Source: Sulfuricella denitrificans
GTDB taxonomy: Bacteria > Pseudomonadota > Gammaproteobacteria > Burkholderiales > Sulfuricellaceae
Assembly (NCBI GenBank): GCA_002632355.1
Contig: NSJJ01000002.1
Span: forward strand, 186,001-250,000
Reading direction: 5' to 3'
Length of the DNA stretch: 64,000 nt
The position numbers and the translations under genes are program-made. The notes under the pieces were generated by a model that was not told the DNA's origin, searched no databases, and saw nothing but the letters and a program-made list of their open reading frames with translations. Below, piece by piece: positions 1 through 64,000 of the stretch (the first letter of the stretch is position 1; every line of letters starts with the position of its first letter).

Positions 1-104
1 CCAAACAGGTTGGGGAGAGGCATCCAGGGTCCGAGCGCAAAAGCTTCGGTCCAGCTTGCGAAAAAGAGATAACTGCAGGCAAGGAAACGCACGATCGCCG
101 TCAT
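1..104 (-). CDS. N-terminus of a membrane protein (partial), possibly O-antigen polymerase/ligase
   Basis: Only the first 34 codons lie in the window. The ATG at 104 overlaps the stop of the upstream glycosyltransferase as ATGA, the same coupling seen through this operon, which supports a real start. The visible N-terminus (MTAIVRFLACSYLFFASWTE) is hydrophobic, as in a first membrane helix. Its position after two glycosyltransferases and a flippase would suit a Wzy polymerase, a ligase or another membrane protein of the polysaccharide locus, but this is inference from context. Confidence 0.5.
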   Translation of the reverse strand, partial: MTAIVRFLACSYLFFASWTEAFALGPWMPLPNLF

Positions 105-973
105 GGCTGACGCTTCTCCCTGCGCGACATACGCCTGCAAACTGCCCGGCCCAGAATCGAACCCATGTACACAGGATATTGAAAAGCGTACAGCAATGCA
201 TGGATTCGCCCATGGTAACGGGCAAAGAAGCGGGTCATGGCAGCAAAGCTCAGCCAGGAACGCCGCAGCCTCAGGCCCACACTGCCCTTGCTGCTACCGC
301 CATCGAAATGCGTCACGACACAATGAGGAATATAACAAATGCGATAGCCATGCGCCGTCACCCTCATGCAAAGATCGATATCCTCCGCATACATGAAATA
401 GTGTTCCGGCCAGCCGCCGACACTCCGCAACACATCGGCCCGGATCATGACCGCGGCCCCGCTCACGCACTCGACCTCTTGCTGGAGAGAATAATCCTGC
501 AGCACCCCTGTCTGTCCGGTGCCCCATCCGCAAAAATCGATATTCCTGAAAAATTCGCTTTGCGGCGTGGGCATGCGCCGTGCCGAAGAGGTCTGGGTTG
601 CCCCGCCCGGCAAGACCAGCCTGGGCCCGGCCATATGCACCCCTGCGGCCTCCATGGCATCCGCGAGATCATTGATGGTCACAGCGGAAGCAAGCGCATC
701 GCTGTTGAGAAAGAACAAATAATGCCCCCTGGCTTCCCTGGCCCCCTGATTGCACGCCCGGGCAAAGCCGGTATTGTCCGGGTTGGCCACGAGCCTTGCC
801 TGGGGAAAGTCCGCCCGGCACATCTCGACGCTGCCATCGCCGGAGCCGTTGTCAACCACGATAAGGTCGAATTCGTCCGGGCCGATCATGGCAAGGCACT
901 GGCGCAGCAGCGACGCAGTGTTCCAGTTGACGATAATGATGCTGATGCGGGGAGGCTCCATGAAATCACTCAT
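101..973 (-). CDS. Glycosyltransferase family 2 (rhamnosyl/WcaA type)
   Basis: A 290-residue GT-A glycosyltransferase predicted to add one sugar to a lipid-linked polysaccharide repeat on the cytoplasmic face. It starts MSDFMEPPRISIIIVNWN and carries the nucleotide-sugar motif VVDNGSGDGS, a FLNSDA metal-binding segment and YAEDIDLCMR, the ED acceptor-side motif. The ATG at 973 overlaps the previous stop by 4 bp. An open frame extends 54 codons further upstream but lies inside the neighbouring gene, so it was not used. Donor and acceptor cannot be read from the sequence. Confidence 0.88.
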   Translation of the reverse strand: MSDFMEPPRISIIIVNWNTASLLRQCLAMIGPDEFDLIVVDNGSGDGSVEMCRADFPQARLVANPDNTGFARACNQGAREARGHYLFFLNSDALASAVTINDLADAMEAAGVHMAGPRLVLPGGATQTSSARRMPTPQSEFFRNIDFCGWGTGQTGVLQDYSLQQEVECVSGAAVMIRADVLRSVGGWPEHYFMYAEDIDLCMRVTAHGYRICYIPHCVVTHFDGGSSKGSVGLRLRRSWLSFAAMTRFFARYHGRIHALLYAFQYPVYMGSILGRAVCRRMSRREKRQP

Positions 974-2046
974 GCCGCAAAATACTCCAGCATGCGCTGA
1001 GCCACCTTGTCCCATGCGAGCTGCTGCACATCGCACAGGGCCTGGCGTTTCTTCTTGCGGACCAGTTCTGGGTTGGTCATCATTTCGCCTATCGCGGCGG
1101 CCAGCGCCCCGGCATTTCTTTCCGGCACCAGCCATGAGTTTTCTTCCGTGGCGGGAAAATAACCCGTATTCACCACGGCCACCGAGCAGGCCATGGCCTC
1201 GATCACCGGGTAATGCGGCGCACCGCGCTGGCCGATCCCCGGCGCCGCGAGCATATCCAGGCCGCGATAGAAGCGGGCCAGTTCGGCGTCATTGAGAGGC
1301 ACTTCAATCCTTACCGCGGGATGGGCGTGATATTTCTCCGGCAAGGCACCGAATGCGGCAATGCGCAACTCGACCGCCCGGCCTTGCGCCAGCAGCAACT
1401 CAAAAGCCTCCAGAACATACCGGGTGCCCTTTTCCTCTTCGTCCCGCCCGATACAGCCGAGCCTGAACACCTCGCCTTCCAGGGGTTCTGGCTCGGGATA
1501 GAAAACCTCCATATCCACCCCCGGCGGCACGAACTTGTCCGCAACCAGCTTCTGGTAATCGAAATAGGCCGGCGCGTTGACGATCCGTTTCAGGGGCAGC
1601 CGGTAACTCCATTCCGCCGTCAGTTTCGCCATCTTCCCCCTGAGGCCGGGATTGTTCTGGCAGTATTCCGGCTCATAGGCCTGCACGTAATAGAACTTTT
1701 TCGCCCGGCTGCGGCAAAAGGCGACGGGCCATGCCGTGCGGTTGTGATTGGCCAGCAGGATATCGCAGTCCGCCGCATGGCGATTCAAACCCCGCAGCAG
1801 TCCCTGCAGGTTCACGACGCTTGCCCAGCCGCCGTGCCTTTTTCCTTCCTCGTTGCTGGCCACCCTGCGTCCCCGATCATCAAGCCAGACGATCCCGGCC
1901 AGCGTAGGGTAATACGGGACGGCACTTCCGTAATGCGCGCAAAAAATCACCTCATGGCCCATGCGCGTCCAGCTCGAAGCCAGCTGGGACAGCACACGCG
2001 CGCCGCCGGCCCGGGTAAAGTTGAGAACGGGAAGGACGATTTTCAT
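970..2046 (-). CDS. Glycosyltransferase family 4 (GT-B fold)
   Basis: A 358-residue retaining GT-B glycosyltransferase. The N-terminal half has the glycine-rich acceptor loop NFTRAGGARVLSQLA. The C-terminal half has RLGCIGRDEEEKGTRYVLEAF and the donor-binding PVIEAMACSVAVVNTG with its conserved glutamate. It overlaps both neighbours by 4 bp (ATGA), so it is probably translated coupled to the flippase and the GT2 gene. Expected role is assembly of the polysaccharide repeat unit; the sugar transferred is unknown. Confidence 0.87.
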   Translation of the reverse strand: MKIVLPVLNFTRAGGARVLSQLASSWTRMGHEVIFCAHYGSAVPYYPTLAGIVWLDDRGRRVASNEEGKRHGGWASVVNLQGLLRGLNRHAADCDILLANHNRTAWPVAFCRSRAKKFYYVQAYEPEYCQNNPGLRGKMAKLTAEWSYRLPLKRIVNAPAYFDYQKLVADKFVPPGVDMEVFYPEPEPLEGEVFRLGCIGRDEEEKGTRYVLEAFELLLAQGRAVELRIAAFGALPEKYHAHPAVRIEVPLNDAELARFYRGLDMLAAPGIGQRGAPHYPVIEAMACSVAVVNTGYFPATEENSWLVPERNAGALAAAIGEMMTNPELVRKKKRQALCDVQQLAWDKVAQRMLEYFAA

Positions 2047-3287
2047 GCGTCGCTCCGGGTTGCCTGGCGATAGACCCAGCCCATCCCCGCCCAGTAAAAA
2101 AGATAGCTCAGGGCAAAGGCATAGCTTGCGCCAACGGTTCCGAAGCGCGCCGTGAGCAGCAGGGAGAGGATCACGAAACAGGCCGCAAACAGTACCTCGC
2201 TGGCAATAAAGCTCACGGTCATCGCCTTGGCCAGCATGAGATGGGCGATCATCCAGGAGCCGACCTTGAGCACATCGCCTGCCAGCTGAAAGGCAAACAG
2301 CTCGGTCATGGGCAGAAAGGCATCACTGAACAGAAACCGGGTAAGCGGCTCCCGCAACAGGTAAATGCAGGCGGCAGACAGGGCGGCAATTGGCAGCAGC
2401 ACGCTGTAGCCATGCAGGATTTCCCGCTTCAGCAGCGCAGGCTCGCGGATTTCTGAAAGCCGGGGAAGATAATAAACGCCAAATGATGCCGTCACCAGCA
2501 ACAGGTAGGCCTCCGATATTTTCCATACCCCCTGCCAGTAACCGGCCGCCTCCCAGGAAATCGTCTCGCCCAGGTGGTTACGCACGATCATGAGCGCAAG
2601 CGGCAAGGAAATTGCCGAAACCACTGCCATGGCGGAATATCTGGCGAGCAGGAACAGGCTTTTGCGCTCGAAAAGCGGATGAATACCGCGCAAGGCAGAC
2701 CAGCCGCCAAACCTCAGGGACAACAGAAAGGCAGACAACTGGGCCAGGGCCAGGGCCAGCAAGGCGCCTTGCAGCCCGGCGTAGATCGTCATGCTTGCGG
2801 TCAGGAGCAGGCTTGCGAAGCTGGCGGCGACATTCAGCATCACGACATTCCTGACTTTCCTGTGTCCGGCCAGGATAGCCAGCAGCAAGCCGTTCAATGC
2901 CGCTGGCGCCAGCACCGCTGCGAAAGCCGCCAGAATCCCGCTGTAAGCGGGACTGCCGAACAGCCACAGGGATAGTTCCTGGCGCCATAGCAGCAGAACG
3001 CAGGACAGGACGAACGAGCAAGACAGCGCGAGGGCAAGCGCAGTTCCGAGAATCGGCGAACCTGGCTGACCCGGGGCGCGCTGTTCCGCCACGTACTTCG
3101 TCACTCCCACAGAGACTCCGCCTCCGGCAAGGGCGGTGGCGATACTGGAAAAATTCGCGAAATGGCCGATCTGCGCCAGCCCGCCAGGCCCGACATATAG
3201 CGCAATGATCTTGGTGGCGATGAAGCCGAAGACCGCCCTGATTGCGGCAGCCATCCCGGTCTGCAAGGAAACCCGGAGCAGGTTCAT
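2043..3287 (-). CDS. Wzx-type polysaccharide flippase (MATE/MOP superfamily)
   Basis: A 414-residue polytopic membrane protein starting MNLLRVSLQTGMAAAIRAVF, which resembles the start of WzxE-type translocases. Near the N-terminus it has YVGPGGLAQIGHFANF and a GGVSVGVTKYVAE segment typical of the family, followed by about 12 hydrophobic helices. It should flip undecaprenyl-pyrophosphate-linked repeat units across the inner membrane. The start at 3287 was preferred over an in-frame ATG at 3338 because the latter overlaps the aminotransferase and adds non-family residues. The gene overlaps the GT4 start by 4 bp. Confidence 0.85.
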   Translation of the reverse strand: MNLLRVSLQTGMAAAIRAVFGFIATKIIALYVGPGGLAQIGHFANFSSIATALAGGGVSVGVTKYVAEQRAPGQPGSPILGTALALALSCSFVLSCVLLLWRQELSLWLFGSPAYSGILAAFAAVLAPAALNGLLLAILAGHRKVRNVVMLNVAASFASLLLTASMTIYAGLQGALLALALAQLSAFLLSLRFGGWSALRGIHPLFERKSLFLLARYSAMAVVSAISLPLALMIVRNHLGETISWEAAGYWQGVWKISEAYLLLVTASFGVYYLPRLSEIREPALLKREILHGYSVLLPIAALSAACIYLLREPLTRFLFSDAFLPMTELFAFQLAGDVLKVGSWMIAHLMLAKAMTVSFIASEVLFAACFVILSLLLTARFGTVGASYAFALSYLFYWAGMGWVYRQATRSDA

Positions 3288-3312
3288 GGCGTCGCAGAGA
3301 CGAACAGGGCCG

Positions 3313-4418
3313 TTATGTGCATGTCCGCAACCCTTCACGCACGACAGCCGCCACCCGGCGAACCTCCTGCTCGCCCAGATGCGGGCCGATGGGCAGGCTC
3401 AGCACCTCGTCCGCAAGCTGCTCGGCGATGGGGAAGGCGCCCTTCGGCCATTCAGGACGGGCATAGGCGGCCTGCAAATGAGGCGGCACGGGGTAATGCA
3501 CGGACCAGCCCACGCCGCTGCGCTCCAGCGTTTCGATCAAATGCTCACGCTGTGCTGCGCGCACCACAAACAGATGCCATGCCGGTGACATGCCTGCCGC
3601 TGTGCGAGGCAATGCCAGAGGCGTCTCCTGGAATTCCCGCAGATAGACATCAGCCACGCTCTGGCGCCGCTGATTCCAGCTATCGAGCGATTTGAGCCTG
3701 ACCCTGAGCAAGGCAGCCTGCAATTCGTCGAGACGCGAATTCACGCCCAGTTCCTCGCTCCGGTATTTGACCCGCGTGCCGTAATTGCGCAGCATCCTGA
3801 TGCGGGCCGCGAGCTCAGGGTTGTCGGTGGTGACCGCCCCGCCATCCCCCATTGCGCCCAGATTCTTGGTCGGGTAAAAACTGAAACCCGCCGCATCGCC
3901 CAGGCTGCCGGCGCGGCGCCCCTGGTAGCGCGCGCCATGAGCCTGTGCCGCGTCCTCGATCACTTTCAGGCCGTGCCGGCTGGCCACGCTGCAAATCGCG
4001 TCCATTTCTGCCGGCAAGCCATACAGATGCAGCGCCAGAATGGCGCGGGTGCGTGGCGTCAACGCCGCCTCCAGGCGCGCCGGGTCCAGGTTGTGAGTCT
4101 CCGGGTCGGGTTCGACCGGGACAGGCGTTGCGCCCGACATGCTGACTGCAAGCCAGGTTGCAAGATAGGCGTTGGCAGGCACGATGACTTCGTCTCCGGG
4201 GCCGATGTCCATGGCGCGCAGGATCAGGTGCAGCGCATCCAGACCACAGCCGACCCCGACGCAGTGACGAACGCCACAATAAGCGGCGAATTCCGCCTCG
4301 AACGCTTCCACCTCCGGACCCAGGATATACCAGCCGGATGCCGCGACCCTGGCATAGGCGGCGTCGATATCCGTTTTCAGTTCGCGGTAAGCCGCGCCCA
4401 GGTCCAGAAAGGGAACGG

Positions 4419-4422
<4 letters not shown>
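3313..4422 (-). CDS. DegT/DnrJ/EryC1 aminotransferase, dTDP-3-keto-6-deoxyhexose C3 transaminase (FdtB/QdtB type)
   Basis: A PLP-dependent sugar aminotransferase of 369 residues, the usual family length. The Schiff-base lysine is K186 in [16 protein letters not shown], and D157 in [11 protein letters not shown] contacts the PLP nitrogen. It should convert the 3-keto sugar made by the neighbouring ketoisomerase into a dTDP-3-amino-3,6-dideoxyhexose. It overlaps the ketoisomerase stop by 4 bp. Assignment to the C3-amino pathway rests on the adjacent FdtA/QdtA-type isomerase and hexapeptide acyltransferase. The rmlA and rmlB steps that supply the substrate are not in the window. Confidence 0.88.
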
Positions 4423-4818
<396 letters not shown>

Positions 4819-4829
<11 letters not shown>

Positions 4830-5313
4830 CTTGCGCGAGCACCCTCACCGGACGTGCGGGATTACCCACGACCACGGTATCGGGCGGCACGTCCACGGTC
4901 ACGACCGCCCCTGCGCCAACCATGGCGCGCTCGCCGATGACCACCCCGGGCAGTATGGTGGCGTTGGCACCAATGCTGGCGCCCCGCCCCACCCGTGTTT
5001 GCAGGAATGCTTCCGGCCACTGCTTGCTGCGCGGAAAACGGTCGTTGGTGAAGGTCGCGTTGGGTCCGACGAAGACATCGTCCTCCAGGCGCAGGCCATC
5101 CCATAGCTGGACACCTGACTTGATCGTCACACGATCGCCCACGATGACATCATTTTCGATAAAAACATGATCGCAGATATTGCACTCCCCCCCTATCCTC
5201 GCGCCAGGCAGGATATGCACAAATGCCCAGACACGGGTAAGCGCGCCGACCACTGCGCCTTCTTCGACCAACGCATGGGAATGGATGAAAGCATCGGCGG
5301 ATACGCTGCTCAT
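4819..5313 (-). CDS. Left-handed beta-helix sugar N-acetyltransferase (FdtC/QdtC type)
   Basis: A 164-residue hexapeptide-repeat acyltransferase. Its body is a run of imperfect [LIV]-G-x4 repeats from [20 protein letters not shown] to [20 protein letters not shown], interrupted by the loop [14 protein letters not shown] that lies by the active site in this subfamily. It ends in the [10 protein letters not shown] cap. It probably acetylates the 3-amino group to give dTDP-3-acetamido-3,6-dideoxyhexose. The ATG overlaps the Wzz-like stop by 4 bp. Confidence 0.85.
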
Positions 5314-6512
5314 CCGGTCACCTGTTTGCGTAACTGCCGCAGGCGTTCTGCCTGATAAGGGTTCTGTCCCGAGCGCTCAAGCGCCTCGCGCAACAGGGCG
5401 ACAAGAACGGAAAGCATGGCGGCGAGCAGGGCCGAGAGCACGATGATCAGCAAGCGCCTGGGGGCGGATTTCCTTTCCGGAATTTCCGCCTTGTCCAGTT
5501 GCTGGATCTGGGCATGGTCTTTTGCCTCATCGATCTTCGCTGACTCAAACTGCTTTGCCATCAGTTCAAACACGACTTCCTGGTATTTGACCTCGCGCAA
5601 GCGGCGCAAATACTCCAGGCCAGCGGAAGGGAAATTGCCGGTGGGCACCATAACGCCGCCATCGGCGGTATCCGCTTTTTCCGCTTTTGCCAGTTGCGCC
5701 TTCAAACTCGCCAACTCATTGCGCGCAATAAGCAGGTCTGGATTGCGCCCCGTGGCAAAGGTCTGGATAGCGCTGATTTCCACTTCCTTGGCAGTCAATT
5801 GCGCCCTCAGTTTGGCGATACCGCTGATGAGGGTTTCTGCCTGCGCTTGCGGCTGCATCAGGCCAGTCGTTTCCTGGGTCTTTTTCAGGGCCAGCTCCGC
5901 CTTGCCCAATTCGTCCCTCACCTGTTTGAGCTGGTTCTCGAAAAACAGGCGCCGGTGCGATGCTTCCGTCACCGCCAGCGACTGAGTCAGGGCCTGCAGC
6001 TCCTCCACGTAGGCGTTGGCCAGCGCGGCGGCGCGCGCGGGATCCCTGTCGTCGACCTCGATGCTGATAATGCCATCCTTGCCGGAAGTCACTCGTGTGG
6101 CATCATCCAGGCATCGACGCGTCTCGGATATGAGTTTTTCGCCGTAGACCTGGCCGAGCTTGAAGCGCTCGATAAGCTTGTCGGCGACACTTCTGCTTTT
6201 CAGCATGCCGATATACAGCTCGCTATTCTTCTTGCCTCCCAGAGAGGCGCCCGCAAGGCCAGCCAGCATCCCGAGCTGACCGCTCAGCTGGCTGATCGCA
6301 GCCGTCTGGGATTGCTGCGGCGGCAGTATGGTGGCATTGCCGGTATAGGTTTTCGGCAGCAGGAATACAATCACGGTCGCCAGCAGGGTCACGCCCAGCG
6401 TCACGGAAACAATCATTTTCCTGTATTTAGCCAGTACCAGCAGCAGATCAAGCAACCCCAATTCTGCCTCCTGCGTGGACGCACTTGCCAAATTCTGTCC
6501 TGAATCCATCAT
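5310..6512 (-). CDS. Wzz/GumC-type polysaccharide chain-length determinant
   Basis: A 400-residue polysaccharide co-polymerase. A first membrane helix lies at about residues 33-55 and a second near 356-378. Between them is a periplasmic domain with a long coiled-coil stretch at about 185-300. The N-terminus has the [14 protein letters not shown] signature of the family. There is no C-terminal tyrosine kinase domain, so any partner kinase must be encoded elsewhere. It sits directly after the SLBB exporter gene (6-bp gap) and overlaps the acyltransferase start. A second ATG three bases in is an alternative start. Confidence 0.86.
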
Positions 6513-6518
6513 CTGGCG

Positions 6519-8909
6519 TCATTGCCTCAGTATCTTGAGGGCCGAAACGCCTAGCCCGAACTGATAAAAGATCTGCGACCAGTCCTTGAGTTCCTTGATC
6601 CAGCTCACCTTGTCGGTTTTTTCCGGGACCACCACGGTATCCCCCGGCATCAGCCGTTCCCGCTCGAATCCGCTTATCAGCCAGCCCGATTGCCGTTTGC
6701 TCAGAACCGAGCCATCGGCTCGAATGACATACATGCTGGCGCCGTCAGCATCCTTGGTGGTGCCACCGGATTGCTCCAAATAATCGCTGACGTCCTTGCC
6801 CTGCTTGAAAATAAAGGCGTTTTCGTTGTAGACGGAACCCATGACGCTAACCGTCGAGGGGAGCGAAGGCACGACGAAGCGGTCACCATCTTCCAGCACC
6901 AGATCCGGCAAATCCCTGAGGCTGGCGCTTTCTGGCGGGAATTCCAGCACCACCCTGCCGCTCGCCTTGACCTGGCGCAGCCGGTCCACCAGTGCCCGCT
7001 GGCTGTCCTGTTGGGCTTTCAGGCTGGCGGCGTCCTCGGGGGAAATCGCGCTCTGCGCTTTGCCTGCGGCGGAGCGTTCAAGGTCGCGTTCAAGCTTGCT
7101 GGTGAATTCCTCCAGTCTTTTCTGTTGTGCGATGCGTGTCGATTCACGGGTGAATTCGGCGCCGAACAGATAGGTGTTGGGGGTCAGGCCTCCCGATCTT
7201 GCCACCAGTTGACGCAGCGTTTCGCCCGGCTCGATCTTATATACGCCAGCTCCGGCCACTTCGCCTTCCAGCCGCACATACTGACTCTGCCGGGCGAGCG
7301 GCACCCGGATATCGTCCTTGGAGAAGATGGTCACGACATCCCCAGGCCTGAGCGCCTTGTTCTGATCTGCGTCGTCCTGCAATACGGCCTTGCCAAGATT
7401 GAAAGGAATCAGCGACGTCGTCAGGTCGGCGGGGTTCAATCTTTCGATGACGGCATAATCCCAGTTGACCTCGAAAGCATTGCGCTTCAGATCGGCATAC
7501 AGACGGGCGGCGCCATTTCCTCCGGCGTTTTTGTCCGCTCTCAAATCAGGAAACTGGATCAGCGCATTTTTTGTCCTCCAGTAGCTGCGCATGAGCAAGC
7601 CCTCCCGATAGGGGATGATGTCGCTGACGCGCAAGCCTTCGCGCCACGGGAAGCGCGCAGGCGTTGCCACATTGCCGCGCAGCGTCACGGCATTGTCGAA
7701 ACGCGGCACGATATCGTAAACCCTTACGACATCCCCATCCTGCAGGGAACGCGCCAAGCCGGCCCGGTCGAGGGAAAACTCGGCCACGCTGCGCATGCTC
7801 CGGTCCACGATACGCTCCACCGTCACTTTCTTGCCTTCCGCCATGGTGGAAAGCCCGCCTGCCATTTCGATCAACCCGGCCAGGGTTTCGCTTCCATTCA
7901 GTTCGTAGATCGCCGGGATATTGATGCTGCCGTGAATTGCCGCAAGCTGCCCCACTGGGGGGATGAAAATCACATCGCCCTGCTGCAGGGGCATATCCCT
8001 GCTCTTGTCACCGCGCAGCAGCAGGTCATACAGGTCCAGCTCACTCACCACCCGGTTATTGCGCTTGAGCTGGATGCGCCGCATCGTACCCTTGGACGAG
8101 GGGCCTCCGGCCGCAAACAGCGTGTTCAGCATGGTGCTCAACGGACTGACCGTATAACTGCCGGGATATTTTGCCTGCCCCACCAGCAGCACCTGGATCG
8201 AGCGCATCTGGGAAAGGCTGACATTCAGCTCGAAGTTGTGAAAAACCCGGCCCACTGCGGATTTGATATAACCATTCAGTTCTGCCAGCCTGAGTCCCGC
8301 CACATGCAGGGTGCCCACCTTCGGGATATGGATGTCACCGTTCCTGTCCACTGCCGCACGGTAATCGATATCCACCTGCCCCCAGGCCCGGATCAACAGT
8401 TCATCACCAGCACCCACGGTATAGTCGCTGGTCACTGGAACCTGATCGGCAGGCGCGAATGTGGAAGGTGCGCCAAAAAACAATTCCGCGCCGTAAAGGG
8501 GAAGGTCCTGACCGCCGTTCAGCAGCAGGAATTCCTGAAACTGGTTGTACTCCACGGTTTCGGATGCTTTTTTTGCTGCTTGCCGGCGGCTCGCAGCATC
8601 GCCTGAATCGGCGCGTTCACTCTGGGCCGGCGCAGATGGCGAGATTTGTTCACCACCAGACGTTATTCTGGCGGGAAGAGCGCCATTTGTGCCTGTCTGC
8701 GACTGGGGATTTGATTGAATCGAAGGGATCTGCACCCTGGTCGGTTTGGGCGAAGCCAGCTCGGTATTGCCGGCCATCGCGCCGGATGAAATACTTGCTG
8801 TTTCGTGACTGGCCGATAGTCCGGTAGCGGGATAAACGGATTCTGCAAAAGCCGCTGGCAGATAAAAAAACGCCGCCATCAGCCATGCCCTGCGAAAGAA
8901 AAGCCGCAC
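6519..8909 (-). CDS. SLBB-domain polysaccharide export protein (Wza-like)
   Basis: About 796 residues. A polysaccharide export domain (YTVGAGDELLIRAWGQVDIDYRAAV) is followed by several SLBB repeats (for example VLLVGQAKYPGSYTVSPLST and LRGNVATPARFPWREGL) and a C-terminal hydrophobic end. I place the start at the GTG at 8909: it yields a clean signal peptide (VRLFFRRAWLMAAFFYLPAA), and AAGGGA lies about 12 nt upstream on the minus strand. An ATG at 9008 adds 33 residues ahead of that signal. No lipobox is visible, unlike Wza. It is the first gene of the polysaccharide operon as seen here and should form the outer-membrane/periplasmic export channel. Confidence 0.85.
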   Translation of the reverse strand: MRLFFRRAWLMAAFFYLPAAFAESVYPATGLSASHETASISSGAMAGNTELASPKPTRVQIPSIQSNPQSQTGTNGALPARITSGGEQISPSAPAQSERADSGDAASRRQAAKKASETVEYNQFQEFLLLNGGQDLPLYGAELFFGAPSTFAPADQVPVTSDYTVGAGDELLIRAWGQVDIDYRAAVDRNGDIHIPKVGTLHVAGLRLAELNGYIKSAVGRVFHNFELNVSLSQMRSIQVLLVGQAKYPGSYTVSPLSTMLNTLFAAGGPSSKGTMRRIQLKRNNRVVSELDLYDLLLRGDKSRDMPLQQGDVIFIPPVGQLAAIHGSINIPAIYELNGSETLAGLIEMAGGLSTMAEGKKVTVERIVDRSMRSVAEFSLDRAGLARSLQDGDVVRVYDIVPRFDNAVTLRGNVATPARFPWREGLRVSDIIPYREGLLMRSYWRTKNALIQFPDLRADKNAGGNGAARLYADLKRNAFEVNWDYAVIERLNPADLTTSLIPFNLGKAVLQDDADQNKALRPGDVVTIFSKDDIRVPLARQSQYVRLEGEVAGAGVYKIEPGETLRQLVARSGGLTPNTYLFGAEFTRESTRIAQQKRLEEFTSKLERDLERSAAGKAQSAISPEDAASLKAQQDSQRALVDRLRQVKASGRVVLEFPPESASLRDLPDLVLEDGDRFVVPSLPSTVSVMGSVYNENAFIFKQGKDVSDYLEQSGGTTKDADGASMYVIRADGSVLSKRQSGWLISGFERERLMPGDTVVVPEKTDKVSWIKELKDWSQIFYQFGLGVSALKILRQ

Positions 8910-9074
8910 GATGATTTTCGTCCCTTGAGAATACCTCGCCGGATTGTAACATCCAAACTGCGGGGCCGTGTAAACGCCACTCCACCGGGTTTGACACGAT
9001 CGGCTCACCCAGATGCAAAAGCACTGCGACTGCAGAAAATCTGTTCAGTCAGGAGGCCTGAATATATTTAGAAT

Positions 9075-9548
9075 TCACTCATCCATGTCCCAAACCAGAT
9101 TCAGCAGTTCAATGTCATGAAGACGATCTCGTACGGGGCAATGTGGGCAGCCTTGCGAACTGGGGATGTTGCTGCAACCGGCGCATTGGCTGACAGTCTG
9201 TTTAGCGGCACGGATTTCTTCCGCCAGCTTTCTTAGTTCACCTATCCGTGAATCAATATCCCGAAGTATTTCATCCATCCGCGCAGAAACGCCTCTTTGA
9301 CTGTCATCCCCAGTAAGACTATTTTCACGCAATTTTGCCAATGCTTTTACGGCATCGATGGAATAGCCCCCTTTGAGCAGATGCAAAATAGCACGCAAGC
9401 GGTCGACATGCTTCATCGAATAGAGACGGGTCCCCCCTCCTGTCCGCACCGGGGTTAACAGTCCTTCCTCCTCGTAGTAACGCAAGGTTCGGACAGATGT
9501 GGACAGCATCTCGGCCACGTCTCCGATTTTGTGCAGCATCTCACCCAT
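9075..9548 (-). CDS. MerR-family regulator with a four-cysteine C-terminus
   Basis: A 157-residue MerR protein. The winged helix is at residues 5-75 (KIGDVAEMLSTSVRTLRYYE), followed by a dimerisation helix at about 88-120. The C-terminus has C122, C125, C134 and C137 in a CX2CX8CX2C pattern. This differs from SoxR (CX2CXCX5C) and from the metal sites of MerR, CueR and ZntR. A zinc ribbon or an Fe-S/redox site is possible; the ligand is unknown. It lies 5 bp after the HMA-like gene and shares its promoter, so it probably autoregulates. Confidence 0.82.
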   Translation of the reverse strand: MGEMLHKIGDVAEMLSTSVRTLRYYEEEGLLTPVRTGGGTRLYSMKHVDRLRAILHLLKGGYSIDAVKALAKLRENSLTGDDSQRGVSARMDEILRDIDSRIGELRKLAEEIRAAKQTVSQCAGCSNIPSSQGCPHCPVRDRLHDIELLNLVWDMDE

Positions 9549-9553
9549 TTTGG

Positions 9554-9775
9554 CTATAGACCAACGACTTGTGCCTGATAGCCCTTGTCCTTCACTGCTT
9601 TCAGCAGGACATGCGTACTGGTGCTATCTGCGTTGTATGAGATGACGAGCAGATGGGGTTTGTTGAAGCGAGGAGCGATGACGCCCTCAATTGCCCTAAG
9701 CTCTTCTTCAATGGACTGTTGCTGCTGCGCATTTAGTATTTCATCGAAATGAATCATGATGTCGGGGGTTTGCAT
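9554..9775 (-). CDS. HMA-like ferredoxin-fold mini-protein without the CxxC motif
   Basis: A 73-residue protein with the beta-alpha-beta-beta-alpha-beta spacing of heavy-metal-associated domains: MIHFDEILN, a helix, VIAPRFN, LLVISYNADS, a helix, then DKGYQAQVVGL. The metal-binding CxxC is absent and the protein contains no cysteine. The start is supported by a GGAGGC ribosome-binding site. It is the first gene of a two-gene operon with the MerR regulator. A role as a metal-independent sensor or partner of MerR is speculation; the fold assignment is by pattern only. Confidence 0.65.
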   Translation of the reverse strand: MQTPDIMIHFDEILNAQQQQSIEEELRAIEGVIAPRFNKPHLLVISYNADSTSTHVLLKAVKDKGYQAQVVGL

Positions 9776-9786
9776 GTTGCCTCCAT

Positions 9787-9838
9787 ATCTAACGTTAAAG
9801 TGAGATTTAAATATATAACGTCAACGTTAGATTGTCAA
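9787..9838 (-). promoter_or_regulatory. Promoter and MerR-type operator of the HMA-like/merR operon
   Basis: On the minus strand, TTGACA (9838-9833), a 17-bp spacer and TATATT (9815-9810) form a strong sigma-70 promoter. A 12-bp palindrome AACGT-TG-ACGTT (9828-9817) lies in the spacer, where MerR regulators bind. A perfect 10-bp inverted repeat ATCTAACGTT / AACGTTAGAT spans 9787-9796 and 9823-9832. A 17-bp spacer is shorter than the usual 19-20 bp of MerR-activated promoters. Confidence 0.7.
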
Positions 9839-9863
9839 AACACCGTATGATTCAAGCCTTGCT

Positions 9864-10736
9864 TTATGGTGTGCCGCAAGGTTCAAGCCCCCATGATCCG
9901 AGGCTTACACGCTCTAGTTGCGCCAAATCACGAAAAATCTCTACTTCCTGAAACCCGTTCTGCCGCAATATCTCGCGGCAGCTTTCGCCCTGATTCCAGC
10001 CATGCTCGAACAGCAGCCAGCCCCCCGGCTCGAGATGCGCTGGAGCCAAGGCCGCAATATGACGGATATCGTCCAGGCCGTCCGCCCCGGAAGCCAGCGC
10101 TGACAGGGGTTCGAATCGCACATCGCCCTGCTGCAGATGCGGGTCGGCGGCCTCCACATAAGGCGGGTTGGAAACGATGAGATCGAACATTCCGGCTTCA
10201 AGCGAACTGAACCAGTTGCTTTGCAGCAGGCGCAAATTAGGCACCTCCAGCCTTTCAGCATTCTCACGCGCAACAGCCAAAGCATCCAGTGACTGATCCA
10301 CTGCTGTGACTTCTGCCTGTGGCCGGTTCTTGGCGATACTGATGGCGATAGCGCCACTACCGGTGCCGAGGTCCAGCACACTGCAGGACTGATATTCGGG
10401 AATACGTGCAAGCGCCAGTTCCACCAGCAATTCGGTTTCTGGGCGCGGGATCAGCACAGCTGGCGTGGTCTTGAATTCCAGCCCGAAAAATTCACGTTTG
10501 CCGACGATGTAGGCGATGGGTTCGCCTGCGAGACGGCGCACCAGAAAATCAGAATATTTTGTTTTGGCAACCTCATCCAGCACATCACGATCATGGCTGA
10601 TGAGCCAGGAGCGCGCCACGCCAAGCGCATGGCAGAGCAGGATTTGCGCTTCAAGCCGCGCTTCACGAGGATCGAGAACCTGGACTTGCCCGAGCTTCTG
10701 GCCACCTTGCACCAGAACCTCAGCCAGAGTTGCCAA
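9864..10736 (-). CDS. prmC: Release factor glutamine methyltransferase
   Basis: PrmC (HemK) methylates the glutamine of the GGQ motif in RF1 and RF2 using SAM. The 290-residue protein has an N-terminal helical release-factor-binding domain, the SAM motif VLDLGTGSGAIAI and the catalytic SNPPYVEA at about residue 190. It follows prfA, encoding its substrate RF1, with no gap, in the common hemA-prfA-prmC order. Length is normal for the family. Confidence 0.96.
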   Translation of the reverse strand: MATLAEVLVQGGQKLGQVQVLDPREARLEAQILLCHALGVARSWLISHDRDVLDEVAKTKYSDFLVRRLAGEPIAYIVGKREFFGLEFKTTPAVLIPRPETELLVELALARIPEYQSCSVLDLGTGSGAIAISIAKNRPQAEVTAVDQSLDALAVARENAERLEVPNLRLLQSNWFSSLEAGMFDLIVSNPPYVEAADPHLQQGDVRFEPLSALASGADGLDDIRHIAALAPAHLEPGGWLLFEHGWNQGESCREILRQNGFQEVEIFRDLAQLERVSLGSWGLEPCGTP

Positions 10737-11819
10737 TTAGCCTTCTCCGGCCAGGCTGGCCAGCAACTCCGCCTGATGCTCGGCCATCAGCGCGCCGGTG
10801 AGTTCGTCCATGTCGCCGTCCATGATCTGGTCGATCTTGTACAGGGTCAGGTTGATGCGGTGGTCGGTGATGCGGCCTTGCGGGAAGTTGTAGGTGCGGA
10901 TGCGCTCGGAACGGTCGCCGCTGCCGATCAGGGACTTGCGTGTGGCGGCTTCCTTGGTGTTGCGCTCCCTGAGTTGCCCGTCCATGATGCGCGCCGCCAG
11001 CACGCTCATGGCCTGGGCCTTGTTCTTGTGCTGCGAGCGGTCGTCCTGGCACTCCACCACGATGCCGGTGGGCAGGTGGGTGATGCGGATCGCCGAGTCG
11101 GTCTTGTTGATGTGCTGACCTCCGGCGCCGGAAGCGCGGAAGGTGTCGATACGCAAATCAGCCGGGTTGAGGTTGACCTCGGCCAATTCGTCCGCCTCGG
11201 GCATGATGGCGACGGTGCAAGCTGACGTGTGGATGCGTCCCTGGGTTTCAGTCGCCGGAACACGCTGCACGCGATGCCCGCCAGACTCGAACTTGAGCTT
11301 GGAATAGGCGCCCTGGCCGATGATCTTGGCGATGATTTCCTTGTAGCCGCCCATCTCGCCCGCGCTTTCCGAGACGATTTCCACCTGCCAGCGCTGGCGC
11401 TCGGCGTAGCGTGTGTACATGCGGAACAGGTCGCCGGAAAACAGCGCCGATTCATCGCCGCCGGTGCCGGCACGGATTTCCAGGAATACATTGCGCTCGT
11501 CGTTAGGATCCTTGGGCAGCAGCAGTTTCTGCAAATCAAGTTCGATCTGCTCCAGCCGTGCCTTGCCTTCCTCGATTTCTGCCGCAGCGAACTCCTTCAT
11601 TTCCGGGTCGGCAAGCATTTCCTGGGCATCGCGCATGTCCTGCTCGCACTGCTGCCAGGCATGGTACTGCTCCACCACCGGCGTGATGTCCGCATGCTCG
11701 CGCGTCAGCTTGCGGTAGTTGTCCATGTTGCTGGTGATATCGGCGCTGGAAAGAAGCAAATTGAGCTCTTCCAGCCGCTCGCTCAGGGAGGCGAGCTTGG
11801 CCAGGATAGATGGTTTCAT
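10737..11819 (-). CDS. prfA: Peptide chain release factor 1
   Basis: RF1 recognises UAA and UAG in the ribosomal A site and triggers peptide release. The 360-residue protein has the PCRF domain, the tripeptide codon reader in [18 protein letters not shown], and the GGQ motif in [14 protein letters not shown] at about residue 236. The C-terminal [20 protein letters not shown] is typical. It lies 2 bp after hemA and abuts prmC. Confidence 0.97.
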
Positions 11820-11821
11820 CG

Positions 11822-13072
11822 CTAATTCTGGTGAATGTGGTAAAGGCGCCGCAACGCTGTTTCGAGCAGGGTGCGATCGTCTCCGCTGGCGTGGTTCAGC
11901 GCATGGCTGGGGTCATGGAGAAACTTGTTGGTCAGCGCGCGCGCCATCAGCTCCATCACTTCGCGCGGGTCTTCGCCCCGAGCCAGCATGCGCTGGGCAT
12001 GCTCCAGTTCCTGACGACGGACACGGTCGGCATGATCACGCAAGGCGCGGATAGTCGGCACCACTTCGCGGTTTTCCATCCATTCCACGAAACTGCGCAC
12101 ACGCGATTCGACGATCGCCTCGGCTTCTGCGGCAGCGACCTGGCGGCTGTCCATGCCTTCCTGCACGACTTGGGAAAGATCGTCCACGCTGTAGAGGAAA
12201 ACGTCGTCCATCTCGCCCACTTCTTCCTCGATGTCACGCGGCACGGCAAGGTCGACCATGAACATGGGGCGGTGCTTGCGCGCCTTGATGGCGCGCTCCA
12301 CCATGCCCTTGCCCAGGATCGGCAGCGGGCTGGCGGTGGAGGTGACGATGATGTCGTAAGCGGCGAGGTGATCGGGCAGATCGTTGAGCGTGATGGCGCC
12401 GCCGCCGAAGCGCTGCGCCAGCGTACTGGCGCGTTCCAGCGTACGGTTGGCGACCAGGATATGCTTGGGATGCTGGGCGGCAAAGTGGTTGGCACAGAGC
12501 TCGATCATTTCCCCCGCGCCGATAAACAGCACATTTTGCTCATGTATGCTGGGGAAGATGCGCTGCGCCAGTCGTACCGCGGCAGCCGCCATGGACACCG
12601 AATTGGCCCCGATCGCTGTCGTTCCGCGCACTTCCTTGGCAACCGAGAAAGTGCGCTGGAACAGCTTGTGCAGCAGGGTGCCCATGGTCCCAGCCTGCTC
12701 GGCGGTGCGGACTGCCTGCTTGAGCTGGCCGAGAATCTGGGTTTCGCCCAGCACCATGGAATCCAGCCCGCTGGCGACGCGGAAAGCGTGTTTCACCGCG
12801 TCCTGTTTGGGCAGGGTGTAAAGATAAGGCTCGATGGCGTGGGTCTTGAGCTGGTGAAAGTCGGCCATCCAGTCAATCGCCTGCTGCGGCTCCTCAGTGT
12901 TGCAATACACTTCGGTGCGGTTGCAGGTAGAGAGGATCGCCGCTTCCTTCACCGGACGGTGATCGACCAGATTCAGCAGCGCCTGTTGCAGGTTTTCGGC
13001 ATGAAACGCCACCTGCTCGCGGATGGCGAGCGGCGCGGTATGATGATTGATGCCGAAAGCGAAAAGCTGCAT
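11822..13072 (-). CDS. hemA: Glutamyl-tRNA reductase
   Basis: HemA reduces glutamyl-tRNA(Glu) to glutamate-1-semialdehyde with NADPH, the first committed step of C5 haem synthesis. The 416-residue protein has the catalytic C50 in [12 protein letters not shown], the [16 protein letters not shown] region, the NADPH-binding [13 protein letters not shown] and a C-terminal dimerisation helix. It precedes prfA and prmC, as in most proteobacteria. Confidence 0.97.
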
Positions 13073-13103
13073 TTAGGGAATTTTGGCCTGTTAAACGGCT
13101 GAA

Positions 13104-13109
13104 AGTATA
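13104..13109 (-). promoter_or_regulatory. Candidate -10 element of hemA
   Basis: TATACT on the minus strand, about 32 nt upstream of the hemA ATG, in the only non-coding gap (64 bp) before the hemA-prfA-prmC operon. No convincing -35 is present at 17 bp. Confidence 0.4.
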
Positions 13110-13136
13110 CCGGAAATCAGGGTTGAAAATATCTAT

Positions 13137-14480
13137 TCAGGACACGAAACGCGCCACCAGCCCCTGGGAGAAATCTCCCGGCGGCAAGGGGATGCGCACC
13201 GTCCAGCCGCTGCCGGGGGCTGCTTCGATAGCCTCGCCCTCCAGGTTTTCCATGCGTTCCAGCTGCACGATCTGATTGCCTGAGGGCAACAGCAGCTCCA
13301 GCCGGTCACCCACCACGAAGCGGTTCTTGACATTGATCTCGGCCATCTGGCTTGTTGCATCGAAGCTTACAATATCGCCCACGTACTGGCTCTTGGCGCT
13401 TTCCGAATAGCCGCGCATGTAGTTCTGATGCTCGGCAGTGTGATGGCGCTGGTAAAAGCCATCGGTATAGCCGCGATTGGCCAGCGTTTCCAGCGAGGAA
13501 AGATGGTTCAGGTCGAAAGCCCGCCCTGCCATGGCATCGTCGATCGCCTGGCGGTAGACCTGCGCGGTGCGTGCCACGTAGTAAATGGACTTGGTGCGCC
13601 CCTCGATCTTGAGCGAATCGATGCCCATCCTGGTCAAACGCTCGATATGCTCCACCGCGCGCAAGTCCTTGGAATTCATGATGTAGGTGCCGTGTTCGTC
13701 TTCCATCACCGGCATCAGTTCGCCCGGACGGTTCTGCTCTTCCAGCAGATACACCTTGTCCGCCAGCGGATGACGCGGCAGGCTGCCGCAATCGGACAAG
13801 GCACTTTCCTGCATCTGTGCCGAAAAATCGGCGCGGATCACCCCGGCCGCATCCTCCTCGCCCTCGTGCACCTTATAGTCCCAGCGGCAGGAATTGGTGC
13901 AGGTGCCCTGATTGGGGTCGCGGTGGTTGAAATAGCCGGACAGCAGGCAGCGGCCCGAATAGGCAATGCACAGCGCGCCGTGAACGAACACTTCGAGTTC
14001 CATATCCGGGCACAACTGGCGGATTTCCTCGATCTCGTCGAGCGAAAGCTCGCGCGACAGGATCACCCGTGTCAGCCCCATGCTTTTCCAGAATTTCACC
14101 GCCGCGTAGTTCACCGTATTGGCCTGCACCGAGAGATGCACCGGCACTTCCGGCCACTTCTCGCGCACCATCATGATCAGGCCGGGGTCGGCCATGATCA
14201 GGGCATCCGGATTCATGGCAATGACCGGCTCCATATCCGCCAGATAGGTCTTGACCTTGGCGTTGTGCGGCATGAGATTGCTGGCGACGAAGAATTTCTT
14301 GCCCAGTGCGTGGGCTTCACTAATGCCGGTTTCGAGCTGATCCAGCTTGAATTCATTGTTGCGCGCGCGCAAGGAATAGCGCGGCTGGCCTGCGTAAACA
14401 GCATCGGCGCCGAAAGCATAGGCGGTGCGCATTTTTTCCAGCGAGCCGGCGGGAAGTAGAAGTTCGGGAGAGCGCAGCAT
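13137..14480 (-). CDS. trhP: U32 family tRNA hydroxylation protein (TrhP/YegQ)
   Basis: A 447-residue peptidase-U32-family protein, close to E. coli YegQ in length. In E. coli it works with prephenate in ho5U34 formation on tRNA. Visible family signatures are ELLLPAGSLEKMRTAYAFGA at the N-terminus, HGALCIAYSGRCLLSGYFNH and the cysteines of GTCTNSCRW, which in U32 proteins are thought to hold an Fe-S cluster. A C-terminal beta-barrel follows. The paralogue RlhA is much longer, so TrhP fits better. Confidence 0.88.
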   Translation of the reverse strand: MLRSPELLLPAGSLEKMRTAYAFGADAVYAGQPRYSLRARNNEFKLDQLETGISEAHALGKKFFVASNLMPHNAKVKTYLADMEPVIAMNPDALIMADPGLIMMVREKWPEVPVHLSVQANTVNYAAVKFWKSMGLTRVILSRELSLDEIEEIRQLCPDMELEVFVHGALCIAYSGRCLLSGYFNHRDPNQGTCTNSCRWDYKVHEGEEDAAGVIRADFSAQMQESALSDCGSLPRHPLADKVYLLEEQNRPGELMPVMEDEHGTYIMNSKDLRAVEHIERLTRMGIDSLKIEGRTKSIYYVARTAQVYRQAIDDAMAGRAFDLNHLSSLETLANRGYTDGFYQRHHTAEHQNYMRGYSESAKSQYVGDIVSFDATSQMAEINVKNRFVVGDRLELLLPSGNQIVQLERMENLEGEAIEAAPGSGWTVRIPLPPGDFSQGLVARFVS

Positions 14481-14511
14481 GATTCTCAGGATTCAAAATG
14501 AATGGCTTGCC

Positions 14512-14539
14512 ATTATAACGGTTCTACGCAAAAACCGTT
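14512..14539 (-). promoter_or_regulatory. trhP promoter region with a 7-bp dyad
   Basis: A perfect TATAAT (minus strand, 14517-14512) lies 32-37 nt upstream of the trhP ATG. Directly upstream of it, AACGGTT-N9-AACCGTT (14517-14539) forms a perfect 7-bp inverted repeat over the expected spacer and -35 area. No good -35 hexamer is seen. The rest of the 215-bp gap up to 14695 holds only the SBP leader with a GAGGAGAAAG ribosome-binding site. Confidence 0.4.
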
Positions 14540-14695
14540 TTGCCGGTAGTTAAGGGCGAAAAAATCTGCCACGACTGCTTTCCAGAATGTTGCGCAAGTA
14601 TGACCACAGAATTTGGCATATGTGGTTAAATTGGGGTGTTACAAGCGCATTTTTTTAGTCTCCATGTGCGCTGGACGCAGTGAGGAGAAAGGGCC

Positions 14696-15919
14696 ATGCG
14701 AAACACCCCAGAATCACAACGCTGGCATACCCGCTTACTACACTGGGTGGGCTTCATTGCACTGTGCATTGCCTCCGGACTGACGAACGCCGGGGTAAAA
14801 CCGCCGGTATTGATCGGCATTGACGCTGAATTCGGCGTGCCAGGCAGCACCTCCGCTCAAGCAGTCAGACTGGGCATATCCATCGCCATCGACGAGATCA
14901 ACCACCAGGGCGGTGTGCTGGATGGCCGCAAGCTCGTGCTGATCGAACGCGACAACCGTTCAGTGCCTGCCCGTTCCCTGCAGAATTTGCGCGATTTCGC
15001 TGCCATGCCAGACCTGGTCGCAGTTTTCTGCGGCAAGTATAGCCCGGTAGTGGTCGAATCCCTGCCGGCCATCCACGAACTCAAGATCATCCTGCTCGAT
15101 CCCTGGGCTGCAGCCGATTCCATCACCGAGCACAACTACCAGCCAAGCTATACTTTCCGCTTGTCCCTTCGCGACAGCTGGGCCATGGACACGATGCTGG
15201 CCCAAGCCCGCTCCAGTGGCTTCAAGCAGGTCGGCCTGCTTCTGCCAAACACCGAATGGGGACGCAGCAACCTGCGTGCAGCAGAAAACAATTCGGCTCA
15301 TAAAAACGGTATAAACCTGGCGGGAAAATACTGGTACAACTGGGGAGATAACTCACTGCTAGCGCCCTATCAGAAACTGCGCAAGGCAGGCGCACAGGTA
15401 TTGGTGCTGGTGGCCAACGAACGCGAGGGTGCGATCCTGATCCGGGAAATGGTGGCGCTACCACAAGAAGAACGTATGCCGATCCTTTCCCACTGGGGCC
15501 TGACTGGTGGCAAGTTTTATGACGACAGCAAAAATGCGCTGAGGCAACTCGATTTCTCAGTCGTGCAGACCTACTCATTCCTGGCTGGCGGCGCTAAAGC
15601 GCAGTTCGTGCTGGATGCGGCAAAGAAACTTGACGGCGTTCAGAATGCACGCCAATTGCAATCTCCGGTAGGCGTGGCGCACGCCTACGACCTGATGCAC
15701 ATCCTGGCGCGTGCCATCGACCTGGCTCAAAGCACTGATCGGGCAAGTGTGCGCAATGCCCTGGAACGGATACGCAATTACGATGGATTGATCAAGCATT
15801 ATTCCCAGCCGTTCACTCCCACGCGGCACGATGCGCTGGGACCTGAACAGGCATTCATGGCACGTTACGCCGCCGACGGTGCAATCGAGCCTTTGGCGCC
15901 GGCAAGGAAGGAACGCTAA
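14696..15919 (+). CDS. Periplasmic solute-binding protein, branched-chain amino acid type
   Basis: A 407-residue type-I periplasmic binding protein of the LivJ/AmiC/UrtA kind. An N-terminal hydrophobic segment (LHWVGFIALCIASGLTNA) serves as signal peptide. It is followed by PVLIGIDAEFGVPGSTSAQAV and AIDEINHQGGVLDGRKLVLI, the family's ligand-site and first-helix signatures. No transporter permease or ATPase is nearby. It lies 9 bp upstream of a transmembrane PAS/GGDEF protein, which suggests it senses a solute for c-di-GMP signalling. Ligand unknown. Confidence 0.82.
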   Translation: MRNTPESQRWHTRLLHWVGFIALCIASGLTNAGVKPPVLIGIDAEFGVPGSTSAQAVRLGISIAIDEINHQGGVLDGRKLVLIERDNRSVPARSLQNLRDFAAMPDLVAVFCGKYSPVVVESLPAIHELKIILLDPWAAADSITEHNYQPSYTFRLSLRDSWAMDTMLAQARSSGFKQVGLLLPNTEWGRSNLRAAENNSAHKNGINLAGKYWYNWGDNSLLAPYQKLRKAGAQVLVLVANEREGAILIREMVALPQEERMPILSHWGLTGGKFYDDSKNALRQLDFSVVQTYSFLAGGAKAQFVLDAAKKLDGVQNARQLQSPVGVAHAYDLMHILARAIDLAQSTDRASVRNALERIRNYDGLIKHYSQPFTPTRHDALGPEQAFMARYAADGAIEPLAPARKER

Positions 15920-15928
15920 GAGCGCAGC

Positions 15929-18715
15929 ATGGCACCCTGGCAACGATTATGGGAACAACTTGGCGCATGGCTGGGGCAGAGCCTTGTCCGGCGCACAACC
16001 TTCGATGTAGCTGCGGGCCTGCTGGCCATTATCGCCATCGCCATGGGCATTTCTTCCCTCAGCGCCTATTACTTTGCCCAGGAACACCAGAAACGGGAAC
16101 TCGCACAAAATGCAGACACCGTGGGACAGGCTTTCGCCAACACCCTGAACGGCTGGCAGGATGCCATTACCGGCCTAGCGCGTAACACCGTTCTCGCCAA
16201 TGCCCTTCTCGACTCTGGCGGAAGGGAGCAATACCTGGTGCCCTTCATGCGCGAATTCGACATGCATATAGAGGAGCAACTGGGTCTCACCTTGTGCGAT
16301 TTTCTGGCCCGCCCCCTGGTTTCAACAGGCCTGGACGATCCGAACTGCTATGGCGCCAATCCGGCTTATAAAACCACCCTTGAAAAGGGGCAACCAGGCG
16401 CCTTTGCAGTTAACGAGAATGGCCATGTGCTGCTTGTCCTGCTGGTTCCTGTTCATTTTCCCGCCACCAACTCGGTAGAAGGCGCGCTGGTTGGAAGGCT
16501 CGATCTGGGCACCTGGATCGAGAACCAGCGCCACATTCCCCGGGGTTATCAGGCACGGCTGCATGCCGGCCAGGAAGGCGACATTCTCCTTGGCAGGGAC
16601 ACAATCCAGGCCGGAACGGCAGAACAACGCGCGCCGCGTTTCAATCCGCCGCTCGACGCTCTGGACCTTCGCCTTGAAATCTCACGTAGCGAGGTGGCAT
16701 ACCCGCAGGAAATGGCCCCGCTGCTTCTTTCTCTCGGCACCGTGGCGCTTGCCCTGCTGGTACTTGGCATCTGGTACGCACGCTACATTGCCGCCAGGAT
16801 CAGTCATCCCCTGCTCGAACTTTCCCGCATTGCGCAGCGCATCAGTAAGGGTGAAGACGATTTGCGCGCGGAAACCGTACGTCAGGACGAAGTCGGCCAG
16901 TTGGCGCGCAGCTTCAACCACATGATGGAGCGCCTCGAAGATGCACAACACAATCTTGAAGCGCAAGTGCTTGAGCGCACCTCCGCCCTAACGGAAGGCA
17001 AAAGACGCGAAAAGCTTCGCGCCCGGGAACTTGCCGCCATTTTTAACGCCGTGCCCGCTCTGGTGATGCATACCACTACCTCTGATAGCAGTCATATCCA
17101 CGTCAACAGGGCGCTAAGCGATCTGTTGCAGCAATGCGGCATCGACGCTGGCGAATCGCTCTCCTCGAGTAATCTGGCCGCACTCAATCTGCGGCACTTC
17201 GGTATGCCAGTACCCATGGCCGACTGGCCACTGGCCAAGGCAGCGCGAGAAGGCGTCGAAGTCGCAAATTTCGCTTCGGAAGTGATTTTCCCGGATGGGT
17301 CACTACGCCACCTGCTGGGCAATGCCATTCCGGTATTTCAGGACACGCTGCCCGCCGGCGCCATCGCCGCATTCATCGACGTCACCCCCTTGCGTCAGGC
17401 ACAGGAGGAGATTGCCGAAGAGGAAGAGCGCTACCGCCGTCTCTTTGAATTGATGCCTGAAGGCGTCATGGTGCACGATGGCGACATCATCAGCATGACC
17501 AACAGTACCATGGCACATCTAGCGGGCTACGACCGGCCCGAGCAGCTGGTGGGACAGCATATCCTGTCCTTCGTCCATATCGACGAGCGCGGTGCGATCC
17601 GTGCGCTGCACACCCAGCTCATCGATGGACTGGGGCAGGCAAATCCCCTGCATTTCAGGCTGATCAGGCACGACGGGACTTTCCTGCATGCTGAAATGTC
17701 CGTGGGTATGCTCAAACTGGCCGGCAAACGCGTTATGCAGGTTGTGATCCGCGACATCTCGTTGCGCCGCGCAGCTGAGGAACAAACCCGCCTTGCTGCG
17801 CGCGTATTCGAGTCGAGCCAGGACGGGATTTACATCGCCAATGCCCGAAATCACATCATTTCTGTCAACGCTGCCTTCACCCAGCGCACCGGCTACCTTC
17901 CGGAAGAAGTCATCGGCCACGAGCCCGACATCATCGCCTCGGGGCGCCAGGACGAAGCATTTTTCCGGGATATGCGGGAAGCGCTGGCCAACGAAGGACA
18001 CTGGGAAAACGAGGTGCTCAACCGCCACAAAAACGGCGAGCTGCTTTCACAGTGGACATCCATTTCCATCATTCGCGACGAAGAAGGACGCCTCAGCCAC
18101 TACATCGCGGTGCTGTCCGACGTTTCGGAGCACAAGGCCAGCGCGGCACGCATGGCCTATCTCGCGCAGCACGATTATCTGACGGGACTGCCCAACCGGA
18201 CACTGCTCAAGGATCGTCTCGGCCAGGCCCTGCTGTCCGCCGCCCGGTCGCATCTCAATGTCGCCGTGCTGTTCCTCGATCTGGACGGGTTCAAACAGGT
18301 GAACGACAACTACGGTCACGCTGTCGGCGACCAGGTGTTGAAAGAGGCAGCAGTACGCCTGCGCGGCGAACTACGCAACATGGACACCGTCTCCCGCCTG
18401 GGTGGGGACGAGTTCGTGGTGCTGCTGACCGACCTGGCTTCACTGAGCGGCATAGCCGGGCTGGCAAGTAAATTATGCAGCATCATCGCTCAGCCCTACC
18501 GGGTGGGCGCACTGGATATGGATGGCATTTCCGTCAGCATCGGCATTGCCTGTTACCCCCAGGACAGCCAGGATCCGGCCGAACTGATCGATCAGGCCGA
18601 CCGGGCGATGTATCGTGCAAAAGAGACGGGCAAGAACCGCAGCGTATTTTATGCTACCTCGCCACCTCCCATAAAATCAGCAGCAGCCTCGCTACCGCTA
18701 TCGAAACAATCGTAA
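15929..18715 (+). CDS. Membrane diguanylate cyclase with HAMP, three PAS and GGDEF domains
   Basis: A 928-residue protein. Domains: helix 1 (about 25-48), periplasmic sensor (49-262), helix 2 (263-285), HAMP (283-340), PAS domains at about 365-490, 502-615 and 622-735, then GGDEF (747-908). The active site is intact (GGDEF at 825-829), and the product-inhibition site RxxD is present (R816-D819, five residues before GGDEF). It should make c-di-GMP from two GTP. Its 9-bp spacing from the solute-binding protein gene and 18-bp spacing to the GGDEF/EAL gene point to one signalling operon. Confidence 0.9.
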   Translation: MAPWQRLWEQLGAWLGQSLVRRTTFDVAAGLLAIIAIAMGISSLSAYYFAQEHQKRELAQNADTVGQAFANTLNGWQDAITGLARNTVLANALLDSGGREQYLVPFMREFDMHIEEQLGLTLCDFLARPLVSTGLDDPNCYGANPAYKTTLEKGQPGAFAVNENGHVLLVLLVPVHFPATNSVEGALVGRLDLGTWIENQRHIPRGYQARLHAGQEGDILLGRDTIQAGTAEQRAPRFNPPLDALDLRLEISRSEVAYPQEMAPLLLSLGTVALALLVLGIWYARYIAARISHPLLELSRIAQRISKGEDDLRAETVRQDEVGQLARSFNHMMERLEDAQHNLEAQVLERTSALTEGKRREKLRARELAAIFNAVPALVMHTTTSDSSHIHVNRALSDLLQQCGIDAGESLSSSNLAALNLRHFGMPVPMADWPLAKAAREGVEVANFASEVIFPDGSLRHLLGNAIPVFQDTLPAGAIAAFIDVTPLRQAQEEIAEEEERYRRLFELMPEGVMVHDGDIISMTNSTMAHLAGYDRPEQLVGQHILSFVHIDERGAIRALHTQLIDGLGQANPLHFRLIRHDGTFLHAEMSVGMLKLAGKRVMQVVIRDISLRRAAEEQTRLAARVFESSQDGIYIANARNHIISVNAAFTQRTGYLPEEVIGHEPDIIASGRQDEAFFRDMREALANEGHWENEVLNRHKNGELLSQWTSISIIRDEEGRLSHYIAVLSDVSEHKASAARMAYLAQHDYLTGLPNRTLLKDRLGQALLSAARSHLNVAVLFLDLDGFKQVNDNYGHAVGDQVLKEAAVRLRGELRNMDTVSRLGGDEFVVLLTDLASLSGIAGLASKLCSIIAQPYRVGALDMDGISVSIGIACYPQDSQDPAELIDQADRAMYRAKETGKNRSVFYATSPPPIKSAAASLPLSKQS

Positions 18716-18733
18716 TAAAATATAGAAATTATC

Positions 18734-21535
18734 ATGACCCATCGACGCAATCCCCGTACCAGCATCCGCATGCGGGTAGCCATATCCATCGGTGCTGTCA
18801 CCATTGCCGCAGCCGTCATCCTGAGCCTGGTCAGCGGACAGGTGGCGCGCCAGCAGATCGAGCAGGAACGCGGCAAGGCGCTGATCTCAACAGCCCGCCA
18901 CATGCTGGAAACACTGGATCGCGGCATGTTCGAGCGCTATCGCGAAATTCAGATGCTGGCCGAGCTATCCGACATACGCAACCCAGCCGTTTCAACCGAA
19001 GACAAGCGACGATTGCTCGAACGGGTGCAAACCACGCACGGCCAGCACGCCTGGATCGGCATCGCCGGCCCCGACGGCATCGCCAAGGTTGGCACCCAGG
19101 GCTATCTGGAAGGCCGTGACATCAGCAAGCGCCCATGGTTCAAGAAAGGCATGACCGGCCCTTACGTCGGCGACGTACATGACGCCATGCTGCTAGCCAA
19201 GATGCTGCCCAATCCCTCCGGCGATCCGATCTATCTGCTTGACGTGGCCGCTCCCATCCTGGGTACGGACAACAAGCCGGTCGGCGTCATCTGTTCGCAT
19301 CTTCACTGGCGCTGGAGCAGAGAGATACTCAAGTCTCTGCCGACGGGGGCCGGCATCGACGCGTTTCTTCTGAGTCGCGACGGCCTGGTGCTGGATGGGC
19401 CGCAGCATAAGGTTTTCGACCGTTTCGAGGGAGATTCGGCACAGGTTGAAGGTGCCTTGCACGCTTATCAGGAAAGCTTTTACATGGCCGACTGGCGTGG
19501 TGGACGAGAATTTCTGACCGCGCACGTGTCTAGTAAGGGCTTTCAGAACTATCCCGGTCTTGGCTGGCGTCTGGTGCTGCGCCAGGACAAGACGATCGCC
19601 TTTGCCGCGGCAAATAGTCTGCAACGCCGCATTCTCCTGATTGGTCTGCTGCTGGGCGGCGCCTTCGCCGTCGCTGGCTGGTGGGTAGCTGGAAGATTGA
19701 CCGGTCCGGTCGAAGCCATCGCCCGCGATGCGGAAGCCATCAGCGACGGCGACCTGACAAGGGAATTACCGATATTCGGCGGCAGGGATGAAATTGCGCG
19801 CCTCTCGTCCGCGCTCGCCAGCATGCTCACCAGTCTGCGCCAGGAAATCGCCACGCGGCGCGCTGCCGAAGACAATTTACGGTTGGCGGCAACGGTATTC
19901 GACAGCAGTGTCGAGGGCATCGTCATCAGCGATGCGGAAAACCGCATTGTCACGGTCAATCAGGCCTTTTGCAATATCACCGGCTACACCCAAGAAAACG
20001 TGATCGGAGAAAACCCGCGCATCCTGAATTCGGGTCGACACCCCGCCAGTTTCTACCAGGACATGTGGCGCGACCTGGGCAACCGGGGAAGATGGCAGGG
20101 AGAGGTCTGGAATCGGCGCAAGAACGGAGATATTTTCCCCGAGTGGCTGGTCATCACGGCGGTCAAGGATGGCGCAGGCAGACTAAGCCACTATGTGGCG
20201 GTATTTTCCGACCTGACTGAACGCAAGCTTGCCGAAGAACGCATCCGTTTCATCGGCAACCACGACGCGCTGACCGGACTACCCAATCGCCATCTGCTCA
20301 AGGATCGTCTGGATCAGATGCTGGCTCGGGCGCAACGTATGGAAACCCATCTGGCGCTCATCTTCATCGACCTCGACCGTTTCAAGAACATCAACGACAC
20401 GCTGGGCCACCAGATCGGGGACGAACTGCTCAAGCTGGTGGGAAACAAGCTGAAAACTTGCTTGCGTCCCGGCGACACCCTGGCACGACAGGGCGGAGAC
20501 GAATTCGTCGTGCTAGCGGACGACATCGAGAATTCCGACAGCGTGGCACCTATTCTGGACAACATGCTCAACGCCTTCAGGAACCCTTTCATGGTTGGCA
20601 TCCATGCCCTGACCGTCACCCCATCCATCGGCATCGCGCTCTATCCAGATGATGGCAAGGACATGGAGACGCTGCTCAAACATGCTGATATCGCCATGTA
20701 CCGTGCCAAGGAAACTGGCCGCAACAATTACCAGTTCTTCCTACCTGTTCTGAATGAACACATGGTGACGCGCCTGGACATGGAAGCACGCTTGCGACAT
20801 GCGCTGGAACGAAACCAGCTCGCGCTGCATTACCAGCCCCAGGTCGATGTGGCGAGCGGGCGCATTATCGGCGCAGAGGCCCTGCTACGCTGGAACGAAC
20901 CTGTTCTGGGCAATATTCCGCCAGTGGATTTCATTCCCCTGGCGGAGGAAACCGGCCTGATCCTGCCCATCGGCGACTGGGTCCTGCGCAGCGCGATCAG
21001 CGCCGCCGCGCATTGGGCACGCAGCGGCACCCCGGTACGCATTGCAGTGAACATTTCGGCCAAGCAACTGCGCCACCGCGACCTGGCCGGAAATATCGGC
21101 CAAATTCTCGCCGAAACCGGCCTGAACCCTGACCTGCTGGAAGTGGAACTGACGGAAAGCGTCATGATGGCCACGGGAGAAAGCGAACGTGTCAATTTGG
21201 AACAAATACAAAGACTGGGTCTGGAGTTGAGCCTCGACGATTTTGGCACTGGCTACTCCTCCCTGTCCTACCTGCATCAACTGCAGGTGTCCACCCTCAA
21301 GATCGACCGTAGCTTCATCAGCAATCTCGACAATCCTGAAGGCGCCATGCTTACCGAAACCATCATCCGCATGGCGAAAAGCCTCGACCTGAAAATCGTC
21401 GCCGAAGGGGTGGAAACTCAAAGCCAATTTGACTTCATTCGCTACCATAAAGTCGATTTTTACCAGGGTTATTATTTCAGCAAACCCTTGCCCCACGGGG
21501 ATTTCGAGCAACTGTTGCGCGCAGGGGCACGCTGA
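18734..21535 (+). CDS. Membrane GGDEF/EAL protein with Cache, HAMP and PAS domains
   Basis: A 933-residue protein. Helix 1 (15-37) and helix 2 (about 299-319) enclose a double-Cache-like periplasmic domain (RPWFKKGMTGPYVGDVHDA). HAMP (about 318-372), PAS (383-500), GGDEF (505-668) and EAL (about 680-925) follow. Both output domains look active: GGDEF at 587-591 with an I-site (R578-D581), and EALLRW at 715-720 with the metal motif DDFGTGYSS and EGVET downstream. It can in principle both make and degrade c-di-GMP. The gene overlaps nothing and ends 42 bp before dnaE. Confidence 0.9.
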   Translation: MTHRRNPRTSIRMRVAISIGAVTIAAAVILSLVSGQVARQQIEQERGKALISTARHMLETLDRGMFERYREIQMLAELSDIRNPAVSTEDKRRLLERVQTTHGQHAWIGIAGPDGIAKVGTQGYLEGRDISKRPWFKKGMTGPYVGDVHDAMLLAKMLPNPSGDPIYLLDVAAPILGTDNKPVGVICSHLHWRWSREILKSLPTGAGIDAFLLSRDGLVLDGPQHKVFDRFEGDSAQVEGALHAYQESFYMADWRGGREFLTAHVSSKGFQNYPGLGWRLVLRQDKTIAFAAANSLQRRILLIGLLLGGAFAVAGWWVAGRLTGPVEAIARDAEAISDGDLTRELPIFGGRDEIARLSSALASMLTSLRQEIATRRAAEDNLRLAATVFDSSVEGIVISDAENRIVTVNQAFCNITGYTQENVIGENPRILNSGRHPASFYQDMWRDLGNRGRWQGEVWNRRKNGDIFPEWLVITAVKDGAGRLSHYVAVFSDLTERKLAEERIRFIGNHDALTGLPNRHLLKDRLDQMLARAQRMETHLALIFIDLDRFKNINDTLGHQIGDELLKLVGNKLKTCLRPGDTLARQGGDEFVVLADDIENSDSVAPILDNMLNAFRNPFMVGIHALTVTPSIGIALYPDDGKDMETLLKHADIAMYRAKETGRNNYQFFLPVLNEHMVTRLDMEARLRHALERNQLALHYQPQVDVASGRIIGAEALLRWNEPVLGNIPPVDFIPLAEETGLILPIGDWVLRSAISAAAHWARSGTPVRIAVNISAKQLRHRDLAGNIGQILAETGLNPDLLEVELTESVMMATGESERVNLEQIQRLGLELSLDDFGTGYSSLSYLHQLQVSTLKIDRSFISNLDNPEGAMLTETIIRMAKSLDLKIVAEGVETQSQFDFIRYHKVDFYQGYYFSKPLPHGDFEQLLRAGAR

Positions 21536-21577
21536 CGGATGACGCCATGGGATGCCAGGCGGTAGAATAGCGCTGCC

Positions 21578-24500
21578 ATGTCACCTCCTTCCTTCATCCA
21601 TCTCCGCCTCCACAGCGAATTCTCCATCACCGACGGCATCGTGCGTCTGGATGCGGGCAAGGATCACGCCTGCCCGCCGGTGGAGCGGGCCATGGCCGAT
21701 GGCATGCCGGCGCTGGCGCTGACCGATCTGAATACCCTGTTCGGCATGGTGAAGTTCTACAAAGCCGCGCGGGGCAAGGGTGTCAAACCGCTGATCGGCT
21801 GCGACGTCTGGATCGAGAACGAAGCCAACCGCGATCAGCCGGGCCGTCTGCTGTTGCTGTGCCAGAACCGGGCCGGTTATGGCAACCTGTGCGAACTGCT
21901 GTCACAGGCTTTTCGTGGCAACCAGCACCGCGGCCGGGCGGAAATCAGGAAGGAGTGGCTGGCCTCCGGTCTTGGCGAGGGGCTGATTGCACTGTCAGGC
22001 GCGCATCTGGGCGACATCGGCCAGGCGATCCTGAACGGCAACGAGGAACAGGCACGACAACTGGCGCAGGAATGGGCGAAGTGCTTTCCGCAGCGTTTTT
22101 ATCTCGAACTGCAGCGCCCCGGCTCCAACCCGGCCGAAGAATACATCCAGCAGGCGCTGGTTCTGGCCGGAGAGCTCGACCTGCCAGTGGTGGCCACCCA
22201 CCCGATCCAGTTTCTCGACCAGGACGATTTCCGCGCCCACGAAGCGCGCGTGTGCATTGCCGAGGGCTACGTGCTGGGCGACCAGCGGCGCCCCAAGCAT
22301 TTTACCGAGCAGCAGTATTTCAAGAGCCAGGCCGAGATGGCGGAACTGTTCGCCGACATTCCTGAAGCGCTGGAAAACAGCGTCGAGATCGCCAAGCGCT
22401 GCAACCTGATCGTTGAACTGGGCAAGAGCAAGCTGCCGCTGTTTCCCATCCCGGAAGGAATGAGCGAAAGCGAATACCTGATCAAGCGCGCCGAGGACGG
22501 CCTGGCGGAACGCATGCAGGAGCTGTATCCGGACGAGGCAAAACGCGCCGCGCAGTATCCCACTTATTCGGACCGCCTCAAGTTCGAAACCGACACCATT
22601 CTGCAGATGGGCTTCCCCGGCTATTTCCTGATCGTGGCCGACTTCATCAACTGGGCCAAGCACAATGAAGTGCCAGTCGGCCCGGGGCGCGGTTCCGGCG
22701 CCGGATCGCTGGTGGCTTACAGCCTCGGCATTACCGATCTCGACCCGCTGCGCTACGCCCTGCTGTTCGAACGTTTCCTGAATCCGGAGCGGGTGTCCAT
22801 GCCCGACTTCGACGTGGATTTCTGCCAGGAGACCCGCTACAAGGTGATCGAGTACGTGCGCCGCCAGTATGGCGCCGACGCGGTATCACAGATCGCCACT
22901 TTCGGCACCATGGCGGCCAAGGCCGTGCTGCGCGACGTGGGTCGGGTGCTGGACATGCCCTACAACTTCTGCGACGGCCTTTCCAAGCTGATTCCTGCCC
23001 AGCCGGGCAAATTCATCACCCTGAGCCAGGCATTGGAAGAAGTGCCCGAGCTCAAGGAACGCTACGACAATGAAGAGGAAGTGCGCGAGCTGTTCGAACT
23101 GGCGCTGAAGCTCGAAGGCATGACCCGCAACGTCGGCATGCACGCCGGCGGGGTGCTGATCGCGCCGGGCAAGCTGACCGACTTCTGCCCGCTGTACGTG
23201 GCCTCCGGCGCCGATGCCGTGCCGGTATCGCAGTTCGACAAGGACGACGTCGAAGCCGTCGGCCTGGTGAAGTTCGACTTTCTCGGCCTGCGCAACCTGA
23301 CCATCATCGAGCTGGCGCTGAAATATCTCAAGCGGCTCGACCCGACGTTTACCGGGCCGCTCGACACCCAGCATTTCGACGACCCGGCCGCCTACGAAGT
23401 GCTGAAGAAAGCCAACACCACGGCGGTGTTCCAGCTCGAATCGGACGGCATGAAGAAACTGCTGGCCAAGCTGCAGCCGGACCGCTTCGAAGACATCATC
23501 GCGGTGCTGGCGCTGTATCGTCCCGGACCGCTGGGCTCGGGCATGGTGGACGACTTCATCCTGCGCAAGAAGGGCCTGCAGAAGATCGACTATTTCCACG
23601 AGGATCTGAAAGCCTGCCTCACGCCGACCTATGGCGTGATCGTGTATCAGGAGCAGGTAATGCAGATCTCGCAGATCATCGGCGGCTATACCCTGGGCGG
23701 CGCGGACTTGCTGCGCCGCGCCATGGGCAAGAAGAAGGCCGACGAGATGGCCAAGCACCGCGAGCTATTCAGCACCGGCGCGGAAAAAAAGGGCTATGGT
23801 AAAGAATTGGCCATGCGCCTGTTCGACCTGATGGAAAAGTTCGCCGAATACGGCTTCAACAAATCCCACACCGCCGCCTATGCCGTGGTCTCCTACCAGA
23901 CCGCCTGGCTCAAGGCCCACCACACCGCGGCCTTCATGGCCGCCACCCTGTCCTCGGAACTGGACAACACCGACCAGCTCAAGATCTTCTACGAGGACAC
24001 CCTGGCCAACAAGGTCAAGGTACTGGGGCCGGACATCAATGTTTCAAATTACCGCTTCGAGCCGGTATCGCGCAGTGAAATCCGCTACGGCCTGGGCGCA
24101 GTCAAGGGCACAGGCGAGCAGGCGGTGCTGTCCATCGAAGCCGAGCGCAAGGCTGGCGGCCCGTTCCGCGACCTGTTCGATTTCTGCCGCCGGGTCGACA
24201 AGCGCATCGTCAACCGCCGTACCATCGAAGCGCTGATTTGCGCCGGCGCTTTTGATCTGATCACGGATCACCGCGCCAGCCTGCTGGCCTCGGTCGGGCT
24301 GGCCATGGAATCCGCCGAGCAGCATAACCGTTCGATCAACCAGGCCAGCCTGTTCGGCGAGGACACTGCCGGGGACTCGGCTGAAAACCTGGTGGATGTG
24401 CCGCGCTGGAGCGAAGGCGAGCAACTGCTGAATGAAAAGAAAAGCCTGGGCTTCTATTTCAGCGGCCATCCCTACGACAGCTACCGCAAGGAGCTTGCCA

Positions 24501-25033
24501 CTTTCATCCGTACCAAGCTCTCCGACCTGGCACCGCAACACCAGCCGGTTTATCTGGCAGGCGTGATCTACGCCATCCGCACCCAGATGACGCGACGCGG
24601 CAAGATGGCTTTCATCACCCTCGACGACGGCAGCGGACGTCAGGACGTCTCGGTATTCAGCGAATTGTTTGACAGCAACCGTGAACTGCTCAGGGAAGAC
24701 CAGTTGCTGATCGTGGAAGGCAAGGTGAGCAAGGACGACTACGCCGGCGGTTTGCGGGTGGTGGCGGAGAAACTGCTGGGCCTGGCTGGCGCGCGTACCC
24801 GCTTCGCCAAGGCGATGCTGCTGAAGTGCAATGGCGGCAGCGATGCGAACCGGCTAAAGGACTTGCTGACCCCCTACCGCAATGGCGGCTGCCCGGTGCG
24901 CATCGCCTACCGCAATCAGGACGCCTTGTGCGAACTGCAACTGGGCGAGGACTGGCGCGTCAATCTGCATGACGAATTGCTGAGTTCGCTGCACGAGCAG
25001 TTGCAAAAGGAAAACGTTCAGATCGTGTATTAA
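21578..25033 (+). CDS. dnaE: DNA polymerase III alpha subunit
   Basis: The replicative polymerase, 1151 residues, usual for DnaE1. It has an N-terminal PHP domain (FIHLRLHSEFSITDGIV), the palm with the catalytic aspartates in SMPDFDVDFCQE and the GPGRGSGAGSLVAY motif. It continues through the fingers and beta-binding region (YGFNKSHTAAYAVVSYQTAWLK) to a C-terminal OB fold (VYLAGVIYAIRTQMTRRGKM). It stands alone. The stop is followed within 15 bp by a repeat-rich spacer. Confidence 0.97.
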   Translation: MSPPSFIHLRLHSEFSITDGIVRLDAGKDHACPPVERAMADGMPALALTDLNTLFGMVKFYKAARGKGVKPLIGCDVWIENEANRDQPGRLLLLCQNRAGYGNLCELLSQAFRGNQHRGRAEIRKEWLASGLGEGLIALSGAHLGDIGQAILNGNEEQARQLAQEWAKCFPQRFYLELQRPGSNPAEEYIQQALVLAGELDLPVVATHPIQFLDQDDFRAHEARVCIAEGYVLGDQRRPKHFTEQQYFKSQAEMAELFADIPEALENSVEIAKRCNLIVELGKSKLPLFPIPEGMSESEYLIKRAEDGLAERMQELYPDEAKRAAQYPTYSDRLKFETDTILQMGFPGYFLIVADFINWAKHNEVPVGPGRGSGAGSLVAYSLGITDLDPLRYALLFERFLNPERVSMPDFDVDFCQETRYKVIEYVRRQYGADAVSQIATFGTMAAKAVLRDVGRVLDMPYNFCDGLSKLIPAQPGKFITLSQALEEVPELKERYDNEEEVRELFELALKLEGMTRNVGMHAGGVLIAPGKLTDFCPLYVASGADAVPVSQFDKDDVEAVGLVKFDFLGLRNLTIIELALKYLKRLDPTFTGPLDTQHFDDPAAYEVLKKANTTAVFQLESDGMKKLLAKLQPDRFEDIIAVLALYRPGPLGSGMVDDFILRKKGLQKIDYFHEDLKACLTPTYGVIVYQEQVMQISQIIGGYTLGGADLLRRAMGKKKADEMAKHRELFSTGAEKKGYGKELAMRLFDLMEKFAEYGFNKSHTAAYAVVSYQTAWLKAHHTAAFMAATLSSELDNTDQLKIFYEDTLANKVKVLGPDINVSNYRFEPVSRSEIRYGLGAVKGTGEQAVLSIEAERKAGGPFRDLFDFCRRVDKRIVNRRTIEALICAGAFDLITDHRASLLASVGLAMESAEQHNRSINQASLFGEDTAGDSAENLVDVPRWSEGEQLLNEKKSLGFYFSGHPYDSYRKELATFIRTKLSDLAPQHQPVYLAGVIYAIRTQMTRRGKMAFITLDDGSGRQDVSVFSELFDSNRELLREDQLLIVEGKVSKDDYAGGLRVVAEKLLGLAGARTRFAKAMLLKCNGGSDANRLKDLLTPYRNGGCPVRIAYRNQDALCELQLGEDWRVNLHDELLSSLHEQLQKENVQIVY

Positions 25034-25047
25034 AGCTTAAGAATTTG

Positions 25048-25304
25048 AACCGCAAAGACGCTAAGGCGCGGAGAAAAAATCATCTTAAGGAAGCACTGAT
25101 TTAATCGTCATTGCGAGGAGCAAAGCGACGAAGCAATCTGTAAGCTGATGATTTATTGAGATCAAGATTGCTTCGCTACGCTCGCAATGACGGGGCTGCG
25201 GAATAAATCAGCGCCTCCCTGAGGAAAATGACGGTTCTCATGAAAACGAGCATCGGCCAGGTTCTCGATACGCGCATTCTTAGCGGCTTTGCGCCTCTGC
25301 GGTT
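25048..25304. repeat. Outer inverted repeat pair between dnaE and fbpC
   Basis: Left arm AACCGCAAAGACGCTAAGG (25048-25066) and right arm 25280-25304, whose reverse complement begins AACCGCAGAGGCGCAAAGCC. The arms are imperfect inverted copies of a dispersed repeat. A further copy, TAACCGCGAAGACGCTA, is at 37089-37105 at the end of lpxH. The right arm contains the fbpC stop codon (25303-25305). Together with the element nested inside, this explains the whole 270-bp spacer. Confidence 0.7.
25089..25218. mobile_element. MITE-like inverted-repeat element
   Basis: About 130 bp, non-coding. The ends GGAAGCACTGATTTA (25089-25103) and 25204-25218 are inverted copies matching at 13 of 15 positions. 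Inside, CGTCATTGCGAG (25106-25117) pairs exactly with CTCGCAATGACG (25181-25192), and AGATTGCTT pairs with AAGCAATCT. The GTCATTGCGAG / AAGCAATC wording is a widespread bacterial dispersed repeat. There is no transposase, so it would move only in trans. Confidence 0.7.
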
Positions 25305-26400
25305 AAAGATTTTCCGCCGCAGCCTGCGGAAACACCACCACGTGATCGGCCTCCAGACGAATGCCGATTTTTTCCCCATAAGCATGGTTGTGATGGCTGG
25401 GCACCAGGGAAAGCACTTTCTGCCCGCTTGAAAGCAGCAGGGTGTAAAGAATATCGGCACCGCGGAAAGCCTTATGCACCACTTCGGCCTGCATGGGGCT
25501 GGCATCGTCATGCACGATGTCGTCAGGGCGCAGCAACACTTCCACCATGCGCTGGCTATAACATTCTTCAGGGATTTTCCCCTTCAGCAGGCCCAGCTCG
25601 GTTTCCACCCGCTCGCCATTCAACGCGGTTCCCGGAATCAGCACACCCTCGCCGATGAAATCCGCAACAAAACGGCTGGCAGGCCGATGATAGAGGTTGT
25701 AGGCGCTGTCCCATTGCTGCAACACACCCTGATACATGACGCCGATCTCGTCGGCGATGGCAAAGGCTTCATGCTGGTCATGGGTGACGATGAGCGCCGT
25801 GGTGTTCTGCTGCTTGAGAATTTCGCGCACTTCCTGGCCCAGGCGCTCTCGCAGCTCCACGTCGAGACTGGAAAATGGCTCGTCCAGCAGCAGCAGCGCG
25901 GGGCACGGCGCCAGAGCACGAGCCAAGGCCACGCGCTGCTGTTGCCCGCCGGACAGTTCGTGGGGGAATTTGCGCCCGCTATCGGGCAGGCCCACCACTT
26001 CAAGCAGTTCAGCCACACGCTGGACGCACCCCTGACGGCTCATGCCGTGCAGGCCAAAAGCCACGTTATCCGCCACGCTGAGATGGGGAAACAGGGCGTA
26101 ATCCTGGAACACCATGCCGATGCGCCGTTGTTCCGGCGGCAGCATGAAGCCGGGCCGGCTTACGCTGGCGCCGTTGAGAATGATCTCTCCGCTGCTGACA
26201 GGCTCGAACCCGGCCACACCGCGCAATACGGTGGTTTTTCCGCAGCCGGAAGGGCCGAGCAGGCAGCCGATGCTTCCCTGGGCAAGACTGAAGGAAAGCC
26301 CTTTCACCACCTCCTGGCGACCATATGACTGGCGTATGGCATGCACCTCCAGCAAGGGTGCGCCGGGAACAGGAGCGGGGCATACAATGGAGCGACTCAT
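25303..26400 (-). CDS. fbpC: Ferric-iron ABC transporter ATPase
   Basis: A 365-residue ABC ATPase of the FbpC/PotA class. It has Walker A GPSGCGKTT, signature LSGGQQQR, Walker B LLLLDEPFSSLD, the switch histidine in VTHDQHEA and a C-terminal TOBE-like regulatory domain. The start at MSRSIV (26400) overlaps the permease stop by 4 bp. An in-frame ATG 30 codons upstream lies inside the permease and was rejected. The stop codon is supplied by a dispersed repeat. Confidence 0.92.
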   Translation of the reverse strand: MSRSIVCPAPVPGAPLLEVHAIRQSYGRQEVVKGLSFSLAQGSIGCLLGPSGCGKTTVLRGVAGFEPVSSGEIILNGASVSRPGFMLPPEQRRIGMVFQDYALFPHLSVADNVAFGLHGMSRQGCVQRVAELLEVVGLPDSGRKFPHELSGGQQQRVALARALAPCPALLLLDEPFSSLDVELRERLGQEVREILKQQNTTALIVTHDQHEAFAIADEIGVMYQGVLQQWDSAYNLYHRPASRFVADFIGEGVLIPGTALNGERVETELGLLKGKIPEECYSQRMVEVLLRPDDIVHDDASPMQAEVVHKAFRGADILYTLLLSSGQKVLSLVPSHHNHAYGEKIGIRLEADHVVVFPQAAAENL

Positions 26401-28004
26401 GAGGATTTTTCCGAATGTTTGATCAGCAGGGCGATCGGCAACAGGCCCGCCAGCACAAGTGCCACAGAAGGTAGAGCAGCGCGCTCCCACTCTCCTTCCG
26501 AGGTCATTTCAAAAATGCGTACCGCCAGCGTATCCCAGCCGAAAGGGCGGGTCATCAGGGTGATCGGCATTTCCTTCATCACATCCACGAATACCAGTGC
26601 CGCCGCCGACAGCAGGCCGCCGCGCAGCAACGGAAGATGCACGCGGCGCAGCATGGCAAGGCCGGACACGCCCAGGCTGTGTGCCGCCTCGTCGAGGTTG
26701 CGGGTCACGCGCTGCATGGCGCTGTCGATCGGGTTGTAGCCTACGGCCAGGAAGCGCGTGAGATAGGCGGGCAACATGACCAGCAAGGTGCCCTGCAGGA
26801 TCAGGCCGGTATCGATCCCGATCCAGTTTCTGGCCGCACCGATCAACTGCTGATCGAGCCAGGCCAGCGGAATGACGATGCCCACCGCCAGAACCGGGCC
26901 GGGAACGGCATAGCCCAGTGTGGCAATCCGCGCCATGGTGCGCGTCCAGGCATCGTCGTGGCGGCGCTGGGCATAGGTCAGCACCAGCGCGGCAGCGACA
27001 ACCAGTGCGGCTGCCAGCCCGCCCAGCAGCAGTGAATGCCAGAGGAAATCCAGGTAACGCGCGTCGAAATCCTGCACCACGACTTTTTCTGCCCAGATCA
27101 GCAGTTGCACCAGCGGAATGACGAAAGCCACCAGCAGCACCAGGGCGGCAAACCCGCTGGCCAGCCAGGCGACGGATCCGCTCAGGACGATACTTTCCAT
27201 CCGGGTATGGCGTCCAGCCTGGGTGAAGCGCAAGCCACGGCGCGAAACCTGTTCAGCGGCAATCAGGGCGAACACCAGCAGAATCAGCACCGAAGCGAGC
27301 TGGGACGCGCCCTGCAGCGAAAACAAACCAAACCAGGTCTTGTAGATAGCCGTGGTAAAGGTGTCGTAATTGAACACTGCGACGGTGCCGAAATCGGCCA
27401 GCGTCTCCATCAGTGCCAGCATCAGTCCAGCCATGATCCAGGGCCGCGCCAGCGGCAGGGCCACCTTGAAAAACCCCGCCTTGCGACTGTAGCCCAGCGA
27501 TTGCGCCGCTTCCAGCGCGCGCCGCCCCTGCGTCAGGAAGGCATTGCGGGCCAGCAGATAAACATAGGGATACAGGGCCAGGCTCATCACCATGATCACC
27601 CCTCCGGCAGAGCGGATGGGCGGGAAAACCACCGGGCCGCCGGCCAGTTCACGCAGCCCGGTTTGCAGCGGCCCGGTAAAGTCAAGCAGGGCAACATAAA
27701 TGAAGGCCATGACATAGGCAGGCATGGCCAGCGGCAGCAGCAGTGCCCAGGAAAAAAACCGCCGCCCGGGGAATTCGCACACGGCAGTCAGCCAGGCCAG
27801 ACTGACGCCCAGCAGCGTGACGCCGACCGCCACCCCCACGACCAGGCGGAAAGTATTACTCAGCAAGCCGGGTAATACATGTTCCAGCAAGTGTTGCCAC
27901 ACCTCGCGCTCCGGGCTGAACACCGAAGCCAGCACCACCGCCAGCGGAACTATGATCAGGAGCGCGATGAAGGCAGCAGCCAGGCGCCAGCCGTGGCGTT
28001 TCAT
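26397..28004 (-). CDS. fbpB: Ferric-iron ABC transporter permease (fused two-domain)
   Basis: A 535-residue inner-membrane permease with two homologous halves, each of about six helices, as in FbpB/SfuB. Two EAA-type loops that contact the ATPase are visible: EAAQSLGYSRKAGFFKVALPL and DEAAHSLGVSGLAMLRRVHL. It lies between the binding protein and the ATPase with 4-bp overlaps on both sides, so the three genes form one operon for Fe(III) uptake from the periplasm. Confidence 0.93.
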   Translation of the reverse strand: MKRHGWRLAAAFIALLIIVPLAVVLASVFSPEREVWQHLLEHVLPGLLSNTFRLVVGVAVGVTLLGVSLAWLTAVCEFPGRRFFSWALLLPLAMPAYVMAFIYVALLDFTGPLQTGLRELAGGPVVFPPIRSAGGVIMVMSLALYPYVYLLARNAFLTQGRRALEAAQSLGYSRKAGFFKVALPLARPWIMAGLMLALMETLADFGTVAVFNYDTFTTAIYKTWFGLFSLQGASQLASVLILLVFALIAAEQVSRRGLRFTQAGRHTRMESIVLSGSVAWLASGFAALVLLVAFVIPLVQLLIWAEKVVVQDFDARYLDFLWHSLLLGGLAAALVVAAALVLTYAQRRHDDAWTRTMARIATLGYAVPGPVLAVGIVIPLAWLDQQLIGAARNWIGIDTGLILQGTLLVMLPAYLTRFLAVGYNPIDSAMQRVTRNLDEAAHSLGVSGLAMLRRVHLPLLRGGLLSAAALVFVDVMKEMPITLMTRPFGWDTLAVRIFEMTSEGEWERAALPSVALVLAGLLPIALLIKHSEKSS

Positions 28005-28999
28005 CTATAACCAGCCCGATCCATCAGCTTGACCGCTGTGGCCTGCAACTCGCCGGCCTTGGCGACATTCAAGGGATTCTGCTTGAAATTGCCCCATGCG
28101 GCCACGACCGGGTCGGTCTTGACGGCGGGGTTAACCGGGTATTCCATGTTCACATCAGCAAACAGGTTCTGCGCCGTTGTGGAAGACAGCCATTCCAGCA
28201 AAGCCACGGCTTCTTTCTCGTGCCTGGCGTGCTTGACCACGCCCGCACCGGAAACATTCACGTGCACGCCGCTACCCTGCTGGTTAGGCCAGAAAATCGA
28301 CAACGGCAGGCCGGCTTTCTTCTCCATCAGGCGCCCGAAGTAATAGGTATTGGCGATACCCACGTCACACTGCCCGGCGGCAATCGCTTCCAGCATCTTG
28401 GTGTCATCCGGGAACGGTTCTGTCGCGAGATTGGCGACCCAGGATTTAACGATCTGTTCTGTTTTAGCTTCGCCATGTTCGGCGATCATCATCGCCACCA
28501 GCGACTGGTTATACACCTTCTTGGAAGTCCGCAGGCACAGGCGGCCTTTCCACTTTGCATTTCCCAGATCTTCGTAGGTGGACAAATCGGCAGGTTTAAT
28601 CTTCTGGTTATTGTAGAACATGGTGCGCGCACGCACAGACAGGCCGAACCACTGATTGCCCGGATCGCGCAGATGTGCCGGCACATTGGCGTTCAGTGTC
28701 CGTGACTGCACGGGTTTGAGCAGATCCTCCCTGGCCGCCTCCCACAAGTTGCCGGCATCCACGGTAATCAGCATGTCGGCCGGAGTGTTCTGGCCTTCTG
28801 CCTTGAGGCGCTGCAGCAGCGCACCTTCCTTGTCGGTAATGAATTTGACCTGTACGCCGGTTTCCCTGGTGTAGGCGTCGAACAGCGGCTTGATGAGCTG
28901 CTCGTTGCGGGCGGAATAGACCACCACTTCGGCAGCACTGGCCGACGTGGCGGCAAGACAGAAGATGGTGCCTGCAAACAGGGTTCTGAGAATTTTCAT
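28001..28999 (-). CDS. fbpA: Periplasmic ferric-iron-binding protein
   Basis: A 332-residue FbpA/FutA-type binding protein. The signal peptide MKILRTLFAGTIFCLAATSA is cleaved near SASAAE. The mature start EVVVYSARNEQLIKPLFDAY is typical, and NTYYFGRL holds the paired tyrosines that bind Fe(III). The ATG at 28999, four codons inside the longest frame, has a GGAG site 9 nt upstream and was preferred. A Fur box lies inside the promoter. Confidence 0.94.
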   Translation of the reverse strand: MKILRTLFAGTIFCLAATSASAAEVVVYSARNEQLIKPLFDAYTRETGVQVKFITDKEGALLQRLKAEGQNTPADMLITVDAGNLWEAAREDLLKPVQSRTLNANVPAHLRDPGNQWFGLSVRARTMFYNNQKIKPADLSTYEDLGNAKWKGRLCLRTSKKVYNQSLVAMMIAEHGEAKTEQIVKSWVANLATEPFPDDTKMLEAIAAGQCDVGIANTYYFGRLMEKKAGLPLSIFWPNQQGSGVHVNVSGAGVVKHARHEKEAVALLEWLSSTTAQNLFADVNMEYPVNPAVKTDPVVAAWGNFKQNPLNVAKAGELQATAVKLMDRAGYR

Positions 29000-29041
29000 T
29001 GTGGTCTCCATGAAAAAGTTTCGATTAACTATTTGGAAACC

Positions 29042-29091
29042 ATTCTATTGCTAATGAGAATAATTATCAACCGTATTTGATAATTACTTTG
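29042..29091 (-). promoter_or_regulatory. fbpABC promoter with overlapping Fur box
   Basis: On the minus strand, TTGATA (29070-29065), a 17-bp spacer and TAGAAT (29047-29042) form a promoter. A Fur-like box, whose minus-strand sequence is TTGATAATTATTCTCATTAG (29070-29051), covers the -35 and spacer, the position expected for repression by Fe-Fur. A second similar half, TTTGATAATTAC, follows at 29076-29087 and may extend Fur binding. Confidence 0.75.
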
Positions 29092-29116
29092 TGTGCGATT
29101 AACAACCAAAAAGTTG

Positions 29117-29151
29117 TTGCATAGCAAATCATAATATTAGATAATTCTAAT
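29117..29151 (+). promoter_or_regulatory. Candidate promoter for the divergent small RNA
   Basis: TTGCAT (29117-29122), a 17-bp spacer and GATAAT (29140-29145) on the plus strand. The dyad ATTAGA-TAAT-TCTAAT (29136-29151) overlaps the -10 and the start point, where a repressor would act. The Fur boxes of fbpABC lie 30-65 bp upstream. Confidence 0.45.
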
Positions 29152-29260
29152 CTACACGGAAACGCTCATATCCCCTTTGAGATTTTTGTGTTGTCTCCTC
29201 CATCCTCCTTAATTTGGTGGATATTAGGCGCAGCCCGGAAACAGGCTGCGCTATTTTTTT
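29152..29260 (+). ncRNA. Candidate iron-linked small RNA, about 109 nt
   Basis: A promoter-like pair at 29117-29145 and a strong intrinsic terminator at 29228-29260 bound a transcript of about 109 nt on the plus strand with no ATG-started frame. No plus-strand gene precedes it for kilobases, so the terminator has no other obvious client. The middle holds a C/U-rich unpaired-looking run, TTGTCTCCTCCATCCTCCTT (29191-29210), complementary to Shine-Dalgarno sequences. This matches the general layout of Fur-controlled base-pairing RNAs (RyhB, NrrF, PrrF). No match to a known RNA is claimed. Confidence 0.5.
29228..29260 (+). terminator. Rho-independent terminator
   Basis: GCGCAGCC (29228-29235), an 8-nt loop and GGCTGCGC (29244-29251) form a perfect 8-bp GC-rich stem followed by TATTTTTTT. 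The U-tract is on the plus strand only, and both flanking genes (fbpA, rlmK-like) are on the minus strand. Confidence 0.85.
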
Positions 29261-29381
29261 GCCTGGCATAAATGCCACACACCATTTAGCGACAATAAAA
29301 CCGGATTTACTGTTTTATATTCATAAATGAAAACCACACATGCCCAAAGCCCTGATCCAAAACAAAGACGTGAAATTTGGG

Positions 29382-30326
29382 CTAGGGTTTATGAATTTGC
29401 CAGCAGTAGTGAATTTTCTTGTTGCGGAAATCGTCGGGAATGGTCCGGGAGGAAATATCCCTGACCTGGCCAGATGCCAGTGCGGATTCATCCAGCCTGA
29501 AGCTACGCAGATTGGTGGAAAAAAACAACTCACCGCCAGGTGCAAGCAATTCCAGGCAAGTATTTATCAGACGCGGATAATCGCGCTGCACGTCTAGCAC
29601 GCCCTGCATTTTCTTGGAATTGGAGAAGCTGGGCGGGTCCATCACGATGAGGTCGAATTTTTCCCCTGCGGCAATCGCCTGATCGAGATAGGCGAATACG
29701 TCTGCACGCACCAGCCGGTGCCGCTTCAGGTCCATGCCATTGAGCTCAAAATTACGCAGCGACCAATCCTGGTAGGTGTTGCTCATGTCCACCGTCACCG
29801 ATCCGGAAGCCCCGCCTGCAGCGGCATAAACGGTAAAGCTGCCGGTATAAGCAAACAGATTGAGAAAACGCTTGCCCGCCGCCCGTTCCTGCACCATGCG
29901 TCGCGTGATGCGATGATCAAGAAACAAGCCGGTATCAAGGTACGCCGTCAGATTGACGATAAAACGGTGCCCGCCCTCTTCCACCACGAAATCCTCACCC
30001 GTCGTGCCGGTTTTCTCATATTGGCTTTCGCCGCGCTGACGTGCTCGTAACTTGTAAATAACACGCTGCAACGGAAGTTCGAGCGCCTCTGCTGCATTCT
30101 GCCGAACCGATTCCACCCACTGCGCATGGGCTTCTTCAGGCATCTGCCAGCCCGTATCAAATTCCTGCAGATGCGCATGATCCCGGTAAATGTCTACCGC
30201 AAGCGGGAATTCAGGTACGTCGCGGTCATATACCCGATAGCAGGAAACTTCCTGCCGTCGTGCCCACTTAGCCCAGTGGCGGGCATTCTTGCGCAAGCGG
30301 TTGAAAAAAGCAGAAAAATCGGACAT
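29382..30326 (-). CDS. RlmK-like 23S rRNA methyltransferase (stand-alone)
   Basis: A 314-residue SAM methyltransferase matching the C-terminal half of E. coli RlmKL, the part that makes m7G2069. Shared features are FFNRLRKNARHWAKWARRQ, CYRVYDRDVPEFPLAVD, YLDTGLFLDHRITRRM, SAM motif FLNLFAYTGSFTVYAA and catalytic-type VMDPPSFSNSKKM. The RlmL half (THUMP plus m2G domain) is absent. I start it at MSDFSAFF (30326), which aligns with the family; an ATG 21 codons upstream adds unrelated residues. No clear ribosome-binding site is seen. Confidence 0.82.
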   Translation of the reverse strand: MSDFSAFFNRLRKNARHWAKWARRQEVSCYRVYDRDVPEFPLAVDIYRDHAHLQEFDTGWQMPEEAHAQWVESVRQNAAEALELPLQRVIYKLRARQRGESQYEKTGTTGEDFVVEEGGHRFIVNLTAYLDTGLFLDHRITRRMVQERAAGKRFLNLFAYTGSFTVYAAAGGASGSVTVDMSNTYQDWSLRNFELNGMDLKRHRLVRADVFAYLDQAIAAGEKFDLIVMDPPSFSNSKKMQGVLDVQRDYPRLINTCLELLAPGGELFFSTNLRSFRLDESALASGQVRDISSRTIPDDFRNKKIHYCWQIHKP

Positions 30327-30405
30327 ATGAAGGAAATAGTAATGGCAGGAAAGGCACGGAATCCTGGGCCATCCCTGCCATCCTGTCAAACGGGGCGAGT
30401 CCGCA

Positions 30406-30906
30406 TCAGTGCTTCATGCCCTTGTGATCGTGATCCATGGGCATCGGCATTGCCATTGCGGCCTGGGGCTTACGAACCTGCGCATCGAATTTCTTGCTGC
30501 TCCCATCCTCGAAGGTAATGCTGATAGCCACATTCTCCCCTTCCTTCAGCGGCTGCTTGAGATCGATCAGCATGATATGCAGACCACCGGGCTGGAGAGC
30601 GGTCTCTCCCTTGGCCTTGATTTCGATGTCCTTGACCGGGCGCATCTTCATCATGCCGCCCTCCATGGTATGGGTATGCAGCTCTGCCACCTTCGATACT
30701 GCGCTGTCGGCCTTGACCACCTTGTGATCCTTGTCATCGCTGTTCTTGAATACAACAAATGCGCCTGTAACCATCTGCCCCGGAGGCGCAAGGCGAACAT
30801 ATGGATCAACGGCCGACACGTTGTCGGCGGCACTTCCGGCTGCGAATGAGGGAATGGCAAAGACGAATGCTGCAGCGGTGGCAATACTCAGGATTGGTGA
30901 TTTCAT
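30406..30906 (-). CDS. Periplasmic copper chaperone PCu(A)C
   Basis: A 166-residue secreted protein with signal peptide MKSPILSIATAAAFVFAIPS. The Cu(I) site is read from H-T-M-EGGMMKMR and LHIMLIDLK, the H(M)X10MX21HXM pattern of the family. The C-terminus adds a Met/His-rich tail (AMPMPMDHDHKGMKH), common in copper donors. It probably delivers Cu(I) to cytochrome oxidase. The start at 30906 has an AAGGAG site; a much longer open frame upstream does not code for related protein. Confidence 0.9.
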   Translation of the reverse strand: MKSPILSIATAAAFVFAIPSFAAGSAADNVSAVDPYVRLAPPGQMVTGAFVVFKNSDDKDHKVVKADSAVSKVAELHTHTMEGGMMKMRPVKDIEIKAKGETALQPGGLHIMLIDLKQPLKEGENVAISITFEDGSSKKFDAQVRKPQAAMAMPMPMDHDHKGMKH

Positions 30907-30983
30907 GAACAACTCCTTGCTTGAGTGAAAAACAGAAAAGGAAGTAACCCCTGGATAGTAAAGCTCAAGGGCTGCGGAGTGAA

Positions 30984-31000
30984 TGCGGCAAAATGCCGCA
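30984..31000 (-). terminator. Weak hairpin after glnS
   Basis: TGCGGCA-N3-TGCCGCA is a perfect 7-bp inverted repeat 19 bp past the glnS stop. On the minus strand it is followed by TTCACTCC, so there is no real U-tract. It may be a weak terminator or an end-protecting stem between glnS and the PCu(A)C gene. Confidence 0.35.
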
Positions 31001-31018
31001 CTGCAAGGAATTGGAGCC

Positions 31019-32692
31019 CTATGGGGTTTCCTTTGTCCAGGTATCCTTGAGTGAAACTGCACGGTTGAATACCCATTTCCTGCCTGGCATGTGTTCGTGT
31101 CGGTCCGTACAGAAATAGCCCAGGCGCTCGAACTGGTAGCGCGTCTCCGGTGCCGAATCCTGCACACAGGATTCAACCCAGCCCTGCACCACCGACAAGG
31201 ATTCCGGATTGATGAATTCGTGAAAATCGCGTGTTTTGTCCCCATCCGGCCTGGCCACGGTAAAAAGGCGGTCGTACAGGCGAATTTCCGCAGGCAGCGC
31301 ATGTTCGGCTGAAACCCAGTGAATGACGCCCTTGACCTTGCGCCCCTGCGGATTCTTGCCCAGGGTCTCAGTGTCAAGCGAACAGCGCAGTTCGACCACA
31401 TTGCCGGCAACGTCCTTCACCACTTCGTCGCACTTGATGACATAGCTGTAGCGCAGCCGTACCTCGCCGCCAGGCACCAGACGCTGCCAGCCGGGTGGCG
31501 GCGTCTCGCTGAAATCGTCGGCCTCGATCCAGATTTCCCGTGATATTGGAACTTCGCGGCTGCCGAATTCGGGGTGATTGGGGTGAAAACCCGCCTCCCG
31601 TGACAGGGTTTCACCTGCTACGAAATTGCTCAGCACCACCTTGAGCGGCTTCACCACGGCCATCACGCGCGGCACACTGGTTTCCATATCCTCGCGGACG
31701 CAGCCTTCCAGCACCGACATGTCGATTACATTGTCGCTCTTGGAAACGCCGATACGCCGCGCAAATTCACGTATCCCTGCCGGGGTGTAGCCGCGCCGCC
31801 GCATACCTGCAATGGTCGGCATGCGCGGATCGTCCCACCCAGACACCCGTTTTTCTGTCACCAACTGGTTGAGCTTGCGCTTGCTGGTAATGGTGTATTG
31901 CAGCTCCAGCCGTGAAAATTCGTATTGACGCGGGTGACAGGGGATAGTGATGTTGTCCAGCACCCAGTCGTAAAGTGGACGATGATCCTCGAATTCCAGC
32001 GTGCACAGCGAATGGGTGATGCCTTCCAGCGCATCAGAAATGCAGTGGGTGTAGTCGTACATCGGGTAGATCACCCACTGGTCGCCGGTGCGGATATGAT
32101 GGGCGCGGCGAATACGATAGATTGCCGGGTCGCGCATGTTGATGTTGGGCGAGGCCATGTCGATTTTGGCGCGCAGCACCTTGCTGCCATCGGAAAATTC
32201 GCCATCCTTCATACGGGAGAAAAGGTCGAGATTTTCTTCCACGGAACGTTCGCGGTAGGGGCTGTTCCTGCCGGGCTCGGTGAGCGTGCCGCGATAGGCA
32301 CGCATTTCATCCGGCGTCAGGTCGCACACATAAGCCTTGCCTGCCCGGATCAGTTCCACCGCGTAGCCATACAGCGCATCGAAATAGTCCGACGCCCAGT
32401 GCACCCCGCCATCCCACTGAAAACCCAGCCAACGCACGTCCTCCTGAATGGAGAGCGCATACTCCTCGCTTTCCTTCTCGGGATTGGTATCGTCAAAACG
32501 CAGGTTGCATCTGCCCTTGAAATCCAGCGCAAGCCCGAAATTCAGGCAAATCGACTTGGCATGTCCTACATGCAGATATCCGTTAGGTTCGGGCGGAAAA
32601 CGGGTGACGATGGATTGATGTTTACCGCTTTTCAAATCATCTTCGATGATGTTGCGGATAAAGTGGGGGACTGGCTCGCGTTCACTACTCAT
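31019..32692 (-). CDS. glnS: Glutaminyl-tRNA synthetase
   Basis: A class I synthetase of 557 residues that charges tRNA(Gln). The HIGH motif is [15 protein letters not shown] and the KMSKS equivalent is YTITSKRKL. The [10 protein letters not shown] active-site segment and the two C-terminal anticodon-binding beta-barrels are present. The start at [11 protein letters not shown] (32692) matches the usual GlnS N-terminus. An in-frame ATG 64 codons upstream runs into the divergent promoter region and was rejected. Confidence 0.97.
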
Positions 32693-32822
32693 GGCGCTCA
32701 AATTCTGGGGTAATAATAAACGGCCCAATTCTACCCGAAAAACCCGCAATAAATGGCAATCGAGCCCGGTTCTTGCTAGAATCCGCAGAGTTAATATCCT
32801 GTTTTCGCGAGAGTTCCGATCA

Positions 32823-33914
32823 ATGAGCCGTTCCCGTCTGATTCCACTGCTTTCTGCGCTTGCCGCAGCCTTGATGATTTCCAATAGCCCTGTCCGTGCC
32901 GATGAAGCTCAGGAAATCAGTCACATGCTGAAACAGGGACAGCAGGAAAAAGCGCTGGAACGCGCCAACAGTTATCTCTCGACGCACCCCAAGGACGCAC
33001 AGGTCCGTTTCATCAAGGGTCTGATCCTGACAGAGCAAAACAAAACGGGTGACGCCATCAAGATTTTCACCGGCATTACTGACGATTACCCGGAACTGCC
33101 AGAGCCATACAACAACCTTGCCGTGCTGTACGCATCCCAGGGACAGTACGAGAAAGCCAAAACCGCGCTGGAAATGGCGATCAACACTCACCCCAGCTAT
33201 GCCACTGCACACGAAAACCTCGGCGACATTTACGCAAAAATGGCGAGCCAGGCGTATGACAAGGCACTGCAACTGGACAAAGGCAACGCCAACGCCCAGT
33301 CCAAGCTGGCTCTGATCAAGGACATCTTTTCAAAGCAAAGCAGCCGTCCGCCCGCCAGACCAACCGTTGTGGCAAGCGCCCCTGTTGCTGCTGCAGTTAC
33401 AAAACCGGCCCCCGCACCGGTTGCTGCGCCAGTCGTTGCCAGCCCGGCAAAAACTGCCGCCCCTGCCGAACCGGCCAAACCCACTCCTGCAGCCCAGCCA
33501 GCGGCTGCAGCAAAACCGGCTGTGGAAACGGCAAAACCCGCTAGCGAGAAAACAGCGCCTGAAACCAGGAATGATGACGCCGCCTTACTGGCTACGGTCG
33601 AAGCCTGGGCCAAGGCCTGGTCCGCCAAGAATGTTGCGGGATATCTCAAGTTCTACGCCCCGGACCTGGTGCTCTCCAAGGGAGAAAGCCGTAAAAGCTG
33701 GGAACAGACACGTCATGAACGGATCAGCAAGCCCAAGTCGATTTCAGTGGACATCATCAAACCCGAAGTCAGACTGATCGATTCCAGCCACGCCAGCGTC
33801 ACGTTCAAACAACACTATCGGGCTTCCACCTTCAACAGCGAAACCTGGAAAACGCTGGTAATGGTCAAATCGGACGGCAAATGGCTGATTCATGAAGAGC
33901 GCATTGGACGTTGA
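32823..33914 (+). CDS. Secreted TPR protein with Ala/Pro linker and NTF2-like C-terminal domain
   Basis: A 363-residue exported protein. Signal peptide [23 protein letters not shown] repeats at about residues 30-165 ([40 protein letters not shown]); an Ala/Pro/Lys-rich linker at about 180-245; then an NTF2/SnoaL-like domain to the end ([20 protein letters not shown], ending [13 protein letters not shown]). The C-terminal domain resembles that of the next protein, an L,D-transpeptidase, whose start overlaps this stop by 4 bp. The pair probably acts together on the cell wall. Exact role unknown. Confidence 0.8.
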
Positions 33915-35134
33915 TTAACGGCAGATCAAAACACTTCATACAAGCCTTCCTGCTGCTGATGCTGGGCCTGACAACGGCACCCGCAGGCGGCATGGGGGAT
34001 CTGTTGCCCCCACTGCAATATGCGCGCGCCCACAGCAAGGATCCTGAAGCATTACTGGTCAACATTCTCCTGAATATCCAGAAAAACCAGCTTGATACCG
34101 CCCTGCGCGACGTCAACACCCTGCTTGACATCAAGCCAAATTTCAAACTTGCCCACCTCATCCGCGGCGACCTTCTCATGTCACGTGCCAAGCCTCTGAC
34201 ATCTTTTGGCGATGCATCTGGTGCCGAGTCGGGCAAAATCGCGGATTTCCGGGACGAAGCACGGGTGCGCCTGCAACGCCACCTCGAACAACCGCCTTCG
34301 GGAAAAATCCCGAAATACTTGCTGCAAATGCAGACTGAGCAACGCCATGCCATTGTGGTGGACACCAGCAAATCCCGTCTTTATCTGTTTGAAAACAACA
34401 ATGGCGAACCACGCTATATCAGTGACTATTACATCACCCAAGGCAAGGCCGGCGCCGAGAAGTCACGCGAAGGCGACCAGAGAACGCCGCTCGGTGTTTA
34501 TTTCGTCACCTCCAGCCTGCCCGTGGAGAAACTTGCCGATTTCTATGGTGTAGGCGCTTTCCCGCTCAACTATCCCAACGAATGGGACAAACGCTTGGGC
34601 AAAAGCGGTCATGGCATCTGGCTGCACGGCGTCCCCAAAGACACCTTCAGTCGCGCTCCGCGTGCAAGCAATGGCTGCGTAGTGCTCAGTAACCCGGACA
34701 TGACCGATTTGGGAAAATCGCTGCAGATTGGCCTGACTCCGGTCATCATCAGCGACAAGGTTGAATGGGTCAGCCCCGAAGAATGGCGCAGCCAGCGTGA
34801 ACGTTTCAAGGGTGAAATAGAAGCCTGGCGCAGGGACTGGGAAAGCCTGGATAACGAGCGCTACCTCGGGCATTACTCGGATAAATTCTCCGCAAATGGA
34901 CAGGATTTCAGCGCTTTCAGCAGCCAGAAACGACTGGTTCACTCAGGGAAATCCACCCTCAAAATCAACATTTCCGATGTCAGCCTGTTCCAGTACCCAG
35001 GCAAGGAAAACCTCATGGTGGTGACTTTCACCCAGGATTACCGGAGCAACAATCTCAACAACGTCATGAAAAAACGCCAGTACTGGCAACTGGAAAACGG
35101 CCAGTGGCGAATCATGTACGAAGGCGCGGCATAA
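33911..35134 (+). CDS. L,D-transpeptidase (YkuD) with NTF2-like C-terminal domain
   Basis: A 407-residue exported peptidoglycan enzyme. After a hydrophobic leader (FIQAFLLLMLGLTTAPAGG) and a short helical region, the YkuD domain begins at about residue 145 (RHAIVVDTSKSRLYLFENNN). It contains the catalytic signature HGIWLHG ... RASNGCVVLSN, with the nucleophilic cysteine in SNGC. An NTF2-like domain follows from about residue 295. I use the TTG at 33911, which overlaps the previous TGA; no upstream ATG exists and a later ATG would cut the signal peptide. Confidence 0.85.
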   Translation: MINGRSKHFIQAFLLLMLGLTTAPAGGMGDLLPPLQYARAHSKDPEALLVNILLNIQKNQLDTALRDVNTLLDIKPNFKLAHLIRGDLLMSRAKPLTSFGDASGAESGKIADFRDEARVRLQRHLEQPPSGKIPKYLLQMQTEQRHAIVVDTSKSRLYLFENNNGEPRYISDYYITQGKAGAEKSREGDQRTPLGVYFVTSSLPVEKLADFYGVGAFPLNYPNEWDKRLGKSGHGIWLHGVPKDTFSRAPRASNGCVVLSNPDMTDLGKSLQIGLTPVIISDKVEWVSPEEWRSQRERFKGEIEAWRRDWESLDNERYLGHYSDKFSANGQDFSAFSSQKRLVHSGKSTLKINISDVSLFQYPGKENLMVVTFTQDYRSNNLNNVMKKRQYWQLENGQWRIMYEGAA

Positions 35135-35168
35135 GCCGTACAATTCAGTCACCCCAAGGAGCGTCGCC

Positions 35169-35834
35169 ATGTTCTTTTTCCGTTCCATTTCGGCACTTCT
35201 GATGCTGCTGGCCAGTGTCAGCACTCAGGCGGCAACCAATCCGCAGGTCATGATCAGGACCAATGTCGGCGAGATGCGGGTCGAACTCTACCCTCAGAAA
35301 GCACCAAAAACCGTAGAGAACTTCCTTCATTATGTTCAGGGTGGCTTTTACAACGGCACAGTTTTCCACCGGGTGATCAATAACTTCATGATTCAGGGCG
35401 GCGGTTTCACACCCACCCTTGAACAGAAGAAAACCGAGGCACCCATTACCAATGAAGCCGACAATGGCCTAAAAAACGAACCGGGCACACTGGCCATGGC
35501 TCGCAGCTATGACCCGAATTCCGCGACAGCCCAGTTCTTCATCAATCTTAACAACAACTTGCACCTCAATTTTTACAAGCCAGAACCTGACTATTACGGC
35601 TATTGCGTCTTCGGGAAAGTCGTCAAGGGTCTGGACGTGGCAAAAAAAATCGGCGCCGCCCAGACCACCGCCAGCGGCCCTTTCAATGCCGACCTGCCAG
35701 TAGAAAAGATTGTGATCGAGGAAATCAGCCCCATTTCCCCCGAAGAAACAAAGGCGGCAGAAGATCCTCCTGTCGTGATCAGGAAAAATACAAAGCAACT
35801 TCCCACCAAGAAAAAGGACATCAAACATGGTTAA
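35169..35834 (+). CDS. ppiA: Periplasmic cyclophilin-type peptidyl-prolyl isomerase
   Basis: A 221-residue protein with signal peptide [20 protein letters not shown]. The cyclophilin domain has [15 protein letters not shown] (active-site arginine), ATAQFFINL and [14 protein letters not shown] charged 30-residue tail ([20 protein letters not shown]) is not part of the fold. It should catalyse proline isomerisation in periplasmic proteins. Its 3' end overlaps the next cyclophilin gene by 8 bp. Confidence 0.9.
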
Positions 35835-36318
35835 ACTGCAAACCAACTTTGGCACCATAACCCTCGAACTCGATGCTGAAAAGGCACCTGAAACGGTTGC
35901 CAATTTTCTCCAGTATGTCAATGACGGCTTTTATAACGGCACGATTTTTCACCGCGTGATCGACGGCTTCATGATCCAGGGCGGCGGCTTCATGCCCGAC
36001 ATGATGCAGAAAGCCACACGCGACACGATCAAGAACGAAGCCAGCAATGGTCTGAAAAACGATATCTACACCATCGCCATGGCACGTACGCCTAACCCGC
36101 ACTCGGCCTCTTCCCAGTTTTTCATCAATGCCTCGGATAACGGCTTCCTCAACTTTACGGCCGAAACGTCTCAAGGCTGGGGCTACTGCGTATTCGGCAG
36201 AGTCGTGGAAGGACAGGACGTGATCGACAAGATCAAGAAGGTCCGTACCGGCAACAAAGCCGGCCATCAGGATGTCCCTGTTGAACCCGTCATCATCGAA
36301 AGCGCCGAAGCCGTTTAG
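35827..36318 (+). CDS. ppiB: Cytoplasmic cyclophilin-type peptidyl-prolyl isomerase
   Basis: A 163-residue cyclophilin without signal peptide, the standard PpiB length. [30 protein letters not shown] and the [12 protein letters not shown] region form the active site. It overlaps the periplasmic paralogue by 8 bp, and the two domains are close in sequence, which suggests a local duplication with loss or gain of the export signal. Confidence 0.95.
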
Positions 36319-36326
36319 GCAAGAAC

Positions 36327-36344
36327 GAGAGGGGTCCCCCTCTC
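36327..36344 (+). promoter_or_regulatory. Hairpin covering the lpxH ribosome-binding site
   Basis: GAGAGGGG-TC-CCCCTCTC is a perfect 8-bp stem 9 nt before the lpxH ATG. The left arm (GAGAGGGG) is the only purine-rich ribosome-binding candidate, so pairing would hide it. No U-tract follows, so it is not a normal terminator. Confidence 0.45.
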
Positions 36345-36352
36345 AACTGTGA

Positions 36353-37108
36353 ATGGCCCATAGCCTTTTTATCTCCGATCTGCACCTGAGCGCAGATCGA
36401 CCGGAAATTTCTTCGGGCTTTTCGGCATTTCTGGAAAGCACGGCAACACATGCGGAAGCCTTGTATATTCTGGGCGATCTGTTCGAATACTGGGCCGGTG
36501 ACGACGACATTCACGATCCATTCAATCGGCAGATAACCCAGGCCCTCCTACGGCTGCATACCCGAGGCGTGGCGATCTACCTGATGCACGGCAACCGCGA
36601 CTTTCTTATGGGAGAAGTCCTGGCAGAGGCATGTGGCGCCCGGCTTCTGCCAGACCCCAGCTTGCGTAACATTTACGGCACCCCCACCCTGCTGATGCAC
36701 GGCGACACACTGTGCACTGACGATATCGACTACATCTCGTTCCGTGCCCAGGTGCGCGAACCCGAATGGCAACAGCAATTCCTTGCCCATCCACTCGCGC
36801 TGCGCAAGGCCCAGATCGAACACCTGCGGACACAAAGCAAACAGGCACAAAGCCGGAAAACGGCAGACATCATGGATGTCAGCGCAGAATCTGTAATCAA
36901 TACGCTCAGAAAGCATCATTATCCGCGCCTGATCCATGGACATACCCACCGGCCTGCTCAGCATATTCACGACATCGATGGGCGAGTATGCGAGCGCTGG
37001 GTTTTACCCGACTGGTATGAACAGGGGGGCTACTTGCGCTGCGACGAGCATGGGTGTGCGGCGATCAGGATCGAGATCATCGGTTCATTAACCGCGAAGA
37101 CGCTATAA
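36353..37108 (+). CDS. lpxH: UDP-2,3-diacylglucosamine hydrolase
   Basis: LpxH makes lipid X from UDP-2,3-diacyl-GlcN in lipid A synthesis, as a peripheral inner-membrane enzyme. The 251-residue metallophosphatase has all ligand motifs: SDLHLS, GDLFEYW, HGNRDF, MHGDTLC and HGHTHRP. The last six codons (LTAKTL) and the stop fall in a dispersed AACCGC-AAGACGCTA repeat, so the natural C-terminus may have been replaced by repeat insertion. Confidence 0.94.
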   Translation: MAHSLFISDLHLSADRPEISSGFSAFLESTATHAEALYILGDLFEYWAGDDDIHDPFNRQITQALLRLHTRGVAIYLMHGNRDFLMGEVLAEACGARLLPDPSLRNIYGTPTLLMHGDTLCTDDIDYISFRAQVREPEWQQQFLAHPLALRKAQIEHLRTQSKQAQSRKTADIMDVSAESVINTLRKHHYPRLIHGHTHRPAQHIHDIDGRVCERWVLPDWYEQGGYLRCDEHGCAAIRIEIIGSLTAKTL

Positions 37109-37135
37109 CTTCAAGGGCAGATACAGCCGTCCTTG

Positions 37136-38200
37136 TTACCCCTGAGGTGAACTACGGCGCTTGCGCACCGCCTCTGCCAATTCACGCAGCACGGGTTCAC
37201 TGTCCTCCCAGCTGATGCAGGCATCGGTGATGCTCTGGCCGTAGACCAGATCCTGATCCGTACGCCAATCCTGCCGCCCGGCTTCCAGGAAACTCTCGAT
37301 CATCGCTCCCATGATACGGCGGTCACCACGAGCGATCTGCCCTGCCACATCGCGGCCCACATCGATCTGTTTAAGGTGGTTCTTGTGCGAGTTGGCGTGA
37401 CTGAAGTCGACCATCAGGCGAGGCTTGAGACCTGCCGCCGCTATCTCGTCGGCGGCGATGCTGATCGATTCGGCGTCGTAGTTGGGACGGATGCCGCCAC
37501 GCAGGATGACATGACAATCCTCGTTTCCGGTGGTGGAGAAGATAGCGGAGAAACCATCCTTGGTGACCGAGAGGAAATGGTGCGGCTGCGAGGCGGCGCG
37601 CATTGCATCGAGGGCGATCTTGAGCGAACCGCTGGTGCCGTTCTTGAAACCAACGGGGCAGGAGAGCCCGGAGGAAAGCTCGCGATGGCCCTGGCTCTCG
37701 GTGGTGCGCGCGCCGATCGCTCCCCAACTGATGAGATCGGCAATATATTGAGGCGAGATCAGGTCGAGAAACTCACTCCCCGCCGGCAGCCCCAGGTTGT
37801 TAATGTCGAGCAGCAGTTGCCGCGCCATGTGCAGACCCTTGTTGATATTGAAGGTGCCATCCAGCTCCGGGTCGTTAATCAGCCCCTTCCAGCCGACGGT
37901 GGTGCGTGGCTTCTCGAAATAAACCCGCATGACGATGAGCAGATCGTCCTTCAGTTCATCCTTCAGCTTTTTCAACCGTTCAGCGTAGTCCCGTGCGGCG
38001 ATGGGATCGTGAACCGAACAGGGCCCGATAATCACCAGCAAGCGGTCATCCTCTTCGTGGAGGATTTTGTGAATACCTTGCCGCGCCTCAAAGACCGTGG
38101 CGGCGGCACTGTCGGTAATGGGAAGTTCAGCCTGCAGTTGGGCGGGGGGGATGAGTTCCTTGATTTCACGAATTCGCAAATCGTCTGTTTCGGGCCGCAT
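37136..38200 (-). CDS. aroG: 3-deoxy-7-phosphoheptulonate (DAHP) synthase, class I
   Basis: The first enzyme of the shikimate pathway, joining PEP and erythrose-4-phosphate. The 354-residue protein has GPCSVHDPIAARDYAERL, the PEP/E4P region FEKPRTTVGWKGLINDP, GARTTESQGHRELSSGLSCP with the metal-binding cysteine region, and VMDFSHANSHK-like VDFSHANSHKNH. AroF, AroG and AroH cannot be separated safely by eye. It is convergent with lpxH, with a 27-bp gap. Confidence 0.93.
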   Translation of the reverse strand: MRPETDDLRIREIKELIPPAQLQAELPITDSAAATVFEARQGIHKILHEEDDRLLVIIGPCSVHDPIAARDYAERLKKLKDELKDDLLIVMRVYFEKPRTTVGWKGLINDPELDGTFNINKGLHMARQLLLDINNLGLPAGSEFLDLISPQYIADLISWGAIGARTTESQGHRELSSGLSCPVGFKNGTSGSLKIALDAMRAASQPHHFLSVTKDGFSAIFSTTGNEDCHVILRGGIRPNYDAESISIAADEIAAAGLKPRLMVDFSHANSHKNHLKQIDVGRDVAGQIARGDRRIMGAMIESFLEAGRQDWRTDQDLVYGQSITDACISWEDSEPVLRELAEAVRKRRSSPQG

Positions 38201-38300
38201 AGTCGGTCTCTAACTGGTTAATGTCGGGGAATACGCAATTATAACGCCATATATACCGGTCGGTTGAATTTACACGCCATGGATCAATTTGGTGCCTCCC

Positions 38301-38326
38301 AAAAAAAACCCCGCCGGGTGGCGGGG
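38301..38326 (-). terminator. Rho-independent terminator of fccAB
   Basis: On the minus strand CCCCGCC-ACCC-GGCGGGG forms a perfect 7-bp stem (38326-38309) followed by eight T (38308-38301), 31 bp past the fccB stop. Confidence 0.9.
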
Positions 38327-38356
38327 CGAAAAAACGAAATACTTACTGAATTGGGC

Positions 38357-39625
38357 TCAGGAAGACATTTCGTGGAGGATATTTTTGATCCAGCTATGAG
38401 CGTAGACGCCTTCCAGTTCGGACAAGTCTGGAGACACCCCGCCCGAATTGGGCACGGCAATTGTTTTGCCCTCAGCGACCTTGTACACGGCGGATACCGA
38501 AATCGCTTCCTTGTCCGTGACATAGCTGTAGCAGACATTGACGTGCGATGGCGGGATCGGATCTTTGCCATTCATCAGCTGAACGACGTTGAGCGCACAC
38601 ACCTTGGCCTGCGAGTTGGCAGAATAGCCCGATTTCGGCATGGCCCCGGCACTGCAGGCATCACCGATCACATGCACGTTGGGCACAATGGAAGATTCGA
38701 AGGTGGTCTGATTCACCGGGCACCACTTCTTGTCTTCACCCACCACGCCAGCCATATAGGCTACCGCACCGGCCTTTTGGGGTGGCACCACGTTGATCAC
38801 GGCGCCTTTAACCTCTTCCACGCCGGTATCCACCGACATGGCTTTGTGATCCACCTTGGTCACCTTGTTGCTGGCGTGGAACTCGATCATGCCCTTGTAA
38901 TGCTTCTCCCAGGCCTTTTTGAACAGAGGTCCCTTGGAAACGATATCCGGATTGGCATCCAGGACAATGATCTTGGACTTGGGTTTGTGATTTTTGAGAT
39001 GCCAGGCAATCTGGCTAATACGCTCGTAGGGTCCGGGTGGGCAACGGAAAGGCGTCACCGGCACCGACAGCACGACTGTGCCGCCATCGGCCATATCCAC
39101 CAGCTGTTTGCGCAGGCGGAGCGTCTGCTCTCCGGCCTTCCAGGCGTGCGGCATATACTTCGGCGTTTCGACCGGATCGTAGCCTTCCAGTTCATCGAAG
39201 CGGAAATCAATGCCGGGAGACAGTACCAGCCTGTCATAGCTGATCGTGCCAGCGCCCACCTTGACCTGTTTTGCGGCCACATCGATGCCGGTCACTTCGT
39301 CATAAACCACCTGGATACCATGCTTTTCAGCAAGTTTATCGTAAGTGATCATGTTGTCCTTGAGATCACGGCTACCACCGATGACCAGATTGCTGAACGG
39401 GCAGGACACAAACGTCTTGTTGCGCTCGATCATCACCACTTCGATGGAAGGATCGCTCATGCGGATGTACTTGGAAACGATGGTGCCTCCGTAACCCCCC
39501 CCCACCACCACTACACGACGCCCTTTCTTGGGCAATATCTCACCTGCACGCGCGAGAACGGAAAAGCTTGTCGCGCTGAAGCCTGCGGCAATGCCGGCCA
39601 TTTGAATAAAATTTCTGCGATTCAT
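38357..39625 (-). CDS. fccB: Sulfide dehydrogenase flavoprotein subunit (flavocytochrome c)
   Basis: The FAD subunit of periplasmic flavocytochrome c sulfide dehydrogenase, 422 residues. A Tat signal (MNRRNFIQMAGIAAG) implies folded export with its cofactor. The FAD motif is VVVVGGGYGGT. C75 in FVSCPFSN matches the cysteine that binds FAD covalently. C195 (RCPPGPYER) and C365 (NVCYSYVT) fit the redox-active disulfide pair after allowing for the leader. It lies 10 bp after fccA and is closed by a strong terminator. Sulfide oxidation to sulfur is the expected reaction. Confidence 0.92.
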   Translation of the reverse strand: MNRRNFIQMAGIAAGFSATSFSVLARAGEILPKKGRRVVVVGGGYGGTIVSKYIRMSDPSIEVVMIERNKTFVSCPFSNLVIGGSRDLKDNMITYDKLAEKHGIQVVYDEVTGIDVAAKQVKVGAGTISYDRLVLSPGIDFRFDELEGYDPVETPKYMPHAWKAGEQTLRLRKQLVDMADGGTVVLSVPVTPFRCPPGPYERISQIAWHLKNHKPKSKIIVLDANPDIVSKGPLFKKAWEKHYKGMIEFHASNKVTKVDHKAMSVDTGVEEVKGAVINVVPPQKAGAVAYMAGVVGEDKKWCPVNQTTFESSIVPNVHVIGDACSAGAMPKSGYSANSQAKVCALNVVQLMNGKDPIPPSHVNVCYSYVTDKEAISVSAVYKVAEGKTIAVPNSGGVSPDLSELEGVYAHSWIKNILHEMSS

Positions 39626-39635
39626 GATCGGCTCC

Positions 39636-40220
39636 TTATTGCTGGCTTGAGTAAAAATGGATCACGGCTTCCACCTCTTCAGGCGTCAGCTTGCCCTCGC
39701 CATCGACTTTCTCAGCCATTTTTTCCGGCATTTTGCGTTTTCCGGAACGGAAATCGCTCATGCTGATCTGCAGGTACTGCTTCCATTGTCCGGCCAGAAT
39801 GCCGCTATCCTCGGAATCGCGACCCTCATCCATATGGCACTTCTTGCAGCGCTGATTATGAATCTGCTTACCGATGGCAACCTTGGCCGCATCCACTTCC
39901 TGTTTTTCACGCCCGAAAGGATGTTTGGCAAAGAAATCCACCATCATTTTGATTTCTTCATCCGAATAGGCCTTAGCCAGACGCCCCATGATGCTGGACG
40001 GTCGCTCGCCACTCTTGAACTTCTTCATGGTTTCCAGCAGATAGGTTTCAGGCATGCCTGCGATGGTGGGCATGCTGGGCCCGGCACTGCTTCCGTTAGT
40101 GCCATGACATCCGGCACAGGTGTTCGACAACATGGCCGCCTGGCTTGGGCTTTCGGCCCACACCGGCGCTTGAATCATAAAACAGCCGCCAATGATGACG
40201 GCAATCCCCATGGGCTTCAT
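39636..40220 (-). CDS. fccA: Sulfide dehydrogenase dihaem cytochrome c subunit
   Basis: A 194-residue exported cytochrome. Signal peptide MKPMGIAVIIGGCFMIQAPV; two c-type haem sites, CAGCH (35-39) and CKKCH (125-129). The methionine-rich spacing between them suits Met axial ligands. It accepts electrons from FccB and passes them to the respiratory chain. A GGGGGAG ribosome-binding site precedes the ATG. A TTGAT-N4-ATCAA box lies 83 bp upstream. Confidence 0.92.
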   Translation of the reverse strand: MKPMGIAVIIGGCFMIQAPVWAESPSQAAMLSNTCAGCHGTNGSSAGPSMPTIAGMPETYLLETMKKFKSGERPSSIMGRLAKAYSDEEIKMMVDFFAKHPFGREKQEVDAAKVAIGKQIHNQRCKKCHMDEGRDSEDSGILAGQWKQYLQISMSDFRSGKRKMPEKMAEKVDGEGKLTPEEVEAVIHFYSSQQ

Positions 40221-40302
40221 ATCTCCCCCTTATAATTTAACTACCAATGGACGATGAAACGCACTGCAGGCGGGAGATTGGGGGCAAGTGGAAAATCACA
40301 CA

Positions 40303-40316
40303 TTGATCTGGATCAA
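40303..40316. promoter_or_regulatory. FNR/ANR/DNR-type operator upstream of fccAB
   Basis: TTGATCTGGATCAA is an exact match to the TTGAT-N4-ATCAA consensus of FNR-family regulators, in an 18-bp symmetric context (40301-40318). It lies between fccA (minus) and dgcZ (also minus, stop at 40390), so fccAB is the only sensible target. No good -10 sits at class I or II distance, so the start point is unclear. A Crp/Fnr-family gene is at 63113. Confidence 0.7.
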
Positions 40317-40389
40317 TGTTTTTACAAGATGATGGCGGCTACGACAAAATGATCGGAAGAGGAACCTAATAAAAGAAAACCGGGCGAGC

Positions 40390-41301
40390 TCAAGACGTTA
40401 CGGAATTCATGCTCCAGATACACACCTTGTTACGTCCATTGGCCTTGGCGCACAACAGGGCGTGGTCGGCCTGTTCGATCGTACTCCCGACCGTCTCATC
40501 CGGATTCATCATGGCGAGACCGAATGAAGCACTGACATGGATCGGGCTTCCGGAGCTTTTCAACTCGATGGGAAGTGTTTCCAGCTCGCTGCGCAGACGT
40601 TCCATCAGGACTTGCGCATCTTCCAGTGTCGTACTGGGGAGGCATAACAGAAACTCCTCGCCGCCATAACGGAAAACCGAGTCGTACTTGCGCAACCGTT
40701 TGTGCAACAACTGGGTTGCCGCCTGTAGCACCAGATCTCCGCCCGGGTGGCCATGGGCATCATTTACCCGCTTGAAGTTATCCAGGTCCATCATGCAAAT
40801 ACAGCAAGTCTGCTCACTGCGGGCCATGCGCTCATGCTCTTCTTCAAGCTTGTGCATCATGCTGCTGCGGTTCCACACACCCGTCAGATGATCCACAACA
40901 CAAACCTGATTGATGATATTCGTCTGTATCCTGCGAATTTCAAATTTGAACTGGAGCGCCATATCCATGAACTGATTGTATTCGCCCGGCGAAATCATTT
41001 GTCCTTCACGGCTCTTGAGCAGAAGCACCCGGGCGTTGTCATGGACAGCTTTATGAAGCTTGCCGATTGTCTCGAACCCGGCGTCTCCCTGTAATTCAGG
41101 ATGAGGCTGACCGTAATACCACAGGCCGAACTGGCAATGACAATGGGCGTCATCCAGCATGTCTGCCGACATTCCCTCACTGCTGCAGATCAGGGAACGA
41201 TGCAACTCCTTGAGCCAGGAAGCGTGCTTGTGAATGCCGGCATCCAGTTCACGCAAGGCATTTAACAACTCGGACATATTGGCGGGGAGGGAAATCTGCA
41301 T
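40390..41301 (-). CDS. dgcZ: Zinc-regulated diguanylate cyclase (DgcZ/YdeH type)
   Basis: A 303-residue cytoplasmic protein, full-length similar to E. coli DgcZ. The N-terminal CZB domain has the four zinc ligands by position: H26 (HKHASWL), C56 (CHCQFGLWY), H83 and H87 (LHKAVHDNA). The GGDEF domain has GGEEF at about residues 212-216 with an RKYD inhibition site five residues before. Zinc binding would inhibit cyclase activity, as known for DgcZ. Confidence 0.87.
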   Translation of the reverse strand: MQISLPANMSELLNALRELDAGIHKHASWLKELHRSLICSSEGMSADMLDDAHCHCQFGLWYYGQPHPELQGDAGFETIGKLHKAVHDNARVLLLKSREGQMISPGEYNQFMDMALQFKFEIRRIQTNIINQVCVVDHLTGVWNRSSMMHKLEEEHERMARSEQTCCICMMDLDNFKRVNDAHGHPGGDLVLQAATQLLHKRLRKYDSVFRYGGEEFLLCLPSTTLEDAQVLMERLRSELETLPIELKSSGSPIHVSASFGLAMMNPDETVGSTIEQADHALLCAKANGRNKVCIWSMNSVTS

Positions 41302-41334
41302 GGAAAGAGATTCTGCTGAACGGACAAGGGCAAA

Positions 41335-42522
41335 TTATAGTCGAGTCAGTAAGATTTTTCCTACCTCTGAGTCAGACAATTCCACGGGATTGGTTTTCAT
41401 GCTGCTGCCACGGCAATTGGCGACGACATGCGCCACATCAGCCTCGGTCACGCCAAATTCACCCAGGCGCGGCAGATGCATGCGCTCAGTCCATTCAGCC
41501 AGCACATGCAACAGAATTGCTCGCGCCCCGGCATCATTTTCCTGGGGCTTTCCTCCCAGCATACGCCCGGCACGGGCATATTTCGCCAGCGCCGGATTGG
41601 CAGGATCTCGCGTTTCCATCACCTCGATGTTGATGCGCGTAGCCGCTTCAAGCAGGGTGCCGCAGGCCACGCCATGAGAAATGGGGAAAAAAGCCCCCAG
41701 CGGCGCCGCCAACCCATGGACCGAACCCAGCCCCACCTGGGCCAGCGTGATGCCGGAAAGCAGCGCCGCATAAGCCATTTTCTCGCGCCCGGCGGCTGCT
41801 TCATGGCCACCCTCATACCAGGCCAGCAACCCGTCCCGAACTGCCTCCATGCCAGAACAGGCGAGCGCATCAGTCATTGGGTTGGCCTTGCTGGAAACGA
41901 AGGACTCCAGCAGTTGGGTAAAGGCATCCATGCCATTGGCCGCAATCAGGTGAGGCGGGCACGAGGCAAGCAGGTCCGGATCGACCACGGCGTACTCCGG
42001 CACCAGTTGCTCGTCGCGGAAAGACTTTTTGAATCCATCAGGCCCGTGCGTGGAAAGCACCGCATTTCTGGTCGCCTCGGAACCTGTTCCCGCCGTCGTC
42101 GGGACGGCAATAAATGGAGTAGAAGGCCCATGATAAGGCAGCTCCGGCCCCACACCCTCGAGGTGATCCATCACCGAATTGCCGGGCCTGAGCAATCCTG
42201 CAATAGCCTTGGCCGCATCCAGCACGCTACCGCCGCCGACGCCCAGAACCACGTCGAAATGGCCACTACGCAACGTGGCAACCGCGTCATCCACCAATTG
42301 GGGCGAAGGCTCTCCAGAGACCCTGAACAACTCCCAGACAAAGCCTTGATCATGCAACACACCAGCCAGTTCCGCCCATTGAGTGCTGGCATAAAATGAA
42401 CTTTCGCCACTGACCAACAGCAAGCGCTTGCCATAATGAACCAGAATTCCAGGCAGTTTTTTTACGCTGCCGGCACCGAATTCAATGCGCGGCAAAAGTC
42501 CAACAGAAAACAGATCAGACAT
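41335..42522 (-). CDS. Iron-containing alcohol dehydrogenase (group III)
   Basis: A 395-residue NAD(P)-dependent dehydrogenase. It has the nucleotide-binding GVGGGSVLDAAKAIAG, PTTAGTGSEATRNAVL, and metal ligands in NGMDAFTQLLESF and HGLAAPLGAFFPISHGVACG. The start at MSDLFSVGLL (42522) has a strong GGAGGTG site 7 nt upstream; a longer frame reaches into the palindrome and was rejected. The substrate cannot be predicted. It is divergent from a Yip1-type membrane protein across a 51-bp inverted repeat. Confidence 0.88.
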   Translation of the reverse strand: MSDLFSVGLLPRIEFGAGSVKKLPGILVHYGKRLLLVSGESSFYASTQWAELAGVLHDQGFVWELFRVSGEPSPQLVDDAVATLRSGHFDVVLGVGGGSVLDAAKAIAGLLRPGNSVMDHLEGVGPELPYHGPSTPFIAVPTTAGTGSEATRNAVLSTHGPDGFKKSFRDEQLVPEYAVVDPDLLASCPPHLIAANGMDAFTQLLESFVSSKANPMTDALACSGMEAVRDGLLAWYEGGHEAAAGREKMAYAALLSGITLAQVGLGSVHGLAAPLGAFFPISHGVACGTLLEAATRINIEVMETRDPANPALAKYARAGRMLGGKPQENDAGARAILLHVLAEWTERMHLPRLGEFGVTEADVAHVVANCRGSSMKTNPVELSDSEVGKILLTRL

Positions 42523-42567
42523 CAGCACCTCCATTAGCCACACAATCTTGACAAAAACACCATATTC

Positions 42568-42618
42568 GTGTACACAGGTAACATATATCAAATTGTGATA
42601 TATGTTACCTGTGTACAC
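42568..42618. promoter_or_regulatory. 51-bp perfect inverted repeat in a divergent promoter
   Basis: Two exact 23-bp arms (42568-42590 and 42596-42618) around a 5-bp centre AATTG. Each outer end is GTGTACAC, itself a palindrome; the inner part reads AGGTAACATATATCA. It fills the middle of the 111-bp gap between two divergent genes that each start with a GGAGGTGC ribosome-binding site. A shared operator for a dimeric regulator is likely; the nearby MarR is the best candidate. A TTGACA -35 for the plus strand is at 42548-42553. Confidence 0.75.
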
Positions 42619-42633
42619 AATCGGAGGTGCATC

Positions 42634-43194
42634 ATGAACATTCTGTCTTTCCCCAAAATGGTCATATCTTCTTCGGAAGGATGGCCCGAATTAGCAAAAA
42701 TCCACCCCGCAATAATCAGGGTATTCTTTTTTCTGGTATTGCCTTTCTCGCTGCTCCCACCAGCCATGTTATATCTTTCCAGCATTTATTACGGCGACTC
42801 AATAATCGCAGGATTTGGCAGCAGGCCATGGGAACTCATCTCCCCCTTATTCTTTATTGCCGAGATGGTTACCTTTGTAGCGATGGGATGGCTCATCAAA
42901 CAAATTGCAGAGGATCATCAGGTAGATGTCGATTACCATGACGCATATGTGCTGGCCGCAATCACGCCTGTTCCACTCTGGCTGTCATCACTGGGTCTGC
43001 TGGTCCCCAGCCTTGCATTCAATATGGTCGTTTCAATCTTGGCGCTTGGCGCTTCCTGCGCGCTTATTTACCACGGCATTTATGCGCTCTGCCACATGCA
43101 CGAGGAAGTCACTGCCGCAAGCATCACCCAGGCTGTCATTGGTGCTGGCCTCTCTTCATGGGCAATTCTCCTGGTAGTCATCATGGCGATATGA
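42634..43194 (+). CDS. Yip1-family integral membrane protein
   Basis: A 186-residue protein with about five hydrophobic helices (VFFFLVLPFSLLPPAMLYLS, FIAEMVTFVAMGWLI, VPLWLSSLGLLVPSLAF, a fourth, and SWAILLVVIMAI). The pattern and the LAAITPVPLWLSSLG segment fit the bacterial Yip1 domain. The ATG at 42634 has a GGAGGTGC site. Function unknown. It shares the palindromic control region with the iron alcohol dehydrogenase. Confidence 0.72.
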   Translation: MNILSFPKMVISSSEGWPELAKIHPAIIRVFFFLVLPFSLLPPAMLYLSSIYYGDSIIAGFGSRPWELISPLFFIAEMVTFVAMGWLIKQIAEDHQVDVDYHDAYVLAAITPVPLWLSSLGLLVPSLAFNMVVSILALGASCALIYHGIYALCHMHEEVTAASITQAVIGAGLSSWAILLVVIMAI

Positions 43195-43200
43195 TGAAAA

Positions 43201-43237
43201 GCATGGGAGTGAATGCCCGTTCGGGCCTCTCCCGTGC
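43201..43237. terminator. Long hairpin between convergent genes
   Basis: GCATGGGAG (43201-43209) pairs with CTCCCGTGC (43229-43237) with one wobble, with an inner GCCCG-TT-CGGGC stem. It lies 6 bp past the Yip1 stop and before the convergent marR stop. There is no U-tract on either strand. Confidence 0.4.
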
Positions 43238-43271
43238 ATCTGCCCCGCGCATGTAGATCACGCAAACGGCT

Positions 43272-43721
43272 TCAGATTTTGGCGCCCTCATCTTCAAGAA
43301 CCAGATCATAAACACCAGGAACCTGAAAAATACCCTGCAGTTTCAACAGCTCATCATGGTGCAGGTGAGCAAGGTTCTCCACCATTTCCTCTCCCTTTGA
43401 GGTAAGGTGAACTTCAACCTCACGTCTGTCTTTTTTTCCTCGCTCACGAAATACCAATCCCAGTTTCTCGCATCGAGATACCAGCGAGACGACACCGTGA
43501 TGATGTGACTGCAAGCGCTCTGCAAGTTCGCCGACAGTCGCCCATTCCCTGCCTTTAAAGCCCCGGATATGGAGCAGCAACAGGTATTGGAGATGCGTAA
43601 TGCCATGCTTGCATGACACCTCCTCACTAAATCGCAGGAAACAGCGTAACTGATAGCGAAAATGCGAGAGCGTTTCAAATTCTTTCTTGCCGAGTTTTCC
43701 TTTAGCCATGCCAGTCATCAT
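43272..43721 (-). CDS. MarR-family transcriptional regulator
   Basis: A 149-residue winged-helix regulator. The recognition helix region is TVGELAERLQSHHHGVVSLVSRCEKLGLV, followed by the wing RERGKKDRREVEVHLTSKGEEM; the N- and C-terminal helices form the dimer. It has one cysteine in the wHTH (SRCEKLG) and one in the N-terminal helices (SCKHG). It is divergent from the DsrC-like gene. The start is uncertain among ATG codons at 43721, 43718 and 43709. Likely targets are the palindrome at 42568 and the related site at 43766. Confidence 0.85.
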   Translation of the reverse strand: MMTGMAKGKLGKKEFETLSHFRYQLRCFLRFSEEVSCKHGITHLQYLLLLHIRGFKGREWATVGELAERLQSHHHGVVSLVSRCEKLGLVFRERGKKDRREVEVHLTSKGEEMVENLAHLHHDELLKLQGIFQVPGVYDLVLEDEGAKI

Positions 43722-43765
43722 ACCCTTTAAATATTCTCATCAAAATATCCGTCTTTTATGTCACG

Positions 43766-43792
43766 TTGTGATATATTATACGTGCGTGTATT
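43766..43792. promoter_or_regulatory. Operator-like motif shared with the 42568 palindrome
   Basis: TTGTGATATAT (43766-43776) is identical to 42593-42603 in the palindrome, and the following bases also agree (TAC, TG, GT at the same spacing). It lies in the 99-bp gap between marR and the DsrC-like gene. A flanking CACGT-N13-ACGTG dyad spans 43762-43784. Confidence 0.5.
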
Positions 43793-43820
43793 CTATCGGC
43801 TAACGAAATGGAGATGGACA

Positions 43821-44147
43821 ATGGACACAACAACATTGCTGCCCGCAATTGACGGCGAAGGCTATCTGATTGATCCGCAAGACTGGAGCAAGGAAATAGC
43901 AGAGGAGTTCGCTCGCAGGGAAAATATCCGGCTAACGGAAGATCACTGGGATGTGCTGACCTTTATGCGAGCGTTTTACGAAGAACATCAAATCGCACCC
44001 GATGCACGCTATGTCATCAAACATCTGACCGAGCGTCTTGGGAAACAGGCAAGAAATCGTCTGTTTGAACTATTCCCCTATGGATATGTGCAACAGACCT
44101 GCAAAATCGCAGGCATGAAACGACCTCGCGGATGGAGTACGGGTTGA
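43821..44147 (+). CDS. DsrC/TusE-family sulfur-relay protein lacking the C-terminal cysteine
   Basis: A 108-residue protein of the DsrC/TusE/RspA family, which carries protein-bound sulfur. Family features are GYLIDPQDWSKEIAEEFARR, LTEDHWDVLTFMRAFY and the C-terminal arm. The arm has C94 in QQTCKIAGMKRPRG, equal to CysB of DsrC, but ends GWSTG, so the penultimate CysA used by DsrC and TusE is missing. It therefore cannot form the DsrC trisulfide in the usual way. A GGAG site precedes the ATG. It is divergent from marR. Confidence 0.85.
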   Translation: MDTTTLLPAIDGEGYLIDPQDWSKEIAEEFARRENIRLTEDHWDVLTFMRAFYEEHQIAPDARYVIKHLTERLGKQARNRLFELFPYGYVQQTCKIAGMKRPRGWSTG

Positions 44148-44214
44148 TTCTCTACCGTTCCTGAAATCCGACACAAAGATAGCTAAGTTGTGTGCAAAAA
44201 GATGTGAAAATGCC

Positions 44215-45417
44215 TTATTCAGAGCGCAGCGCTTCCACCGGATCAAGCATGGAAGCGCGCCGCGCCGGCAGCACCCCTGCCAGCAAACCAATAGCCACCG
44301 CAACGCCCTCGGCCAGCAGAACGTAAGACCAGGGCGTATGCACGGGTAACGCTGAAAAAGCAAAATGCAGCAATTGCGCCAGCCCGACGCCCAGTACCAG
44401 CCCTGCGATCCCGCCGACAGCCGCGAGCAGGGCAGCTTCGCCAAGAAATAGCGCAAGTACCTGGCTACGTCTGGCCCCCAGGGAACGCAGCAGACCGATT
44501 TCGCTGGTGCGCTCGGTAACGGCCATGGTCATGATGGTGAGAATACCCACCCCACCCACCAGCAGGGAAATGCCGCCTAGCGCACCCACCGCAAAAGTCA
44601 GCACATCCAGGACAGAGCCCATGACTTCAAGCATTTTCTGCTGCGGCGTAATGGTGAAATCCTCGCGCCCATGGCGCTCCAGAAGCACTTTTCTGATCCC
44701 CGCCACCATGGATTCCAGCGGCGCGTTGCTGTGATAGGTGACATGAACTTCCATCAGGCCAGCTCGATTGAATAACTCAAGCGCGCGCGAAACAGGAATG
44801 AATACCGTGTCATCCAGATCGAAGCCCAGCACTTGCCCCTTGGACTCCATCACGCCGATCACGCGATATCGTTCGCTACCGATGCGGATGCGACTGCCCA
44901 GGGGATTTTCCGCGCCAAACAATTCCTGCTTCACCCTGGAACCCAGCACCACGAAGGCGCGCGCCGAGTTTGGATCGTCGGGAGGAAGAAACTTCCCAAG
45001 TTGAACTTTCATGCGGAAGGTATCCGCCATTTCATAGCCGACACCATATACCGTCACGCGTCGCGACTTGCCGCCAGCCTCGACATCGGCATTGCCCTGG
45101 GCACTGGGATCGACATGCTCGACATGAGGCACGCGCCGCAAGGCCTCGGCGTCCTCGATGCTGAGCGGGCGCACCGAGCTGATGATGCCGGCAGAAGGGC
45201 CGCCGCGCGTGGAAGACTTTCCTGGTGAAACGTTAATGAGATTGGTGCCGAACTGGGTGAATTCAGAGAGTACGAACTGGTGGATTCCTTCACCGATGGA
45301 GGTCAGCAGGATGACTGCGGCAATGCCGACCGCAATTCCCAGGGCAGTGAGAAAGCTGCGCATGCGATGCGCGATGATGGAGCTTGCAGTAAATGGCAGA
45401 AAATCGCGGATCAGCAT
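44215..45417 (-). CDS. MacB/FtsX-type ABC permease
   Basis: A 400-residue permease: one N-terminal helix (SFLTALGIAVGIAAVILLTSI), a MacB-type periplasmic core (about 50-260), and three C-terminal helices (TFAVGALGGISLLVGGVGIL onward) ending LPARRASMLDPVEALRSE, the conserved FtsX/MacB tail. The ATPase is a separate gene. It is the last gene of a four-gene export operon and is 12 bp after a paralogous permease. Confidence 0.87.
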   Translation of the reverse strand: MLIRDFLPFTASSIIAHRMRSFLTALGIAVGIAAVILLTSIGEGIHQFVLSEFTQFGTNLINVSPGKSSTRGGPSAGIISSVRPLSIEDAEALRRVPHVEHVDPSAQGNADVEAGGKSRRVTVYGVGYEMADTFRMKVQLGKFLPPDDPNSARAFVVLGSRVKQELFGAENPLGSRIRIGSERYRVIGVMESKGQVLGFDLDDTVFIPVSRALELFNRAGLMEVHVTYHSNAPLESMVAGIRKVLLERHGREDFTITPQQKMLEVMGSVLDVLTFAVGALGGISLLVGGVGILTIMTMAVTERTSEIGLLRSLGARRSQVLALFLGEAALLAAVGGIAGLVLGVGLAQLLHFAFSALPVHTPWSYVLLAEGVAVAIGLLAGVLPARRASMLDPVEALRSE

Positions 45418-45429
45418 GCCCAGCTCCCG

Positions 45430-46635
45430 CTAATGCCGGGCCAGCGATTCGACCGGATCCAGCCTGGATGCACGGCGGGCAGGTGCCACGCTAAACAGGA
45501 TGCCCGTGACGAGTGCCGTGCAGAATGCTGCGGCCACGGCCCACCAAGGCGGGATTACTGGCAGGACGGGATAAATCCTGCCAATGACAAAACTGCCCAG
45601 CAAACCCAGCAGCAGCCCTGCCAGTGCGCCGGTAAAAGACAGCACCGCCGCCTCGGCAAAAAACAGGGCACGAATCTGCGCAGGCGCCGCCCCGATGGCC
45701 TTGAGCAGGCCGATTTCCTGGGTACGCTGAGAAACCGCGATCAGCATCACGTTCATGATCAGGATACCCGCCACCGCCAGACTGATCGCCGCAATGCCCG
45801 CGACCGCCAGGGTCAGGGCACGCAGAATGCGGTCGAAGGTCGCCAGAATCGCATCCTGGGTGACCACGGTCACGTCTTTCTCCCCATCATGACGTTGTGC
45901 CAGGATATCAAGCGCATCCTGCTTGGCGCGCGCAATACTTTCACGGCCACGCGCCTCGATCAGAATACGGAACAGTGAGGAAGTATTGAACAGCATCTGG
46001 GCGGAAGCCACCGGCACAATCACCAGTTCGTCAGTATCGAATCCCATCGACTGTCCCTGCGAGGCCAGGACGCCGATCACGCGAAAACGCCGGTCGCCGA
46101 TACGCAGCCACTCACCAACTGCGGGCTGGCTTCCGAAAAGTTCCTTCCTGACCTTGGCGCCCAGCACACAGACCGGCGAGGCCTGACGCGGGTCGCCGCG
46201 AGGCAGGAACTGCCCCTGCCCCATGCTCATCTGGCGTATCTCCAGCATGTCGGCCGTCGATCCCAGTACTGGCGTTTCACGGTTGCGTTTATGCGTCGTG
46301 ACCAGCGCCGACCCCACTGTCAGCGGGGCAATGCGGCGAATGGCACGGCTGCGGGTGAGTGTCAGCGCATCATCCAGGGTGAGATCGCGCGGCGTTTCTC
46401 CCAGCAGCATGCCTGGGTTGCCGGTGGTTTCCGAACGCCCCGGAAAAACGATCAGCAAATGCGTGCCGAGCGATGAAAATTGCCCGACCACATAGCGTCT
46501 GGCGCCTTCCCCCAGCGACGTGAGCACCACTACCGCCGCCACGCCAATGGCCATGGCCACGATCATCAGCAGGGTACGGGTGCGTGCGCCCACCAGGCTG
46601 AAAGAGGCAAAACGCAATACATCGGCGGTTCTCAA
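45430..46635 (-). CDS. MacB/FtsX-type ABC permease (paralogue)
   Basis: A 401-residue paralogue of the next permease with the same layout: first helix (TLLMIVAMAIGVAAVVVLTS), periplasmic core, three C-terminal helices and the tail VAPARRASRLDPVESLARH. It overlaps the ATPase stop by 4 bp. Two different full-length permeases with one ATPase suggest a heterodimeric transmembrane unit. Confidence 0.87.
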   Translation of the reverse strand: MRTADVLRFASFSLVGARTRTLLMIVAMAIGVAAVVVLTSLGEGARRYVVGQFSSLGTHLLIVFPGRSETTGNPGMLLGETPRDLTLDDALTLTRSRAIRRIAPLTVGSALVTTHKRNRETPVLGSTADMLEIRQMSMGQGQFLPRGDPRQASPVCVLGAKVRKELFGSQPAVGEWLRIGDRRFRVIGVLASQGQSMGFDTDELVIVPVASAQMLFNTSSLFRILIEARGRESIARAKQDALDILAQRHDGEKDVTVVTQDAILATFDRILRALTLAVAGIAAISLAVAGILIMNVMLIAVSQRTQEIGLLKAIGAAPAQIRALFFAEAAVLSFTGALAGLLLGLLGSFVIGRIYPVLPVIPPWWAVAAAFCTALVTGILFSVAPARRASRLDPVESLARH

Positions 46636-47312
46636 GATGAAGCTCGCTCATCCGCAACAATCCGGCCATCGACAAGGCGCAGCTTGCGCGAGGCGCGATT
46701 GCCGATTTCCGGATCGTGGGTCACCAGTAGCAAGGTCACGCCACCAGCCGCCAACCCCTCCAGGATGCTCATCACTTCCTGCCCGGTGGCGCGATCGAGA
46801 TTGCCGGTAGGCTCATCCGCCAAAATCACGGAGGGCTTCATTACCGTGGCACGGGCAATCGCCACGCGCTGGCGCTGGCCTCCCGAAAGCTGGTCCGGAC
46901 GGTGCGTTTCCCGTCCGGTCAGGCCGAAGTCGACAATTAGCTGATCGACACGCGTCTTGCGCTGGTCTGCAGGCACCCCGGCCAGCAGCAGGGGCAGCTC
47001 GATGTTCGCCGCCGCAGAGAGGCGCGGAATCAGGTGAAAGAACTGGAACACGAAACCAATCTTGTCGCGCCGCACGCGGGCCTGCTCTTGGTCCGAGAGG
47101 CCGGTCACATCGCTCCCGTCGAGCCGGTAAATTCCCGCGTTGGGGCGATCCAGCAAACCGATCATATTAAGCAGGGTGGATTTTCCCGAGCCGGAGGGGC
47201 CCATGATGGAGAGATACTCTCCCGCGCCGATGGACAGATCGATATCCCGCAGGGCGTGGACTGCCTGATCACCTACCTGGAATATCCGCTGGATACCCTC
47301 GAGCCGGATCAT
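46632..47312 (-). CDS. ABC transporter ATPase, MacB/LolD class
   Basis: A 226-residue ATPase with Walker A GPSGSGKSTLLN, Q-loop FVFQFFHLIPRLSA, signature LSGGQRQR, Walker B VILADEPTGNLD and the switch histidine in VTHDPEIG. It belongs to the MacB/LolD/FtsE group, which powers periplasmic mechanotransmission rather than transport through the membrane. It overlaps both adaptor and permease genes by 4 bp. Confidence 0.9.
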   Translation of the reverse strand: MIRLEGIQRIFQVGDQAVHALRDIDLSIGAGEYLSIMGPSGSGKSTLLNMIGLLDRPNAGIYRLDGSDVTGLSDQEQARVRRDKIGFVFQFFHLIPRLSAAANIELPLLLAGVPADQRKTRVDQLIVDFGLTGRETHRPDQLSGGQRQRVAIARATVMKPSVILADEPTGNLDRATGQEVMSILEGLAAGGVTLLLVTHDPEIGNRASRKLRLVDGRIVADERASS

Positions 47313-48490
47313 GGCGCCGCTTGTTTGCTATCAGCCGTCTCCACCGTCACGCGCGCGCCCGCCTTGACGCCATCGCGATCGAGCGAAGTCACGATTTGCT
47401 CACCCTCTTTCAGGCCTGAGGTCACTTCACTGTATTCCCAGTTGGAAAGACCGAGCCGGACCTGGCGCGATTCCGCAAAGCCATTGCGGATGACCAGCAC
47501 ACTGTTGCCCTCCAGTAAGGCTGCCGTTGGAATACGCAGGACATTGGAACGGCGGGTATAAATGATTTCGACGTCGGCACTGTATCCTACCAGCAAACCC
47601 TTTGCCGCAGCGGGGTCATCGAACTGCACTTCCACTTCCACGGTGCGCGCCTGCTTTTCAATATCCAGCACATAGGGCGCAATGCGCCGCACCTTGCCGG
47701 GGAAATGGCGGCCGCTGATCGCATCGAGCGTGATGCGGCCTTCCAGCCCGACCTGCACATGAGGCGCATCGACTTCATCGATCGGCGCACTGACATAGAG
47801 GCAGGAATCGTCGATCAGGTCAATGGCGGGCGGAGTGGGAATACCGGGCGGCGAAGGCGTGGTGAATTCGCCCAGTTCCCCGGTAACTTCAGCCACGATG
47901 CCGGCAAATGGTGCGCGCAGGCGAGTCCGGTCCAGGCCAGCCTGGGCAACAGCGATGCGCTCCCTGGCCTGGCCGGCATCGGCGCGTGCGGCTTCGCAGG
48001 CGGCACGACGCGCTTTGGCATCCGACAGGGCCTGATCCAGGCGTGCGTCTGAGACAAATCCACGCGCCCGGAGCTGGCGCGTGCGTTGCGCATCACGTTC
48101 GAACTGCGCCGCCACAGCACAGGCTTGCTGAATTCCCGCCTGGGCAGAATTGAGTTGCTGCTGCGTCAGTTTCTTCTGCGCCGACAGGTCTTCGTTCCAC
48201 AACTCCAGCAATACCTGTCCGGCTTCGACGCGCTCGCCCTCATGCACCAGCAAACGCGAGATCTGACCGCCGGACGGGGGCGCGAGGCGGGCACGTCGAC
48301 ATGCCTTCACCGTGCCGGCACGGGTATTGGCAACGGCAGCTTCAACCGTGCCTCGCTCGGCCTTGATTACCGTTACAGCGAGAGCCTGGGGTCGGGTCCA
48401 GTGCCAGCCAGCCGCCGCCAGCAATACAAGCACGGCAACAGCGAGTACGGTCCGGAAAGGAAATGCGCGAGATTCAGGTTGGGATTGCAT
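47309..48490 (-). CDS. MacA-like periplasmic adaptor protein
   Basis: A 393-residue membrane-fusion protein: N-terminal anchor (TVLAVAVLVLLAAAGWHW), lipoyl halves (APPSGGQISRLLVHEGERVEAGQVL and RAPFAGIVAEVTGELGEF), a coiled-coil hairpin at about 105-195, and beta-barrel and membrane-proximal domains. First gene of the exporter operon. It would link the ABC unit to an outer-membrane TolC; none is in this operon, though one is encoded at 54252. Confidence 0.88.
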   Translation of the reverse strand: MQSQPESRAFPFRTVLAVAVLVLLAAAGWHWTRPQALAVTVIKAERGTVEAAVANTRAGTVKACRRARLAPPSGGQISRLLVHEGERVEAGQVLLELWNEDLSAQKKLTQQQLNSAQAGIQQACAVAAQFERDAQRTRQLRARGFVSDARLDQALSDAKARRAACEAARADAGQARERIAVAQAGLDRTRLRAPFAGIVAEVTGELGEFTTPSPPGIPTPPAIDLIDDSCLYVSAPIDEVDAPHVQVGLEGRITLDAISGRHFPGKVRRIAPYVLDIEKQARTVEVEVQFDDPAAAKGLLVGYSADVEIIYTRRSNVLRIPTAALLEGNSVLVIRNGFAESRQVRLGLSNWEYSEVTSGLKEGEQIVTSLDRDGVKAGARVTVETADSKQAAP

Positions 48491-48533
48491 AATTCGACAA
48501 ACTACCCCAACTACACTGCAGTAACAAGACTTA

Positions 48534-48551
48534 GCGGGGTCGCAACCCCGC
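48534..48551 (-). terminator. Hairpin after the CBS-domain gene
   Basis: GCGGGGT-N4-ACCCCGC, a perfect 7-bp GC-rich stem 29 bp past the stop of the CBS gene and before macA. On the minus strand it is followed by TAAGTCTTGTT, so the U-tract is poor. Confidence 0.5.
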
Positions 48552-48579
48552 GTTCAGGCGAAAGGCATCTTCGTCCCTG

Positions 48580-49179
48580 TCAGGCGCTTGCCAGAAGGGC
48601 CTCGATTTCCGCAAAAGTCTGGGCAATTTCAGTGGTAGGAATTTCAATATCCAGCTGGCGCGCAATTTGCGATGCAGAAATAATACCGCGGATTACCTGG
48701 CGCTGCTCCTCGCCATGATAGTCCACCACCAGCGCGTGGGCGCGTCCAGCCTGCTTCAGGGTGGCGACGACATTGCCAACCCGGGTGCGGTTGATATCGT
48801 CCATGCTGATCACTTCCAGCCTGTCCTGGGTCGTCATGATGTCCCGAACCATGATGTCATGATAAGTACCACCGTGCTTCTGGATATGCTGGATCGGCTT
48901 GGCGCCGTGCGTGTCCGTTGAAGTGATCAGGCCAACCACCGTGTCATCGTCATCCACTACCAGCAGCAGACGCACGCCACGATGCTTCATACGCGAATTG
49001 GCAGCTTCGATCGGCGCTTTCTCGGCGATTGTCAGCGCACTCACCCTCTTGAGATCAGTCATCACCACGATAGCCGGGTCGTCCAGCTTGATCAGGTCAA
49101 AAACCCGCTCGGTGCGGTGGAAAGAGGCGCCACTCTCAAGCGTGGTTGAAGCGATCGGGGTATATTCGATATTGGTCAC
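48580..49179 (-). CDS. Tandem CBS-domain protein
   Basis: A 199-residue cytoplasmic protein with two CBS motifs: about residues 45-95 (VSALTIAEKAPIEAANSRMKHRGVRLLLVVDD) and 105-180 (VRDIMTTQDRLEVISMDDINR ... GRAHALVVD). It has no attached catalytic or channel domain, so it probably senses adenine nucleotides for a partner. Neighbours do not reveal the partner. Confidence 0.78.
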   Translation of the reverse strand: MTNIEYTPIASTTLESGASFHRTERVFDLIKLDDPAIVVMTDLKRVSALTIAEKAPIEAANSRMKHRGVRLLLVVDDDDTVVGLITSTDTHGAKPIQHIQKHGGTYHDIMVRDIMTTQDRLEVISMDDINRTRVGNVVATLKQAGRAHALVVDYHGEEQRQVIRGIISASQIARQLDIEIPTTEIAQTFAEIEALLASA

Positions 49180-49301
49180 GCGTCTCTCCTGTTTTGATTT
49201 ACTGACAAATGTCGGTTTTTGCAGCTTAATCCCTATGCTACTCGAAGGGCCAAATACATTTAATCAAAATATTTGATGGAGAAGGATCAATATTCTTATC
49301 T

Positions 49302-49802
49302 TCAGCCCGGGATCACATTCGCCTGCCGGTCCGCCTCAAGAAAAGTGGATAACTCGTTCAGTGCCAGACGGTAAACATCCCGCTTGAATTCGATCACCGA
49401 CTCGAGCGGAATCCAGTAGTGATGCCAGCGCCAGGCATCGAATTCGGGATGACTGGTAGCACGCAGCCGCACATCGCAATCGCGCCCGACCAGACGCAAC
49501 AGGTACCAGACCTGCTTCTGCCCGCGGTAGCTGCCGCGCCACTCGCGCCGCACCCAGTGCTGCGGCACATCGTAATGCAGCCAACCCTGGGTGCGTCCGA
49601 GAATGCGCACATGCTCCGGCATCAGGCCCACTTCCTCGTGCAGTTCGCGGTACATCGCCTGCTCCGGCGTCTCGCCGGACTTGATGCCCCCCTGCGGGAA
49701 CTGCCAGGAATGTTCGCGGATGCGCTTGCCCCAAAACACCTCGTTCTTGGCATTGCAGAGCACGATGCCAACGTTTGGGCGGTAACCGTCCTGGTCAATC
49801 AT
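49302..49802 (-). CDS. rppH: RNA pyrophosphohydrolase
   Basis: RppH removes pyrophosphate from 5'-triphosphate mRNA and starts decay. The 166-residue Nudix protein begins [17 protein letters not shown] and has [20 protein letters not shown] with the Nudix glutamates in RELHEEVGL. The C-terminal half is also typical ([14 protein letters not shown]). The 122-bp gap upstream of it to the CBS gene shows no clear element. Confidence 0.95.
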
Positions 49803-49889
49803 TTTTTACTTCGCTTTGGAATTCGTCAAATTACCGTGATTTTTTCACATTTCGCCTTGCATTGAAAGCTGCAGCATCTGCCGCGGGTT

Positions 49890-50678
49890 TCAGACCAGCA
49901 GGCGATTTTCGCTGTGAACATTGAGGCTGCGCAAAGCATCGACGAAATCGGGGAACTCCAGCCCATATTCCGCTTCCAGATTTCTGGCTCTTTCCCTGAG
50001 CTCCTGCCAGCGCGGATTGCCGGGGCTGCGCTTGAACCCGAAGACGATAATGTTGCTCATTCGTCCGGTCGGCATCGAGAGCACCAGGCCATTGAAGCTG
50101 GCTTCGATACGCCTGAAATACACGTCGAACAGCTTGTCGCTGCCCCACAGATTGACTACCAGCATGCCATCCGGCGTCAACGCTGCGGCACAATCGTCAT
50201 AGAAACTCTGGCTCGCCAGCGCCTCGACAAGGTTCCGGTCGTCATAACCATCGACCATCAGCACATCGCAGCTGGCCGCGAGATTATGCACATGCTCTAC
50301 GCCATCGCCGATGTCAATCTGCAAACGCTGATCCGCTTCGGGCACGAAGAAATGGCTATGCGCCGCAGCTACGACCTGCGGATTGATTTCCACCACCCGA
50401 GTTTTGACTGCCGGCAATCGATGGTAAACGAACTTGGCTACCGAACCGCCGCCAAGCCCGATCATCAGTATATTCCCGGGTTTGGGGCGAAACAGGAGAA
50501 ACCCCATCATGGAGCGCGTGTAGGCAAGCTCCAGCTCGTTCGGCGCCTTCACGCGCATGGCACTTTGCACGGTATCGCTACCCAGATGGAGAAAGCGCAC
50601 GCCGTCGCGCTCGCTCACATCCACAACGCCCTGCTCGCCCACCGCCTTATGGGTGCGCCATTTACTGAAAAAACCCAT
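49890..50678 (-). CDS. Spermidine synthase-like aminopropyltransferase family protein
   Basis: A 262-residue protein with a spermidine-synthase Rossmann fold: ILMIGLGGGSVAKFVYHRLP (dcSAM-site glycine loop), TRVVEINPQVVAAAHSHFF and VLMVDGYDDRNLVEAL. The N-terminal substrate domain of SpeE is short, and the usual PDE(V)YHE proton-shuttle region is not evident (LSQAM-like text is seen instead), so true polyamine activity is doubtful. Divergent from proS. Confidence 0.75.
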   Translation of the reverse strand: MGFFSKWRTHKAVGEQGVVDVSERDGVRFLHLGSDTVQSAMRVKAPNELELAYTRSMMGFLLFRPKPGNILMIGLGGGSVAKFVYHRLPAVKTRVVEINPQVVAAAHSHFFVPEADQRLQIDIGDGVEHVHNLAASCDVLMVDGYDDRNLVEALASQSFYDDCAAALTPDGMLVVNLWGSDKLFDVYFRRIEASFNGLVLSMPTGRMSNIIVFGFKRSPGNPRWQELRERARNLEAEYGLEFPDFVDALRSLNVHSENRLLV

Positions 50679-50725
50679 GCTAAAATGATCAACTCTTTAA
50701 TCTTTAGAACCGTCCGGATCATAAC

Positions 50726-52441
50726 ATGCGCGTCTCTCAATTTTTCCTCTCCACCCTCAAGGAAGCCCCGACCGAAGCCGAACTGGTCAGCCACAAGCTG
50801 ATGTTGCGCGCCGGTCTGATCAAACGGTTGGGCAGCGGACTTTACAGCTGGATGCCGCTGGGCCTGAAAGTGCTGCGCAAGGTAGAAAACATTGTGCGCG
50901 AGGAAATGGACCGGAGCGGTGCCATCGAGCTGCTGATGCCAGCCGTCACCCCTGCCGAGCTGTGGCAGGAAACCGGACGCTGGGACGTGTTCGGGCCGCA
51001 GATGCTGAAAATCAGGGACCGTCACGAGCGCGACTTCTGCTTTGGACCCACCCACGAGGAAGTCATTACCGACATCGCGCGACGCGAGATCAAAAGTTAT
51101 CGCCAGTTGCCGATCAATTTCTACCAGATCCAGACTAAGTTCCGCGACGAGATTCGCCCGCGCTTCGGCGTGATGCGTGCGCGCGAGTTCGTGATGAAGG
51201 ATTCCTACTCCTTCCACGCCGACCGCGCTTCGCTGGAACAGACCTACGAAGTGATGTATCAGACCTACTCGCGCATCTTCACCCGCCTGGGGCTGAAATT
51301 CCGCGCCGTGGCAGCAGATACCGGCGCCATCGGCGGCTCCGGCTCGCATGAATTCCACGTACTGGCGGATTCGGGCGAGGATGCCATCGCTTTCTGCCCA
51401 ACCTCCGATTACGCCGCCAACGTGGAGCTGGCCGAAGCGGTTTCCCCCGTTACGCCGCGACCAGCACCCGCCCAGACCATGCAAAAGGTTGCCACACCGG
51501 GCAAGCACAGTATCGAGGACGTGTGTAATTTTCTCAAGGTGCCCGCCGACAAAACTGTTAAAACACTGCTGGTCGAAGGCCGCGACGGTGGCGTGGTAGC
51601 GCTGCTGCTGCGCGGCGACCATGAACTGAACGAGATTAAGGCTGGCAAGCTGATCCAGCTCGCCGATGAGGTGCGCTTTGCCGGCGATGCGCAAATCCTT
51701 GCCGCCGCCGGTTGCAAGGCCGGCTCGCTCGGCCCGGTCGGGTTGAACATCCCCATTATTGCAGACCGTTCCGTGGCGAACATGGCCGATTTCGTCTGCG
51801 GTGCCAACGAGGACGGCTATCACCTGACAGGTGTGAATTTTGGCCGCGACCTGCCGGAACTGAAAGAAGTGGTGGATATCCGCAACGCCGTCGAAGGCGA
51901 CCCCAGCCCGGACGGCAAGGGCGCGCTGGCGTTATGCCGAGGCATTGAAGTCGGGCATATTTTTCAGCTCGGCAACAAGTATTCCTCGGCCATGAACGCC
52001 ACCTTCCTCGACGAGTCCGGCAAGGATTGCGTCATGGAAATGGGTTGCTACGGCATCGGCGTGTCGCGCATCGTGGCCGCCGCCATCGAGCAGAACAACG
52101 ACGCGCGCGGCATTGTCTGGCCGCGCTCCATTGCGCCCTTCGAACTGGTCATCGTGCCCATCGGCATGGGCCGTAGCGAAGGGGTGAAGGAGACCGTGGA
52201 AAAGCTCTACGCCGACCTCAAAACAGCCGGTATCGAAGTGCTGCTGGACGACCGCGACGAGCGCCCCGGCGTGATGTTCGCCGACATGGAGCTGATCGGC
52301 ATCCCGCACCGCATCGTGGTCGGCGAACGCGGCCTCAAGGAAGGCAACCTCGAATATCAGGGCCGCCGCGATGAAAAAGCGCAGGCGATTGCTTTGAATT
52401 CCGTGCTGGAATTCGTACAATCGAAATTATGCGAAAACTGA
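50726..52441 (+). CDS. proS: Prolyl-tRNA synthetase, bacterial type with editing domain
   Basis: A class II synthetase of 571 residues. Motif 1/2 region [20 protein letters not shown], a YbaK-type insertion for Ala-tRNA(Pro) editing at about 220-400 ([20 protein letters not shown]), motif 3 ([13 protein letters not shown]) and a C-terminal anticodon domain. It overlaps the lytic transglycosylase start by 13 bp. Confidence 0.97.
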
Positions 52442-53061
52442 TCGGGTTTCTGATCCTTCTGCTGGCTTCCCCGGTGGTACATGCCGGGGCGCAGATTTAC
52501 GAGCCGCTTTCTGCCAGCGTACGGGCCTCGCTGTACAAGGCCGTAAGCGACAGCGTGCCGCGGCACTCGTCGTTCTCTTCGCCGACAGAAGAACGAAACT
52601 GGCTGACCGAGATGTCACGCCGCATGGAAAAACGCATGCCGGATCAGTCCAGACGTCTCGACTTTCTCAAAAGCGTGCACTACGAGGCTTCACGGGCCGG
52701 GCTCGATCCACAACTGGTGCTGGGACTGATCCAGGTAGAAAGCGGCTTCAAGAAATATGCCGTCTCCAGCGCCGGGGCACGCGGCTATATGCAGGTGATG
52801 CCTTTCTGGGTCAAGCTGATCGGCAGCAAGGAAAACAACCTGTTCCATATCCGCACCAACCTGCGTTTCGGCTGCACCATCCTGCGCCATTATCTGGACA
52901 TTGAAAAGGGCGACCTCTACCGCGCCCTGGGACGCTACAACGGCAGCCTGGGCCGCCCCGAGTATCCTACGCTGGTCGTCGGTGCCTGGCGCAATCACTG
53001 GGCCTACAATACCCCGAACACCCGCTTTTCCAGCCAGGACGACAAACGCCCCGCTTCCTGA
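52429..53061 (+). CDS. Lytic transglycosylase (SLT domain)
   Basis: A 210-residue exported murein hydrolase. Signal peptide [23 protein letters not shown] domain at about residues 85-200 with the catalytic glutamate in [20 protein letters not shown], then MQVMPFW and [15 protein letters not shown]. It overlaps proS by 13 bp, suggesting co-expression without functional link. Confidence 0.88.
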
Positions 53062-53084
53062 AGTCGACCGAAGGAGCCCGTACC

Positions 53085-53507
53085 ATGCAGAAATTTTATC
53101 TTGTCTGGGACGAAAGCCGCCACGCACTGGGAATCCCCTCTATCGACCGGGAGCATCGCGGGATGATGAATCTCGTCAATGAGCTGTCTGAGGCCGTGGC
53201 GCACGGCTGCAGCTATGCGCAGGCGCACCGGCAAATGGAGAAGATACTTGATTTCGCTGCAGACCATTTTGCACACGAAGAAGCCATGATGCGCCAGCAT
53301 GGTTTTCCCGGACTGGAACAGCATGCGGCGGAGCATGAGAAACTGCTGCGCGAAGCCGCCATCCTTATGGAAATGTACGATCCTGCCCATGCCGACCGTG
53401 CCGTGCTGGTCACGGCTTTTCTCACCGATTGTGCCGAGAGCCACATCCTGCACGAAGACCGTGCGATCAGTCAGTATTTAGAGGAGCGGGGAATCAGGGA
53501 AGAATGA
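53085..53507 (+). CDS. Bacteriohaemerythrin-like di-iron protein
   Basis: A 140-residue four-helix haemerythrin. All seven ligand positions are readable: IDREHRGM (H), HFAHEEAMM (H, E), HAAEHEKL (two H), and HILHED (H, D), with the leading W in YLVWDESRHALG. It probably binds O2 for storage or sensing in a microaerophile. Its end overlaps the convergent adaptor gene by 14 bp. Confidence 0.88.
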   Translation: MQKFYLVWDESRHALGIPSIDREHRGMMNLVNELSEAVAHGCSYAQAHRQMEKILDFAADHFAHEEAMMRQHGFPGLEQHAAEHEKLLREAAILMEMYDPAHADRAVLVTAFLTDCAESHILHEDRAISQYLEERGIREE

Positions 53508-54255
53508 GTGTCGCCGCAGCACCGGCGCGCAATTGTGTTTCTGCCGGTGCAAACATCACATCCAGAGGATAAAGCGGCTGGCCGGACTTGTCCCGGGTCG
53601 TCGGTTCCAGGCCCAGGGTTCTGACCTTGCCGCGAAAGTGCTGCTTGCCTACGCTCACTTCGATTTCCTGACCCACTTTCAGATTCACCAGTTGCGTCTC
53701 CTGCACCTGGGCCCGCGCCAGCATCTCGCCCGCCCGCGCCACCGCCAGCAGGATTTGCGGTTGCAGCGTCGCTGCCACCGCCTGACCCGGCTCAGCCTGA
53801 CGTGCTACCACCACTGCATCAAACGGTGCGCGCAGTGTTGTGTCTTCGCGATTCTTCAGGTCCTGCCGCTGACGCGCCTGCGATTCCCTGAGCAGGGCCG
53901 CCGCCCTGGCCTTGCGCAATTGGGCCTGTTCCAGCTCCGAAACGGAGATGACGGTACGATCGTACAGTTCCTGGATGCGTTTCAGGTCGCGTTGCGCTTC
54001 GGCCAGATTTTCCTTGTTGCGCGCGACCATGGAAGCGGATTCATCCACCCGGCCGGCATAGAGGCGCTCATCCAGCCTGAGCAGGGCCTGCCCCTGCCGC
54101 ACACGATCGCCCACGGCCACGTTCACCGCCTGCACCACGCCAGAGACCGGCGTGGAAAGTTCAACCCGTTGCGACCACTGCAATACTGCGGGCACTTCTG
54201 CTGCCTGAGCCGCGCCCGCGGCGAGCAAGATTCCGATCCAGAGCCATTTTTTCAT
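53494..54255 (-). CDS. HlyD/RND-type periplasmic adaptor, short form
   Basis: A 253-residue adaptor with signal peptide MKKWLWIGILLAAGAAQAAE instead of a lipid or membrane anchor. Lipoyl halves: TPVSGVVQAVNVAVGDRVRQ and LRAPFDAVVVARQAEPGQAV, with a coiled-coil hairpin at about 75-145 between them. It ends after the beta-barrel and lacks the membrane-proximal domain. Last gene of the operon, overlapping the TolC stop by 4 bp. No inner-membrane pump is encoded nearby. Confidence 0.83.
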   Translation of the reverse strand: MKKWLWIGILLAAGAAQAAEVPAVLQWSQRVELSTPVSGVVQAVNVAVGDRVRQGQALLRLDERLYAGRVDESASMVARNKENLAEAQRDLKRIQELYDRTVISVSELEQAQLRKARAAALLRESQARQRQDLKNREDTTLRAPFDAVVVARQAEPGQAVAATLQPQILLAVARAGEMLARAQVQETQLVNLKVGQEIEVSVGKQHFRGKVRTLGLEPTTRDKSGQPLYPLDVMFAPAETQLRAGAAATLILP

Positions 54256-55532
54256 TGTATTTGTCCTTTGTTTCCCGCACCGCCATTTTCCACTGGCCGG
54301 CCCAGCAATGCTTCAAGCCTGGCATAGGCCAGGGCAAGCTGATATTCGGTTTTGCGTTCGCGCAGTTTCGCCGCCATGGTTGCCGCCATGGAATCGCCCA
54401 GGTTGGTTTTCAGCTCCACCTCGTACTGGCCGCGCGCACGTTCCAGCGCCAGATCGCGATAATCGCTATGCTTTTTCGCCGCCGTGCGCACTGTGTGCTG
54501 CAGCTCGCTGATTTCCAGCCAGTTCTCTAGCAGCACCTGCTCCAGATCCATCGCCAGTTTTTCGCTTTCTGCCTGCAGGCGCTGGAACTGGGCCTGTTCC
54601 AGCGCCATCCGCGCGTCCACCCTGCGGCCCGTGTAAAGTGGCCAGGTCAGCACTACGCCGGCTTTAACGCTATCTCTGGTAGAGGCTTCACGGCTGTAAT
54701 CTGCCCCCTCCAGTTCGAGATCGAGCGCGGGGGACTTGTCTGCACGCACCGCCTCGATGCGCTGTGCTGCGCCCTCCAGTTGCGCCCGCATGGCGGCAAG
54801 GCGCGGATTATTTGCTCGCAGCACCGGCAGCAAGGCCTCGTATTCGGGTACTGGACGATCATTTTCGGCCAGCACGGGGTCAGCCAGATCAGCGCTCAAC
54901 TGCCCTGAGCGATTCATCGCAGCAGCCAGTTGCGCACGGGAAATTCGCTGGCGCAACTGGCTGGCATTCCGTTTCAGCAGCCAGTCCTGATAGCCATCCT
55001 CGATCTGGGCCAGATCGGCAGCGGCCATCTGCCCCACCTCGAGACGATGGCGGGCATTGTCCAGATTGACATAGGCGACCGCCATGAACTCGTTGTCAGC
55101 GGCGAACTGCAGGTCCGCCAGCAACACATCGAAAAATCGAGACATGATCTCTAGGCGCCGCCGTGAGCGGATGTCCAGTAGCGTTGCTTCGCGTGCCGCC
55201 AGCACGGATGCTGCAGCCTGCTCGGCCAGCGCGGTACGGCCGAAATCATAAAGGGATTTCCGGGCATTGAGACGCAGGGAGTTGTCGCTCACCGCGTCAG
55301 GCCCGAGGGTCGGTTTTGCACGGCGCAGACCGGCCTCGAGGTTAAGGTTCCAGTCACCGCGCGCACCGGCCAGGTCACGCTCGGCAAGCGCCATGGCATG
55401 GTCCGCCTCGGCAACGCGCAGATCGGGATGGGCTTCGGCCACGCTGGCCAGCGCCTGCTCAAGCGTCAGGGGCTGGCCCAGAACCGGTCCGCCAGCAAGC
55501 AACAACCCGAGCGCCAGCAGCGCATGCTTCAT
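54252..55532 (-). CDS. TolC-family outer-membrane efflux protein
   Basis: A 426-residue outer-membrane channel protein. Signal peptide MKHALLALGLLLAGGPVLGQ; two homologous OEP halves with long amphipathic helices (LTLEQALASVAEAHPDLRVAEA; VLTWPLYTGRRVDARMALEQAQ). 4-bp overlaps with both the thioredoxin gene upstream and the adaptor gene downstream. Confidence 0.86.
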   Translation of the reverse strand: MKHALLALGLLLAGGPVLGQPLTLEQALASVAEAHPDLRVAEADHAMALAERDLAGARGDWNLNLEAGLRRAKPTLGPDAVSDNSLRLNARKSLYDFGRTALAEQAAASVLAAREATLLDIRSRRRLEIMSRFFDVLLADLQFAADNEFMAVAYVNLDNARHRLEVGQMAAADLAQIEDGYQDWLLKRNASQLRQRISRAQLAAAMNRSGQLSADLADPVLAENDRPVPEYEALLPVLRANNPRLAAMRAQLEGAAQRIEAVRADKSPALDLELEGADYSREASTRDSVKAGVVLTWPLYTGRRVDARMALEQAQFQRLQAESEKLAMDLEQVLLENWLEISELQHTVRTAAKKHSDYRDLALERARGQYEVELKTNLGDSMAATMAAKLRERKTEYQLALAYARLEALLGRPVENGGAGNKGQIQ

Positions 55533-56044
55533 TTAACAACCTGCTGCTTGTACTTGGCAAAAGGCATGGTCTTGTAAGCCCCTTCCACCACGTAACGCCC
55601 GAGTGCCATGAATTCCTTGCTGTCCTTGGCTGCACCGGTAAAACGGGTCAACACCTTGCCGGAAAGATCGACGAACATGAATACCGGTGTCGCGCGTACC
55701 CGGTGATCGAGCGCAAACTGCTTTTCAGTGGTCGCCTTGCCGGTAAAATCGACCAGCGCGTTGGCGCCTTCGCTGTCAACACTGAAAATCATGAAGTGCT
55801 GGCGATAATAATCCTGCACCTCGGACTGATTGAGGATGGTCTGCTTCATGCGATGGCAGAAAGGACAATCCTCCATCTCGAACATCAGCAGAATGCCCTG
55901 CTTGCCTTCCACTTTCGCCGCATCCAGTTCGGCCTTGAAATCGCCGAGATGCTGATTGAAGAAGTGCTGCTGCACATCGCGGCTTTCGGCCCACACAGGC
56001 GCCACAAACAGGCAAAAAACCAGGCCCAGCAGGAATTTTCTCAT
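55529..56044 (-). CDS. Periplasmic thioredoxin-like protein (SoxW type)
   Basis: A 171-residue exported thioredoxin-fold protein. Signal peptide MRKFLLGLVFCLFVAPVWAE; active site DCPFCHRM at about residue 61; cis-proline in RATPVFMFVD. SoxW-type proteins keep periplasmic thiols reduced and often lie near sulfur-oxidation genes, but similarity by eye does not prove that role. It is 9 bp after the TlpA-like gene. Confidence 0.82.
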   Translation of the reverse strand: MRKFLLGLVFCLFVAPVWAESRDVQQHFFNQHLGDFKAELDAAKVEGKQGILLMFEMEDCPFCHRMKQTILNQSEVQDYYRQHFMIFSVDSEGANALVDFTGKATTEKQFALDHRVRATPVFMFVDLSGKVLTRFTGAAKDSKEFMALGRYVVEGAYKTMPFAKYKQQVVK

Positions 56045-56053
56045 GACACGCTC

Positions 56054-56521
56054 CTATTTCTTGGTGATATAGCTTTCCACGGCCTTGCGCGTAATGGCAC
56101 CCACGTTATACGCCACCATCTTGCCCTGGGGATTGAACAGATACGTGGTCGGCAAACCCGAAAGTGCCCCCACCTGAGCAGCTGAAGCCTGGGTGCCGAG
56201 AATGACGGGATAGGAAACGAACATCTGATCGGCAAAATCCTTTACCTGCTGCCCACTACGGTAATCCATCGCCACTCCGAGCACCACCAGATCAGTGTCC
56301 TTGTGCTTGTCATGCAGGGCGATCAGGTCGGGAATTTCTTCAAGGCAAGGCGGGCACCAGGTGGCCCAGAAATTTACCAGCACCCATTTTCCTTTATAGC
56401 CGGCCAAAGAATGCTGCCTGCCCTGGGTATCCTGAAATGTAAATCCGGCTGCTGCGGCCATGCCAGCCATCGCAAACAGCGCCCCACCCAGCCAGAGACG
56501 AAGTAGACCTTTACTTTTCAT
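56054..56521 (-). CDS. TlpA/ResA-like thiol-disulfide oxidoreductase
   Basis: A 155-residue exported thioredoxin with signal peptide MKSKGLLRLWLGGALFAMAG. Active site WATWCPPCLEEIP; cis-proline in SGLPTTYLFNPQG. It probably reduces disulfides in the periplasm, for example in apocytochromes. The ATG at 56521 overlaps the YqhA-like stop by 11 bp; a start 13 codons earlier lies further inside that gene and spoils the signal peptide. Confidence 0.86.
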   Translation of the reverse strand: MKSKGLLRLWLGGALFAMAGMAAAAGFTFQDTQGRQHSLAGYKGKWVLVNFWATWCPPCLEEIPDLIALHDKHKDTDLVVLGVAMDYRSGQQVKDFADQMFVSYPVILGTQASAAQVGALSGLPTTYLFNPQGKMVAYNVGAITRKAVESYITKK

Positions 56522-57080
56522 GTGTGTCACCGCTCTCGTGTTTCTCACCGCCATGCGCATCGGCCGCGTGGGTCAGGTAAAGCGACAAGCCGATCAGCGC
56601 CAGACTGCCACCCAGATAGAGCAGGTCCAGCGTGGTTTTCATTTCCATCTTGAGCGCATTCTCGAAAAGGGTCACGATCAGGATCATCAGGATCACCTTC
56701 GCCAACCTTGCCTTGAGGTCGTCCAGGCTTTCGATCACCAGGATTTTGCTCGAAGTCTTGCTGCCATGCGCTTCGTCGATATCGCTGATGAACAGTTCAT
56801 ACATGCCAAGGGAAAAAATCAGCATTACCGTGGCCAGCAGGTAGCCATCCACGACCTCGACGATGTGGGTAATGGTGTCATCGTGAAGCACCTTGCGGGC
56901 ATCGACAGACAGGCTGGGGTCGGCGTAGTGGAAAATATGCGCGATCAGGTAATACACATCTACCGTGGCCATGTAAAAAATAGCAAAGCCCGCCGCCATA
57001 CTCGCCACAACGGCGAACAGGACAACGTAACGGGTGCGCCACAAAGCGCCTTCAAAAATTTTTTCAATCAGATTCATCAT
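56511..57080 (-). CDS. YqhA/UPF0114-like membrane protein
   Basis: A 189-residue protein with about four helices: YVVLFAVVASMAAGFAIFYMA, YLLATVMLIFSLGMYELFISDI, VILMILIVTLFENAL, and LLYLGGSLALIGLSLYLTH. FSLGMYELFISDID and the overall layout match YqhA/UPF0114. A His/Glu-rich tail (HAADAHGGEKHESGDTHEK) ends it. First gene of the operon with the two thioredoxins, TolC and adaptor. Function unknown. Confidence 0.75.
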   Translation of the reverse strand: MMNLIEKIFEGALWRTRYVVLFAVVASMAAGFAIFYMATVDVYYLIAHIFHYADPSLSVDARKVLHDDTITHIVEVVDGYLLATVMLIFSLGMYELFISDIDEAHGSKTSSKILVIESLDDLKARLAKVILMILIVTLFENALKMEMKTTLDLLYLGGSLALIGLSLYLTHAADAHGGEKHESGDTHEK

Positions 57081-57283
57081 GTTATTGCCATACCCAAGCA
57101 GAAGGCCAGAAATATCGCGCCATTAAGCGCTGTTATGCATACGTCAAACTGAAAAGCGAGCGATTTCGCCCATAAACGCACCAATCCGGGCATTTTACCT
57201 CGCTTAATGTTTTACAAACCGGGTAATTGTTTCTAGAATCAAGAATAGACATACAATCAGGCAGGACAGGAGTCGCATATTCC

Positions 57284-58894
57284 ATGACCATCAAACTATC
57301 CACACCCGCGCCGGAACAGAATTTAACCGTAGAATCCCGCCCCAGGCAAGTTGCAGAATGGCTGACCGCGCTTCCCCTGACCAACCTGAGTGAATCCTCC
57401 CGCGCCGTTCTGGATGCGCTGAGCGCGCTTAACCGCAGCAAGGTAGCCGACGACACCCGGCTCAAGCTGCTTGAACTCTACCGTGACACCATCAGCAACC
57501 TGATGCCGGCGCTGGAAGCGCAATTCTCCGGACAGCCCCTGCCGCTACCGGAAAAATCCAGAATCATCGCCAGCCAGGCACGCCAGTTGCAAACAGAACT
57601 GGCCTATGGCTACAAAATCATTTTACTCGATCAGGCCAACCGGAAACTGAGCTTCGGCAGCAACAGGCAACTGCCGCTGGTAATCGAACGCGCGGTGAGC
57701 TGTCTGAGCAGGATGCTGGTGGTCTGCTACCAGACCTACGCGCCGACACCTGCTGGCGTCTGGGCGGAAATGCATGTCCTGTTCACCTACGCCGTGGAAC
57801 AGGGAGTACAGGACGAGTCCGTTTCCAATCAGGGACGCCAGAGCAGTGTCAATCTGGCCTACAAGCAAGCCCTTTTGCTGGCACTGCTCGACCCCTACCG
57901 GCTGATGCAGGGTGAAGTCAACAAGGTGCTGGAGTATCTCAACCAGTTCGGTGGACATGCCCATCTGCAACCACTGATGCAGACCAGCAACCCGTCCGGC
58001 TTCTTCCTCGTGCGCCTTGATAGCGACAAGCCGCCACGCGCGCTGGCACATGACACCACCGTCACGGATGCGCGCACCGATATCCTGCTGAACACCATCG
58101 AACTGGCGCGGCTCTTGCATCAGCAGATCAGCCGGCTGGAATCAGGTGTGGATGCGAAAGCGTTGCTGTTGCCTTTCGCCTCGAAAGACTTCGGCTACCC
58201 CAACCTGCTGAGACGCATGCTCAAGCACTGGGGTATCGCTCCCAAGCGCCTGTTCAACCGCATCCAGCACGATGCCAAAATGGAAATCTGTGCCGGCATC
58301 CGTTCAATCCATCATTTCCTCAGCGGAGATCTCAGTGGCGGCGTGGTCGGCAGCATGGAAGATACGATTGAGCACGAAACCACGGAAATCACCCTTGAAC
58401 TGGCAAATTCGCCACTCGACAAAACCAGTCACCAGACTTACGTCTCAAAAAACTGGCTGATCATCAATGAAAGTGCTGGTGGTCTGGCGCTCTCCAAGGA
58501 TCCGAAAACCGATGTTCAGGTACGCGTAGGAGAAATCATCGGGCTCAGACCCGAAGATAATGAGGCATGGAATATCGGCGTGGTCCGCTGGGTCAGCAGC
58601 GAGAACCCCAACCACCTGCAACTGGGCGCTCAAATGATCGCACCCACTGCCACGCCCGTCATGCTGCGTCCGCTGATCACCAGTACCGGCACGCCCTTCC
58701 AGCCGGCATTACTGCTCCCGGAAATCCCCGCACTGAAACAGCCCGCGACCCTGGTCTGCCTGCGAGGCGGTTTTTTGCCCCAGCGCGAATTTCTAGTGGA
58801 CCAGAATGGGATTCCGCAAAACGTACGGGCCACGAAACTCCTGGAACAGACGGCCACTTTCGATCTGTTCGAATTCACCCCTGCTCAGGCTTAG
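57284..58894 (+). CDS. Uncharacterised protein with C-terminal PilZ-like domain
   Basis: A 536-residue cytoplasmic protein. Residues 1-370 are mostly helical with no domain I recognise (RLKLLELYRDTISNLMPALE; SRMLVVCYQTYAPTPAGVWA). From about 395 a beta-barrel resembling PilZ appears, with IINESAGGLAL fitting the NxSxxG half of the c-di-GMP motif and VRVGEIIGL plus WNIGVVRWV as strands; the RxxxR half is not clear. With three c-di-GMP-turnover proteins in the window, an effector role is attractive but unproven. The start at 57284 was chosen over 57227 because the extra residues look non-coding. Confidence 0.65.
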   Translation: MTIKLSTPAPEQNLTVESRPRQVAEWLTALPLTNLSESSRAVLDALSALNRSKVADDTRLKLLELYRDTISNLMPALEAQFSGQPLPLPEKSRIIASQARQLQTELAYGYKIILLDQANRKLSFGSNRQLPLVIERAVSCLSRMLVVCYQTYAPTPAGVWAEMHVLFTYAVEQGVQDESVSNQGRQSSVNLAYKQALLLALLDPYRLMQGEVNKVLEYLNQFGGHAHLQPLMQTSNPSGFFLVRLDSDKPPRALAHDTTVTDARTDILLNTIELARLLHQQISRLESGVDAKALLLPFASKDFGYPNLLRRMLKHWGIAPKRLFNRIQHDAKMEICAGIRSIHHFLSGDLSGGVVGSMEDTIEHETTEITLELANSPLDKTSHQTYVSKNWLIINESAGGLALSKDPKTDVQVRVGEIIGLRPEDNEAWNIGVVRWVSSENPNHLQLGAQMIAPTATPVMLRPLITSTGTPFQPALLLPEIPALKQPATLVCLRGGFLPQREFLVDQNGIPQNVRATKLLEQTATFDLFEFTPAQA

Positions 58895-60092
58895 CGCACA
58901 GATCTTCCAGAGAGCCGGCCAGGGCCTGCTCCAGGCTGGCTGCAGTGCGCCCGCTCAAAGCCGCAAGACTGGCATCGCTTTCGGCAGGTAGATCCTCATC
59001 CGGCTTGAACATGAATCGATGAAAGACCTTCAGCAGGGAAACATCGCCCGGATGAACCGCGAGCAGCCAGCGCTGTCCTGTCGTACGTGCCACCCAGTGC
59101 AGATCGTGCAACTGCAGCAGGATGTCTTCCAGTTCTTCCAGCGGCACCCGGGTTTCACGCTGCAACTGCATCAGGGTCAAGACATCGCCCTGATGCTGGG
59201 CACGGCATAGCGCCTGCAATACACACAGTGCATCGAGGTAGCGTCGTCCGGCGGTGCGCTCGACGCGCCACATCCCTCCACGCCAGTAGGGTAGCGAAGC
59301 TGCCACCACGGCGCCGCTCACCACCACCAGCCAGGAAAGATAAATCCACAGCAAAAATACCGGCAGGCTGGCGAAAGCGCCGTACACCAGCGTGTAACCG
59401 GAGAAATGCAGGATATAGGCGGCAAACCCCTTGCTCATCAGACCCAGTCCCAGACCCGCCACCACTCCCCCTGTCAGGGCATGGCGCAGCGGCACGTGGC
59501 GATTGGGAACAGCAAGATAAAGCAGGGAAAATGCCAGCGAAGTCATCACCAGCGGCACGACTTTCAGAACCACCACGCCCAGCTCCGGAATGAACGCCAC
59601 ATAGCCAAGCGAATAACTCACCAAATAAGAGGTCAGCGAAAGGCTGGCGCCCAGCAGCAGGGGCCCCAGGGTCAACACCGCCCAGTAGGTCAGCACGCGT
59701 TGTAGCAGATGGCGTCGTGTGGTTACGCGCCAGATCAGGTTAAATGCATGTTCGATGGTCTGCATCAGGATCAAGGCCGTCACAGCAAGGGCGGCGATCC
59801 CCGCGGCGGTCAGTCGCGCCGCCTTCTCGGAAAACTGCTGCATGTAAACCGTGATGATCTTGCCCGCGACCTCCGGCACCATATTGGTGAGCAGAAAGAT
59901 CTTGAGCTGGGTCATCAGCCCGGAAAAAACCGGAAATGCGGAAATCACGGTAAAAGCGATGACCATCAGCGGCACTAGCGACAGCAGCGTGGTATAAGTC
60001 AGGCTGGAGGCAATCTGGATACAGCGGTCTTCGTCGAAGCGCCGCGCCAGAAAGCGCATGAAGCCGAGAAATTCGCGAATTGGGCGAGGCAT
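58875..60092 (-). CDS. YihY/UPF0761 membrane protein with C-terminal winged-helix-like extension
   Basis: About 405 residues. The YihY core (former 'RNase BN') has MRFLARRFDEDRCIQIASSL, TYTTLLSLVPLMVIAFTVIS and six helices up to WIYLSWLVVVSGAVVAASLPYW. About 120 residues follow (VLQALCRAQHQGDVLTLMQL) that resemble a winged helix, common in betaproteobacterial members. I use MPRPIREFLGF (60092); an ATG at 60116 sits 3 nt after a TATTAT -10-like sequence. It overlaps the PilZ-like gene tail-to-tail by 20 bp. Confidence 0.82.
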   Translation of the reverse strand: MPRPIREFLGFMRFLARRFDEDRCIQIASSLTYTTLLSLVPLMVIAFTVISAFPVFSGLMTQLKIFLLTNMVPEVAGKIITVYMQQFSEKAARLTAAGIAALAVTALILMQTIEHAFNLIWRVTTRRHLLQRVLTYWAVLTLGPLLLGASLSLTSYLVSYSLGYVAFIPELGVVVLKVVPLVMTSLAFSLLYLAVPNRHVPLRHALTGGVVAGLGLGLMSKGFAAYILHFSGYTLVYGAFASLPVFLLWIYLSWLVVVSGAVVAASLPYWRGGMWRVERTAGRRYLDALCVLQALCRAQHQGDVLTLMQLQRETRVPLEELEDILLQLHDLHWVARTTGQRWLLAVHPGDVSLLKVFHRFMFKPDEDLPAESDASLAALSGRTAASLEQALAGSLEDLCAKPEQG

Positions 60093-60145
60093 GGGAAAAC
60101 ACAAAAAGTAAGTCATCGTATAATAGGTAAATTCAACCTTCTTGA

Positions 60146-61092
<947 letters not shown>

Positions 61093-61352
61093 AATTTACG
61101 GACGTGTACAGGGCGTCTATTTTCGCGAGTCCATGTGCCAGAAAGCCGAGGAACTCGGCATCACCGGCTGGGTGCGCAACCGCCGCGATGGCAGCGTGGA
61201 AGCCACGGTACAAGGCGAATCCCTGGCAGTTGAGAAAATTCTGGAATGGGCCCGGCAAGGGCCGGCTGCAGCCCGTGTCGAACAGTTAGAAGTCAGCGAA
61301 GGCGCCGGGAGCCATGCCAGCTTCCAGCGCCTCGAGACGTTTTAGACCTGCA

Positions 61353-62888
61353 TCACACCTGCGGGTGCGCCCGCTCCAGCTTGCTGTGCAGCTTGTTGAG
61401 CGCATGCAGGTAGGATTTGGCCGAAGCGATCACGATATCGGTATCCGAGCCCTGACCATTGACGATGCGCCCACCCTTGGACAGTCGCACCGTAACCTCG
61501 CCCTGCGCATCGGTACCGCTGGTGATGTTGTTCACCGAATACAGCTGCAATTCCGCGCCGCTCTTGATAATGGAATCGATCGCCTTGAATGCCGCGTCCA
61601 CCGGGCCGCCGCCATCGGCTTCGGCCTGTTCTTCCACGCCGTTCACAGCTACCACCACCGTGGCATGCGGTGTTTCGCCGGTTTCTGAGCACACTTTCAG
61701 GGACACCAGCTTGAAGTGTTCCTGCTCCAGGACGGCGGCTTCGTCGCTTACCAGGGCGTGCAAATCCTCGTCGAAGATTTCGTGCTTCTTGTCAGCAAGT
61801 TCCTTGAAGCGGGCGAACGCGCTGTTGAGCGCCTCTTCCGAATCCAGTTCGATGCCCAGCTCAGCCAGGCGCGTCTTGAACGCGTTGCGGCCGGAATGCT
61901 TGCCCATCACCATCTTGTTGGCACTCCAGCCCACATCCTCGGCGCGCATGATTTCATAGGTTTCGCGGTGCTTGAGCACGCCATCCTGATGGATACCGGA
62001 TTCATGTGCAAACGCATTGGCGCCAACGATCGCCTTGTTGGGCTGAACCACGAAACCCGTCACGGAAGACACCAGGCGACTAGCTGGCACGATCTGGGTG
62101 GTGTCGATCCGGGTATCGCAACTGAACACATCCTGACGCGTACGCACCGCCATCACCACCTCTTCCAGCGAAGCATTGCCGGCGCGTTCGCCCAGGCCGT
62201 TAATCGTGCACTCCACCTGACGCGCCCCGCTGAGCACTGCCGAAAGGGAGTTGGCCACGGCGAGACCAAGGTCATTGTGGCAATGTACCGAGAAAATAGC
62301 CTTGTCCGAGTTGGGAATGCGTTCGCGCAGTTTGGCAATCAGGGCGCCGAACTGGTGCGGCATGTTGTAGCCTACGGTATCCGGGATATTGAGCGTGCCG
62401 GCACCGGCATCGATGACCGCTTCGAGCACGCGACATAAAAAATCGGGATCGGAACGCCCTGCGTCCTCGGGCGAGAACTCGACGTTGTCGGTCCACTTGC
62501 GCGCCCACTGCACCGCCTTGACCGCCTGCTCGACCACCTGATCCGGACTCATGCGCAGCTTCTTTTCCATGTGGATGGGCGAAGTCGCGATAAAGGTATG
62601 AATACGGCCGGATTTCGCACCCTTCAGCGCTTCTCCGGCGCGATCGATATCGCGTTCCAGTGCACGTGCCAGGCCACACACCGTGCTGTCCTTGATGATG
62701 TCGGCCACGGCTTTGACCGACTCGAAATCGCCGTTGGATGCGGCCGGAAAACCAGCTTCGATGACATCCACCCGCATGCGCTCCAGTTGCCGTGCAATAC
62801 GCACCTTTTCTTCGCGCGTCATTGACGCGCCAGGGCTCTGCTCTCCATCGCGCAAAGTGGTGTCGAATATGATCAATTTGTCTTTCAT
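61353..62888 (-). CDS. leuA: 2-isopropylmalate synthase
   Basis: First committed enzyme of leucine synthesis, 511 residues. Catalytic TIM barrel with [15 protein letters not shown] and the metal histidines in [15 protein letters not shown], then [13 protein letters not shown] linker and the C-terminal LeuA regulatory domain for leucine feedback follow ([20 protein letters not shown]). The start MKDKLIIF (62888) was preferred over an ATG four codons upstream. A long leader of about 178 nt with a Leu-rich mini-ORF precedes it. Confidence 0.96.
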
Positions 62889-62982
62889 GACAGACTCCAA
62901 GTGGAAATCTATAAATCGTCAGCCGGAAACGGCAGCGTTTCAGGCCTGCATTGTATAACTTAACGAGAGGGGTGGGATGTGA

Positions 62983-63066
62983 TTAGCGCGCGAAGCGCAG
63001 CAGCAGCGCCAGACCACTGGCGGCTGTAAGCAGGAATTCTGTATGGATTCGAATGAAGTTGCTCAT
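62983..63066 (-). CDS. Candidate leucine-rich leader peptide of leuA
   Basis: A 27-codon frame starting MSNFIRIHTEF, with seven leucines among codons 12-23 including the control-type cluster L-A-L-L-L at 19-23. It lies 94 bp upstream of leuA on the same strand, as leuL does in enterics. There is no ribosome-binding site: the predicted start point falls at the ATG, so translation would be leaderless. Downstream, GCCG-TTTC-CGGC could fold but has no real U-tract. Could be chance. Confidence 0.3.
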   Translation of the reverse strand: MSNFIRIHTEFLLTAASGLALLLRFAR

Positions 63067-63073
63067 ATTTAAA

Positions 63074-63102
63074 AATATAATGGGTTTCGCTCAATCATGC
63101 AA
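63074..63102 (-). promoter_or_regulatory. Candidate leuA promoter
   Basis: On the minus strand TTGCAT (63102-63097), a 17-bp spacer and TATATT (63079-63074). It predicts a start at or next to the ATG of the small Leu-rich frame (63066) and a leuA leader of about 178 nt. Confidence 0.5.
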
Positions 63103-63112
63103 GCGAACGATC

Positions 63113-63805
63113 TCATTCATCGTAGGCACGGAGTTTCGCCACATCCTTGATGCACACATCCTTGCCCTTGACGTCGATCAGCCCAGTCTCGGCCAGATGG
63201 TGCAGGATGCGGGAAAATGTTTCAGGAGTGATATTGAGGTTGGAGGCGATGACGTTCTTGTTGGCTGGCAAGGCGATATGAATGTCCTTGCCCTCCAGTA
63301 TTTCCTCGAGATCCTGCAACAGATAACCGATCACACGCTGTTCTGAGGAACGCAGGGAGAATGACTCCACGTAATGGATCATACGGTGCAGGCGGATCGA
63401 AAGACCGGCCAGCATCTTGCGGCAAAAATTCGGATCGTTGTCTATCCCTTCGAATACAACCGCCTTGGAAATATGCAGCAGCAGCGAATCTGCGAGTGCC
63501 TGGGAATAGACTGGATAGGGTTTACCCATGAACATGACGGCTTCGCCGAAACTTTGACCGGGGCCAAACAGTTCGACCACCTTCTCTACCCCCTGTGGCG
63601 ATGACAATGCCAGCTTGACCTGGCCATAAATCACCACATAAAAACCTGTCGAAGGTGTGCCGCGCTGGAACAGGATATCTCCGCGCGTCAGATGCTGCTC
63701 CCGTGTCCCCTGAGCAATACGTTCGATTTCGTCTGGAGACATTTCCCGAAACAGGGGAATATTTGCCAGGATAGCAGGTATCTTTATTGGGTTATTCAAG
63801 GTCAT
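63113..63805 (-). CDS. Crp/Fnr-family regulator without Fe-S cysteines (Dnr-like)
   Basis: A 230-residue regulator: cNMP-type sensor barrel (GDILFQRGTPSTGFYVVIYGQVKL; GPGQSFGEAVMF), long dimer helix, and C-terminal HTH (NKNVIASNLNITPETFSRILHHL). The N-terminal cysteine cluster of FNR is absent, so O2 sensing by Fe-S is excluded; a haem/NO-sensing Dnr or cAMP-independent member is more likely. The recognition helix residues ETFSR fit TTGAT-type sites. It follows a probable nrdG, an anaerobic gene. Confidence 0.85.
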   Translation of the reverse strand: MTLNNPIKIPAILANIPLFREMSPDEIERIAQGTREQHLTRGDILFQRGTPSTGFYVVIYGQVKLALSSPQGVEKVVELFGPGQSFGEAVMFMGKPYPVYSQALADSLLLHISKAVVFEGIDNDPNFCRKMLAGLSIRLHRMIHYVESFSLRSSEQRVIGYLLQDLEEILEGKDIHIALPANKNVIASNLNITPETFSRILHHLAETGLIDVKGKDVCIKDVAKLRAYDE

Positions 63806-63846
63806 TCCGATCCGTGGCGGATGCAAACTGGAACGGAATTATATGA

Positions 63847-64000
63847 TCAAGCGCCTCGAATAGAAAAGCGCTGAAACAGCGGTTGAATCTCTGCACGCAA
63901 TGAATCCCAGGAAAAAACCCCGCCATCGCCCTGGCACAAGAGCGGCTCGGCACAGCCCTGAGAGCGAAAAGCCTGCAACACAAAATGCCGCACGCCCGCA
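63847..64000 (-). CDS. C-terminal end of a radical-SAM activase-like protein (partial), possibly NrdG
   Basis: An open frame enters from the window's right edge and stops at 63847, giving 50 residues: it includes GVRHFVLQAFRSQGC, then AEPLLCQGDGGVF. The text resembles the C-terminus of anaerobic ribonucleotide reductase activating proteins. Too little is visible for certainty. The stop is 41 bp upstream of the Crp/Fnr gene on the same strand. Confidence 0.4.
   Translation of the reverse strand, partial: AGVRHFVLQAFRSQGCAEPLLCQGDGGVFSWDSLRAEIQPLFQRFSIRGA

Follow-up and report, generated by a model that had tools for sequence, protein, structure and literature searches.

The window analysed here, a stretch of 64,000 nucleotides from Sulfuricella denitrificans, contains at positions 29117-29260 a promoter-like sequence and a terminator beside an iron-uptake operon, fbpABC, and the question is whether this segment encodes a small RNA (sRNA) and, if so, of which kind and under which control. 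An earlier note proposed an sRNA gene divergent from fbpABC and read the layout as that of an iron-responsive base-pairing RNA. We treat the gene, its family and its control as separate questions.

Layout, conservation and predicted fold

The putative gene lies on the plus strand. Its promoter would consist of a −35 hexamer (TTGCAT, 29117-29122), which opens a block kept within the organism's family, a spacer of 17 nt and a −10 hexamer (GATAAT, 29140-29145). A promoter element, ATATTAGATAATTCTAAT, extends over the −10 (29134-29151) and holds within it the dyad ATTAGATAATTCTAAT (29136-29151). Transcription, with its start placed from the position of the −10, would give an RNA of ~109 nt (29152-29260) that is predicted from its fold and from a model match. 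In the predicted fold a 5′ hairpin (29154-29191) is followed by an unpaired anti-Shine-Dalgarno stretch, CU site 1 (UGUCUCCUCC, 29192-29201), and by a small hairpin (29202-29222) whose loop and 5′ arm carry CU site 2 (CCUCCUU, 29204-29210); read directly from the sequence, the CU-rich run covers about 29192-29210. The RNA would end in an intrinsic terminator (29227-29260), composed of a stem (29227-29252) and then a U-tail, ATTTTTTT, reaching 29260. The terminator has no plus-strand gene upstream, the nearest gene being the open reading frame (ORF) of fbpA on the minus strand (28001-29011). Between the two, outside the sRNA gene, lies a Fur box (29050-29068, no strand assigned) that matches 16 of 19 positions of the consensus. 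The promoter, C/U run and terminator recorded in the earlier note thus stand in both sequence and coordinates, as do its dyad over the −10 and its Fur box near the promoter.

A simple pattern scan of 28000-30500 found no plus-strand promoter, TTGCAT fitting the −35 consensus at three of six positions, and terminators occurred at chance level (3, against a mean of 2.9 in shuffles). The scan lends no support and therefore the case for an sRNA gene rests on comparison. When 29095-29270 was used as the query of a DNA search, matches were found in 33 of 61 genomes, the window's own included; besides that genome, 6 of 7 genomes of the genus and 19 of 21 of the family were matched. The limits of these matches follow the predicted gene. 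Of the 19 same-family rows, 15 start at query base 13-23 (29107-29117), on the −35 or immediately ahead of it, and 17 stop at query base 131-137 (29225-29231), where the terminator lies. The core pattern was found in at least 118 stretches across genome contigs, and the titles available for 80 of these loci include Thiobacillus, Sulfuricella, Sulfurimicrobium, Chromobacterium and Vogesella. A search of plasmids gave no match to the sRNA locus.

We built an alignment and a covariance model from 42 sequences, hand-picked from 67 non-redundant sequences out of 105. The window's genus was left out on purpose, and none of the 42 is known to belong to it. The model finds 29150-29259 in the window with 71.5 bits (E 1.6e-22, these E-values being rough). 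Across the order it has matches in 135 of 200 genomes (83 of 108 genera), some of its training sequences coming from that order. A second match within the window (38300-38397, minus strand; 17.5 bits, E 5.8e-4) was rejected as the end of an ORF plus a terminator. The core is invariant or nearly so in the 42 aligned sequences, which is partly so by construction because most aligned loci were found by an exact core match; less biased signs of conservation are the rows of the DNA search, the matches to the Rfam family RF02278 described below and the loci found by their promoter element only, all of which run into the core. At the level of sequence, comparison lifts 29117-29260 above chance.

The 109-nt RNA is predicted to form three hairpins (z −3.9; none of 200 shuffles was as good). 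Both-sided changes occur at 6 of 11 consensus pairs in the 42 sequences, all of them in the terminator stem. The 5′ hairpin varies in sequence and was not recovered by RNAalifold on the 42-sequence alignment, and for this reason single folds were compared with shuffles instead. It closes in 56 of 57 non-redundant leaders (the exception is L119), with a median z of −4.4, against 1146 of 2850 shuffles; this is a lenient test, given that 40% of shuffled leaders close, and the leaders were chosen by their promoter element.

Membership of a published sRNA family

A cmscan of the whole window at Rfam cut-offs gave no match. A permissive scan of 29080-29300 recovered a full-length match to RF02278 (Betaproteobacteria toxic sRNA) at 29192-29259 on the plus strand, such that CU site 1 coincides with the first positions of the family; the match scores 46.3 bits (E 1.4e-8), the gathering score being 50. 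The loci of relatives score higher: 13 of the 16 given to cmscan exceed the gathering score, the three below it being L028, L038 and L109, and loci over the cut-off within the genus are L002 (52.0 bits) and L004 (57.8 bits). We treat the window copy as of the RF02278 type because 13 of 16 relatives pass, though its own score is below the cut-off. Moreover, the predicted fold has the traits of the family, namely two CU-rich unpaired stretches complementary to ribosome-binding sites and a small hairpin that precedes a terminator hairpin with a U-tail. We are therefore confident, if short of certain, that 29117-29260 holds an sRNA gene of the RF02278/S17 type, the RNA of which would block the ribosome-binding sites of several mRNAs. 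The gene is very probably real, widely conserved and of a published kind, as judged by comparison of sequences; conservation, fold and family match likewise bear out, as a predicted sRNA, the transcript of about 109 nt with a C/U run complementary to ribosome-binding sites that the earlier note had drawn.

The window's genome holds one clear copy of RF02278 and a 31.5-bit match at C27:105694-105750 on the minus strand (L150). The latter begins some 50 bases beyond an ORF resembling an ammonium transporter, as named by sequence reading, and is perhaps a 3′ UTR RNA. No meaning is attached to the two weakest rows from this genome, because 11 of 14 control genomes also match at E up to 1, none of them over the cut-off.

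Published accounts offer several systems for comparison. One is S17 of Bordetella pertussis, whose promoter reads TTGCAT-17-TACTAT; RNase E is reported to cleave this RNA where its CU core begins, and the RNA to depend on Hfq and directly repress a target (PMC11722255). By its published description S17 shares with the window sRNA the TTGCAT-17 promoter, a long 5′ part, a CU core with a small hairpin and the terminator behind it, and complementarity of sites 1 and 2 to ribosome-binding sites; the core is conserved across Betaproteobacteria. It differs in length (190 nt for S17L, ~109 nt predicted here), in its Bvg-linked expression and in adjoining coq7. This longer architecture of the S17 type may be discerned in the window sRNA, as modelled, from the predicted fold and its 5′ hairpin. 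The double-hairpin 'toxic' RNAs of RF02278 in Burkholderia cenocepacia, ncS03, ncS05, ncS27 and ncS62 (PMC5688073), resemble the window sRNA in their UGUCUCCUCCA start, their two CU-rich unpaired stretches and their two hairpins; of ncS27 there is also a longer form, which undergoes processing. Overproduction of ncS27 is reported to slow growth (PMC5688073), and S17 is described as not similarly toxic in E. coli (PMC11722255). B. cenocepacia has several RF02278 copies per genome, whereas the window's genome has the one clear copy and the 31.5-bit match. The NmsR siblings of Neisseria (PMC5362039) have CU-rich anti-Shine-Dalgarno stretches, a 5′ hairpin and a terminator in common with the window sRNA; they differ in being tandem siblings linked to RelA, and the NmsRb model (RF02877) scores 25.5 bits against a cut-off of 52 on 29080-29300. 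Lastly, BrrF/ncS63 (PMC7377471) and NrrF (RF01416) are comparable as iron-linked sRNAs of Betaproteobacteria, BrrF differing in being described as a fragment cleaved off the hemP mRNA end (PMC7377471).

Gene neighbourhood and alternative readings

Among the 118 core loci listed, rplM lies just downstream in 51, dnaE just upstream in 38, both in none and neither in 29; of these 29, eight have a right flank and four a left flank of less than 700 bases. There is no fbp gene within 2.5 kb in any of the 118, within the flanks covered. An adjoining fbpA is confined to the window and the congener G005 among the loci that could be oriented (140 of 148 and 182 of 190); in the neighbour and Fur-box surveys a genome may be counted under two or more locus ids. 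Six congeners have the sRNA. In four of them (G001, G003, G004 and G006) dnaE is directly upstream of it, in G005 fbpABC stands between dnaE and the sRNA as it does in the window, and in G007 neither dnaE nor fbpABC occurs within ~2 kb. Most simply, fbpABC would have been inserted later between dnaE and the sRNA in the window's species and one congener; this is the simplest reading because the order dnaE-sRNA occurs in other families too.

The best-surviving alternative is that the RNA is iron-responsive and repressed by Fur, in the manner of NrrF, RyhB, PrrF or BrrF, and switched on under iron limitation through either the Fur box of fbpA or the −10 element. We consider this unlikely, at long odds that already take the Fur likeness of the −10 element into account. 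FbpA is by sequence a ferric-iron binding protein (best match 7li0_A, E 2.8e-124), and the Fur box at 29050-29068 was scored, like all others here, against a 19-base consensus; most simply, it is that of fbpABC. It is not kept with the sRNA in relatives, and its distance from the −35 is 48 bp in the window versus 192 bp in G005. Scored as a Fur box, the −10 element itself matches at 12 of 19 positions in the window and at 14 of 19 among its congeners, in L002, L005, L093 and L188, an uncommon score level, there being six places in the whole window with at least 13 of 19. We read this likeness as weak because the −10 hexamer itself supplies six of the 12-14 matches. Other elements near the −10 reach 15 of 19 in L086 and L127, and 61 of 146 loci attain at least 12 matches within 250 bases upstream of the core. 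A further point in favour of Fur is that the leader of a gene for an HdrC-like Fe-S protein is a predicted target with partly conserved complementarity. Against it, the NrrF model scores 12.8 bits on 29080-29300, far from its cut-off of 60, and in B. cenocepacia no significant response to low iron was seen for ncS03, ncS05 and ncS27, conditions under which ncS63/BrrF rose 53-fold (PMC5688073, Table 2). The neighbourhood weighs in the same direction: the link to iron is weak because the sRNA of relatives is mostly not beside an iron-uptake operon. Iron or Fur control as the earlier note envisaged it is thus disfavoured, together with its reading of the layout, whilst its expectation of a conserved sRNA upstream of fbpA in relatives holds for the sRNA and fails for fbpA, which is mostly not the neighbour.

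Less probable still is that the element acts in cis, either as the tail of a transcript from upstream (from dnaE, in most relatives) or as the leader of a downstream gene (rplM), its terminator and CU run having their effect there. The frequency with which dnaE ends just upstream or rplM starts just downstream would suit such an arrangement. However, the core has a promoter-like element ahead of it in the dnaE and rplM settings alike, a terminator stands before rplM, the same core is found with dnaE, rplM or neither as its neighbour, and no plus-strand gene of the window reads into the sRNA. That the arrangement is due to chance and yields no transcript, for which the chance-level pattern scan could be cited, is contradicted by the conservation, the covariation of the terminator, the kept 5′ hairpin and the match to a curated RNA family, and can be set aside almost entirely.

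Promoter elements, distant relatives and a proposed role

An sRNA gene of the RF02278/S17 type thus remains the preferred reading, and its promoter has features of its own. Among 300 genomes of the order, 24 (from 9 of 134 genera) contain a strict form of the element, ATATTAGANNATNCTNATRAC, as a single copy, and in all 24 this copy leads into the sRNA gene. The window's genome is not among them because its own copy differs near the end of the element. At the strictness used we did not find a shared operator: a looser pattern run against the window's genome gave one other site, with one mismatch. A looser form, TATTAGANNATNCTNAT, is present in 56 of the 118 loci listed, of which 31 are of the dnaE type and one of the rplM type. 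Conversely, GCRNNGCACAA, which may resemble PhaR sites, stands just before the −35 in 36 of the 51 rplM-type loci and in no dnaE-type locus. Some of the conservation may be owed to the −10, the start region and the 5′ hairpin. Chromobacterium and its relatives (L056, L057, L086, L108, L120 and L127) have a different palindrome-like sequence, of the form ATACCGATAATCGGTAT, over the −10 some 55 bases ahead of the core.

The family also extends beyond the order. At E ≤ 0.001, RF02278 matches 78 of 276 genomes from the class, three of which (that of the window and two more) belong to the order, and none of the 14 control genomes, E. coli included; two of the 276 exceed the cut-off, both of the order. 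All 15 outside-order loci given to cmscan match RF02278, each under the cut-off. In 21 of 27 loci read, rplM begins 163-422 bases after the start of the match, and all 21 are among the 26 labelled as of the same class; 21 of 26 is not a rate for all matches because the loci read were better-scoring ones, the 20 added stretches being likewise better-scoring RF02278 rows. These loci, 27 of 29 of which could be oriented (L154 and L161 could not), include L155-L160 and L264-L282. The promoter element is visible by eye in six outside-order loci (L156, L160, L268, L274, L275 and L280). From these similarities of sequence, shared descent of the sRNAs within and outside the order appears likely.

Two further observations concern these matches. 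Two or three RF02278-like matches lie side by side in L264 (1202-1262 and 1333-1394, minus strand) and in G219, G293 and G312. In L274, 1391-1466 on the minus strand also matches the Rfam family ncS54 (36.2 bits, cut-off 43), a possible distant relative.

The comparisons show a conserved gene, its architecture and its family match, and the studied relatives (S17, the double-hairpin RNAs of B. cenocepacia and the NmsRs) suggest how the RNA might work. A sigma-70-like promoter with the conserved element over its −10 would, by analogy with those relatives, produce an RNA of ~109 nt. The 5′ hairpin would shield the 5′ end and the intrinsic terminator would provide the U-tail, leaving UGUCUCCUCC and the CU loop of the small hairpin open between them. 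Either the full RNA or a product shortened by a cut directly ahead of UGUCUCC, as studied relatives would lead one to expect, may then pair with the purine-rich ribosome-binding sites of several mRNAs and block their translation, probably with Hfq, repression and Hfq dependence being reported for S17.

Target sites in the window's own genome are indistinguishable from ordinary Shine-Dalgarno sites, whose expected counts they match. Searches with two ribosome-binding-site patterns yielded 18 and 20 sites, compared with 3 in each case once the pattern was reversed, and 15 of the 38 sites (14 genes) lead into an ORF of at least 60 aa. Two genes named by sequence reading provide leads: the leader of the HdrC-like gene keeps GGAGAC in 17 of 21 loci, and that of a rhodanese-like gene shows inconsistent complementarity over 13 rows. 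Both leaders are putative targets.

The sRNA family is already published. What is new here is the promoter element specific to this gene and the relatives upstream of rplM outside the order. In the open-licence literature we found neither the outside-order relatives nor the gene-specific promoter element, nor the core sequence, nor anything relevant on an sRNA upstream of rplM.

Taken together, these data move the gene away from the iron reading and into a published sRNA family. We give roughly even chances to the broader proposal that the family named for Betaproteobacteria is one ancient sRNA gene across the class (Gammaproteobacteria in the GTDB sense), placed directly upstream of rplM in many lineages within and outside that group and beside dnaE in others; in the dnaE group its promoter would bear an element absent from the rest of those genomes, so that a dedicated regulator, or a strict constraint on the promoter, governs a general brake on translation start. 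The 5′ hairpin, the gene-specific promoter element and the rplM and dnaE neighbourhoods offer handles for finding the controlling signal, and the full-length architecture is a basis for a family model that reaches beyond Betaproteobacteria.
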